51,758 nt of DNA from Acidobacteriota bacterium (GTDB lineage Bacteria > Acidobacteriota > Vicinamibacteria > Vicinamibacterales > UBA8438): the NCBI GenBank assembly GCA_021296475.1, contig JAGWAJ010000025.1, forward strand, positions 1,490-53,247, in the 5' to 3' direction. The position numbers were made by a program, and so were the translations under genes. The notes below the pieces were generated by a model. It ran no database searches and was not told the DNA's origin. It saw nothing but the letters and a program-made list of their open reading frames with translations. Below are positions 1 through 51,758 of the stretch, one piece after another (positions within the stretch are counted from its first letter, which is position 1; each line of letters begins with the position of its first letter).

Positions 1-167
1 CCTGTGGTCCAGCGCGCGCTCAGGATGCCCCCGCCGCCGAGGAGCTCGCCGGTCTGGTCCCTGGTGTGCGGCCGCACGTGCTCGCGGAACGCCGGTCGCA
101 TCCGCGCCAGGATCTCTCTGGCCTGCCCCCTGGTCTGCAACGCGTCGGTCGCCTCGTCGGGGTTCAT
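1..167 (-). CDS. Hypothetical protein, N-terminal part only (cut by window edge)
   Basis: An open frame reads from an ATG at 167 to the window edge, about 55 residues with no stop. The ATG overlaps the stop of the upstream gene in an ATGA arrangement, so the two are probably translationally coupled. The visible peptide is rich in Asp, Glu and Arg, ends in a Gly run, and has no signal peptide or membrane segment. I do not recognise the family. The coupling and the GC-rich third positions favour a real gene; the function is unknown. Confidence 0.45.
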   Translation of the reverse strand, partial: MNPDEATDALQTRGQAREILARMRPAFREHVRPHTRDQTGELLGGGGILSARWTT

Positions 168-676
168 CGTCGTGCGAACCGGTTCAGCCGCCGTGCCGCC
201 TCGCCGCGTGTCAGCCCCACCCGGTGCAGCGCGCGTGCGAGCTCGCGCCAGGAGTAAGCGCCTTCAATCCGCGCGTCGAGCTGCTCCGCAACGTCGGCCT
301 CGTGGTACCAGGTCAGCAGGATCGCGGTCTCTCTCGGTGTTCCTTCCGGGTCGTGGACCGCGCGGTGGAACTCCTCTGCGGTGGGCACCTTGCGCCAGCC
401 GGCGCAGCTCATTCGCAGCCGGCTCGTCACCGTGCGGCTGTCCGGTCCCGTCTCCGCATCCGGCACCGCGTGGCCGTGCCGTCGCCGCTCGGCGGCGCAT
501 CCGCGCGCGTCGTTGAACACTTCGGGCGGGCCGAGCTGGTCGGGGATCGCGTCGCGGTCGCTCCGCCGCAGCCGGCGGCACTCCGCCCGCCATTCGCCCG
601 ACGACTGCAGGGCCTGCTCACTGCGCTCTTGTCGGTTCTCTTGCGCGTTCTTCCACATGCCGTCGGTCCTGCACAT
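164..676 (-). CDS. Hypothetical protein with duplicated start region
   Basis: About 170 residues, or 164 if the second ATG at 658 is used. Third codon positions are strongly G/C, which supports coding. No known family is recognised. The C-terminal 80 residues look globular and contain a helical segment around the W-R-E-L-A-R motif that resembles a small helix-turn-helix; this is only an impression. Both candidate start codons lie in an 18-bp tandem duplication (654-671 and 672-689), and each copy has an AGGA 8 nt before an ATG, so either could initiate. The gene ends in an ATGA overlap with the next one, suggesting a two-gene unit. The start is uncertain, and a shorter product from the ATG at 412 cannot be excluded. 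Confidence 0.45.
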   Translation of the reverse strand: MCRTDGMWKNAQENRQERSEQALQSSGEWRAECRRLRRSDRDAIPDQLGPPEVFNDARGCAAERRRHGHAVPDAETGPDSRTVTSRLRMSCAGWRKVPTAEEFHRAVHDPEGTPRETAILLTWYHEADVAEQLDARIEGAYSWRELARALHRVGLTRGEAARRLNRFARR

Positions 677-689
677 GCCGTCGGTCCTG
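654..689. repeat. 18-bp tandem duplication carrying RBS and start codon
   Basis: The unit CACATGCCGTCGGTCCTG occurs twice, head to tail. Read on the minus strand, each unit has AGGA, 8 nt, then ATG, in the same frame. The duplication therefore copies the ribosome binding site and start codon of the minus-strand gene and adds six codons. Confidence 0.85.
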
Positions 690-790
690 CTCGCTTGTCG
701 CCATGCTACCACCCGGCCCTGAGGCCTTCCCGGTCCCCGCCGCGGGCTGCCTCCGACTGCGCCGGCCACCGGCGCTGGTCGGGAATTGCT

Positions 791-819
791 TTGGACAATC
801 GCGGGCAAGCGTGTATGGT
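791..819 (+). promoter_or_regulatory. Sigma-70-like promoter for the ankyrin/cytochrome cluster
   Basis: TTGGAC (791-796), a 17-nt spacer and TATGGT (814-819) lie 33 nt before the ATG at 852. A purine-rich RBS (GGGGAAACAGG) directly precedes that ATG. The match and spacing are good, but the site was found by eye only. Confidence 0.55.
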
Positions 820-851
820 CAGGTCACGCCAATCGACTCGGGGGAAACAGG

Positions 852-2429
852 ATGCGGGTCACCATTTGCCGGATGGCGGTTGTCCTCGCGGTCGCCCTCG
901 TTGGAGTCCCAGTCCACGCCGCTGACGACGCAGTGGCCGACCTCGCCAAGGCCCAGCAGTGGTCGAGCGTGGCCCACTTGGCGCGGCAGGGCGTTGACGT
1001 CAACACGCCCAAGGCCGACGGTTCGACGGCCTTGCACTGGGCGGCCCACTGGAACGACTCGGCGACCGCGGCGTTGCTGATCGAAGCCGGCGCCGATGTC
1101 GATGCGGTCACCCACACCGGGGTCAGCGCGCTGTCGCTCGCCTGCGAGAACGGCAATCCGGCCATCGTCGGTCTTCTGCTGAAGGCGGGCGCGGAGGTCA
1201 ACGTGGCGGCGGTCGGTGGCGTCACTCCGCTGCTGCTCGCCGCCCAGTCCGGCCACGCCGGCGTGGTCCGGGCGCTCCTGGAGCACGGCGCCGACGTCGA
1301 CGCGAAAGCTACCGGGTCGGCGCAGACGCCGCTCATGTGGGCGGCCAGCGAGGGGCACGAGGCGAGCGTCGCGTTGCTGCTCGAGCGGGGGGCGTCGATC
1401 ACGGCGGTGTCCGCGGGCGGCTTCACGCCCTTGATGTTCGCCGTGCGCGCCGGCCATCTCGACGTCGTCACGACGCTGGTCGAGGCGGGGGCGGACGTCG
1501 ATGCGGCGACGCCCGTCATGCCCGCGTCCGGCGGCCGGGTCGGCTACGACCTCGGCGCCGGCCCCATCACGCCGCTGCCCCTCGCGATTGCCAACAACCA
1601 CGCCCCCGTGGCGCTGTACCTCCTGGCGCAGGGCGCGAATCCCAATCAGGGCGCCGCGGGCATGAGCGCGTTGCACCACGCGGTGTACGGCATCGGCCAG
1701 AACCGCGCGGCCGGCGGCGGCGGCGACGACGGGTCCGGCCTGCGGGGACGTGAGGAGCTCGTGCGGGCCCTGCTCGCACACGGGGCGGACCCGAACGCCC
1801 GACAGACGGCCCCCGGCCTCATGGGGTTTGGCGGAGAGGGAAAGCACGGGGCGTTCGAAGCGTTCGGCTGGGGCACGAACCGCGTCGGCGCCACGCCGTT
1901 CTACCTGGCCGCGGACTGCAGCAACGCCAACCCCGAGCTGATGCGGATCCTGCTGGCCCATGGGGCCGACCCGAGCCTGACGACCGAGGACGGGACCACC
2001 CCGCTGATGGCGTCCTCCGGGCTCGGCTGGGGCTACGCCCCACCGGACGAGGCCGCGCGGCAGCGCATGCTGGCCGGGGTGCGGTTCCTGGTGGAGGAGG
2101 TCGGCGCCGACGTCAATGCCGCCAACGCGGCGGGATTCACGCCCCTGCACGGGGCCGCCTACAAGGGGTCGGTCGACATCATCGCCTACCTTGTCGAGCG
2201 CGGCGCCGAGATGGACGTGCGCGACTATCGCGGACGGACGCCCTACCGGCTCGCAAGCTGGGCCCGCAACTCCACCGACTTCTACCGCTGGCCGGAGGCG
2301 GCCGACCTGCTGGTGGAGCTGGGCGCGAACCCGCGGCTGGGCGTCCCCGCCAACCTGCAGGAACGCGAGCTGGCCCGCGCGGCGGGGGAGGCGACCGGGC
2401 AGGCGGGCGGGACGACGGGCGGGCGCTGA
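852..2429 (+). CDS. Secreted ankyrin-repeat protein
   Basis: The 525-residue product starts at an ATG with a purine-rich RBS; an upstream in-frame start at 786 would bury the signal peptide. Residues 1-23 form a signal peptide with the hydrophobic core AVVLAVALVGVPVHA, so the protein is probably periplasmic. From about residue 25 to 495 the chain is a run of roughly ten 33-residue ankyrin repeats with the usual G-x-TPLH-A-A pattern and G-A-D-V/P-N loops. Gly-rich insertions lie near residues 285-300 and 320-345. Ankyrin repeats bind proteins and have no catalytic role, so this is probably a partner or scaffold for the heme proteins encoded just downstream. The next gene begins 18 nt after the stop. 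The fold call is firm; the role is inferred from position. Confidence 0.9.
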   Translation: MRVTICRMAVVLAVALVGVPVHAADDAVADLAKAQQWSSVAHLARQGVDVNTPKADGSTALHWAAHWNDSATAALLIEAGADVDAVTHTGVSALSLACENGNPAIVGLLLKAGAEVNVAAVGGVTPLLLAAQSGHAGVVRALLEHGADVDAKATGSAQTPLMWAASEGHEASVALLLERGASITAVSAGGFTPLMFAVRAGHLDVVTTLVEAGADVDAATPVMPASGGRVGYDLGAGPITPLPLAIANNHAPVALYLLAQGANPNQGAAGMSALHHAVYGIGQNRAAGGGGDDGSGLRGREELVRALLAHGADPNARQTAPGLMGFGGEGKHGAFEAFGWGTNRVGATPFYLAADCSNANPELMRILLAHGADPSLTTEDGTTPLMASSGLGWGYAPPDEAARQRMLAGVRFLVEEVGADVNAANAAGFTPLHGAAYKGSVDIIAYLVERGAEMDVRDYRGRTPYRLASWARNSTDFYRWPEAADLLVELGANPRLGVPANLQERELARAAGEATGQAGGTTGGR

Positions 2430-2447
2430 CGGCCCAGGAACCTGGCA

Positions 2448-2981
2448 ATGCGTCCGGATGCATGCGGCGACGTGGAGCGGAGCGATCACCCGCAACGTGA
2501 GCCCCCGCGGACTGTCGCTCGACGGAGTGTGCTGCTGGCCGCCGTCCTCACGGTGAGTGCGTCCGCCACGGTCGCGACGCAGAAGGTCTTCACGGCCGAC
2601 GATCTCGCGGTCGTCGAGCGGACGGTAGGCACCTACTTCGAGGCCGCGAAGTCGCAGATCGCGGCGCAGGAATACGAGACGGCCAAGGTCAGGCTCATCG
2701 TGGCACGCGAGTATCTCGCACGGAGCTGGACGTTCTGGTCGCGGCACGCACGAGGCGACGCGGCGAAGAGGGTCACGGCGACGACCGCGGCGCTGGACGC
2801 GCTCGACGACCGGTTGTCCGAGGTTCCCATCGATCCGGCCCGCGTGCAGGCGGCGGTGCACGAGGCGACCGCCGCGTGTGCGGCCTGCCACGCCGAGTTC
2901 CGCGTCGAGCATCCGGCCAGCGGCACGTACGGCATCAAGCCGGGAATCCTCGGCGAGCACACCGGGGAGCGGGGACGATGA
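2448..2981 (+). CDS. Cytochrome c'-like monoheme protein
   Basis: The product has 177 residues. After an Arg-rich N-terminus, residues about 27-44 form a hydrophobic export signal. The mature part is helical and carries one heme c attachment site, CAACH (144-148), near the C-terminus, the placement seen in cytochrome c'/c556 four-helix proteins. It lies 18 nt after the ankyrin gene and overlaps the DUF1592 gene by ATGA, so the three are very likely one transcript. The likely role is periplasmic electron transfer, perhaps with the diheme protein next door. The N-terminal 20 residues before the signal look unnatural, so the true start may lie further in. The cytochrome c' assignment rests on heme position and helical character, not on a search. 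Confidence 0.75.
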   Translation: MRPDACGDVERSDHPQREPPRTVARRSVLLAAVLTVSASATVATQKVFTADDLAVVERTVGTYFEAAKSQIAAQEYETAKVRLIVAREYLARSWTFWSRHARGDAAKRVTATTAALDALDDRLSEVPIDPARVQAAVHEATAACAACHAEFRVEHPASGTYGIKPGILGEHTGERGR

Positions 2982-5392
2982 CCATGATCTGGACGCGACT
3001 CCGGACGGCGGCCCGGGCGATGTTCCTTCTGATGCTCAGCTACGGGGTGGCGACCGCCGCCGAGACGCCCGATCCCGAGCTCCTGACGCGGTATTGCGTC
3101 CGGTGCCACAGCGACCGGCTCGAGACCGGCGGCCTGACGCTCGAGCACGCCGACGTGGACCGCATTGCCGAGGACCCCGAGCTGTGGGAGAAGATCGCGT
3201 GGAAGATTCGCATCGGCGCGATGCCGAAGGTGCCGGCGCCCCGGCCTGAACGGCCGGTGCTCGACCGCTTTGCGTCCGCGGTGGAGCGCACGCTCGATCG
3301 GGCCGCGGCCGCGTCGCCCGATCCCGGGCCGCCCACCTTCCATCGGCTCAACCGCCTCCAGTACGTCAACGCGGTGCGCGACCTCCTCGGCGTGGAGGTC
3401 GACGGACCGAGTCTGCTGCCCCCGGACGCGACCAGCTACGGATTCGACAACAGCCGCGGCCTCACCATCACGCCGTCGCTGCTCGACCGCTACCTGTCCG
3501 CCGCCGTCCGGATCGCGCGCGCCGCCGTCGGCGATCCGACCCTGCGCCCGACGACCGAGACGTATCGCATCGGGCAAACGGTCCGGCAGGGCGAGCGCAT
3601 GAGCGACGACCTGCCCTTCGGCACCAATGGCGGCGTGGCCGTCCGGCATACCTTCCCGCTCGACGGCGAGTATGCCGTTCGCGTGCTGCTGCCGGGCATG
3701 AGCACAGGCGCTCTCTACTCCCGGCCGCAGAGCGAAATCCTCGTCACCGTGGACGGCGCCACCGTCAAGCACTGGTCGCTCGAGCCGCTGCGGGGCGTGA
3801 ATCCTGCAATCGCAGCCGCGACCCGCCCCGAGGAGGACGCGCCCCCCCGCGAGCCGGGCGAGGATCTCGTGGTCCGTTTCGCGGCGAAGGCCGGCACCCG
3901 CCCGGTGGGCGTGACCCTCCTGAACATTCGGCCCGCGTATGCCGAGGGGTTGCGGGGCGGGGTGGTGGGAGATCCGGGACCGGTGCGACGCGGCGCGTCG
4001 GGCCGCATCGAGTCGTTCACGGTCTCGGGCCCGTTCAACGCCACCACGCCCGAGGACGCCGAGAGCCGGCGGCGCATCTTCACCTGTCGGCCGACCGCGG
4101 CCACCGACGAGCGGGCCTGCGCACGGCAGATTCTCACGCGGCTGGCGCGGCGCGCCTTCCGGCGGCCGGTCGGCGCCGCCGACGTCGAGGCGATGATGCC
4201 CTTCTACGAGGACGGGCGGCGCGCCGGGGGCTTCGACGCGGGCATCCAGGCCGCTCTGGAGCGCCTGCTGATCTCGCCCCAGTTCCTGTTTCGCATCGAG
4301 CGCGGTCCCGACGGCGCGCAGCCGAACACGATCTTTCGCGTGAGCGACGTCGAGCTGGCGTCCCGGTTGTCGTTCTTCCTCTGGAACAGCCCCCCCGACG
4401 AGGAGCTGCTCGGCGCCGCCGAGCGCGGCCGGCTCGGGGAGCCGGAGATCCTGGCGGCCCAGACGCGCCGGATGCTCGCCGACCGCCGCGCCGGGCTGAT
4501 GGCGTCCGGCTTCGCCGGCCAGTGGCTGGGGACGCGCCTCGTCCGCGAGCTGCAGCCCGACCCGACGCTCTATCCCCTGGACGCCAACCTGCAGGAGGCC
4601 CTGGCGCGCGAGACCGAGCTGTTCTTCGAGAGCCAGCTCCGCGACGATCGGAGCGTGCTGGATCTGCTCGGCGCCGACTACACGTACCTGAACGAGCGGC
4701 TCGCCGCGCACTACGGCATTCCCAACGTCTACGGCAGCCACATGCGGCGCGTGACGCTGACCGACGAGCGACGGTTCGGGATCCTGGGGAAGGGCGGCGT
4801 CCTGATGGTGACCTCCCATGCCAATCGGACGTCGCCCGTGGTGCGCGGCAAGTGGATCATGGACAACCTCGTGGCCAATCCCCCGCCCCCGCCTCCCCCG
4901 GACATACCGCCGCTCCCGGAAAACGACGCGGCGTTGCCGACCACCGTGCGGGAGCGACTCGAGCAGCACCGGCGCAATCCGGTGTGCGCCTCGTGCCACA
5001 CCCTGATGGACCCCTTCGGGTTTGCGCTCGAGAACTTCGACGTCACCGGCCAGTGGCGAGAGGTCGACAACGGCCAGCCGGTGGATGCGTCGGGGGAGGC
5101 GCTCGACGGGTCGAATATGGACGGCGTGGTGGGACTGCGCCAGGCGCTGACGGCCAACCGCACGCAGTTTGCGACGGTCTTCACCGAGCGGCTGCTCACC
5201 TATGCGCTCGGGCGCGGCGTGGGAGCCCGCGATCGACCCGCCGTGCGGGCGATCGTCCGCCAGACCGCCCCGGACTTTCGCTGGTCGGACATCGTTCTCG
5301 GCATCGTCGAGAGCCCGCTGTTCCGGATGAACCGCACGCCTCGCGCCCCGGGCGCCGAACCCCAGGCGGCGGCGACGGTGGCGAGTCGCTAA
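2978..5392 (+). CDS. Diheme DUF1592/DUF1588/DUF1585 (planctomycete-type cytochrome) protein
   Basis: The 804-residue secreted protein starts at the ATG overlapping the previous stop; residues 8-28 form a signal peptide. It has the domain series of the planctomycete cytochrome families: an N-terminal heme c domain with CVRCH (40-44), a DUF1587-like segment (about 122-185), a beta-rich region that resembles a carbohydrate-binding fold (about 215-320), DUF1595-like (375-435), DUF1592-like (450-580), DUF1588-like (590-690) with a second heme site CASCH (670-674), and DUF1585-like (710-785). A Pro-rich stretch (635-646) precedes the second heme. In genomes of Planctomycetota and Acidobacteriota these proteins are usually encoded beside DUF1552 proteins, as here. 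Biochemical function is unknown; oxidation of a polymer or small organic is a common guess, not shown here. Confidence 0.9.
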   Translation: MTMIWTRLRTAARAMFLLMLSYGVATAAETPDPELLTRYCVRCHSDRLETGGLTLEHADVDRIAEDPELWEKIAWKIRIGAMPKVPAPRPERPVLDRFASAVERTLDRAAAASPDPGPPTFHRLNRLQYVNAVRDLLGVEVDGPSLLPPDATSYGFDNSRGLTITPSLLDRYLSAAVRIARAAVGDPTLRPTTETYRIGQTVRQGERMSDDLPFGTNGGVAVRHTFPLDGEYAVRVLLPGMSTGALYSRPQSEILVTVDGATVKHWSLEPLRGVNPAIAAATRPEEDAPPREPGEDLVVRFAAKAGTRPVGVTLLNIRPAYAEGLRGGVVGDPGPVRRGASGRIESFTVSGPFNATTPEDAESRRRIFTCRPTAATDERACARQILTRLARRAFRRPVGAADVEAMMPFYEDGRRAGGFDAGIQAALERLLISPQFLFRIERGPDGAQPNTIFRVSDVELASRLSFFLWNSPPDEELLGAAERGRLGEPEILAAQTRRMLADRRAGLMASGFAGQWLGTRLVRELQPDPTLYPLDANLQEALARETELFFESQLRDDRSVLDLLGADYTYLNERLAAHYGIPNVYGSHMRRVTLTDERRFGILGKGGVLMVTSHANRTSPVVRGKWIMDNLVANPPPPPPPDIPPLPENDAALPTTVRERLEQHRRNPVCASCHTLMDPFGFALENFDVTGQWREVDNGQPVDASGEALDGSNMDGVVGLRQALTANRTQFATVFTERLLTYALGRGVGARDRPAVRAIVRQTAPDFRWSDIVLGIVESPLFRMNRTPRAPGAEPQAAATVASR

Positions 5393-5425
5393 GGCCAAGG
5401 CGGTCCTCGATCAAGGAGAGCTCGC

Positions 5426-6778
5426 ATGTTCATCACCAAGACGCACCTCCCTCGGCGGACCGTGCTGCGGGGCGTGGGGACCGCCCTGGCTTTGCCGTTC
5501 CTGGATGCAATGGTCCCCGCCCTGACCGCGCTCGGTCGCACCGCGGCGGCTCCGGTCCGGCGGGCGGCGTGGTTCTACGTGCCCAACGGGATGTCCATGC
5601 GCCACTGGCTCCCCGAGAAGGAGGGTGCGCTGCCCGGCGAGCTGCCGATGATCCTGGAGAGCCTGACGCCCTATCGCGACGACCTCGTCGTGCTGAGCAA
5701 CCTGGCGCACATGACCGCCTATCCGCGCGAAGGGGATCCGGCCTGCGACCACGCCCGCTCCGGGGCGACCTATCTCACCGGCGTGCACGCCGATCCCGAC
5801 CTGGTCAGCCCGGTCACGGACGTCTCCGTGGATCAGCGCGCGGCAATCGAGACGGGGCGCGAGACGCAGTTGGCCTCGCTCGAGCTGGGGGTCGCCGTAC
5901 GGGCCAGTTGCGTAACCGGTTCGATAGGGTACCCCTGCGCCTATCGCACGACGATCTCCTATCGCACCCCGACGATGGCGCTGCCGGTGGAGATCGATCC
6001 GCGTGCGGTGTTCGAACGACTGTTCGGGGTGGCCGACAGCACGGACCGCAAGTCGCGTCTGGCGCGCATCTCGCGCAACGCGAGCCTGCTCGATTCGGTC
6101 ACCAACGAAATCGCACACCTGAACGGCAAGCTGGCCTCGACCGACCGCTCGAAGCTGTCGGGGTATCTCGAGTCGGTGCGGGAAGTCGAGCGGCGGATCC
6201 AGATGGCCGAGGCCCAGAGCGATCGCGAGCTCCCGGCGGTCGACAAGCCGGCGGGCGTTCCCGAGACCTTCGCCGGGCACGCGCAGCTCATGGGCGACCT
6301 TCTGGTCCTGGCGTACCAGACCGATCTGTCGCGCGTGGCCACGTTCATGCTCGCCGAGGAAGTGAGCTCGCGCGCATATCCCGAGGCGGGAGTGCCCGAT
6401 TCGCACCACGCGCTGTCGCACCACCAGAACGTGCTGAGCAACATCGACCGGCTGGCGAAGCTCAACGAGTTCCATATGCAGCAGTTCGCGCACGTGGTCG
6501 GCAAGCTGAAGTCGATACCCGAAGCCGACGGGACGCTGCTGGACCGGACGATGCTGGTCTACGGCACGGGCATCAGCGACAGCAACGCGCACCTGCACGA
6601 CGATCTGCCGATCGCGCTCGTGGGCGGCCGTGCGGCCGGCATCAAGGGCGGGCGGCATATCCGCTACCCGAAGGAAACCCCGTTGACGAATCTGTGGCTG
6701 ACCGTCCTCGACAAGATGGGCGTGCACGTCGACAAGCTCGGCGACAGCACGGGGAGCATCAAGCTCGCCACCGTATAG
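5426..6778 (+). CDS. DUF1552 protein, Tat-exported
   Basis: The product has 450 residues, and CAAGGAGAG lies just before the ATG. The N-terminus has the twin-arginine signal RRTVLRG (10-16) followed by a hydrophobic stretch (17-30), so the protein is probably folded, perhaps with a cofactor, before export to the periplasm. The sequence then enters the DUF1552 fold at the segment AWFYVPNGM (48-56). The family is related to sulfatase/alkaline-phosphatase-like DUF1501 proteins but has no assigned reaction. It starts 33 nt after the DUF1592 gene, and the two form the conserved DUF1592-DUF1552 pair. Co-export of a Tat substrate with a diheme Sec substrate suggests a two-component periplasmic enzyme; this is inference. 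Confidence 0.88.
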   Translation: MFITKTHLPRRTVLRGVGTALALPFLDAMVPALTALGRTAAAPVRRAAWFYVPNGMSMRHWLPEKEGALPGELPMILESLTPYRDDLVVLSNLAHMTAYPREGDPACDHARSGATYLTGVHADPDLVSPVTDVSVDQRAAIETGRETQLASLELGVAVRASCVTGSIGYPCAYRTTISYRTPTMALPVEIDPRAVFERLFGVADSTDRKSRLARISRNASLLDSVTNEIAHLNGKLASTDRSKLSGYLESVREVERRIQMAEAQSDRELPAVDKPAGVPETFAGHAQLMGDLLVLAYQTDLSRVATFMLAEEVSSRAYPEAGVPDSHHALSHHQNVLSNIDRLAKLNEFHMQQFAHVVGKLKSIPEADGTLLDRTMLVYGTGISDSNAHLHDDLPIALVGGRAAGIKGGRHIRYPKETPLTNLWLTVLDKMGVHVDKLGDSTGSIKLATV

Positions 6779-6817
6779 TGACGGTCTACCTACTTTCGAG
6801 ATAGAGGTCAGATAGGT

Positions 6818-7921
6818 ATGAAGAAGATGAATAGGAAGAGGCCGGGCGTGCTGGTTTGGTTCCTGGCCGCGTGTCTCCTGGCCAGCACCGGCGCGCTGAC
6901 GGCGCAGTCGGAGAGCACCGGGGCGTGGGACGAGGAGGCGTGGGACGAGGAGGCGGCCGCGGCGTACCTGGACCAGCGGCAGAGCTGGTGGGCCGATTGG
7001 CCGGTCGCGGCCAGAGACAACGGCACCTACTGCATCTCGTGCCATACGGTGGTGCCCTACGCGCTGGCGCGACCGCACCTGCGAGAGGGGTCCGACACCA
7101 GGCCGACTGCGACCGAGCGGGGGCTGCTGGCGAACGTCGAGCAGCGCGTCCGGGAGTGGCAGGACCTCGCCCCGGAGGGAGACCAGGCACGCGGGACCGA
7201 GGCGATCCTCAACGCCCTGGTGCTTGCGAGCTCCGACGCACGCTCCGGGAAGCTCGGCCACGAAACCAGGATGGCCTTCGACCATCTCTGGGCGACGCAG
7301 GCGCGGACCGGGGACCTGGATGGCGCGTGGCCCTGGTTCGTGGTCGATCTGCAGCCGTGGGAGTCGGACGACGCCCCCTTCTACGGAGCCGCGCTGGCCG
7401 CGCTCGCCGTGGGCACCGCGCCGGAAGGCTACGCGTCGACGGACGAAGCCCGGAAGGGACTCGAACGGCTCCGCAGCTATCTGGCCAGGCTCTACGATCA
7501 CCAACCGCTGTTCAACCGCCTGACGCTGCTCTGGGCGTCGACGACGCTCCCGGGCGTGCTCGACTCGCAACAGAAGACGGCGATCACTGAAGAAGTGCTC
7601 GCGCTGCAGGAGGACGACGGCGGATGGAGTCTGGCTTCGCTGGGGGAGTGGGAGCGCACGGACGGCACGACGCTCCCGACGGGCAGTGACGGGTACGCGA
7701 CTGGTCTCGTCGTGTTCACGCTCGGACAGGCGGGGCTTGCGAGCGAGCACGCCCAGCTTACTCGGGGACTGTCCTGGCTCCGCCGCCATCAGGACCGGAC
7801 GGACGGATCGTGGCCGGGCGAGTCGCTCAACAAGGAGCGCGATCCGGAATCCGACGTCGGTCGCTTCATGCGCGACGCGGCCACCGCCTACGCCGTGCTG
7901 GCCCTCACTGCGTCGGACTGA
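6818..7921 (+). CDS. Secreted alpha/alpha-toroid (prenyltransferase/squalene-cyclase-like) protein with heme c site
   Basis: The 367-residue product has a signal peptide (about 8-30). A short acidic linker with the repeat AWDEE-AWDEE (37-46) is followed by one heme c motif, CISCH (72-76). The rest is helical, with repeats ending in D-G-x-W motifs (for example DGGWSL and DGSWPG) that are typical of the alpha/alpha barrel shared by squalene cyclases, prenyltransferases and related proteins. I see no DXDD cyclase motif, so terpene cyclisation is unlikely. The start has a purine-rich leader but a weak RBS. It lies 39 nt after the DUF1552 gene and is the last gene before a strong hairpin, so it probably belongs to the same cluster. 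The heme ligation and fold are visible; the role is unknown. Confidence 0.75.
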   Translation: MKKMNRKRPGVLVWFLAACLLASTGALTAQSESTGAWDEEAWDEEAAAAYLDQRQSWWADWPVAARDNGTYCISCHTVVPYALARPHLREGSDTRPTATERGLLANVEQRVREWQDLAPEGDQARGTEAILNALVLASSDARSGKLGHETRMAFDHLWATQARTGDLDGAWPWFVVDLQPWESDDAPFYGAALAALAVGTAPEGYASTDEARKGLERLRSYLARLYDHQPLFNRLTLLWASTTLPGVLDSQQKTAITEEVLALQEDDGGWSLASLGEWERTDGTTLPTGSDGYATGLVVFTLGQAGLASEHAQLTRGLSWLRRHQDRTDGSWPGESLNKERDPESDVGRFMRDAATAYAVLALTASD

Positions 7922-7973
7922 CGCTCTCGGCCGGACGACTCGCTCGCCGGCTACTGGACCGGGACTTGACGAC

Positions 7974-8018
7974 GGCAATCCGCCCGCGGCGCACCCCGCG
8001 GCGCCGGGGCGGATTGCC
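7974..8018. terminator. Bidirectional hairpin terminator
   Basis: Perfect 12-bp arms GGCAATCCGCCC (7974-7985) and GGGCGGATTGCC (8007-8018) enclose an inner CGGCGC/GCGCCG stem. The hairpin sits between two convergent genes, 2 nt beyond the minus-strand stop. There is no T tract, which is common in high-GC genomes. Confidence 0.75.
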
Positions 8019-8020
8019 AG

Positions 8021-9142
8021 CTACCGGGTCGGGTTCGGGACCCCTTCGAGCTCCTCGCCTCGGAACTCCGCCTCGAGCAACCGCGCACCCCGCATGATGC
8101 CCTCGAACGAGTAGTTCGCCTCGTGACAGGCGTACTCGAACACCCTGTTCTCGCTCCGCGACCACGCGTACTCGCCCGTGAACGGCGCCGTCCAGACCGT
8201 CGGGTCGTCGACAGTGAAGCGGTAGACGAGCTTGTCGGCGCTCTCCATTCTGAAGCGCTCGATCACCGTCATGTCTCGCGAGCCCCGCGCGAAGGAAGGG
8301 CGGTCCCGGAAGTTGGTGGTCTCCACGACCAGGGTGTCACCCTCCCAGTGCCCGATCGAATCCCCCAGCCACTTCCGGATCTCCGGCGGATCGTGTTCGG
8401 CGTTCATCCGGACGATCCTCGCATCGTGGTTCATCTCGGTCAGGATCATGATGTAGTCTTCGGCCTGCACAATCCGCTTCTGATTGTTATAGAGGACCGG
8501 CAACATCGGCGGGCCGGCCGTAGAGCCGAACCCGAGCAGGCAGCGCTCCGCGAGCGGCCGCTGCTCCATATCGTCAAACGGGCCTGGCGCATCCAGACCG
8601 GCCTCGAGCCAGTACGCGGTACCGTCGTTCTGACGCGGACGGCCCCCACCACCACTCCGAGCGGCGTCAGCGGCGATCTGCTCCTCGGTCCGTGGCGGAT
8701 ACCTGCCGTTCGGGGGGTCGACCAGGATGGAGGTGCGCCACTGCCCGTCGATCTGGAACGCCCCGGAGCCCGGGTCGATCCAGAAGGTGTTGTAACCCCC
8801 GACGTTGCCCGAGGCACCGGTTGACCCGTCCCCTCCTACCGGAGGTGCGCCGCGATTCGGGTCGCTGCGCTCGGTATTCACCGAGGGGACGATGTTGTTG
8901 CGGCGATCGAGCGCGGCCGTCGCCCGTTCGCCGAACGCCGCCGCCTCCTCATCGGTCAGCGACATCTTCTCACCCAGCTCGGTCGGACGCTGCATCGGCG
9001 TCAGCGTACTGGTGTCGTAGGTGCCGGACAGGTCCGGACGACCGCTCGGCGTCCGTGAAATGTCGTCGGTCTGTGCCGCCGCGATCGGCGCCAGGCACAC
9101 GACCGCAAGCCCCGCCACACCGGTCGCTACTCGACTGTGCAT
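8021..9142 (-). CDS. Secreted protein of uncharacterised family
   Basis: The 373-residue product starts at the ATG at 9142, preceded by a strong GAGGAGG Shine-Dalgarno sequence; the longer frame to 9229 lacks one. Residues 1-23 form a signal peptide ending AAAQ. The mature protein starts with the S-G-R-P-D-L-S-G segment often seen at the N-terminus of secreted Acidobacteriota proteins of unknown function. It then has a Gly/Asn-rich stretch (about 90-115) and a C-terminal beta-rich half with the W-x-G-D-T-L-V-V-E-T-T-N-F motif and a conserved Cys-His pair (Y-A-C-H-E-A-N-Y). No enzyme family is recognised. It converges on the heme-toroid gene across a shared hairpin. The coding call is firm; the function is unknown. 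Confidence 0.85.
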   Translation of the reverse strand: MHSRVATGVAGLAVVCLAPIAAAQTDDISRTPSGRPDLSGTYDTSTLTPMQRPTELGEKMSLTDEEAAAFGERATAALDRRNNIVPSVNTERSDPNRGAPPVGGDGSTGASGNVGGYNTFWIDPGSGAFQIDGQWRTSILVDPPNGRYPPRTEEQIAADAARSGGGGRPRQNDGTAYWLEAGLDAPGPFDDMEQRPLAERCLLGFGSTAGPPMLPVLYNNQKRIVQAEDYIMILTEMNHDARIVRMNAEHDPPEIRKWLGDSIGHWEGDTLVVETTNFRDRPSFARGSRDMTVIERFRMESADKLVYRFTVDDPTVWTAPFTGEYAWSRSENRVFEYACHEANYSFEGIMRGARLLEAEFRGEELEGVPNPTR

Positions 9143-9338
9143 GTGACCCCTCCTCAAGAGCGTAACCGTCGACATTCTAACCGCTCGCTTTGGTAGGATT
9201 GCGACAGAAGGGTGCGCGCGACGTGTCATCGGTCACGCAAGCACTCCCCACCTGGGCTGGCCGAGAGGAGCGACCTCGTCGATCTGCTGCTGGCGGGCGG
9301 CGCCGGCCCGGATCGCCGGCACTGCGGGAGATCCTGGC

Positions 9339-9803
9339 ATGACCCTCGAGGCCGACCTCGCCGCGACGGCGCAAGTTCTGATTCACAAGCCCGCGTCGGA
9401 GGTCTTCGACGCGTTCGCGAATGCGGAGACGATGAGCAGGTTCTGGTTCACCCGGCGCGACGATGGCTTGCGCGCCGGCGAAACGGTGACCTGGTATCTC
9501 GGCGCGGGGCCGGACGCGCCGCAGTTCGAAGTACGGGTGACGTCGCTCCACCGCCCCAGCCTGATCGTCATGGAGTGGGAGAACGCGGGAGACTTCACCA
9601 CGGTGGTATGGACGTTCGAGGAGAAGAGTCCGGGCACGACGGTTCTGCGTGTCGAGGAGACGGGCTACACCGGCGATCCGGAAACCGTCATCGCTGCCGC
9701 GCTCGATTCCACCGGCGGCTTCAACCAGGTCCTCATCGCCGCGAAGGCCTGGCTGGAGCATCGCGCGCCCGTCAACGTAGTGGCCGACCACGTAGCCGAT
9801 TGA
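9339..9803 (+). CDS. SRPBCC-domain protein (AHSA1/START-like)
   Basis: The 154-residue product starts at an ATG preceded by GGGAGAT. The opening pattern, a hydrophobic strand followed by K-P-A-S-E-V-F-D-A-F, and the later W-x-F-T-R-R-D/G-D segment are typical of the SRPBCC/AHSA1 helix-grip fold, which makes a hydrophobic pocket for small ligands. The closing long helix (Q-V-L-I-A-A-K-A-W-L-E-H) matches the family. The size is normal for a single-domain member. There is no signal peptide, so it is cytoplasmic. It stands alone on the plus strand and converges on mrpG. The ligand cannot be predicted. Confidence 0.85.
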   Translation: MTLEADLAATAQVLIHKPASEVFDAFANAETMSRFWFTRRDDGLRAGETVTWYLGAGPDAPQFEVRVTSLHRPSLIVMEWENAGDFTTVVWTFEEKSPGTTVLRVEETGYTGDPETVIAAALDSTGGFNQVLIAAKAWLEHRAPVNVVADHVAD

Positions 9804-9809
9804 GTCGCA

Positions 9810-9823
9810 CCCGACGCGTCGGG
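9810..9823. terminator. Short palindrome between convergent genes
   Basis: CCCGACGCGTCGGG is a perfect 14-bp palindrome lying 6 nt after the SRPBCC stop and 3 nt beyond the end of the mrpG tail. It may act as a weak bidirectional terminator; the loop would be very tight. Confidence 0.35.
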
Positions 9824-9826
9824 CCG

Positions 9827-10191
9827 CTACGGCGCGCCCGTGCCGTCGGCCGGGCCCTCCCCATCCCGGCCGTACTTCCCCTTCCATTCGTCGATATGCG
9901 TCCGGTCCGACAGCCGGACGTTCATGCGGTACGCGGCGCGCCAGGAGCCGTTACCAGCAGGAAGATGACGGTCAGGGCGGCGATGGCGGTCTCGGCCGTA
10001 TTCCGGAAGTACAGGGCGGCGGCGCCGAACACCAGGCCGACGCCCAGCGTGCCGGCCTTCGTGGAGGCGTGCATGCGAATGAGCACGTCCGGCAGGCGCA
10101 GGATGCCGAGACCGGCGACGAACAGGAAGAAGCCTCCGGCCAGCAGGCACGCGGCAACGACCAGGTCCGACCAGGGCGTGTCACCTGCCAT
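9827..10191 (-). pseudogene. mrpG: mrpG, antiporter subunit G, frameshifted near its C-terminus
   Basis: MrpG (MnhG/PhaG) is a three-helix subunit of the Mrp Na+/H+ antiporter. The first 83 residues, from the ATG at 10191, are normal: three membrane helices and the conserved L-P-D-V-xx-R-M-H-A-S-T-K-A segment. After the usual T-A-P the frame ends at 9922. The expected tail (R-A-A-Y-R then R-T-x-I-D-E-W-K-G-K-Y) continues in another frame from 9940 to the stop at 9827. Only GG (9942-9941) remains where about seven residues are expected, so about 19 nt appear to be missing; 365+19 nt gives exactly 128 codons. It overlaps mrpF by 11 nt. The intact tail means the change is recent or a sequence error. 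Confidence 0.85.
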
Positions 10192-10525
10192 CCGTCTCTT
10201 CCAGCTTCTTCGCGGCCTCTCGCTCGCGCTTGCGCAGCTCGTTGATGCGCTCGGCGTACCAGGCGAAGGCGACGGTCGCCAGGAAGGCCACCAGCGCCAG
10301 CGCGACGGCGATGTCGAGAAAGTCGGGCTCGGTGTGCGTGATGGCCAGGAGGCCCGCGATGGCGACGGCCAGCACCGTGATGAGGTCCACCGATACGACG
10401 CGATCCGGCAGGCTCGGCCCCCGTATGAGGCGTACGAACGCAAAGACCAGCCCCAGCACGGTCAGGGTCATGGTGACGTTCACCGCCCATTCGACGATCG
10501 GCGACTGCGCCCCCGGATCCGTCAC
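10181..10525 (-). CDS. mrpF: Mrp antiporter subunit F
   Basis: The 114-residue product starts at a GTG inside the mrpE stop (GTGA overlap); starting at the later ATG would remove the first turn before helix 1. It has three membrane helices (about 12-33, 43-62 and 70-90) and the family hallmark R-G-P-S-L-P-D-R-V-V-S-V-D between helices 1 and 2. A charged cytoplasmic tail of about 25 residues (Arg/Lys/Glu-rich) extends beyond the usual end. MrpF is a small subunit of the membrane complex that exchanges Na+ for protons; in related Sinorhizobium systems it is needed for K+ or bile-salt tolerance. The gene is tightly coupled on both sides. Confidence 0.92.
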   Translation of the reverse strand: MTDPGAQSPIVEWAVNVTMTLTVLGLVFAFVRLIRGPSLPDRVVSVDLITVLAVAIAGLLAITHTEPDFLDIAVALALVAFLATVAFAWYAERINELRKREREAAKKLEETDGR

Positions 10526-10974
10526 TGCATGGCCTCGCGGACCAGGCGCTCGAAGCCCGTCTTGATCCTCCTGCGCGTCTCGTCCGGGTCGTCGACGAAC
10601 ATCTCGTGCACGTAGAGCGTCCGTCCGTCCGGGCTGACGTCCAGGCTCAGCGAACCGGGCGTCAACGAGATGAGGTTCGCCAGCACCGTGATCTGCATCG
10701 GCTCCTCGAGGTCCAGCGGCACGGCCACGATGCCCGGGCGCGATCGGTGGGTGGGCGTGATCACATCCCACGCGACCTGCAGGCCCGAGACCGTGAGCTC
10801 GTAGAGGAAGTAGGCTCCCAGACGGGCCGCCAGCAGCACCCGCTTGAAGTAGGCGGTCTGCCCGTACATGGGGCTCGACAGGCTCAAGGCCGCGAACGCC
10901 AGGAGGAAGCCGAAGGTGCCGAACAACGCGCACCAGCCGCCGGCGAGCAGCAGGTTGATCTGGAGGAGCCTCAT
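10522..10974 (-). CDS. mrpE: Mrp antiporter subunit E
   Basis: The 150-residue product has two N-terminal membrane helices (about 3-32) and a cytoplasmic alpha/beta domain. The R-P-G-I-V-A-V-P-L segment and the L-T-P-G-S-L-S-L-D motif (about 105-113) are the MrpE signatures, followed by the L-Y-V-H-E-M-F-V-D-D strand. It overlaps mrpD by 4 nt (ATGA) and mrpF by 4 nt. MrpE is a non-transporting subunit required for assembly or stability of the antiporter. Length and motifs are normal. Confidence 0.93.
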   Translation of the reverse strand: MRLLQINLLLAGGWCALFGTFGFLLAFAALSLSSPMYGQTAYFKRVLLAARLGAYFLYELTVSGLQVAWDVITPTHRSRPGIVAVPLDLEEPMQITVLANLISLTPGSLSLDVSPDGRTLYVHEMFVDDPDETRRRIKTGFERLVREAMQ

Positions 10975-12488
10975 TCCGCGTTGCCTCCGTACCCGGGCGC
11001 GGTGACCGCGACCCTGCCGCCGCCGAGCACGGCTTCGACATAGTTCGAGGGGGCCATCAGCTCGTTGGCGGCTCGCTCCGCCAGCGTGTAGAGGGGCCGG
11101 GCGTAGAGACCGATTGCCAGCGTGACGATCGCCAGCGCCGCAATCGGAGCCAGCAGCAGCCAGCGGCGCTGCGGCGCGAGCGAGGGCGGCGGCCCGGCGT
11201 CGTCCGGGCGCGCCTTCCAGAAGGCGTTCAGCCAGATCTTGGTCATCGAGTAGACAGTCAGCAGACCCACGGTCAGCGCTACGCCGGCGATGACGAACTC
11301 GTCCCTCTCGATCGAGGCCTGGATCAGCAGCAGCTTCGCCCAGAAGCCGGACAGGGGCGGGAAGCCGGCCAGCGAGAACGCCGGCACGAAGAACAGCGCC
11401 GCGAGCAGCGGCTTGTCGCGGTAGAGTCCGCCGAGCCTCTCGAGGTCGGTCGACCCGGCCAGCCGACCGACCGCGCCGGACACGAAGAAGAGGTTCGCCT
11501 TCACGATGATGTGGTGGATCACGTAGAAGATCGCGCCCAGCAACCCGAACGTCGTGAAGAGCGCGAGGCCCAGGATCATGTAGCCGATCTGGCTGATGAT
11601 GTGGAACGACAGGATGCGCCGCAACTCATTCTGCGATGCGGCGCCGAGCACGCCCGTGACCATCGTCAGGCCCGCCACCCAGAGCAGCAGCTCGTGCGTG
11701 TACCCGACGTCGTGCCGGAAGATCAGCGTGAAGACGACCTTGGTCAGCAGGCCGGAGAAGACGGCCGAAACCGCCGTCTGCGGCGTGTGGTAGCTGGCCG
11801 GAAGCCAGAAGAACAGCGGGAATACCGCAGACTTCAGGCCGAACGCGACGATGAACACCATGGCGACCAGGGTGAGCAGCCCCTGGTCTTCGACCTCCTG
11901 CACCCGCACGTGCAGCTCCGCCATGTTGAGCGTGCCCGTCAATCCGTACAACAGTCCGATGCCGCTCAGCAGCAGCGTCGTCGCGATCAGGCTGAGGGCC
12001 GCGTAGCGCACGGCCCCGTCCAGTTGCTCGGGCCTCCCTCCCAGCACCAGCAGGGCCAGCGAGGCGATCAGCATGACCTCGAACCAGACGTAGAGATTGA
12101 AGATGTCCCCCGCCAGGAACGCGCCGCACACGCCGGCCAGCAATGCGTGCAGCAGCGGATGCAGAGCCTGGGAGAGCGGGCCGTGCCGCGTGTCTCCGAA
12201 CGCGTAGATGACGGTGGCCAGCCCGATCAGCGCCGAGACGGCGACCATCGCCGCGCTCAGGTGATCGGCCACCAGCGTGATTCCGTAGGGTGCCGGCCAG
12301 CGGCCGATCTGGACCGACGCGATGCCCTCTCGCCACACGACCGTCAGCAGGCCGGCGGCCGCGGCCGACAGGCCCACGGCTCCGACCAGGCTCACGGCCC
12401 GTTGCGTCCTCTCGCTGCCACGGCCCGCAAAGCCGATTACGGCCGCGGCCAGCGGAATCACGATCGGAGCGACCAGCAGCCAGTTCAA
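10971..12488 (-). CDS. mrpD: Mrp antiporter subunit D (NuoN/NuoM-like)
   Basis: The 505-residue product has about 14 predicted membrane helices and belongs to the proton-translocating family shared with complex I subunits NuoL/M/N. The Y-V-W-F-E-V-M-L-I-A-S segment carries the conserved channel Glu, and a Lys in the G-L-K-S-A-V-F-P-L-F-F-W-L-P-x-x-Y motif is the proposed proton-path residue. The Q-I-G-Y-M-I-L-G segment is also conserved. It overlaps mrpC and mrpE by 4 nt each, showing strict translational coupling. With MrpA it forms the transport core in the cytoplasmic membrane. It is complete. Confidence 0.95.
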   Translation of the reverse strand: MNWLLVAPIVIPLAAAVIGFAGRGSERTQRAVSLVGAVGLSAAAAGLLTVVWREGIASVQIGRWPAPYGITLVADHLSAAMVAVSALIGLATVIYAFGDTRHGPLSQALHPLLHALLAGVCGAFLAGDIFNLYVWFEVMLIASLALLVLGGRPEQLDGAVRYAALSLIATTLLLSGIGLLYGLTGTLNMAELHVRVQEVEDQGLLTLVAMVFIVAFGLKSAVFPLFFWLPASYHTPQTAVSAVFSGLLTKVVFTLIFRHDVGYTHELLLWVAGLTMVTGVLGAASQNELRRILSFHIISQIGYMILGLALFTTFGLLGAIFYVIHHIIVKANLFFVSGAVGRLAGSTDLERLGGLYRDKPLLAALFFVPAFSLAGFPPLSGFWAKLLLIQASIERDEFVIAGVALTVGLLTVYSMTKIWLNAFWKARPDDAGPPPSLAPQRRWLLLAPIAALAIVTLAIGLYARPLYTLAERAANELMAPSNYVEAVLGGGRVAVTAPGYGGNAE

Positions 12489-12877
12489 TCGACCGCCCTC
12501 TGCTCCGCGTCCGCCCCCGCGTCCGCCGACGAGGGTTCCGCGGCCCGCATGCGGTCGGTGTCCACGGTTTCCAGCTCCTGGTAGGTCCGGAAGGCGAGCA
12601 CCAGCGCGAACGTGAGCAGGCTGAACGAGATCACGATCGCGGTCAGCATCAACGCCTGCGGCACGGCGTTCGCGACGTCGGGCAGGGGCTGCGACTCTCC
12701 CGGTGCGATCAGCGGGGGCCGGGCGCGCGTCATGCCCCCGCTGGCGAAGATCACCAGGTTGGCGGCGTGGGACAGCAGCGCCAGTCCGAAGATGAACCGC
12801 ACAAAGCTGCGGCCGAGCATCAGGTAGACCGTCGCGGCCATCAGGACCCCGACCAGCACCGCGATGACGGGTTCCAT
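12485..12877 (-). CDS. mrpC: Mrp antiporter subunit C (NuoK-like)
   Basis: The 130-residue product starts at an ATG 5 nt after the mrpA stop. It has three membrane helices; the G-L-A-L-L-S-H-A-A-N-L-V-I-F segment in helix 2 matches the NuoK/MnhC core. A family-typical loop with D-P-L-P/ L-P-D-V-A-N-A-V-P-Q-A-L-M-L-T-A-I-V-I leads into helix 3. The last 25 residues form an acidic, low-complexity cytoplasmic tail (Ala/Asp/Glu). NuoK relatives couple ion flow between antiporter-like subunits. It is intact and normally placed. Confidence 0.94.
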   Translation of the reverse strand: MEPVIAVLVGVLMAATVYLMLGRSFVRFIFGLALLSHAANLVIFASGGMTRARPPLIAPGESQPLPDVANAVPQALMLTAIVISFSLLTFALVLAFRTYQELETVDTDRMRAAEPSSADAGADAEQRAVD

Positions 12878-12882
12878 TCCGG

Positions 12883-15669
12883 CTACTGCTCCTTGATGCC
12901 GATGACGAAGCTCAGCACGACGCCGATGACGACCAGGTAGACGCCGACGTCGAAGATCACCGGCGTGCCTACCTTCAGCCCCGCCAGGGTTCCCCATTGG
13001 CTGGTCAGGAACGGGGCGGCATCCCGGATCGATCCGACGAAGCCCGATGCGATTGCCACGGCCAGACCGAAGGCGCCGAGCGCGCGGGGGTCGACGCGCA
13101 GGATGCCTCGCGCCGCCTGCGGGCCGAAGACGAACGCGTACAGGCTGAGCGCGATCGACGCGACCAGCCCGCCGACGAAGCCGCCGCCGGGGTGCTCGTG
13201 GCCCCGCAGCAGCAGGAAGACGGAGAAGATGAGAATCAGCGGGACCAATCGGCGCGTGGTTTCCCGCAGGATCATGGTGTTCACGATGTTGCCGTCCGAC
13301 ACCTGGGCGCGCGCTGCCGTTCCCTCCGAGCCCGGAAGCGGAGCGCCCTCGCGCCGCCGGGCTCCCGGCAGCAGCAGCGCGAAGACCGCCGCGCCCGCGA
13401 TCGCGAGCACGGTGATCTCCCCCATGGTGTCGAGCGCACGGAAATCGACGAGTATCACGTTGACGATGTTCCTGCCCTGGCCGCCGGGCACGGCGGTACG
13501 CTCGAAGTACTCCTGCAGATCCGGTGGGGGAGGGGACGCCGTCACGGCGAGCATGAGCAGGGTGACGCCGATCCCGACCGTGACCGCGACGATGCCGTTG
13601 CGCAGGCGCGCGGGTCCCGAAGGCCAGGCCTCGTTCCTGAAGCTCGGCAGCTTGAGCAGGACTATCGCGACGATTACCGTGACGAGGGTCTCGACGGTCA
13701 ACTGCGTCATCGCTACGTCCGGCGCCCCGAAGAGCAGGAAGATGAGGGCCGTGCTGATCCCCACCACGCCGAGCGCGCAGATCCCGAGCAGACGGGATCG
13801 AGAGCGGATGATCACGATCGACGCCGCGGCTGCCAGGGCGGCCAGCGACCACTCGAGCAACGCTGCGTCCGCGAACCGCACCGGACCCGGGACCACGCCC
13901 TTGATCCAGAGAGTCGCGGCCAGAGCGAGCCCGAAGGTGGCGAACACGATCAGCAGATAGTGTCGCTGGACGCCGGACTGCAGTCGACGGGTCTGCCAGG
14001 CCGCGACGGCGGCGATCCCGTTCATGGCCGCGTCGTACGCACGGTCACCGCTGAGCGGAATCCATCTCCGGAGGCCGCCGAGCGCCGCCGCAATCGGGCC
14101 TCGCGTCCAGAATCCCAGCACCGCCACGGCCAGCGTCGCCAGGGTCAGCGTCAGGGCCTCGCCCGTGCTGTGCCAGGGAGCGTGCCCGCTATCCAGGGCC
14201 TGCCCGATCACGGCCGTCTCCGCGGGCACGAGCAGGCGCAGGAACGGGAACTCCGGGGCCAGCCCCCAGTAGATGCCGACCGCACCCAGCACGACGGGGC
14301 CGCACCAGAGCGCCCACCGGCCTTCCCGCGCCGGCTTGCCGTAGTCGGGGCAGGGGCCGAAGAACGGCTTGATCGCCAGGACCATCGCAATGGTCGCGAT
14401 GGGCGCCGCGGCGAGGAAAGTCGCCCACGGAAGGTAGGTGGAGGTGTCGGCCGCGAAGCCGACGGTGTACAGGAGCTCCTTGCCGAGGAACCCGATCGAG
14501 TACGGCACGCCGGCCATCGAGACCGCCGCGGCGACCGCGGCCGCGAACGTGACGGGCATGGCTCTCCACAGCCCCCCGAGCCGCGCCAGATCGCGCGTGC
14601 CGGTCGCCTTCTCGATCGTCCCCGCCACCAGGAACAGGGCCGCCTTGTAGAGGGCGTGCGCGACCAGGAACGCGAGCGCGGCCAGGACTCCCCGCGACGG
14701 CTCGCCCGGCCCCGACAGCGGCGACGATCCGAGAAACAGGACGCACGTGCCGAGCGCCATGACCGTCGTGTATGCCAGGACCTGCTTCAGGTCGGTCTTG
14801 CCGAGCGACACGAAGGCCGAGTACACCGCCGTCACCGCTCCCACCGCGGTCAGCGTCTCCATCCAGAGCGCGGTCCCGCCCAGCAGCGGAGTCAGGCGCG
14901 CCAGCAGGAACACTCCGGCCTTGACCATCGTGGCCGAGTGCAGGTAGGCCGAGACCGGCGTCGGAGCCGCCATCGCGTTCGGCAGCCAGAAGTGGAACGG
15001 GAATTGCGCCGACTTGGTGAAGGCTCCGAGCAGCACCAGGACGACGACCGCCGTGTAGTGCGGGTGATCGGCGAAGGCCTCCGGGGCGGCCAGCATCTCC
15101 CGCAGGCTGAACGTGCCGACCGCCTGCCCCAGGACGACGAAGCCGGCCAGCATCGCCAGGGCGCCCGCGCCGGTTACGAGCAGGCCCTGGAGCGCGGCGC
15201 GGCGCGCGGTGGCGTTCTCGTGCGAGTAGCCGATGAGCAGGAACGACGTGATCGTGGTGAGTTCCCAGAAGACGAAGAGCGCGACGAGGTTGTCGGCCAG
15301 CACCAGGCCGAGCATCGCCAGCATGAGCGTGAACCGGCCGCGTTGCCGGTAGCCCCTCATGTACGCGCCGGCGAACAGGAAGATGAACGCGCCGATGCCG
15401 GTGATCAGCAGGGCGAACAGCAGGCTCAGGCCGTCGACCACGAAGTCGAGGTCGATGCCCAGCTGCGGCAGCCACGCCATCTCCCAGACGAGGATCTCGC
15501 CGCCGGAGACGGCCGGGATCATCGTGCAGAACCACGCGAAGAGCACGACAGGCAGGGCGACCGCGAGTCGCACGTAGGCCGGGTCCGTCAAGCTCGCGCC
15601 CCAGAGAGGCCGTCTTGTGTCGGAGGCACTCGTACAGGATACCGGCTGCGTCGGGGTCCGGGGAGGCAT
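12883..15669 (-). CDS. mrpA: Mrp antiporter subunit A fused to subunit B (MrpAB)
   Basis: The 928-residue membrane protein is the largest subunit. Residues about 30-480 are NuoL-like, with the F-W-E-L-T-T-I-T-S-F-L-L-I-G motif and the Lys in A-F-T-K-S-A-Q-F-P-F-H-F-W-L-P. About 480-735 is the NuoJ-like C-terminal part (D-V-A-M-T-Q-L-T-V-E-T). After a hydrophilic linker (about 760-785), residues 790-928 are a complete MrpB domain (V-N-T-M-I-L-R-E-T, R-G-H-E-H-P-G-G-G-F-V-G-G-L). No separate mrpB exists, so this is a fusion, known in some other lineages. The N-terminus is odd: the hydrophilic stretch 1-28 stands where a first membrane helix is expected, and no such helix is encoded upstream in any frame. 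The start is therefore uncertain; a TTG at codon 27 is an alternative. Confidence 0.92.
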   Translation of the reverse strand: MPPRTPTQPVSCTSASDTRRPLWGASLTDPAYVRLAVALPVVLFAWFCTMIPAVSGGEILVWEMAWLPQLGIDLDFVVDGLSLLFALLITGIGAFIFLFAGAYMRGYRQRGRFTLMLAMLGLVLADNLVALFVFWELTTITSFLLIGYSHENATARRAALQGLLVTGAGALAMLAGFVVLGQAVGTFSLREMLAAPEAFADHPHYTAVVVLVLLGAFTKSAQFPFHFWLPNAMAAPTPVSAYLHSATMVKAGVFLLARLTPLLGGTALWMETLTAVGAVTAVYSAFVSLGKTDLKQVLAYTTVMALGTCVLFLGSSPLSGPGEPSRGVLAALAFLVAHALYKAALFLVAGTIEKATGTRDLARLGGLWRAMPVTFAAAVAAAVSMAGVPYSIGFLGKELLYTVGFAADTSTYLPWATFLAAAPIATIAMVLAIKPFFGPCPDYGKPAREGRWALWCGPVVLGAVGIYWGLAPEFPFLRLLVPAETAVIGQALDSGHAPWHSTGEALTLTLATLAVAVLGFWTRGPIAAALGGLRRWIPLSGDRAYDAAMNGIAAVAAWQTRRLQSGVQRHYLLIVFATFGLALAATLWIKGVVPGPVRFADAALLEWSLAALAAAASIVIIRSRSRLLGICALGVVGISTALIFLLFGAPDVAMTQLTVETLVTVIVAIVLLKLPSFRNEAWPSGPARLRNGIVAVTVGIGVTLLMLAVTASPPPPDLQEYFERTAVPGGQGRNIVNVILVDFRALDTMGEITVLAIAGAAVFALLLPGARRREGAPLPGSEGTAARAQVSDGNIVNTMILRETTRRLVPLILIFSVFLLLRGHEHPGGGFVGGLVASIALSLYAFVFGPQAARGILRVDPRALGAFGLAVAIASGFVGSIRDAAPFLTSQWGTLAGLKVGTPVIFDVGVYLVVIGVVLSFVIGIKEQ

Positions 15670-15810
15670 GAGGCGTTTCGGAGCGTCGCAATCGGGTGGA
15701 TCGGCGACGCGGCACCGCCCCGGACGGTCAGCGGCGCGTGGTCTTGGGAAGCCCGATCTTCAAGGGGCGGCGCGCCGTTTGCTGGGCGCCCGGTGAGTCT
15801 GCTGCGGCCG

Positions 15811-17535
15811 TCACTCCCGGGGCAGCGCGAAGACCTGCAGGACGGAGCCGGCACCCGGCGGCCGCTGCATGGTCTCCGGGAACGCGATGCGCGCGTTCCT
15901 CCAGGAGAGGCTCCACCCGGGGCCCGACGGGACGGCGACGTACTGGCGGCCGTCGACCGCGTAGGTGATCGGGAAGCCGTCGGTCGCCGTCGGCGTGCGG
16001 GTGCGCCACAGCTCGGTGCCGTCGCGGGCGTCGAAGGCGTACATGTGGCGATCGATGTCGCCGACGAAGACCAGCCCGCCCCCCGTGGTGAGCACGGCGG
16101 TCCCATACTGCCAGCGGCTGCGCCGGCGCCACAGGAGCTCGCCCGTGCGGCTGTCCATGGCCACGAAGTCGCCCAACTGCTCGGGGCTCTGGGGATGCAC
16201 GGTGAAGCGCCGGTCGTTGGGGCCGACGCCACCGCCGCCCAGCTCGGGCGGAGGCATCGCCCCGAAGATGGAGTGCGCGCAGCCGGGGGTCAGCGGGACG
16301 TAGAACGCCTCGGTCTCCGGGTGGTAGGCCATGGCCCAGAGGTTCTTCAGGCCGCCGGGGCCCGGGCAGTAGTCCACCGGCACGTCGATCTGCGGGATGC
16401 GCTCGGGGACCAGGATGCCCTGGCCGCTCACCGGGTGGATGTCGACGATGTTCTGGTAGCCGAGGTCGAACGCGTTGCGGAACGCCCCGCTGCGCGGATC
16501 GAGTTCCCACAGGACGCCGATCTTGCCCATCTTGAAGAGCGAGAGCCCGTCGCCCCGGTCGACGAGGACGATCTCGAACACCTCGTCGAGGTCGTGCGTC
16601 TCGGCGGGGATGTGCTGGAAGTACCAGCGGATCTCGCCGGTGTCGGGATCGAGGGCCAGCGTCGAGTTCGTGTACAGTGCCGCGCCCTCGGTGCCGCGTT
16701 GCACGATGGCCCACGGCTTGGCCTGGGCGGTGGACCAGTAGATGAGGTTGGTCTCGGGGTCGTAGCTGCCCGGAATCCAGGCATCGGCGCCGGCGCGCCA
16801 GGTGAGCGGCAGGTCGCCCCAGGTGTCGCCCCCCGGCTCCCCGGGGCGGGCGACCGTCGACGTGCGCCACAGCTCGGCGCCGGTCTCGGGGTCGTGGGCG
16901 GAGATGAAGCAGATGTCGTTCTTGTAGCGCTCGCACCCGGTCATGCCCGCCACCACCCTGCCCTGCACGACGATCGGGCCGCTGGTGTAGCGGTAGCCGA
17001 GCTCGCTGTCGGCCACCTGGTGCTCCCAGACCAGCTCGCCGGTCCGCGCGTCGAGCGCGATCAGCTCGGCCCGGCTCGTGCCGGCGAAGATCTTGTCGCC
17101 GTAGATGGCGATGCTGCGCCGCGCCATGCCCGGGCGGCGGTTGATGGGCAGGTCCTCGTCCGCCGGGACCGCCCGCCGGCGCGCGTGCTCCCAGAGGAAG
17201 TCGCCGGTGGCCGCGTCGAGCGCCTGCACGCCGCTCCGGCTGGGCACGTACATGACGCCGTCGTGCACGAGGGGCGTCACCTCGTCCGTGCCCGGCTGCA
17301 TCGCCCACGACCAGGCGAGCTGCAGGCTGCCCACGTTCTCCCGGTTGATCTGGTCGAGCGGGCTGTAGCCCTGCCCGTCGAGCGTCCGGCGCCAGTTGAT
17401 CCAGTCGGCGTCGTCCGGGGCGAGGAGCTCCTCGCTCGTGACCGGCTCGAAGTCCGTCACCTGCGCCTGGGCGACGGCGGCGAGCATGCCGAACGGCGAT
17501 ATGGAGACCAGCAAGGCGAGGGCTGCACGGGTCAT
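15811..17535 (-). CDS. PQQ-type beta-propeller dehydrogenase, periplasmic
   Basis: The 574-residue product has a signal peptide (1-24, ending AQAQ). The rest is an eight-bladed quinoprotein propeller: repeated A-L-D-A-x-T-G-E-x-x-W-E tryptophan-docking motifs occur at several blades. The segment around W-I-N-W-R-R-T-L-D-G-Q-G-Y-S-P-L-D-Q-I-N is the common N-terminus of PQQ alcohol dehydrogenases. The candidate catalytic region reads H-D-L-D-E-V, with the Asp-x-Asp spacing that in XoxF-type enzymes accompanies lanthanide binding. The vicinal Cys-Cys pair of classical methanol dehydrogenases is absent; instead there is C-x7-C (G-C-E-R-Y-K-N-D-I-C). No cytochrome domain is attached, so electrons must go to a separate carrier. 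The substrate is unknown. A LysR gene lies upstream and the mrp operon downstream, all on one strand. Confidence 0.85.
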   Translation of the reverse strand: MTRAALALLVSISPFGMLAAVAQAQVTDFEPVTSEELLAPDDADWINWRRTLDGQGYSPLDQINRENVGSLQLAWSWAMQPGTDEVTPLVHDGVMYVPSRSGVQALDAATGDFLWEHARRRAVPADEDLPINRRPGMARRSIAIYGDKIFAGTSRAELIALDARTGELVWEHQVADSELGYRYTSGPIVVQGRVVAGMTGCERYKNDICFISAHDPETGAELWRTSTVARPGEPGGDTWGDLPLTWRAGADAWIPGSYDPETNLIYWSTAQAKPWAIVQRGTEGAALYTNSTLALDPDTGEIRWYFQHIPAETHDLDEVFEIVLVDRGDGLSLFKMGKIGVLWELDPRSGAFRNAFDLGYQNIVDIHPVSGQGILVPERIPQIDVPVDYCPGPGGLKNLWAMAYHPETEAFYVPLTPGCAHSIFGAMPPPELGGGGVGPNDRRFTVHPQSPEQLGDFVAMDSRTGELLWRRRSRWQYGTAVLTTGGGLVFVGDIDRHMYAFDARDGTELWRTRTPTATDGFPITYAVDGRQYVAVPSGPGWSLSWRNARIAFPETMQRPPGAGSVLQVFALPRE

Positions 17536-17727
17536 TGGGCTGTTCCTTCCGGCGTCCTTGTCGCCTACCGCATCCCAGCAGGCTCAGCGTCGTGCCGCCG
17601 CCGCGACGACGGCACTGTGCGCCGCCGCATTCGCCGAAGCTCGGGCTGCAGATGGCACCGTCGAAGCGGACGGGGCCGGCGCCGTGCCGCACGCGTCGCC
17701 GTTGGTGACCGCGGCCCGGATTGCTGA

Positions 17728-18642
17728 CTATACCCCCCGGTCGAAGAACGCGAGGCACCTGCGCGCGAGCGGCTTGCGGCGGCCCTTCTCCGTGAGGACG
17801 CCGAAGTACTGCTGGTCGGTCTCGATGAACCCGTCGCCAACCGCGACCAGCGCGCCGGATTCCAATGGCCGCTCGACGAAGTGGCGCCAGGCCAGCGCCA
17901 CGCCGAGCCCAGCGGCGGCGGCTTCCAGCACATAGGTATAGCAGTCGAACTCGATGTGGCGCGGCTTCGCGTCCGGGCGTCCGGCGGCCGCGTACCAGTC
18001 CTCCCACGACGCCCAGCCCTCGTTGGGTCGCACCAGGTCGAGAAACGTCAGCCCGCTCCAGCCGGCGACGGGCCCGGCCAGGATCTGCGCATGGGTGGCT
18101 GCGTAGGTGGGCGAGCAGACGGGTCTGACCGCCTCCGTGACGACCAACGCCCGGTCCTCCGGGGCGACGCCCGCCGCGTTCCAGGTCAGCAGGATGTCGG
18201 CGGAAGGGTCGGGCGGCAGGTTCTGGATGGAGTGGTGGTACGTGAGGATGCGGATCCGGACGTCGTCACCGAGCACCTGCCGGAGGGCATCGTAGCGCGG
18301 CAGTATGAGGTGATGGGACGAATCGTGCGAGCAGGCGATGACGACCTGTTCGGCCTGGGACAGCTCGGCCGCCTCGGCGGCGGCGCGGTGAATGGCCGCG
18401 AGGCCGGCCGCGACGCCGTCGCGGAAACGTTCGCCGGCGTCGGTGAGGGTTGCCCCCGCGCGGGAGCGGTCGAACAGGCGCGCCGCCAGCCATGTCTCGA
18501 GCTTGGCGATCTGGCGGCTGACGGCGGCCTGCGAGGTGCGCAGCTCGCGTGCCGCCAGGGTGAAGTTCGCGTGGCGCGCCGCACTCTCGAAGGCGATGAG
18601 CGCGCTGGAGGGAGGAAGCCGGTAGAGGTCGCGCGTCGTCAT
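17728..18642 (-). CDS. LysR-family transcriptional regulator (GcvA-like)
   Basis: The 304-residue product starts at an ATG at 18642, with a GTG one codon earlier as an alternative. Residues about 10-70 form the LysR winged helix-turn-helix: the opening S-A-L-I-A-F-E-S-A-A-R-H-x-N-F-T and T-S-Q-A-A-V-S-R-Q-I-A-K-L-E segments are classical and closest to the GcvA subgroup. Residues about 95-300 form the periplasmic-binding-protein-like effector domain. It is followed at 193 nt by the PQQ dehydrogenase gene on the same strand, so that gene is the most likely target, though LysR regulators usually act on divergent genes. The effector is unknown. Confidence 0.92.
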   Translation of the reverse strand: MTTRDLYRLPPSSALIAFESAARHANFTLAARELRTSQAAVSRQIAKLETWLAARLFDRSRAGATLTDAGERFRDGVAAGLAAIHRAAAEAAELSQAEQVVIACSHDSSHHLILPRYDALRQVLGDDVRIRILTYHHSIQNLPPDPSADILLTWNAAGVAPEDRALVVTEAVRPVCSPTYAATHAQILAGPVAGWSGLTFLDLVRPNEGWASWEDWYAAAGRPDAKPRHIEFDCYTYVLEAAAAGLGVALAWRHFVERPLESGALVAVGDGFIETDQQYFGVLTEKGRRKPLARRCLAFFDRGV

Positions 18643-18791
18643 CACTGGCGGTCATCATACGATGTCTCTGCGGTATGCCTACACACGTAGCGACGCTTGG
18701 CGCGGTGCCCGATGCGCCCGAAGAGACACTGCGCCGTGGCGAACCGCGCGGGCTGCGGAATCCCAGCCGGGAGCCATTCCATTAGAGTATG

Positions 18792-18842
18792 GCAACATGT
18801 TGCATTCGTGGGTATTCGTACCCATCGAAACGCTGCTATAGT
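18792..18842 (+). promoter_or_regulatory. Palindromes and -10 element before the HU-like gene
   Basis: Two perfect palindromic elements lie side by side: GCAACATGTTGC (18792-18803) and TGGGTA-TTCG-TACCCA (18809-18824). They are followed by TATAGT (18837-18842), a good -10 hexamer. The -35 match is weak (TTCGTA, 18815-18820) and lies inside the second palindrome. This arrangement suggests an operator overlapping the promoter. Confidence 0.4.
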
Positions 18843-18911
18843 TTGTCCTCCCCCCCGACTTCAGTTGCCGGGGGAGCGTCGGCGCGGGTCGATGGAACCG
18901 AGGGCTGCACG

Positions 18912-19223
18912 ATGACCAAGGCGCAGTTGTGCCAGCACATGGTGCGCCACTTTCAGGCTAGGGCTCGAGCCGAGGGGGGAAGGCCGCTTCGTCGCGACGA
19001 CGCCCGCGAGTTCCTGGACGAGCTGTACCGGCTCTGCGGGCGCGAGCTGGCGAATGAGGGCCGCTTCTCGATCCCGAAGGTTGCGAAGCTGGTCGTCGTG
19101 AGGCGGTCCCAGCGGCGAGGCCGCGACCCCCTTACCGGGAAGGAGATGCTGATCCCGGCGCGCCGCGTCGTTCGGGCGCGTGTCTCCAGGCTGGTTCGCG
19201 ACGCTGTCGAAGGGCAGCTCTAA
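18912..19223 (+). CDS. HU/IHF-family DNA-binding protein
   Basis: The 103-residue product starts at the ATG at 18912; the open frame extends upstream to 18789, but that part looks non-coding and covers the promoter elements. The C-terminal half carries the HU arm signature: a G-R-F-S-I-P-K-V-A-K-L strand, then G-R-D-P-L-T-G-K-E-M-L-I-P-A-R-R-V-V, closely matching G-R-N-P-x-T-G-x-x-I-x-I-P-A-x-x-V of HU. The N-terminal 40 residues replace the usual helix pair with an Arg-rich helical stretch and are more divergent. HU proteins bend and compact DNA as dimers. It is monocistronic and points toward the tRNA/serS unit on the other strand. Confidence 0.85.
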   Translation: MTKAQLCQHMVRHFQARARAEGGRPLRRDDAREFLDELYRLCGRELANEGRFSIPKVAKLVVVRRSQRRGRDPLTGKEMLIPARRVVRARVSRLVRDAVEGQL

Positions 19224-19236
19224 GGCCTCAGTCTAT

Positions 19237-19326
19237 TGGCGGAGGGACTGGGATTCGAACCCAGGAGCGGGTTTCCCCGCCAACGGTTTTCAAGACCGCC
19301 GCCTTCAACCACTCGGCCATCCCTCC
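19237..19326 (-). tRNA. tRNA-Ser(UGA)
   Basis: A 90-nt class II tRNA is read on the minus strand. The acceptor GGAGGGA pairs with TCCCTCC, the discriminator is G and CCA is encoded. The anticodon loop CTTGAAA gives anticodon TGA, which reads UCA codons. A long variable arm (GGCGGG-GAAA-CCCGC type) confirms serine identity, and the T arm CTGGGTTCGAATCCCAG is canonical. It lies 26 nt downstream of serS on the same strand. Confidence 0.97.
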
Positions 19327-19352
19327 AATACCGTTTCGTTCCGCCGCCGACC

Positions 19353-20681
19353 TCACCTCTGCGGCTCGATGACCTCCAGCCCCCGCATGTAGGGGCGCAG
19401 GGCCTTCGGGATGACGACCGAGCCGTCGCGCTGCTGGCCGTTCTCGAGGACCGCGATGAGCGCGCGGCCGACGGCGACGCCCGAGCCGTTGAGCGTGTGG
19501 ACGAACTCCGGCTTGCCCTTGCCGGCCTCGCGCCGGAAGCGGATGCGGGCGCGGCGGGCCTGGAACGCCTCCGTGTTGCTGCATGAGGAGATCTCGCGGT
19601 AGGCCTGCTGGCCGGGGAGCCACACCTCGATATCGTAGGTCTTCGCGGCGGCGAAGCCCATGTCGCCGGTGCAGAGCGTCACCGTGCGGTAGGGGAGCTC
19701 CAGGCGCTGGAGGACGGTCTCGGCGTGGCCGGTCAGCTCCTCCAGCACGTCGTAGGACTGCTCGGGCGTGGCGTAGGCGACCAGCTCCACCTTGTCGAAC
19801 TGGTGCTGGCGGATGAGGCCGCGGACGTCCTTGCCGTGCGAGCCGGCCTCGCTCCGGAAGCAGGGGGTGTAGGCGGCGTAGCGGATCGGGAGCGCGGCGC
19901 CGTCCACGATCTCCTCGCGGTGCAGGTTGCAGAGCGGCACCTCGGCCGTCGGGATGAGATACAGGTCCCAGTCGCCGGCCACCTTGAAGAGGTCGGCCTC
20001 GAACTTCGGGAGGTTGCCGGTGCCGACGAGCGCGTCGGAGCGCACCAGGAACGGCGGCTCGACCTCCGTGTAGCCGTGCTCGCCGGTGTGCAGGTCGAGC
20101 ATGAAGTCGATGAGGGCGCGGCTGAGGCGGGCTCCGGCCCCGGCCAGGACCGCGAAGCGCGCGCCGGCGATCTTGCTGGCCCGCTCGAAGTCCAGGATGC
20201 CCAGCGCCGGCCCGATGTCCCAGTGCGCGCGCGGCTCGAAGTCGAACGCCGGCGGCTCGCCGTGGCGCCGGACCTCGGGGTTGTCGGCGTCGGACGTCCC
20301 GGCGGGGACGCTCGCGTGCGGGAGGTTGGGGAGCGTGAGGGCCAGCCGGTCGCGCTCGGTCTCCACCTCGGCCAGCTTCGCCTCGTGCTCCTTGATGCGC
20401 GCCCCGTGGGCCTGCCCCTCGGCCATCAGCGCCGCCACGTCGCCGGAGCCGCCGCCCCCGCCATCGCCGCTGCTGCCGCCGCCGGCCCTGCGGGCGCGGG
20501 CGATGCGTTCGCCGACCTCCTTCCGCGCGCGGCGCGTCTGCTCCAGCACGGGAAGGAGCGCGCGCCGCTCGGTGTCGAGGCGGACCAGGTCCGTCAGGGC
20601 GTCGGCCGTGCCGCGGCCGCGCGTCTCGAGGCCGGCGCGGACGTCGTCGAGGCGTTCGCGAAGCAGCGTGGGATCAAGCAT
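19353..20681 (-). CDS. serS: Seryl-tRNA synthetase
   Basis: The 442-residue product charges tRNA-Ser with serine in the cytoplasm. The N-terminal 110 residues form the long antiparallel coiled-coil arm that reads the tRNA variable arm; it is interrupted by a Gly/Ser-rich insertion (about residues 67-78) at the arm tip. The class II catalytic core follows, with motif 2 (F-R-S-E-A-G-x-x-G-K-D-x-R-G-L-I-R-x-H-Q-F) and motif 3 ([11 protein letters not shown]). The usual C-terminal I-P-K-A-L-R-P-Y-M is present. The start at the ATG at 20681 gives the standard M-L-D-P-x-L-L-R-E opening. It is followed by its substrate tRNA gene. Confidence 0.97.
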
Positions 20682-20712
20682 CGGTCACCTGAATGATACG
20701 ATTGCCCGCCGT

Positions 20713-21606
20713 ATGCCGCCGAACGGCGATGTTCGCACGGCCGTCATCCCGGCCGCCGGCCTCGGCACCCGGATGCTCCCGGCCACGAAGTCGATTCCCA
20801 AGGAGCTGCTGCCCCTCGTCGACCGCCCCATCGTGCAGTACGGGGTCGAGGAAGCGGTCCGCTCCGGCGTCCGCCGCATCACGCTGGTCACCAACCCCGG
20901 CAACACGCTGAGCGCGTCGCACTTCGCATCGCACCCGGCGCTCGAGCGCGCCCTCGCCGAGAGCGGCCGCACGGAGGCGCTGGCCGCCATGCGGGAGCTG
21001 GCCGCGATGGCCGAGGTGACGACCGTCCACCAGGACGCGCCGCTCGGGCTCGGCCACGCGGTGCTCTGCGGGCGGCCCGCGGTGGGCGACGCCCCGTTCG
21101 CGGTCATGCTGCCGGATGACGTCATCGACGCCGACCCGCCGGCCCTGCGCCGCATGATCGACGTCTTCACGGACGTCGGAGGCCCCGTGGTGCTGGTGGA
21201 GCGGGTTCCGCATTCCGTGGTCCATCGCTACGGCGTCATCGCCGCCGAGCCCCTGGGCGGCGGCGTCCATCGCGTCACCGACCTCGTCGAGAAACCGGCC
21301 CCCGACGAGGCGCCCTCGGACCTCGCCATCGTCGGGCGCTACGTGCTGACCCCCGACACGTTCGCCGCGCTCGAAGCGACCGGCACCGGCGCCGGGGGGG
21401 AGATTCAGCTAACCGACGGCCTGCGACGGCTGCTGCGGCAGCGGCCGGTCTACGCCTGGGAGCTGGAGGGCACGCGCCTCGACGCGGGGACACCGACCGG
21501 CTTCCTCGGGGCGACCCTCCACTTCGCGTTGAAGCGCCCGGATCTCGCGGCCGTGATCGAAGAGACGCTGGGCGTTGCGCGTGGCGTCGTCGGGCGTCGA
21601 CCCTGA
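20713..21606 (+). CDS. galU: UTP-glucose-1-phosphate uridylyltransferase
   Basis: The 297-residue product makes UDP-glucose from UTP and glucose-1-phosphate for envelope polysaccharide. The nucleotide-binding signature A-A-G-L-G-T-R-M-L-P-A-T-K-S-I-P-K-E-L-L-P-L-V-D is at residues about 14-37, followed by I-V-Q-Y-G-V-E-E. V-V-L-V-E-R-V and the G-G-E-I-Q-L-T-D-G motif are standard. The start at the ATG at 20713 gives the normal N-terminus. It is divergent from serS with a 31-nt gap and converges on the zinc-ribbon gene with only a 3-nt gap, leaving no room for a conventional terminator. Confidence 0.95.
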   Translation: MPPNGDVRTAVIPAAGLGTRMLPATKSIPKELLPLVDRPIVQYGVEEAVRSGVRRITLVTNPGNTLSASHFASHPALERALAESGRTEALAAMRELAAMAEVTTVHQDAPLGLGHAVLCGRPAVGDAPFAVMLPDDVIDADPPALRRMIDVFTDVGGPVVLVERVPHSVVHRYGVIAAEPLGGGVHRVTDLVEKPAPDEAPSDLAIVGRYVLTPDTFAALEATGTGAGGEIQLTDGLRRLLRQRPVYAWELEGTRLDAGTPTGFLGATLHFALKRPDLAAVIEETLGVARGVVGRRP

Positions 21607-21609
21607 CCG

Positions 21610-22026
21610 TTAGCCGGGCGCCGACGAAGGGGCTGACGACGAGGCCGAGCCGCTCGCCTTTCCGGAGCTGTCGGAGCCGGACGACTTGCCGGCCGAGGCC
21701 GAGCCGCCGTCGGATGACGACTTGCTCCCCGAGCCGGACGACTCTCCGGCCGAGGACGACGACTTGCTGTCCGTGGGGGGCTTCCCGTCCGCCCCGTTCG
21801 CCGACCTGGCGTCCGCACCACCCTCGGCCGCCTTCCCGTCGCCCGACTTGCGGGCGTAGTCGGTGACGTACCAGCCGGTGCCCTTGAACTGGATGGCCGG
21901 CGCCGAGAGCAGCTTGCGCACCGGGCCGGAGCAGACGGGACACGTCGAGAGCGGCTCGTCCGAGAACTTGCGGATGCGCTCGAAGCGATGCCCGCAGCCG
22001 TCGCACTCGTACTCGTAGAGCGGCAT
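21610..22026 (-). CDS. FmdB-type zinc ribbon protein
   Basis: The 138-residue product starts at the ATG at 22026 with a GAGGT RBS. It begins with the hallmark M-P-L-Y-E-Y-E-C, and two Cys pairs (C-x-x-C at about 8-11 and C-x-x-C at about 28-31) form a small zinc ribbon, as in the FmdB regulatory family. Beyond residue 55 the protein is a low-complexity tail made almost only of Ser, Gly, Ala, Lys and Asp, probably disordered. The family is common, and FmdB was named from an amidase operon in Methylophilus; the general function is not established. The stop lies 3 nt from galU's stop on the other strand. Confidence 0.88.
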   Translation of the reverse strand: MPLYEYECDGCGHRFERIRKFSDEPLSTCPVCSGPVRKLLSAPAIQFKGTGWYVTDYARKSGDGKAAEGGADARSANGADGKPPTDSKSSSSAGESSGSGSKSSSDGGSASAGKSSGSDSSGKASGSASSSAPSSAPG

Positions 22027-22247
22027 ATCAACCTCGCTCGCGCCTCGGTGGATTGCGGCCGTTCCGCGGCGGGGAACCGCCCGGAAGAGCCGTCCCGGCA
22101 TCGAATCCCGCGCCCGGTCCCCAACCGTGCATCGTACCGGCCAGGGCAGGTGCCGTCAACCGGCGGGTACATGTATCGCACGGGCCGCCCGTGATTCGTG
22201 ATACGCTGAACACTGAGCGTCTTCACCGGATCGGGAGAGATTGGACG

Positions 22248-22787
22248 ATGGCTGAGGTGCTACGGACCCTGACCCTCGACGACACGCTCGGGGTCGGGTC
22301 GCTGCTTGCCCTCGTGTGGCTGGTGGCCCGGCTGGAGTGCACCCGGTCCGACCATACGACAGCCCACAAGGGGATCGTGAAGCGCCTGGACGCTCTCTCC
22401 CCCAAGGTGCAGAAGACGGCCGAGGACGTGGCGTACCTGCGCGGGCGCAGGACGAGCGTGACCGGCCGGCGAGCGCATCCCCTGGGCTTCCCGGGCGGCC
22501 AGCCTGAGTTCCTCGTGCCTGCTGATCGCGCTTCAGAACCTCCCGCACCCCGAGCCCGGAGGGGAACAGGCTCGAGCGCGGACGCCGGTCCGCGAAGGAC
22601 GCCGGCACGATCCGCCGGTCACTCCAGCAGGGCGCCGTTGCCGACCATGAGGGCGCGGTGCATCCAGAAGGGGAGCGCGCCCTGGCCCAGGAGGCGGTCG
22701 TGGAAGCGGCGGAGCTCGAAGCCGTCGCCTTCCGACGCCTCGCAGTCGGTGCGCAGCTTCAGCAGCATCTGCTTGCCGAGCGCGTAG
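22248..22787 (+). CDS. Possible small membrane-anchored coiled-coil protein, 3' end doubtful
   Basis: An ATG at 22248 follows GGGAGAGATTGG. The first 65 residues look like a genuine protein: an acidic start, one membrane helix (about 14-31, L-G-V-G-S-L-L-A-L-V-W-L-V-A) and a heptad-like segment ending in the A-Y-L-R-G-R motif at about 65. After that the sequence becomes Arg/Pro-rich, loses protein character and runs antisense into the DUF885 gene. The true gene may therefore end by a frameshift or decay near 22450. The N-terminal part resembles small phage-holin-like or accessory membrane proteins, but I assign no family. Confidence 0.35.
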   Translation: MAEVLRTLTLDDTLGVGSLLALVWLVARLECTRSDHTTAHKGIVKRLDALSPKVQKTAEDVAYLRGRRTSVTGRRAHPLGFPGGQPEFLVPADRASEPPAPRARRGTGSSADAGPRRTPARSAGHSSRAPLPTMRARCIQKGSAPWPRRRSWKRRSSKPSPSDASQSVRSFSSICLPSA

Positions 22788-24295
22788 AGGACGTAGCCGG
22801 GGTCGAACGTGCCGCGCTCGGCTTCCTGCCGGGCGCTGCTCTCCTCCAGGTAGGCCTCGTCACGGAAGAAGCGCACGCCCTGCTCGACGGAGAGGTCCTC
22901 CGCGTGCAGGCGGATGCCGACGATGGTGCGGGCGAGGCGGATGAGCGCCTCGGAGAGCTGCCCCAGGCGGATCTCGGTGTTCTTGCGCTCGAACCCTTGC
23001 TCGATCATCACGTGCTCGGCGTAGTGGGCCCAGCCCTCGACGAACGACGTGGGTGCGAAGAGCACGGACTTCCGCGGCGCCGAGGCCACGCCGCGCAGGT
23101 GCTCGAACTGCAGGAAGTGCCCCGGATAGACCTCGTGCATCGACATCGACCAGAGCGTGGCGTGGCTGAAGTCGCGCAGGTGCTCCTCCTGCCGCTCGGC
23201 CGGCCAGGACGGATCGACGTTCGTGACGTAGTAGCGCGCCGGCATGGGGGTGGTCTCGAACGGCCCCGCCGTCCACAGGCTCGCGAACGTCCAGCGGTAG
23301 AAGTCGGGGGTCGGTCCCACCGCGACGCCCGCGTGCTCCGGCACGGTGACGAGACGCCTGCGGCGCAGGAAGGCGAGCAGGTCGCGCACCTGGCCCTCGA
23401 CGGTCGGGATCAGCTCGCCGGCGGCGGGATGCCGGGCCTTGATCTTCTGCCACACGTCCGCCGGATCGCCCTTGCGCTCGCCCGCCAGCCGGCGGAACTC
23501 CTCCTGCGTCGCCTCGAGCTCCCGCAGCGCGATCTGCGCCAGGCGCTCGGCCGGCAGATCGATGCCCTCGTCGAGGCGCAGCTTCTCCCCGAAGCGCTCC
23601 GGCCCGAGCCGGAAGGAAGCCCGGCTGCGCGGGGCCAGCTCTTCGCGCAGGTGCCCGATGTAGGACCGCAGGGCGTCGATGGCGTCGGTCGACGCGTCGG
23701 CCAGGTCGCCCAGCAGGTGCATGTCCTCCAGGTCGCGGAAGGCGCGCGGCAGGTCGCGCTCGACGAACGACAGCACCCCCTCGAACGACTCGATGCCGAC
23801 GCGGACGAAGAGCCCCGGGGCCTCCGTCACGTTCTGCCGGGCTGCCTCGAGCAGCCGCGGCGTCTGGCGCAGCTTCGACCCGATGCGCCGCGCCCGCTCC
23901 GTGACGTCGGCGTACGGGAAGAGGACCTGCGAGGTGAGGCTGCCGGCCAGGGTGTCCGCGTAGAAGAGCGGGTTCCGCTCCCACTCGCGGGTCTGCTCGA
24001 GCGCAAACAGCCGGCTGCGGATGCGGTCGGCGAGCATCCGCTGCTCGAGCGCCTCCTCGCGGGTCAGCCCGGACGGGTCGATGCCGGCGAGGCGCCGCCC
24101 CCAGCCCCCGAGGTCGCGGATGCTCGCCTCGATCGCGGAACGGCTGAAGTCCTCCAGCAGATCGTCGTGCAGATGGACGCCGTCGGCCGCCGCTTCCGTG
24201 GGACAGGTCTCGTAGAGATGGGCGAGGTACTCGTCAGCGAAGTGCGAGAGCGGCTCGGATGTCTGCGACAGATGTCTCTGAGTCGACCGGCGCAT
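22619..24295 (-). CDS. DUF885 metallopeptidase-like protein
   Basis: The 558-residue product matches the DUF885 family of M3/M32-like metallo-carboxypeptidase fold. The diagnostic motif H-E-V-Y-P-G-H-F-L-Q (about residues 391-400) provides an HExxxxH-type zinc site, and E-G-W-A-H-Y-A-E follows about 30 residues later with the third ligand Glu. The N-terminal 350 residues are helical, as in the family. No signal peptide is visible, although many relatives are secreted lipoproteins; the start at the ATG at 24295 gives a Ser/Gln-rich cytoplasmic-type N-terminus. It is divergent from rsmI. The substrate is unknown; peptide hydrolysis is inferred. Confidence 0.88.
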   Translation of the reverse strand: MRRSTQRHLSQTSEPLSHFADEYLAHLYETCPTEAAADGVHLHDDLLEDFSRSAIEASIRDLGGWGRRLAGIDPSGLTREEALEQRMLADRIRSRLFALEQTREWERNPLFYADTLAGSLTSQVLFPYADVTERARRIGSKLRQTPRLLEAARQNVTEAPGLFVRVGIESFEGVLSFVERDLPRAFRDLEDMHLLGDLADASTDAIDALRSYIGHLREELAPRSRASFRLGPERFGEKLRLDEGIDLPAERLAQIALRELEATQEEFRRLAGERKGDPADVWQKIKARHPAAGELIPTVEGQVRDLLAFLRRRRLVTVPEHAGVAVGPTPDFYRWTFASLWTAGPFETTPMPARYYVTNVDPSWPAERQEEHLRDFSHATLWSMSMHEVYPGHFLQFEHLRGVASAPRKSVLFAPTSFVEGWAHYAEHVMIEQGFERKNTEIRLGQLSEALIRLARTIVGIRLHAEDLSVEQGVRFFRDEAYLEESSARQEAERGTFDPGYVLYALGKQMLLKLRTDCEASEGDGFELRRFHDRLLGQGALPFWMHRALMVGNGALLE

Positions 24296-24368
24296 GATGG
24301 AGTCTCATCGACGACAGAACGGGTTCCTCCTGCGAGAGAAGCATCCTCGCCTGATAGTACAATACCGG

Positions 24369-24400
24369 CGTCCGCGTACAGCCCCGTCCGCGTACAGCCC
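24369..24400. repeat. 16-bp tandem duplication upstream of rsmI
   Basis: CGTCCGCGTACAGCCC occurs twice in direct tandem in the gap between the divergent DUF885 and rsmI genes. It may alter spacing of promoter elements; no promoter match is clear. Confidence 0.8.
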
Positions 24401-24432
24401 GAGGCGCGCTCGGCGCCCCGCCTCCCCGGCCC

Positions 24433-25437
24433 GTGCTGCACAGGCCCGGCACCCTCTACGTCGTGGCAACGCCCATCGGCAACCTGGAGGACGTGACCTA
24501 CCGGGCGATCCGCGTGCTCGGCGGCGTCGACCTGATCGCGGCGGAGGACACCCGCCACGTGGCGAAGCTGCTCGCGCGCTACGAGGTGGCGACGCCGCGC
24601 ACGAGCCTCCATGCGCACAACGAGGCGCAGAAGACGGAGCGCCTGCTCGCGCGGCTGGAAGGCGGCGAGTCGATCGCCCTCGTCAGCGATGCCGGGACGC
24701 CGCTGGTGTCGGACCCCGGCGCGCGGCTGGTGCGCGCGGCGCGCGAGCGCGGCCTCCGCGTCGAGGCCCTGCCGGGACCGAGCGCCGTGCTGGCGGCCCT
24801 GGTGAGCTCGGGCCTCGCCGGCGGCTCGTTCACCTTCGGCGGCTTCCCCCCCTTCCGCTCGCACGCCCGCACGCGCTGGTTCGCGGTGCTGGCGCGCGAG
24901 CCGCGGCCGTTCGTCTTCTTCGAGGCGCCGCACCGCATCGACGCGTCGCTGCGCGACCTGCACGCCGCGGCCGGCGATCGGACGATCGCCGTCTGCCGCG
25001 AGCTGACCAAACTGCACGAGGAATCGCTCGTCGGCCCGGTGAGCGACGTGCGCGCGCGCCTGGCGAAGCCGCGGGGGGAGTTCACCGTGGTCGTCGAGGC
25101 GGCGCCGGACGCCGCGCCCCACCGGGCCGGGGCGGACGGCGGCCGAGGCGGGACCGACGGCGACCGGGGCGCGTCGGACGGCGACCGGGGCGCGTCGGAC
25201 GGCGACCGGGGCGCGTCGGACGGCGCTCCAGCCGGAACGCCCGCAGCCCCGACCCAGGCACCCGATACGGCAGCCCTCTCCGACGAGGTCGGCCGGCTGC
25301 TGGCGCAGGGCGTCAGCCGGACGGCCGCGGTCCGCGCCGTCGCGGCGCGCTTCGGCGTCCCGCGGCGCGACGTCTACCGGGCCGGGCTGCAAGCCGCGCG
25401 GCCGCGATCGACGGACGCCCCGGGAGGCGGCGATTGA
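24433..25437 (+). CDS. rsmI: 16S rRNA (cytidine-1402 2'-O) methyltransferase
   Basis: The 334-residue product starts at a GTG. It methylates the ribose of C1402 in the 30S decoding centre using SAM. The tetrapyrrole-methylase fold is clear: V-V-A-T-P-I-G-N-L-E-D-V-T (10-22), A-E-D-T-R (37-41), D-A-G-T-P-L-V-S-D-P-G (86-96), P-G-P-S-A (about 113-117) and F-E-A-P-H-R (about 163-168). After the catalytic domain, residues about 242-265 hold three copies of the heptad D-G-D-R-G-A-S, an unusual hydrophilic linker, before a typical C-terminal helical domain. It is the first gene of a run leading to glmU. Confidence 0.95.
   Translation: MLHRPGTLYVVATPIGNLEDVTYRAIRVLGGVDLIAAEDTRHVAKLLARYEVATPRTSLHAHNEAQKTERLLARLEGGESIALVSDAGTPLVSDPGARLVRAARERGLRVEALPGPSAVLAALVSSGLAGGSFTFGGFPPFRSHARTRWFAVLAREPRPFVFFEAPHRIDASLRDLHAAAGDRTIAVCRELTKLHEESLVGPVSDVRARLAKPRGEFTVVVEAAPDAAPHRAGADGGRGGTDGDRGASDGDRGASDGDRGASDGAPAGTPAAPTQAPDTAALSDEVGRLLAQGVSRTAAVRAVAARFGVPRRDVYRAGLQAARPRSTDAPGGGD
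25156..25224. repeat. 21-bp tandem repeat inside rsmI
   Basis: The 21-bp unit that begins GACGGCGACC and ends GGCGCGTCG occurs three times exactly (25156-25176, 25177-25197, 25198-25218), with a partial fourth copy. The frame is preserved, giving a seven-residue peptide repeat in the linker. Perfect identity suggests recent expansion. Confidence 0.92.
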
Positions 25438-25481
25438 CCGCCCGGCGGCGCGGCGATCGACCGAGCCGCGGGGCTCCGCCG

Positions 25482-25520
25482 GGAGTCGGCGCCGTAGAAC
25501 GGCGCGGACTCCTGTAGGCT
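25482..25520 (+). repeat. REP-like palindrome, copy 1
   Basis: A hairpin with outer arms GGAGTC/GACTCC, inner arms GCGCCGT/ACGGCGC and the loop AGA sits between rsmI and glmU. It is followed by TGTAGGC. The same element, in reverse orientation, lies at 44125-44159. It could also serve as a terminator for rsmI. Confidence 0.75.
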
Positions 25521-25603
25521 TGGGTGGGCGCCAGGCGGAGCGGTCAAGGCGACGCTTGGCAGGCCAGCGTGCGGCCCTGTCCGGCCGCCGCCCCAGACCC
25601 ACC

Positions 25604-26995
25604 ATGTCCGCTCGTCACGTGATCGTCCTCGCGGCCGGCAAGGGCACGCGCATGCGCGCGGCGCGGCCGAAGGTGCTGCACCGGATCGGCGGTCATCCGC
25701 TGGTGGGGCACGTCCTCGACGCGGCGGCGCCGCTCCGCGCGGTGACCACCACGGTCATCGTCGGCCACCAGGCGGAGGCGGTGGAGGCGGCGGTGCGCGG
25801 GCTGGGGCATCCGCGGCTGCGCTTCGTGCGCCAGGAGCCGCAGGCCGGCACGGCCCACGCGCTGCTGCAGGCCGAGGGCGCGCTGGCCGGCGCCCGCGGC
25901 ACCCTCGTCGTGCTTTCGGGCGACGCGCCGCTGATCCGGAGTGCCACGCTGGCGCAGCTCGTCGAGCACCACGAGGAGCACGGCGCCGCGGCCACCGTCG
26001 TCACCGCGATGCTCGAGCGGCCCTACGGCTACGGGCGGGTCGTGCGGCTCGACGGCGCGCTCGTCCGCGTGGTCGAGGAGGCCGACGCCTCTCCCGAGCA
26101 GCGCCGCATCCGGGAGGTGAACGCGGGCATCTACGCCTTCGACCTCGCCCCGCTGTTCGGCGCGCTCCTTGCCGTCCCCGAGGCGGGCCCGAAGCACGAG
26201 CGGTATCTCCCCGCCGTCCTCTCCCGCTACCGGCGGCGCGGCCTGACCGTGGAGACCGTCACCGCCGCCGACGCCCGGGAGGTGCGCGGCGTGAACAGCC
26301 AGGCCGAGCTGGCGGAGCTGGGCAGCGTCATGCGACAACAGAAGAACGCAGAGCTGATGGCCTCCGGCGTGACCATCGAGGACCCCGCCACCACCTACAT
26401 CGACCGCGACGTCACGGTGGGCCCGGACACCGTCATCCACCCCGGCGTTACGCTGGAGGGGCGCACCGCCGTCGGCGCGCGCTGCGAGCTGCGGAGCGGC
26501 GTGCGCATCGCCGACTCGACCCTGGGGGACGACGTCACCGTGAACGACTGCTCGGTGGTGGTCCGCTGCGAAGTGGCGGCCGGGGCGCGCGTCGGCCCGT
26601 TCGCGCATTTGCGGCCGGAGTCGGCCCTCGGCGCGGGGGCGCGCGTCGGCGCCTTCGTGGAGGTGAAGAAGTCGACCCTCGGCGCGGGGGCGAAGGCCAA
26701 CCACCTGAGCTACCTCGGCGACGCCACGCTGGAGGCCGGCGTGAACGTCGGGGCCGGCACCATCACCTGCAACTACGACGGCGAGGCCAAGCACCCGACG
26801 ACGATCCGGGAAGGCGCCTTCATCGGCAGCGGCACCGAGCTCGTCGCGCCGGTGACGGTCGGCCGCGGGGCGTACGTGGCGGCCGGGTCGTGCATCACGG
26901 AGGACGTCCCGGACGGGGCCCTGGGCGTCGCGCGCGGGCGGCAGGCCAACAAGGACGGCTGGGCGGCACGCCGGAAGCGGGACGGAGAGTCGTGA
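25604..26995 (+). CDS. glmU: Bifunctional N-acetylglucosamine-1-phosphate uridyltransferase / glucosamine-1-phosphate acetyltransferase
   Basis: The 463-residue product starts at the ATG at 25604; the earlier frame from 25520 encodes Arg-rich sequence without homology. The N-terminal pyrophosphorylase domain has L-A-A-G-K-G-T-R-M (about 9-17), Q-x-G-T-A-H-A and the L-S-G-D-A-P-L-I variant of the usual G-D-x-P. From about residue 255 a left-handed beta-helix of hexapeptide repeats forms the acetyltransferase domain, with the terminal N-Y-D-G-x-x-K-H-P-T and G-A-x-I-G-S segments. The enzyme makes UDP-GlcNAc for peptidoglycan and LPS. It is 29 nt ahead of glmS, the enzyme two steps earlier in the same pathway. 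Confidence 0.97.
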   Translation: MSARHVIVLAAGKGTRMRAARPKVLHRIGGHPLVGHVLDAAAPLRAVTTTVIVGHQAEAVEAAVRGLGHPRLRFVRQEPQAGTAHALLQAEGALAGARGTLVVLSGDAPLIRSATLAQLVEHHEEHGAAATVVTAMLERPYGYGRVVRLDGALVRVVEEADASPEQRRIREVNAGIYAFDLAPLFGALLAVPEAGPKHERYLPAVLSRYRRRGLTVETVTAADAREVRGVNSQAELAELGSVMRQQKNAELMASGVTIEDPATTYIDRDVTVGPDTVIHPGVTLEGRTAVGARCELRSGVRIADSTLGDDVTVNDCSVVVRCEVAAGARVGPFAHLRPESALGAGARVGAFVEVKKSTLGAGAKANHLSYLGDATLEAGVNVGAGTITCNYDGEAKHPTTIREGAFIGSGTELVAPVTVGRGAYVAAGSCITEDVPDGALGVARGRQANKDGWAARRKRDGES

Positions 26996-27024
26996 GGCGG
27001 GTGGCCTGAGGGAAGGCGAACGCC

Positions 27025-28881
<1,857 letters not shown>

Positions 28882-28896
28882 GCATCGAGCAAGGCA

Positions 28897-31269
28897 ATGG
28901 ACCGTCTCCTCGACGGCCTCAACCCCGAGCAGCGCGTGGCGGCCGAGCACGTCCACGGGCCCCTGCTGATCCTGGCCGGGGCCGGCTCCGGCAAGACGCG
29001 CGTCATCTGCCACCGCCTCGCCCACCTGCTCCGCGAGGGGCACGCCGCCCCGCACCAGGTCCTGGCCGTCACCTTCACCAACAAGGCGGCGGGGGAGATG
29101 CGGAGCCGCGTCGCGGCGCTGGTCGGCTCGGGCGGCACCGGCGGCACCGGCGGCGCCGGCGGCTCGGGCGGCACCGGCGGCACCGGCGACGTCGGCGGGG
29201 GCCCGGCGGTCCTGCGGCGGATCTGGATGCAGACCTTCCACGCCTTCTGCGCGCGGCTGCTGCGCCGGGAGGGGCCGCGGGTGGGGCTGACCCGCGACTT
29301 CGTGATCTACGACACCGACGACCAGGCACGGGCCGTGCGCGAGATCCTGCGCGAGCTCGACATCGACGACAAGGTGACGCGCCCCCGCAGCGTGCTGGGC
29401 CGCATCAGCGACGCCAAGAACCGCATGGAGAGCCCGGCGGCCGTCCAGCAGGCCGCGCTGAGCTACGGCGAGCAGCAGCTCGCCACGGTCTACGAGCGCT
29501 ACGAGCAGGTACTGGCGCGGAGCAACGCGGTCGACTTCGACGATCTGCTGCTGAAGGCGGTGGAGCTGTTCGACACCGTGGCCGAGGTCGGCCGCAGCTA
29601 CAGCGAGCGGTTCCGGTTCGTCATGGTCGACGAGTACCAGGACACGAACCGCCCGCAGTACCTGCTGGTGCGGCACCTGGCCTCGACCCACCGCAACGTC
29701 TGCGTGGTCGGCGACCCCGACCAGTCGATCTACCAGTGGCGCGGCGCCGACCTGCGCAACATCCTCGACTTCGAGGCCGACTTCCCGGACACGACGGTCG
29801 TGCGCCTGGAGCGCAACTACCGCTCGACGCAGGTCATCCTCGACGCGGCGCACGCCGTCATCAGCCGCAACAAGGAGCGCAAGGAGAAGCGGCTGTGGAC
29901 GGACCGGACGGGCGGCGACCGGATCGTCTGCCACCGCGCGGCGGACGAGCTGGCGGAGGCCGACTTCATCGTGCAGCGGCTGCTGGCCGGTCTCGCGGCG
30001 GGCGACGAGCCGCTCGCGGTGCTGTACCGCACCAACGCGCAATCGCGGCCGATCGAGGGCGCGCTGGCGCGGCAGGGCGTGCCCTACCGCATCGTGGGCG
30101 GCGTCCGCTTCTACGAGCGCCGCGAGGTCAAGGACGCGCTGGCCTACCTGAAGCTGCTCCTCAACCCGGACGACGACGTGAGCCTGCGCCGGGTGATCAA
30201 CGTCCCCGCGCGCGGCATCGGCAAGAAGGTGCTCGAGGGCCTGGACGGTCTGGCGCGGAGCGCCGGGAGGGGCGAGGCTCGGGCCGCCGGGCCGCTGCTC
30301 GAGGGGATGGACGAGCCGGCCGCGCCGGCGTCGCTCTGGGCGCGCGTCGTGCGGGCTACGGACGGGAGCCTGCTCCCGCCGCGGGCGGTCACCGTGCTCG
30401 CCCGCTTCCGGGAGATGATCGAACCGCTGCGCGAGACGGCGCGGGCCGGGAGCGCTTCGGAGGTGCTCAAGCAGATGCTTCTCGACACCGGCTACCTGGA
30501 CGCGCTGCGCGAGGACGGCAGCTCGGAGTCGCGGGAGCGGATGGAGAACCTGGACGCGCTGGTGGCGGCGGCGGTCGACTACGAGGTCCGCGGCGAGGGG
30601 GAGCAAGACGACCGGACGAGCCTCGGCGGCTTCGTCGACCAGCAGTCGCTGCTCTCGGAGGCGGACGAGGAGGCGGGGGCGGAGGACGCGCGCGTCTGGC
30701 TGATGACGCTCCACGCCGCGAAGGGCCTGGAGTTCCCCCTGGTCGTGATGGCCGGGATGGAAGACCGCCTCTTCCCGCACTCGCGGTCGGAGAACGACGC
30801 CCGCGCCCTCGAGGAGGAGCGGCGCCTCTGCTACGTCGGGATGACGCGCGCCGAGACCCGTCTCGTCCTCACCAGCGCCCGGCGGCGCCTCGTCTTCGGC
30901 GAGTACCAGAACACGGAGCCGTCGCGCTTCCTCTTCGAGATCCCGCCGGACGCGATCCACGAGATCGAGCCGGACGAGCCGCCGGCGCCGTGGCGCACCG
31001 CGGGCGGGAACGGCGGTGGCTGGCGGCCGAACCGCCGGCGGCGGCGACGGAACGACGAGCGGGAGCCGCAGACGATCTTCGACGCGGCCGACGAGGACCA
31101 GTCCGAGGCGGGCATCTCGCGCGGCGCGCGGGTGCGGCACCCGACGTTCGGGCAGGGAACGGTGGCCAACGTCGAGGCGCTGCCGCGCGGCGTGAAGCTG
31201 ACCGTCCGCTTCGACGCCGCGGGCCGCAAGACGCTCATCGCGCCCCCCGCGAAGCTCGAGCGCATCTGA
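28897..31269 (+). CDS. ATP-dependent 3'-5' DNA helicase, UvrD/PcrA type
   Basis: The 790-residue product is a superfamily 1A helicase. It has the Q-motif L-N-P-E-Q, Walker A G-A-G-S-G-K-T (28-34), motif Ia T-F-T-N-K-A-A, Walker B V-D-E-Y-Q-D-T-N, motif III Q-S-I-Y-Q-W-R-G-A, motif V T-L-H-A-A-K-G-L-E-F and motif VI C-Y-V-G-M-T-R-A. An unusual Gly/Thr insertion (about residues 78-102) with G-G-T triplets replaces a short loop before domain 1B. The C-terminal tail has the PcrA-type segment G-x-x-V-x-H-P-x-F-G-Q-G-x-V that binds RNA polymerase in relatives. It starts 15 nt after glmS. It probably works in nucleotide-excision and mismatch repair and in replication-fork rescue. pcrA versus uvrD naming is a matter of convention. 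Confidence 0.95.
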   Translation: MDRLLDGLNPEQRVAAEHVHGPLLILAGAGSGKTRVICHRLAHLLREGHAAPHQVLAVTFTNKAAGEMRSRVAALVGSGGTGGTGGAGGSGGTGGTGDVGGGPAVLRRIWMQTFHAFCARLLRREGPRVGLTRDFVIYDTDDQARAVREILRELDIDDKVTRPRSVLGRISDAKNRMESPAAVQQAALSYGEQQLATVYERYEQVLARSNAVDFDDLLLKAVELFDTVAEVGRSYSERFRFVMVDEYQDTNRPQYLLVRHLASTHRNVCVVGDPDQSIYQWRGADLRNILDFEADFPDTTVVRLERNYRSTQVILDAAHAVISRNKERKEKRLWTDRTGGDRIVCHRAADELAEADFIVQRLLAGLAAGDEPLAVLYRTNAQSRPIEGALARQGVPYRIVGGVRFYERREVKDALAYLKLLLNPDDDVSLRRVINVPARGIGKKVLEGLDGLARSAGRGEARAAGPLLEGMDEPAAPASLWARVVRATDGSLLPPRAVTVLARFREMIEPLRETARAGSASEVLKQMLLDTGYLDALREDGSSESRERMENLDALVAAAVDYEVRGEGEQDDRTSLGGFVDQQSLLSEADEEAGAEDARVWLMTLHAAKGLEFPLVVMAGMEDRLFPHSRSENDARALEEERRLCYVGMTRAETRLVLTSARRRLVFGEYQNTEPSRFLFEIPPDAIHEIEPDEPPAPWRTAGGNGGGWRPNRRRRRRNDEREPQTIFDAADEDQSEAGISRGARVRHPTFGQGTVANVEALPRGVKLTVRFDAAGRKTLIAPPAKLERI

Positions 31270-31538
31270 AGCGCGGGGCGGCCCGGAGAGGGTGCCCGCC
31301 GACCGCTGCCGTCGTCGGTGCGCTCCTGTTCCTGGCCGCGGCCTTGATCGTCTACGGGCAGATCGGCAGCCTGGAGATTGCCGACCTGCCGTTGGGTTCC
31401 GGTGGGCGCCGGGCAGGGGATGGGGCCGACCGCGCGGCCGGAGGAAAGCGGCGGGGCCGACCCGAACCGGGACCGGCCCCGACCGCTCTCACGGAGAATC
31501 GGAGGACGAAGTCCGAACGCCGAACCGGCCGCGGGCTC
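31270..31538. other. Intergenic region between convergent genes
   Basis: No convincing gene. One plus-strand frame that overlaps the uvrD stop encodes a membrane-helix-like stretch (A-L-L-F-L-A-A-A-L-I-V-Y-G at 31319-31357) but has no ATG, GTG or TTG start nearby and runs on antisense through the next gene, so it may be a remnant. The 3' half holds the terminator hairpin listed separately. Confidence 0.5.
31447..31487. terminator. Hairpin terminator between uvrD and the lipoprotein gene
   Basis: Arms AGCGG-CGGGGCCG (31447-31459) and CGGCCCCG-a-CCGCT (31474-31487) pair over 13 bp with a single bulged A and a 14-nt loop. The position between convergent genes fits a bidirectional terminator; no T tract is present. 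Confidence 0.65.
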
Positions 31539-32255
31539 CTACTCGATGGCGGTGATGATCCACCGGCCTTCGATGACGCCCTCCTCGCCACCCGCCAGCT
31601 CGACCTTCTGCAGCGCGACGGTCATCGTCCGGTCTTCCGACGCGCCGTCGCGCTCGATGCTGGCGGACACCGTGACTTCCTTCGCGATCAGCTCACCCTC
31701 GAACTCGACGACGTTGAGCGGGTTGGCCGGATCGTAGGTGCTCACCTGCGCGATGCGGCTCTCCTCGCCCAGCTCGTTCTGCTTGGCCGAGACCCGCCTG
31801 GCGAACTCGCGCTCGTCCTCGCGCCACTTGGTCCAGGCTTCCTGCACTTCCTCGTCCCGGCGCCGGACGTCCTCGCCCTCACGCTCGGCCTCGACGACGC
31901 GGGTGATCGCGTCGAAGTTCTCGTCCTGGTACGCCTTCTTCTCCTCGCGGAAGGTCGTCTCCTCGGCGCGCAGCTCCTGGAGCTCCTGCGCGAGCTCGAT
32001 CATGCGCAGGGGACGGCGCTCCTCCTCGGTGACGGCTTCCACGCTCGGGCTCGACGCGATGCCGTCCTCCTGCGGATCGAACACCACCATCGACATGTTC
32101 CCGAGCGTCGTTCGGTCCCCGTAACGGGAAGCCTGGAAGAAGCTGCGCATGATGCTCAGCTCCTCGCCCCCACCGCCGCACGCGGCCAGTAGCCCGCCTC
32201 CGACGAGCAGTGATAGGGTGATGCCCCCGACAGTTCGGAGTGATGAACGAGACAT
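31539..32255 (-). CDS. Lipoprotein of unknown function with central coiled coil
   Basis: The 238-residue product starts at the ATG at 32255, with GGAAGGAGG upstream. Residues 1-25 are a lipoprotein signal ending in the lipobox L-L-A-A-C (Cys26), followed by a Gly run, so the protein is membrane-anchored. Residues about 75-165 are highly charged (Glu/Arg/Lys) with heptad character, suggesting a coiled coil. The C-terminal 65 residues are beta-rich (V-V-E-F-E-G-E-L and W-I-I-T-A-I-E). No family is recognised. It lies 100 nt downstream of gyrA on the same strand only in the sense that gyrA ends at 32356; transcription would run from gyrA into it. Confidence 0.8.
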   Translation of the reverse strand: MSRSSLRTVGGITLSLLVGGGLLAACGGGGEELSIMRSFFQASRYGDRTTLGNMSMVVFDPQEDGIASSPSVEAVTEEERRPLRMIELAQELQELRAEETTFREEKKAYQDENFDAITRVVEAEREGEDVRRRDEEVQEAWTKWREDEREFARRVSAKQNELGEESRIAQVSTYDPANPLNVVEFEGELIAKEVTVSASIERDGASEDRTMTVALQKVELAGGEEGVIEGRWIITAIE

Positions 32256-32355
32256 GAGCCTGCCTCCTTCCCGGTGAGCCACAGTCGCAGGGGCAACGCC
32301 GCCCAGCGGCCAAGACCTGCCCGCGAGACGCCGCCGCCTGGGTTCGGTCAACCGC

Positions 32356-34911
<2,556 letters not shown>

Positions 34912-34929
34912 TGCAGGGATTCGTACGGG

Positions 34930-39077
<4,148 letters not shown>

Positions 39078-40433
39078 TCACGAGGGGCGGCTGCGCGGGA
39101 ACGAGTCGACGAAGCCGGCGATCAGGTCGTTGAACGCCCGGTCGTTCTTGCGGCGGTTCTCGATGGTGCGGATCGAGTGGATGACCGTGGTGTGGTGCTT
39201 GCCGCCGAAGCTCTTCCCGATCTGCGGCAGCGAGGCGTTAGTCAACTGCTTGCAGAGGTACATGGCGACCTGCCGCGGCAGCGCGACGGCGCGCGAGCTG
39301 TTGCGCGACTTGAGCTCGCTGACGCGCATCTGGTAGTGCCGGGCGACGAACTCCTGGAGCGTGTCGATGGTGACGGCCCGGTCGCCGCCGAGGGTGTCGC
39401 GCTGGACGGCCTGCGCCAGGGAGAGATCGATCTTGCGGCCGGTCAGCGACGCGTAGGCGATGAGACGGATCAGGGAGCCCTCGAGCTCGCGCACGTTCGA
39501 CTTGTTGCGGCCCGCGATGAAGAGCGCCACGTCGTCGGGCAGGGGCACGGCCTCGGCCCCGGCCTTCTTCTTGAGAATGGCGACCTTCGTCTCGAGATCC
39601 GGCGGCTGGATGTCGACGATCAGCCCCCACTCGAACCGCGACCGCAGGCGTTCGGCCAGGGCCGGGATGTCGTGCGGGGGACCGTCGCTGCTGATGACGA
39701 TCTGCTTCTGGGCGTCGTACAGCGAGTTGAACGTGTGGAAGAACTCCGTCTGCGTCCCTTCCTTGCCGGCCAGGAACTGGATGTCGTCCATGAGCAGGAC
39801 GTCGATGTTCCGGTACCTCTCGCGGAAGCTGAGGACGCGCTTGTGCTGAACCGCGTTGATCATCTCGTTCATGAAGCGCTCGGACGAGATGTAGGTCAGC
39901 TTCAGTCCAGGCATCCGTTCCAGCAGGTACTGACCGATCGCGTGCATCAGGTGCGTCTTGCCGAGTCCCACGCCGCCGTACAGGAACAGCGGGTTGTAGG
40001 AGCGGGACGGCGCCTCGGCGACGGCGACCGAGGCCGCGTGCGCGAACTGGTTCGACGGGCCGACGACGAACGACGAGAACGTGTACCGGGGGTTGAGGCC
40101 GCCCGCGGGCGCCGCGGGCGCATCCGGGGCCGGTGCGTCCGGGGCCGGAGCGTCAGGCGGCGCTGCCTCGGGCGGAGCCGGGGGGCCCTCCGGGTCGTCG
40201 ATGACGAAAGCGATCTGCAGGTCGCCGCGCTCGACCTCGCCTGCCGCCTCGGAGATGACGCCGGCGTAGTGCTTGGCGAGCCAATCGCGGCAGAGGACGC
40301 TCGGTACCCGGATGGTGACCTTCTGCCCCTGGTCGGCGATCAGCGCGGTCGGCTGGAACCAGGTCCGAAAGGTGCGCTGGTCGACCTTGGTCTCGATTCG
40401 TGACAGGACTTGGGTCCAGACGTTGCCTAGCAT
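39078..40433 (-). CDS. dnaA: Chromosomal replication initiator protein DnaA
   Basis: The 451-residue product starts at the ATG at 40433 (M-L-G-N-V-W), matching the family's N-terminus; an in-frame ATG 51 nt upstream adds only hydrophilic residues. Domain I spans about 1-80, followed by a Pro/Ala/Asp linker with P-D-A-P repeats (about 85-108). The AAA+ domain has Walker A G-G-V-G-L-G-K-T-H (about 152-160), Walker B L-L-M-D-D-I-Q-F-L and a box VII-like S-N-V-R-E-L-E-G. The C-terminal helix-turn-helix signature G-K-H-H-T-T-V-I-H-S-I binds DnaA boxes. It has its own promoter upstream and a candidate origin downstream. Confidence 0.98.
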   Translation of the reverse strand: MLGNVWTQVLSRIETKVDQRTFRTWFQPTALIADQGQKVTIRVPSVLCRDWLAKHYAGVISEAAGEVERGDLQIAFVIDDPEGPPAPPEAAPPDAPAPDAPAPDAPAAPAGGLNPRYTFSSFVVGPSNQFAHAASVAVAEAPSRSYNPLFLYGGVGLGKTHLMHAIGQYLLERMPGLKLTYISSERFMNEMINAVQHKRVLSFRERYRNIDVLLMDDIQFLAGKEGTQTEFFHTFNSLYDAQKQIVISSDGPPHDIPALAERLRSRFEWGLIVDIQPPDLETKVAILKKKAGAEAVPLPDDVALFIAGRNKSNVRELEGSLIRLIAYASLTGRKIDLSLAQAVQRDTLGGDRAVTIDTLQEFVARHYQMRVSELKSRNSSRAVALPRQVAMYLCKQLTNASLPQIGKSFGGKHHTTVIHSIRTIENRRKNDRAFNDLIAGFVDSFPRSRPS

Positions 40434-40557
40434 TGGCGTGAAGGCCCCGCGACGGTCCGCTGATGTACGTGAAGGGGAGTTCACCGAGCGCGGTGCTCCG
40501 CTCCGGCCCGCAAGTCAGATCCGCCCAAACCACCCCATTTCCGCAGAGGCACACGGG

Positions 40558-40588
40558 TTTCCACAAGTAACTTCCACAGGTGTGGAAA
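40558..40588. promoter_or_regulatory. DnaA-box cluster upstream of dnaA
   Basis: TTTCCACA (40558-40565) is followed by an inverted pair TTCCACA-GG-TGTGGAA (40572-40587). These match the core of TTATCCACA boxes with GC-leaning changes. They lie between the dnaA promoter and gene, where DnaA binding would repress its own transcription. Confidence 0.65.
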
Positions 40589-40627
40589 ACTTGCCGGGGG
40601 TGCCCCTGCATGATCCGCAGACCGGCG

Positions 40628-40656
40628 ACTCTAGCACATCGGATCCGGCCAGACAA
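40628..40656 (-). promoter_or_regulatory. Candidate dnaA promoter
   Basis: On the minus strand, TTGTCT (40656-40651), a 17-nt spacer and TAGAGT (40633-40628) form a plausible sigma-70 promoter. The leader to the ATG at 40433 would be about 190 nt and include the DnaA boxes. Confidence 0.5.
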
Positions 40657-40768
40657 TCCTGTAATCTGCTACCATGCAGCTCATAAAACCTGATAATGGA
40701 GAGCGTTGGCGAGCCCTGGCAAGCTCGGGAGAGACGGACCCGCGCAATCCGGCCTCCTTTCGTCGTGA

Positions 40769-40798
40769 TTGACAGCCGATCCGGGCCTCCGATAGGAT
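40769..40798 (+). promoter_or_regulatory. Promoter for the rpmH-rnpA-yidD-yidC operon
   Basis: A perfect TTGACA (40769-40774) is followed after 18 nt by TAGGAT (40793-40798), giving a leader of about 95 nt before rpmH. The strength fits a ribosomal-protein operon. Confidence 0.7.
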
Positions 40799-40899
40799 GA
40801 GCGTTTCGGTCTGTTCTCTGGGGCGTGGCCGTTCGCTGGCGCGCAGCTTCCTCTGGCGCGCCTCGCTAGGGATTGGTGCCACGGTGGAGTTGTCGGATC

Positions 40900-41037
40900 A
40901 TGAAGCGTACGTATCAGCCGAACCGGCGCCGTCGCCGGCGCACGCACGGCTTCCGGAAGCGGATGAGCGCGAAGGCCGGGCAGCGGGTGCTGAAGCGTCG
41001 GCGCGCCAAGGGGCGCGAGCGAATCGCCGTTCGGTGA
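40900..41037 (+). CDS. rpmH: 50S ribosomal protein L34
   Basis: The 45-residue product is too short for many gene finders. It reads [19 protein letters not shown], followed by [19 protein letters not shown], the L34 sequence almost without variation. L34 is a basic tail-like protein of the large subunit. GGTGGAG upstream serves as RBS. It is the first gene of the classical rpmH-rnpA-yidD-yidC-jag-mnmE order and is divergent from dnaA, as in most bacteria. Confidence 0.98.
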
Positions 41038-41056
41038 CCACCCTGACGCGCAGCGC

Positions 41057-41398
41057 GTGCAACGCAGTCTGACCCGGCGCGAGCGGATTCGGCGTCGACC
41101 GGAGTTCCAGCGGGTACAGCACAACGGTGTGCGGAGTCGGGGACGCTACCTGACGCTGTTCACCCTGCCGAACGGGATGAACGTGGCCCGGCTCGGCATC
41201 ATCGCGACGCGGCGCGTCGGCGGCGCCGTTCGGCGGAACCGCGCGAAGCGGCGCGTCCGGGAGCTGTTCCGTCACCGGAAGGGCCGACCCGGCATCGACA
41301 TGGTGGTACTCGTTCGTCCCGTCGTCCCCGATGTCCCCATCGACGCCCTCGAGGCCGACTATCGGCGCACGCTCCGCGCTGCGAGCGGTGCGACTTGA
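41057..41398 (+). CDS. rnpA: Ribonuclease P protein component
   Basis: The 113-residue product starts at a GTG 19 nt after rpmH. RnpA binds RNase P RNA and helps cleave tRNA 5' leaders. The RNR signature is present as R-R-N-R-A-K-R-R-V-R-E-L-F-R (about 55-68), preceded by L-G-I-I-A-T-R-R-V-G-G-A-V and the N-terminal R-R-R-P-E-F-Q-R-V. The length is normal. Its last codons overlap the yidD start, so translation of the two is coupled. Confidence 0.95.
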   Translation: MQRSLTRRERIRRRPEFQRVQHNGVRSRGRYLTLFTLPNGMNVARLGIIATRRVGGAVRRNRAKRRVRELFRHRKGRPGIDMVVLVRPVVPDVPIDALEADYRRTLRAASGAT

Positions 41399-41681
41399 CG
41401 TTGCCCGGCAATGGGCGGGCGCGGCGCCCGCGCGGATTGCGATGGGGCTCATCAGGACGTACCAATTGGTCCTCTCGCCGTGGTTCGCCGGGTCGTGCCG
41501 CTTCGTGCCCTCCTGCTCGGCGTACGCCGCGGAGGCCGTCGAGCGCCACGGCGCGGTGCGCGGCCTCTGGTTGGCAATGCGCCGGCTTGCGCGATGTCAA
41601 CCTCTCTGCCGCGGTGGACTGGACCCGGTGCCGGACGCCCGCGTAGCCAGTCGGCGGACTCCACTCCCTTCCGATCGCTGA
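41388..41681 (+). CDS. yidD: Membrane protein insertion efficiency factor YidD
   Basis: The 97-residue product starts at a GTG that overlaps rnpA by 11 nt; an internal ATG at 41442 would remove the amphipathic N-terminus. The hallmark is R-T-Y-Q-L-V-L-S-P-W followed by C-R-F-V-P-S-C-S-A-Y-A-A-E-A-V, and later C-R-G-G-L-D-P-V-P. YidD lies on the inner face of the membrane and aids YidC-dependent insertion. It is followed 10 nt later by yidC, its functional partner. Confidence 0.95.
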   Translation: MRLDVARQWAGAAPARIAMGLIRTYQLVLSPWFAGSCRFVPSCSAYAAEAVERHGAVRGLWLAMRRLARCQPLCRGGLDPVPDARVASRRTPLPSDR

Positions 41682-41691
41682 GCCGAGACTG

Positions 41692-43501
41692 ATGCAGCGC
41701 AGGGTCCTCCTCGCCTTCTTCCTGTCGTTCGTCGTGCTGTACGCCTACCAGGCGCTGTTCGTTCCAACGCCCACGAATCGCGGGGCGCCGGGAGGACTCC
41801 CGGCCGCGGGCGACGTCGCCCGCCCTGCCCCGGCGAGCGAGCTCCCCGCCACCGCAGGGGCCGCCGTCGAGCCCGGCGCGATGGCGAACCTGACTCCTCC
41901 TCCGGCTGCGCCCGCGGTCGAGGACGCGGTACCGGAGGGGCCGCCGGTCGTCGCCGCGGCCGCCGCCGAGTCCATCGTCGTCGAGAGCGACGCGTTGCGG
42001 GCCGTGTTCACGAATCGCGGGGCGGTTCTGGTGAGCTGGGAGCTCAGGAACTATCTCGATGAGGTCAATGGAGAGCCGGTCGATCTCGTGCCGCGGGAGC
42101 TGCCGGCCGAGGAGCCGGCGCCGTTCAGCGTGGCGTTCTCCGACCCCGCGTTGACGGCGCGCGCCGCCGCGGGGCTGTACCGTGCCAGCACGAGCGCGCT
42201 GCGGATCACCGACCGCGACCAAACCCTCGCGTTCGAGTTCGAGGACGCCGGCGGCCTGCGCGTACGCAAGGCGTTCCGCTTCGAGCCGGCCGCGAACCCG
42301 TTCGTCGTGACGGTGTCGGTCGAAGCATCTCTGGCGGGGCAGCCGCTGGTCCCGATCATCCGCTGGGGGCCCGCCCTCGGGGGTGTGGAGTCGAGCAGCA
42401 GCGGCCTGGCGTATCGGGTCGGACCGCGGGGCGTGATGTACGGTCGCGTCCAGCAGGACGGCACCCTCTCGGCGGAGGAAGTCGAGCGGCCGGATGCATC
42501 CGATGTGACTGCCCGGCCGACCTACGAAGGGCTGCTGCGGTTCGTAGGCGTCGACAACCACTACTTCCTGGCCGCCGCGCTCCCCGGCAACGCCGAGACC
42601 GTCGTCACCTACCGGGCCGTGCCCCTGCCGCCCCGTGAGCTCGACGGCGACGCGCGGGAGCTGATGGCGTTCGATCTCGCACTGCCCGGGTCCGCGCCGG
42701 ACGTCGACCTTCCGTTCTTCATCGGGCCGAAGGACTTCGAGATCCTCGAGGCGGCGCATCCCGCCCTCGTCCGCTCGCTGGACTTCGGGTGGTTCGCCTG
42801 GCTGGTGGTGCCGCTGCACCGGTCCTTGACGTGGGTCCACGGCTACGTCGGCAACTGGGGCTGGGCGATCATCCTGCTCACCGTCCTGATCAACCTGGTA
42901 ATCCTGCCGCTACGGCACAAGAGCGTCGTGTCGATGCGCAAGATGCAGGAGCTGCAGCCGGAGATGAAGGCGATTCAGGAGCGCTACAAGCAAGCAGAAG
43001 ATGAACCAGGAGATCATGGCCCTGTATCGCGAACGCGGGGCCAACCCGGCGAGCGGCTGCCTCCCGATGCTGCTCACCATGCCGGTCCTGTTCGCCTTCT
43101 ACCGGCTGCTCTCGCTCTCCATCGAGATCCGCGGCGAGCCGTTCGTCGGGTGGATCACCGACCTGTCGCTGGCCGACCCGTTCTACGTGACACCGATCGT
43201 CATGGGTGCGACCATGGTGCTGCAGCAGCGCATGACGCCGACGCAGGCGGACCCGATGCAGCAGCGCATCATGATGATGATGCCGGTGATGTTCACGTTC
43301 ATGTTCGTGTTCGCCCCGAGCGGGCTGGTCCTCTACTGGCTGACGAGCAACGTCTTCGGCATCGGGCAGCAGGTCGCGACGAACCGGATCATCGGGCCGC
43401 CGAAGGTGCGCACCGTGCGTCCGCCGGCAGAGCGCCGGCCGGCGGCAGAGCGACGCGCCCGCAAGGCCGGCCAGCGCAAGGGCCAGGAGTCTGCGCCGTA
43501 G
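41692..43501 (+). CDS. yidC: Membrane protein insertase YidC, frameshifted in the cytoplasmic loop
   Basis: YidC inserts membrane proteins alone or with SecYEG. Frame 1 from the ATG at 41692 gives the N-terminal helix, a Pro/Ala-rich linker, the large periplasmic domain (about 75-350), the first insertase helices (W-A-I-I-L-L-T-V-L-I-N-L-V-I-L-P-L-R) and the start of the cytoplasmic loop, to Lys433 in E-R-Y-K. Frame 2 resumes one base later (42992) with K-Q-K-M-N-Q-E-I-M-A-L-Y-R-E-R-G and is intact to 43501, with the remaining helices and a basic C-terminal tail. Family members have about eight further residues here (K-L-K-x-T-D-P-A type), so about 23 nt appear lost. The gene is essential elsewhere, so an error in the sequence is likely. 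Confidence 0.95.
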
Positions 43502-43625
43502 AGCGGCGCCGTCTCCCCGCGGGAAGGGCAGACTCACTTGCAGGCCGGGCCGGGCGCCGGGAGGAGCCGTCGGGCGGCGAGGGTGGACGGGCGGCGTTCC
43601 CGGCTGCCGGGAGTGGGAGTGGGCA

Positions 43626-44078
43626 GTGGCTGACGATCTCGACGCACGGATGACGAGCTTCCTGCGTGACGTCGGAGCCGCCATGGGGTTGGCTCTGGAG
43701 GTCACGGTCGAGCCGATCGAGGACGGTACCCGCATCACCGTTGCCGGGCAGGGCTGCGACATCCTTCTGCAGCGGCGGGCGGCAGGGCTCGACGCGTTGC
43801 AGCACGTCGTGAATGCGGCGTTCCGCCGCGAGCAGCCGTCCCGCCACATCGTGGTCGACTGCCTCGACTATCGGAAGAACAAGGACTCGGAGCTGCGCGA
43901 GACGGCCCGGCTGCTGGCCGAGCGCGCGCGGGCGACCGGAGAACCGCAGGAGATTGGGCCGCTCAACCCCTACGCGCGGCGGATCGTCCATCTCGCGGTC
44001 GCCGAGGACCCCGGCGTCTCGTCGGAGAGCGTCGGCGATGCGTTCATGAAGGCCGTAGTCATCTCTGCGTCCGGCTAG
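43626..44078 (+). CDS. jag: Jag/SpoIIIJ-associated RNA-binding protein (KH-R3H)
   Basis: The 150-residue product starts at a GTG following a G-rich leader. It has a KH-like domain (about 20-75, with G-Q-G-C-D-I-L-L-Q-R-R-A-A-G-L-D-A-L-Q-H replacing the usual G-x-x-G loop) and an R3H domain (about 80-145) with N-P-Y-A-R-R-I-V-H-L-A and the S-S-E-S-V-G motif. The N-terminal Jag_N domain of longer relatives is absent; its place is taken by a 10-residue acidic start. Jag/KhpB proteins bind RNA and influence cell elongation in firmicutes. The position between yidC and mnmE is the conserved one. Confidence 0.88.
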   Translation: MADDLDARMTSFLRDVGAAMGLALEVTVEPIEDGTRITVAGQGCDILLQRRAAGLDALQHVVNAAFRREQPSRHIVVDCLDYRKNKDSELRETARLLAERARATGEPQEIGPLNPYARRIVHLAVAEDPGVSSESVGDAFMKAVVISASG

Positions 44079-44124
44079 TCCGGGAACTGTCGCCTGCGGC
44101 TCCGATTCCCGCCCAGCCGGCCTA

Positions 44125-44159
44125 CAGGAGTCCACGCCGTTCTACGGCGTAGACTCCTG
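44125..44159 (-). repeat. REP-like palindrome, copy 2
   Basis: The arms CAGGAGTCcACGCCGT (44125-44140) and ACGGCGTaGACTCCTG (44144-44159) pair over 15 of 16 positions around a 3-base loop. On the minus strand the loop is AGA and the 3' flank reads TGTAGGC, the same as the copy at 25482-25520. It lies between jag and mnmE. Confidence 0.8.
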
Positions 44160-44206
44160 GGGTCCGACGGCCGGGCGCGCCGCGACCGGCGAACCCCAGC
44201 GGTCCG

Positions 44207-45580
44207 GTGCTCGCCACCGACGACACCATCGTAGCCCTCGCAACGCCCCCCGGCCCGGGCGGCATCGGGGTGGTCCGCCTCAGCGGTCCCCGAGCCCGAC
44301 CGATCGCCGGCGCGATGCTGGTCGCCGACGCTTCCCTCGCACCACGCCGCGCCAGCCTGCGGCGGATCGCCGATGCCGCGGCAGGCGGGCGTCACGTCGA
44401 TCGCGTCGTGGCGACGTACTTCCCGCGGCCGGGGTCCTACACCGGAGAGGACGTGGTCGAGCTGAGCGGCCACGGCAGCCCGGTCCTGTTGCGCCGCATC
44501 GTCTCCATCGCGGTCGACGCCGGGGCCCGGCTGGCGCAACCGGGCGAGTTCACCTTCCGCGCCTTTCTGAACGGACGCCTCGACCTCGTCCAGGCCGAGG
44601 CGGTAGCCGATCTCGTCGGTGCGGTGACGCCGCTCCAGGCGCGGGTCGCCTTCGAGCAGCTCGAGGGCGGGGTGTCCGCCCTGGTCGCCGATATCGACCG
44701 GGCGCTCTTCGACCTGATCGCGCGCCTGGAGGCGTCCATCGATTTCCCCGACGAGGGCTACCATTTCATCGACGCGGCCGCCGCGAGCGCCGAGGTGCGC
44801 GCGCTCGGCGAGCGCGTCGCGGCGGCGCTGCGGAGCGCCGGGCACGGGCGCCTCGTGCGGGAAGGCGCCCGGGTGGTCCTCCTCGGTACCCCCAACGTAG
44901 GGAAGTCGACGCTATTCAATCGGCTGCTTGGGATGCCGCGCGCCATCGTCGCCGACGCCGCCGGAACGACGCGGGACCTGCTGACCGAAACGCTCGACAT
45001 CGACGGCCTCCCGGTGACGCTGGTCGACACCGCCGGCTTGCGCGACAGCGGCGATGCGGTCGAAACCGAGGGCGTGCGCCGCGCGCGCGGCGCGCTCCGC
45101 GCGGCGACGCTGGCCGTCGTCGTGCTCGACCGGTCCGTTCCGCTCGGTGGGGACGACCTGCGGCTCCTCGCCGGAACGAGTCGGACGCGGCGCGTCGTCG
45201 TGGTCAACAAGATGGACCGGCCGCCGTGCTGGGGTTCCGTCGACCTCGCGGCCGCGGGCGTGGAGGAGGCGGCCCTGCACGTCTCGTTGCTCGACGACGG
45301 CGGGGCGCCGGCCGTCCGCGCCGCCATCGCGCAGGCCCTGCTGCAGGACCGCGCCCCGGAGGACACGCCCGTCGTATCCAACATCCGGCACATCACGCTG
45401 CTCGAGACGGCCGCCGCCGCGCTCACGCGTGCCGCCGCCGCGGCGTCGACGGGCGCGACGGAGGAGCTCGTGCTTGCCGACCTGCAGGCGGCGGGCGGCG
45501 CGCTGGAGGAGCTCTCCGGCCAGCGGGCACCCAACGCCGTTCTGGAGCGCATCTTCGAGCGGTTCTGCATCGGCAAGTGA
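44207..45580 (+). CDS. mnmE: tRNA uridine-5-carboxymethylaminomethyl modification GTPase
   Basis: The 457-residue product starts at a GTG and has the family's opening D-D-T-I-V-A-L-A-T-P-P-G-P-G-G-I-G-V-V-R-L. With MnmG it modifies wobble uridine U34 of several tRNAs. The G domain (about 217-375) has G1 G-T-P-N-V-G-K-S-T, a G2/G3 region with A-G-T-T-R-D and D-T-A-G-L-R, and G4 N-K-M-D. The C-terminus ends in the invariant C-I-G-K, which carries the catalytic Cys. It is complete. It lies 9 nt ahead of mnmG, its complex partner. Confidence 0.97.
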   Translation: MLATDDTIVALATPPGPGGIGVVRLSGPRARPIAGAMLVADASLAPRRASLRRIADAAAGGRHVDRVVATYFPRPGSYTGEDVVELSGHGSPVLLRRIVSIAVDAGARLAQPGEFTFRAFLNGRLDLVQAEAVADLVGAVTPLQARVAFEQLEGGVSALVADIDRALFDLIARLEASIDFPDEGYHFIDAAAASAEVRALGERVAAALRSAGHGRLVREGARVVLLGTPNVGKSTLFNRLLGMPRAIVADAAGTTRDLLTETLDIDGLPVTLVDTAGLRDSGDAVETEGVRRARGALRAATLAVVVLDRSVPLGGDDLRLLAGTSRTRRVVVVNKMDRPPCWGSVDLAAAGVEEAALHVSLLDDGGAPAVRAAIAQALLQDRAPEDTPVVSNIRHITLLETAAAALTRAAAAASTGATEELVLADLQAAGGALEELSGQRAPNAVLERIFERFCIGK

Positions 45581-45589
45581 GGGCAGGCG

Positions 45590-47596
45590 ATGACGGGGTC
45601 GGGGAAGGCGAACCGGGTGCGCGACGGGCAGAGGGGGCGCGAAGATGGTGCGGCCCCGGTGCGAGTGACGGCGCTGCCGCCGGCGTCGGCGTCGGCGTCG
45701 GCGGCAGCGGGAGTGGAAGCCGTCCGCCCGGACGACCGCTTCGACGTGATCGTCATCGGGGCGGGCCATGCCGGCTGCGAGGCCGCATACGCCGCCGCAC
45801 GGCTCGGCTGCTCGGTCGCCCTCTGCACGTTGTCCGAGGCCACGGTCGCCCACATGCCGTGCAACCCGGCAATCGGCGGGACCGCCAAGGGCCACATGGT
45901 GCGGGAGATCGACGCGCTGGGCGGGTTGATGGGGCGCGCCATCGACGCCACCGGCATCCAGTTCAAGCTGCTGAACCGGAGCCGCGGTCCCGCCGTGCGG
46001 TCGCCGCGCGCCCAGGCGGACAAGCGTCGCTACGGTCGCTGGGTGCTGGAGGAGCTCCGGCGGGAACCGCGAATCCACTGGCTGTTCGGGCGGGCGGGGC
46101 GCATCCTCGTAGAAGGCGGGCGCGTGCGGGGCATAGAGCTCGAGCCGGCGGACGGGAGCGGCGCCGGAGGCCGCCTGCGTGCCGCGACGGTGGTCGTGAC
46201 CGCCGGGACCTTCCTGAACGGCCTGATTCATGTCGGCCCGGAACGCCGCCCGGCGGGTCGCGCCGGCGAGCCTCCGTCGCGCGCGCTCGCCGAATCGCTC
46301 AAGGACTGCGGATTCGCGTGGGGCCGCCTGAAGACGGGGACGCCGCCGCGCCTCGACCGCCGGAGCATCGACTTCTCCCGGTTCGAGGAGGAGCGGGGCG
46401 ATCGTCCCGCGGTGCCGTTCTCGTTTCTGACCGACCGCATCGAGCAACCGAGAGTGGCGTGCCACCTCCTGCACACGACCGGGAGCGTGCACGAGCTCGT
46501 CCGCGCCCAGATCGGCCGGTCTCCCCTCTACAACGGCCAGATCAGCGGCATCGGTCCCCGCTATTGCCCGTCGCTCGAGGACAAGGTGATGCGGTTTCCG
46601 GCCCGTGAACGGCATCTGCTGGTTCTCGAGCCGGAGGGGCTCGATGTCGACGAGATCTACGTCAACGGCTACTCGATGAGTCTTCCGACGGCCATACAGG
46701 AGCGCCTGGTGCACGCCCTGCCGGGCCTGGAGCAAGCCGTGATGCTGCGGCCGGGCTACGCTGTCGAGTACGACTTCATCCAGCCGACGGAGCTCCGCCG
46801 CAGCCTGGAGACCAGGCGCGTGCCAGGGCTGTTTCTGGCCGGCCAGGTCAACGGGACCTCCGGATACGAGGAGGCGGCGGCACAGGGCATCGTGGCCGGC
46901 ATCAACGCGGCGCGGCTGGTGCGCGGCGACCGCCCCTTCGTCCTGGCGCGCGAGGAGGCCTACATCGGCGTGCTGGTCGACGACCTCACGACCACCGGAT
47001 GCCTGGAGCCGTACCGCATGTTCACGTCCCGCGCCGAGCATCGGCTGCTTCTGCGCATCGACAACGCCGACCTGCGGCTGACGCCGCGTGGCCGGGAGGT
47101 CGGACTGGTGGACGACCTGCGCTGGACGCGTTTCGAGGCCCGGCGCGTCCGGTTCGAAAGCAACCGCCAACGGCTGACGCGCACGACGGTCACACTGGCT
47201 GGTGGTGCACGCGTGCGAGCATCGCGGGCGCTGCGCCGGCCGGATGCCTCCCTCGCGGCGCTGAGGGCGACCGGGCAGGTCGCCCTCGACGTGTGCGCGG
47301 GCCAGGAGCACCTCGACGTGGCCAGCGTCGAGACCGTGTTCAAGTACTCGGGTTACCTCCAGCGCCAGGAGGAGATGGCTCGGCGCGCTAGACGCGACGA
47401 GCGGCGGCGCCTTCCGCACGACCTGCGCTACGACGCGGTCCCCGGACTCTCGCGGGAGGCCGTCGAGCGATTGGCGGAGGTGCGGCCCGAGACGCTCGGC
47501 CAGGCGCGACGCATTCCGGGGGTCACGCCGGCCGCGGTCGCGGTACTCGGCGCCTGCGTCGACCGCGCGAAAGGACGGGCCCGGCGAGGTGGCTAG
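45590..47596 (+). CDS. mnmG: tRNA uridine-5-carboxymethylaminomethyl modification enzyme MnmG
   Basis: The 668-residue FAD/NADH enzyme works with MnmE. The FAD-binding fold is at about 52-66 ([15 protein letters not shown]), and M-P-C-N-P-A-I-G-G, the [11 protein letters not shown] and [12 protein letters not shown] motifs are intact. The N-terminal 50 residues are a low-complexity extension with Ala/Ser repeats (G-C-G-T-C-G type codons); a GTG closer to the fold (about 45712) is an alternative start, but the ATG at 45590 has the better RBS (GAGGGCAGG). It overlaps rsmG by 8 nt, giving the classical mnmE-mnmG-rsmG unit. Confidence 0.95.
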
Positions 47597-48416
47597 GTAC
47601 GCGCCGGAGCGTCTCGGCGAACGGCTGCCGGCGCAGGCGGAGGTCGCGGGCGTGGCGATGGACAAGTCCCTGGCGGAACGCCTCGGCGCCTACGTCGATC
47701 TGCTCCGGCGGTGGAACGCGAAGCTCAACCTCACGCGACTCGACCGAGACGACGCGGGCCTTGCCCGGCTGGTCATCGAACCGCTCGCCGCCGTGCCCTA
47801 CCTTCCGGAGCAAGGAACGCTCGTCGACATCGGATCCGGCGGCGGCTCGCCGGCGATTCCGCTCAAGCTGGCGGCGCCCGGCCTTGCGCTCCGCATGATC
47901 GAAGGCAGGACGCGCAAGGCGGCCTTCCTCCGAGAGGCGGTCCGTCACCTCGGCCTGGACCGCACGGAAGTGCTCGCCGAGCGGTACGAAGAGCTGCTGA
48001 GGCGCCGTGACCTGCAAGACGGGCACGTCGCGCTGTCGGTGCGCGGCGTGCGCCTGGACACGGTGGCCTTGCAGGGGCTGCAGACGCTCGTGGCCCCGGG
48101 CGGGGCGCTGCTGCTATTTCGGGGACCGGAACCGGCCGATAGCTGGACCGACGCATCGCCGACCCTGACGTTGGAGGCGGCGGTGCCGTTGCGGAGTGCG
48201 CCGGGAAGCCGTCTGATCGTCCTGCGACGTTCCGCTGGAGGCCCGGGAGAGGACAACGTTCCACGTGGAGCACTCGCTCGCCGAGTAGGCCCGCGCGGGG
48301 TCCGGTCCGCCGGGTCGCCTACCTCGGGGCCAGGGTGCGGCTCCTCCTACTCCACGCCCGCCCCAGGCGATCCCAGCAGCCGTAGCCGACGGGGGCGCCG
48401 GCACGCCGCGCGGTGA
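47589..48416 (+). CDS. rsmG: 16S rRNA (guanine-527 N7) methyltransferase RsmG
   Basis: The 275-residue product starts at a GTG overlapping mnmG. It methylates G527 of 16S rRNA using SAM. The W-N-A-K-L-N-L-T-R segment and the SAM motif [16 protein letters not shown] (about 79-94) are clear. The usual later motif I-S-R-A is replaced by L-S-V-R-G-V-R-L. The family ends near residue 219; the final 55 residues are a Gly/Ser/Pro/Arg tail that runs through a parS-like site (48257-48272), so the tail is probably not functional protein. A late loss of the original stop is possible. Confidence 0.88.
48257..48272. promoter_or_regulatory. parS-like centromere site 1
   Basis: CGTTCCACGTGGAGCA matches the parS core TGTTCCACGTGGAACA at 14 of 16 positions, keeping the central TTCCACGTGG. 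It lies in the 3' tail of rsmG, 281 nt from the perfect copy. ParB would load here less well. Confidence 0.75.
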
Positions 48417-48536
48417 ACCTCGAGTGTCGCGGTCGGGGGGCGACTACCGACTGTTGGGTGGTCTCGCGCGCGGCGGGGGAGTCCTGGCTCGCCATCCTGC
48501 GGGTACCTCCCGGCCGAACGGCCCTCAGAGGGATAG

Positions 48537-48552
48537 TGTTCCACGTGGAACA
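48537..48552. promoter_or_regulatory. parS centromere site 2 (perfect palindrome)
   Basis: TGTTCCACGTGGAACA is a perfect palindrome and a variant of the widespread chromosomal parS (TGTTTCACGTGAAACA) with two compensating changes. The palindrome extends to 48535-48554 (20 bp). It lies between rsmG and parA; ParB would bind, load CTP and spread from it. Confidence 0.92.
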
Positions 48553-48937
48553 CTCCGCCGCCGCAGGCTCTAGCCCCGCGAGCCCCCCAGGTCCGCGAGC
48601 CCGTGCGGCCGCCGACCTGGTGCTGTTCGAACAGCGATCGGAGCGCGATCTCGCAGCCAGCACGCGCCGCGTCATCAGAGCGTTAGGGCGCTCCCAACCG
48701 GGTGCTGTGGCCTCATCGCTCATCGCCGTTTCGGTCGACCTCGGCGGAGAGCCGCACCGGGGTGAGCGGGCTCTGATCTCTTGCGCCACCTGCCGCGCCA
48801 CCACGGCGGGCCTCCGAGGCCGCACTGCCCGGTTGGCGGGGCGGCTGCCGGCCCGTGCGGCCCCCAAGGGGGCGTCGCGGTCCGATCCAGCACCGCCGCT
48901 CCTGTCGAGTGGCGCCCCTGCCGTGGCCTGCACCGCC

Positions 48938-49290
48938 CCGGTTTGCGATTGTCCTCACGACTCTGCCAAGCTCGGGCAAGCGGAAGGCGACGCTCCCGGC
49001 TGCCGATCCGTCACGACCCGCCAAGCTCGGCGCAAGCAGGAAGACGACGCGCCGGCTGGGATCTTCTCGCGAATCCACAGCGCTCGGGGGCAGCCGAGGG
49101 TGACGCGCCGGTTGCGATCCGTCACAACGGCTGGATTCGCCAGAAAGCGAAGCCCATATCGAAGAGCGGAGGGCGACGCGCCGGTTTGCGATCCATCACA
49201 ACCCACGGCGCTCGGGGCAAGCGGGAGACGGCGCGTCGGCTGCGTATCCGTCACGACCCACAACGCTCGGGGCAAGCGAGAGACGGCGCG
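48938..49290. repeat. Degenerate tandem array of about 55-bp units
   Basis: Six units start at 48938, 48996, 49052, 49108, 49181 and 49236, of 58, 56, 56, 73, 55 and 55 bp. Each begins CCGG or TCGG. A first block near GCGATCCGTCACRACC is shared by units 2, 4, 5 and 6 (weaker in 1 and 3), and a second block near GCTCGGGGCAAGCGGGAGAC, then GCG, is shared by most. Units 5 and 6 are the closest. Unit 4 holds an extra 17 bp or so. There are no unique spacers, so this is not CRISPR. It lies between parS and parA. Confidence 0.8.
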
Positions 49291-49775
49291 GAGAAGCTCG
49301 GCGGCCGCGGCGCCTCGCCTGTGGGCTCGCGTCTGAAGAGTCTGGGCGGGAGTACCGCGAGAGTCGCCCAACCGCTGGCCTGCCGGGCACGAATCGGCGG
49401 CGCGCATCGCTGTCTGTCGGGGGCGCGTCACGGCGCCGATGGAAGCGCCCCCGGAATCCCGGAGCTGCGGGCCACGGCAACATGGGGGTGGCGCCGATAC
49501 CGAGGGCTCGAGGGAGCCGGTGTGCTGCCGGTCGGCTCGAGGGGGCCTGGAGCGCGGCCGCGTCAACCCCGGTCGCCGATGGACCCTCGTGAAGCGCCCC
49601 GCGCCGAGCGGTTGCCCCCGCCGACCGCGGAGCTCTCAGGCACGGTCAGGACCTCGGTCTCGGGCACGGTTATATCCGCACGGGCGGCCGGCGACACCGG
49701 TCGCGTCAGGCGGTTGGCGGCGCGGTCCCGGGACTGCGAACCCAGGCGCCGCGGGGCTCCCGCGGTGACGCCGAT

Positions 49776-49803
49776 TTGACGCTGCCCCGACGATGGGTGT
49801 ACT
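49776..49803 (+). promoter_or_regulatory. Candidate parAB promoter
   Basis: TTGACG (49776-49781), a 16-nt spacer and TGTACT (49798-49803) lie 45 nt before the parA ATG. Match and spacing are fair. Confidence 0.45.
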
Positions 49804-49848
49804 CTTCTACGCGTCGCACGGGTAGGCATCAGACGCCCTAACGGAATT

Positions 49849-50697
49849 ATGTTGCGAGACCTAATTTCGGGCTTCCGACCGAAGCCGCGCGTGAAGAAGA
49901 TCTTTGCCGTCACGAACCAGAAGGGCGGCGTCGGGAAGACCACGACGGCGATCAACCTGGCCGCGTCGGTCGCCCTGGCCGATCGGAAGGTGCTGATCGT
50001 CGACATGGACCCGCAGGGCAATCTGACCAGCGGCGTGGGCCTGAAGGGGTCCGTCCCCGAAGGCCGCACCGTGTACGACGCGCTGACCGCGGCCGGCGAG
50101 GCGGACGTCGGTCGCTTCATCGTGCCGACGGCGGTGACCGGTCTCTCGCTCATGCCCGCGGATCGCAACCTCGCGGGGGCGGAGGTGGAGCTCGTGGGCC
50201 TCGCCAACCGCGAGACGCGTCTGCGTCCGCTGCTCCGGCAGGCCCACGCCAGCTTCGACTACATCTTCATCGACACGCCGCCGTCGCTCGGGTTGCTGAC
50301 CCTCAACGCCCTCGTCGCGGCCGAAGCCGTGCTGATTCCGCTGACGTGCGAGTACTTCGCGCTCGAGGGGCTCGCCGACCTCACCTCTACGCTCCGGCGC
50401 GTGCAGGCGCAGCTCAACCCGGATCTGGTGATCGCCGGCGTGCTGCTGACGATGACCGACCTGAGGACCAATCTCGGCCAGCAGGTGGCCGGTGAAGTGC
50501 GCGACTTCTTCCGGGAGAAGGTCTTCGAGACCGTCATCCCCCGCAACGTGCGCCTGGGCGAGGCCCCGAGCTACGGGTTACCGGCGATCCTGTACGACGT
50601 CAAGTCGAAGGGAGCGTCCGCCTACCTGGCCCTTGCGCACGAGTTCCTCAGCCGGGCCTCGCGCCCACCGGAGCGCGGAGTTGGGATGGATGGCTGA
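49849..50697 (+). CDS. parA: Chromosome-partitioning ATPase ParA (Soj)
   Basis: The 282-residue product begins with a short basic N-terminus and has the deviant Walker A K-G-G-V-G-K-T-T-T (25-33), the A' box V-D-M-D-P-Q-G-N-L-T and the Walker B-like Y-I-F-I-D-T-P-P-S-L-G. This is the small chromosomal type without an extra DNA-binding domain. ParA-ATP dimers bind the nucleoid non-specifically and are released by ParB. It overlaps parB by 8 nt. An ATG at 49849 is used; no strong RBS is visible, so the leader is weak. Confidence 0.96.
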   Translation: MLRDLISGFRPKPRVKKIFAVTNQKGGVGKTTTAINLAASVALADRKVLIVDMDPQGNLTSGVGLKGSVPEGRTVYDALTAAGEADVGRFIVPTAVTGLSLMPADRNLAGAEVELVGLANRETRLRPLLRQAHASFDYIFIDTPPSLGLLTLNALVAAEAVLIPLTCEYFALEGLADLTSTLRRVQAQLNPDLVIAGVLLTMTDLRTNLGQQVAGEVRDFFREKVFETVIPRNVRLGEAPSYGLPAILYDVKSKGASAYLALAHEFLSRASRPPERGVGMDG

Positions 50698-51544
50698 CAA
50701 GCGCAAGGCGCTCGGGCGCGGCCTGCGGGCGCTGATTCCCGAGCCGGTGGCGCCCCTGCGCAGGGAGCCGGCGCAGGAGGTGGACCTCGACCTCCTGCGT
50801 CCCAACCGGGAGCAACCCCGCGGCGCCATCGAGGACGCACGGCTCGAAGAGCTCGCGGCGTCCATCCGGGCGCACGGGATTATCCAGCCGCTGGTGGTCT
50901 CCCGCCAGGAGGACGGCACGTTCGAGATCGTCGCGGGGGAGCGCCGCTGGCGGGCCGCGCAGCGGGCGGGGCTCCTGCGGGTGCCGGTGGTCGAGCGCGC
51001 GGTCGCGAACAGCAAGCGCCTGGAGCTGGCCCTGATCGAGAACATCCAGCGTGAGGACCTGAACGCGATCGAGGCCGGGGCGGCGTACGCCCGCCTGGCC
51101 GACGAGTTCGGCTTCACGCAGGAGGAGATCGCCCGCTCGGTGGGCAAGGACCGCGCGACGGTCGCGAACTACCAGCGTCTGCTGCGGCTCCCGGCTGAGG
51201 TCCGGGCGGAGGTCGCCTCGGGCGCGCTCTCGATGGGGCACGCGCGCGCCCTCGCCGGCCTCGCCGACGAGCGTGTCCAGCGCGACATCGCCCGCGAGGT
51301 GCTCGCCCGCGACCTGTCGGTGCGGGAGACCGAGGCGCTCGTCAAGCGGCGCTCGGAGCCGCCCCGCCCACCCGCGGAGCCGCCCCCCCCCGACGTGCAC
51401 ACGCGCGCGGCCGAAGACCGCCTCAAGGTGGCGTTGGGAACCCGCGTCCGCATCGTCCGCCGGGGCAAGCGCGGACGGATCGAGATCACGTTCGTCTCCG
51501 AGGACGAGCTGCAGCGGCTGTACGAGCAGCTCGCGGGCGCCTGA
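50690..51544 (+). CDS. parB: Chromosome-partitioning CTPase ParB (Spo0J)
   Basis: The 284-residue product starts within the end of parA. The N-terminal K-A-L-G-R-G-L-R-A-L motif (about 6-15) is the ParA-contact segment. The CTP-binding region holds G-E-R-R-W-R-A-A-Q-R-A-G (83-94) and E-N-I-Q-R-E (117-122), and a helix-turn-helix (about 143-165, F-T-Q-E-E-I-A-R-S-V-G-K-D-R-A-T-V) reads parS. A Pro-rich linker (about 225-240) leads to a C-terminal dimerisation domain ending in L-Y-E-Q-L-A. It is complete and lies about 2.1 kb from the parS sites. Confidence 0.96.
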   Translation: MADKRKALGRGLRALIPEPVAPLRREPAQEVDLDLLRPNREQPRGAIEDARLEELAASIRAHGIIQPLVVSRQEDGTFEIVAGERRWRAAQRAGLLRVPVVERAVANSKRLELALIENIQREDLNAIEAGAAYARLADEFGFTQEEIARSVGKDRATVANYQRLLRLPAEVRAEVASGALSMGHARALAGLADERVQRDIAREVLARDLSVRETEALVKRRSEPPRPPAEPPPPDVHTRAAEDRLKVALGTRVRIVRRGKRGRIEITFVSEDELQRLYEQLAGA

Positions 51545-51618
51545 CGGCCCGACCCTTCCGCCCCCGTTCGCGGCAGACACGGCACCGCTGCCAACATTCT
51601 CCGCGCCCCGGCTCCGCG

Positions 51619-51758
51619 GGCGAGGATGGCGCGGGCGCCGGCGACGGTCCAGCGCATGCCGGCTCGCTTGAGCCGGTCTCCGATCTGCTTGCATCCCGCT
51701 TCGACGACGCCCGACGAGACACACAGGCCCCTGGCGCGGAACTGCGGATAGCGCATCC
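51619..51758 (-). pseudogene. C-terminal fragment of an ISKra4-type transposase (runs off the window)
   Basis: The minus-strand frame entering from the window edge reads M-R-Y-P-Q-F-R-A-R-G-L-C-V-S-S-G-V-V-E-A-G-C-K, then R-L-K-R-A-G-M-R-W-T-V-A-G-A. This is the highly conserved C-terminal catalytic end of ISKra4-family DDE transposases (S-G-V-V-E-A-G-C-K, carrying the final acidic residue). After A-R-A-I-L-A the expected C-x-x-x tail is replaced by unrelated sequence that runs into parB's antisense, so the end is degraded. Whether the rest is intact lies outside the window. No terminal inverted repeat is visible here. Confidence 0.8.

Follow-up and report, generated by a model that had tools for sequence, protein, structure and literature searches.

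PSD and DUF1552 proteins are abundant in environmental bacteria, and no reaction is known for them. At one acidobacterial locus the two are accompanied by an ankyrin-repeat protein and two further heme proteins, and the question arises as to which of these neighbours belong with the pair, and what they could be doing together. The window, that is, the whole stretch of DNA that we analysed (51,758 nucleotides), comes from a genome of 3.17 Mb in 160 contigs, 85% complete. We read the locus as one toroid-extended copy of a periplasmic redox module composed of ankyrin, PSD and DUF1552 proteins, often with a c'-like cytochrome, in which electrons would travel from DUF1552 to PSD and then to c'. The probability that we give to this reading is about one half.

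Layout of the five-gene unit

All five genes of a preliminary description of this DNA were confirmed in the same order and on the same strand (ankyrin, c'-like, PSD, DUF1552, toroid). The features are as follows.

791 to 819, + strand: promoter-like box TTGGACA-16-TATGGT (sigma-70-type match, conservation)
852 to 2429, + strand: exported ankyrin-repeat protein, 525 aa (Pfam Ank_2, 6.6e-68; signal-like N-terminus)
2448 to 2981, + strand: small c-type heme protein, c'-like (PF01322, 4.9e-4, below gathering)
2978 to 5392, + strand: PSD protein, with an N-terminal c-type domain, DUF1587, DUF1595, DUF1592, DUF1588 (second heme) and DUF1585 (Pfam)
3542 to 4045, + strand: beta-sandwich domain in PSD, residues about 189 to 356 (AlphaFold2 model; weak)
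5426 to 6778, + strand: DUF1552 (HXXSHH) protein, Tat-exported, predicted alkaline phosphatase/sulfatase-like fold (PF07586, 2.3e-85)
5453 to 5473, + strand: Tat motif RRTVLRG of DUF1552 (R10, R11, L14 and R15 invariant)
5750 to 5752, + strand: codon of the invariant His109 of DUF1552 (alignment; putative role by motif register)
6404 to 6424, + strand: HHALSHH motif of DUF1552 (H328, S331 and H332 invariant, 28 rows)
6818 to 7921, + strand: heme c and alpha-toroid protein, a genus-level addition to the unit
7974 to 8018, + strand: hairpin between convergent genes, with 12-nt perfect arms and no T-run

Judged from the sequence, the five genes form one tight unit between a conserved promoter-like box and a strong hairpin. 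The TGGACA-16-TATGGT box is the sole sigma-70-type match in 8.7 kb (0.4 expected), and it is kept in comparison with two congeners, while the sequence farther upstream diverges. Position 791, taken earlier as the start of the cluster, corresponds to this box, but the first gene, encoding the ankyrin protein, begins at ATG 852, a start conserved in the congeners. The c' and PSD genes overlap via ATGA, and the DUF1552 gene lies directly downstream of PSD. At the far end, a 124-nt region containing the hairpin folds at -70.9 kcal/mol (z -3.4). Where a promoter and a strong terminator had been proposed as bounds, we thus retain a conserved promoter-like box and a strong hairpin, the latter, however, without a T-run and between convergent genes. 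The convergent gene (8021-9229, - strand) belongs to a family that matches nothing in Pfam; its relatives are found near modules in 16 loci. Farther along the window, 12485-13852 (- strand) encodes a membrane protein resembling NADH-quinone oxidoreductase 4L, which may belong to an Mrp-type antiporter operon.

The picture of five consecutive exported proteins, three of them with heme c and one a Tat substrate, is borne out. Hydrophobic N-termini are present in most members of all five protein families, and the RRxxLR-type motif of DUF1552 in 28 of 28 rows. The CxxCH sites number one in the c'-like protein (CAACH, 2877-2891), two in PSD (3095-3109 and 4985-4999, both invariant in the alignment) and one in the toroid protein (CISCH, 7031-7045; CxxCH invariant in 21 homologues). 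Met82 of PSD, also invariant, is a candidate axial ligand.

Partners of the PSD-DUF1552 pair

The source genome contains about 20 DUF1552 and 22 PSD4 matches, and almost every one has its counterpart beside it. Its neighbourhoods were examined on stretches; 18 pairs have usable flanks. An ankyrin gene adjoins the pair in 17 of these 18 complete loci (the C158 ankyrin included), and, by a hand count, 18 of the 22 ankyrin loci of the genome are at most 1.5 kb away from a pair, with about one expected by chance. A wider sample comprised 79 loci, picked by similarity to the window DUF1552. Pooling gives ankyrin adjacency in 64 of 73 loci with complete flanks, all of them either picked for similarity to the window's DUF1552 or carrying a paralogue of it, and hence not a random sample. 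Records titled Gammaproteobacteria and Planctomycetota are among the ankyrin-bearing loci; the titles of metagenome bins may be wrong, and we give most weight to long contigs. Loci with ankyrin occur on a 2.2 Mb contig titled Gammaproteobacteria (L128), where three modules stand in a row, and on a 774 kb contig titled Isosphaeraceae (L151).

The association depends on the type of PSD. Within the 79-locus sample, an ankyrin gene adjoins 44 of the 48 complete pairs whose PSD scores at least 600 bits, and none of the six pairs whose PSD scores below 560 bits; these six form a single clade (support 100). Pairwise distances among DUF1552, PSD and ankyrin proteins correlate, both within the genome and across genomes (r 0.51-0.76, Mantel p 0.0005). 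Finally, in two ankyrin paralogues (L022:2901-4919 and L071:2865-4763) a cytochrome c domain is fused to the C-terminus. In sponge symbionts, ankyrin proteins are commonly interpreted as acting in host interaction (PMC6306507), and the ankyrin protein could be a eukaryote-like protein of that sort, placed here by coincidence. Adjacency at this rate, co-divergence, specificity for one PSD clade and the cytochrome fusions argue against this scenario, which we regard as extremely improbable. This offers, for many exported ankyrin proteins of Acidobacteriota, an interpretation that does not involve a host.

The c'-like protein resembles the C-terminal half of cytochrome c'; its CxxCH is C-terminal, with c'-like sequence around it. 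It does not reach the gathering score of PF01322 (21.5 versus 26.5 bits); against the PDB, 27 of 27 matches are of the cytochrome c' type, albeit weak (best E 0.009). Profile matches occur in 27 of 28 genomes of the family, and the gene adjoins an ankyrin or DUF1552 gene in all 20 family loci examined, window orthologues excluded, a count that covers the best matches alone and is silent on weaker ones. Its companionship with DUF1592 and DUF1552 is therefore recurrent. Among the 18 pair loci of the source genome, c'-like and toroid genes are found in the window's unit only. The preliminary description had cast the ankyrin protein as a scaffold and the c'-like protein as an electron acceptor: both are recurrent, exported and tied to heme proteins, and the two roles are putative.

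The toroid protein behaves differently. Its profile matches squalene-hopene cyclase 2sqc (E 8.4e-15), and the cyclase motif DXDD is not conserved in the 21 homologues. In each of the four species of the genus the gene is part of the unit, the exact five-gene order being found in the three other members, and it lies apart outside the genus. Thus, of the two genes whose conservation beside DUF1592 and DUF1552 had been put forward as the test, the ankyrin gene is conserved there, whereas the toroid gene is so within the genus only: it is a genus-level extra on a recurrent module. We rejected it as a module member beyond the genus, where it is absent from units; 7 of 14 family toroid loci are about 4 kb or less from another unit (counted by hand; ancestry is shared in part). 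The toroid homologues at L073, L077 and L081 have in their vicinity relatives of a PQQ protein that carries a cytochrome c domain.

The predicted DUF1552 fold and a proposed path of electrons

The predicted model of DUF1552 (mean pLDDT 77.6) has the overall fold of the alkaline phosphatase superfamily. The matches listed by Foldseek are of the alkaline phosphatase/sulfatase superfamily, and VIA-align gives Z up to 16.8, with 484 chains at Z of at least 8. A profile comparison of DUF1552 with sulfatases, made on shallow alignments, gave no support. The fold match would suit a conventional hydrolase of the sulfatase/phosphatase superfamily, active in the periplasm, with cytochromes that merely serve nearby respiration. 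However, PNG appears to stand where the Asp pair would follow the first strand (by motif register; profile alignments miss these positions), and the nucleophile position appears to be taken by the invariant His109, ten residues before the G of L-T-G, a placement in the sulfatase register that comes from the motif and not from a structural measurement. As DUF1552 moreover co-diverges with PSD and the ankyrin protein, we find the hydrolase scenario quite unlikely.

In alkaline phosphatase, one metal-ligand pair is Asp-x-x-x-His. By motif register, H328-x-x-S-H332 of DUF1552 has the same spacing, and its motifs taken together suggest a histidine-rich site in place of the canonical ligands. Tentatively, and with a low probability, DUF1552 may be an alkaline-phosphatase fold in which histidines have taken over the active site to serve a redox reaction, or another that is not hydrolytic, delivering electrons to a dedicated di-heme partner on an ankyrin scaffold, in a family diversified by substrate.

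In PSD, the five domains DUF1587, 1595, 1592, 1588 and 1585 all score above Pfam cut-offs in a single protein. A PDB search with its sequence found no relatives, and one with its N-terminal heme domain only weak matches to cytochrome c552. Fold comparison yielded nothing beyond the beta-sandwich, which in the AlphaFold2 model weakly resembles CBM35/CBM6 and C1q jelly rolls (VIA-align Z about 8). A role in the detoxification of peroxide or nitric oxide can be imagined, PSD being a di-heme peroxidase and c' a gas binder: the unit does have a c'-like heme protein, and catalases are aided by ankyrin proteins. Yet PSD has no sequence match to solved peroxidases, and some 20 diverged copies per genome seem more than detoxification needs, so that we hold this to be very unlikely. 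Such a number of diverged copies suggests instead that substrates or partners differ.

Module membership, co-divergence, export signals and heme sites are shown by the sequence comparisons, the DUF1552 fold by prediction, and that the parts of the module act together is well supported. Beyond this, we infer a physical complex, the direction of the electrons, and the roles of DUF1552 in catalysis and of the ankyrin protein. Before leaving by the Tat route, DUF1552 would fold in the cytoplasm, where it would probably take up a metal; it would then bind its substrate and act on it. PSD would accept electrons via its two c-type hemes, and c' would pass them on to the respiratory chain. The ankyrin protein may dock or mature a heme protein, as for catalases in other bacteria.

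Electrons could also flow in reverse, PSD and c' sending them out to an LPMO or some other oxidative enzyme, with DUF1552 as a helper. PSD has cytochrome and DUF1587 parts such as are described for Cbp2D, the X183 domain of which can reduce LPMOs (PMC8981238), and the CBM-like domain of PSD, albeit weak, would fit. On the other hand, X183 relatives from Teredinibacter failed to activate an LPMO (PMC10916295), and a Pfam scan of the families that recur as neighbours showed no LPMO family. The genome encodes just two GMC flavin oxidoreductases; both genes sit next to a unit and have a gene for gluconate 2-dehydrogenase subunit 3 nearby (L024:3759-6201 and L030:4362-6650), an arrangement that fits electron input from dehydrogenases. 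Reverse flow is therefore, in our opinion, unlikely, and we keep to the path from DUF1552 to PSD to c'. The window's own unit contains no dehydrogenase able to donate electrons. PQQ dehydrogenases were rejected as a partner: they are common in the genome and show no enrichment near units (about 4 of about 48 at 3 kb or less, by hand count, versus about 3.6 expected).

Comparison with known systems

DUF1501 resembles DUF1552 in a C-terminal motif (E 0.0024 in hhalign, at a probability of only 12%) and in a His placed equally far ahead of TG. Unlike DUF1552, none of the six DUF1501 genes of the source genome is near an ankyrin gene, and DUF1501 was rejected as an ankyrin partner. The alkaline phosphatase/sulfatase superfamily is alike in predicted fold and differs in its canonical Asp pair and Ser/Thr/Cys nucleophile, which DUF1552 appears to lack at the expected motif positions (register only).

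Few of the papers searched name these domains, and the only experimental anchor that we found there for the PSD domains is Cbp2D of Cellvibrio japonicus. This protein combines DUF1587 with the X183 cytochrome domain and with X132, which bears a CxxCH (PMC8981238), and it is important when the bacterium grows on insoluble cellulose (PMC12542752). By its description, Cbp2D would be like PSD in that DUF1587 is accompanied by a c-type cytochrome domain and by another domain with CxxCH. It differs in its CBM2, YceI-like X158 and FN3 domains; no CBM2 or YceI-like Pfam match was found in the window PSD. On the strength of this link, candidate substrates would be organic polymers or products derived from them.

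According to work cited in PMC10294975, AnkB-type ankyrin proteins interact with catalases and promote them. An ankyrin is thus genetically linked to a heme protein there as here, the partner being a catalase in that case and a di-heme c-type protein in ours. Another close system is formed by the PSCyt3 genes of Verrucomicrobia, which, according to He et al. 2017 (PMC5615132), usually adjoin one unknown gene family, their function being stated as unknown. The PSD domains are the same as here; the passages on this pairing describe no ankyrin, c' partner, co-divergence or partner fold. With the ankyrin and c' partners, two unknowns become a defined module, open to expression and testing.
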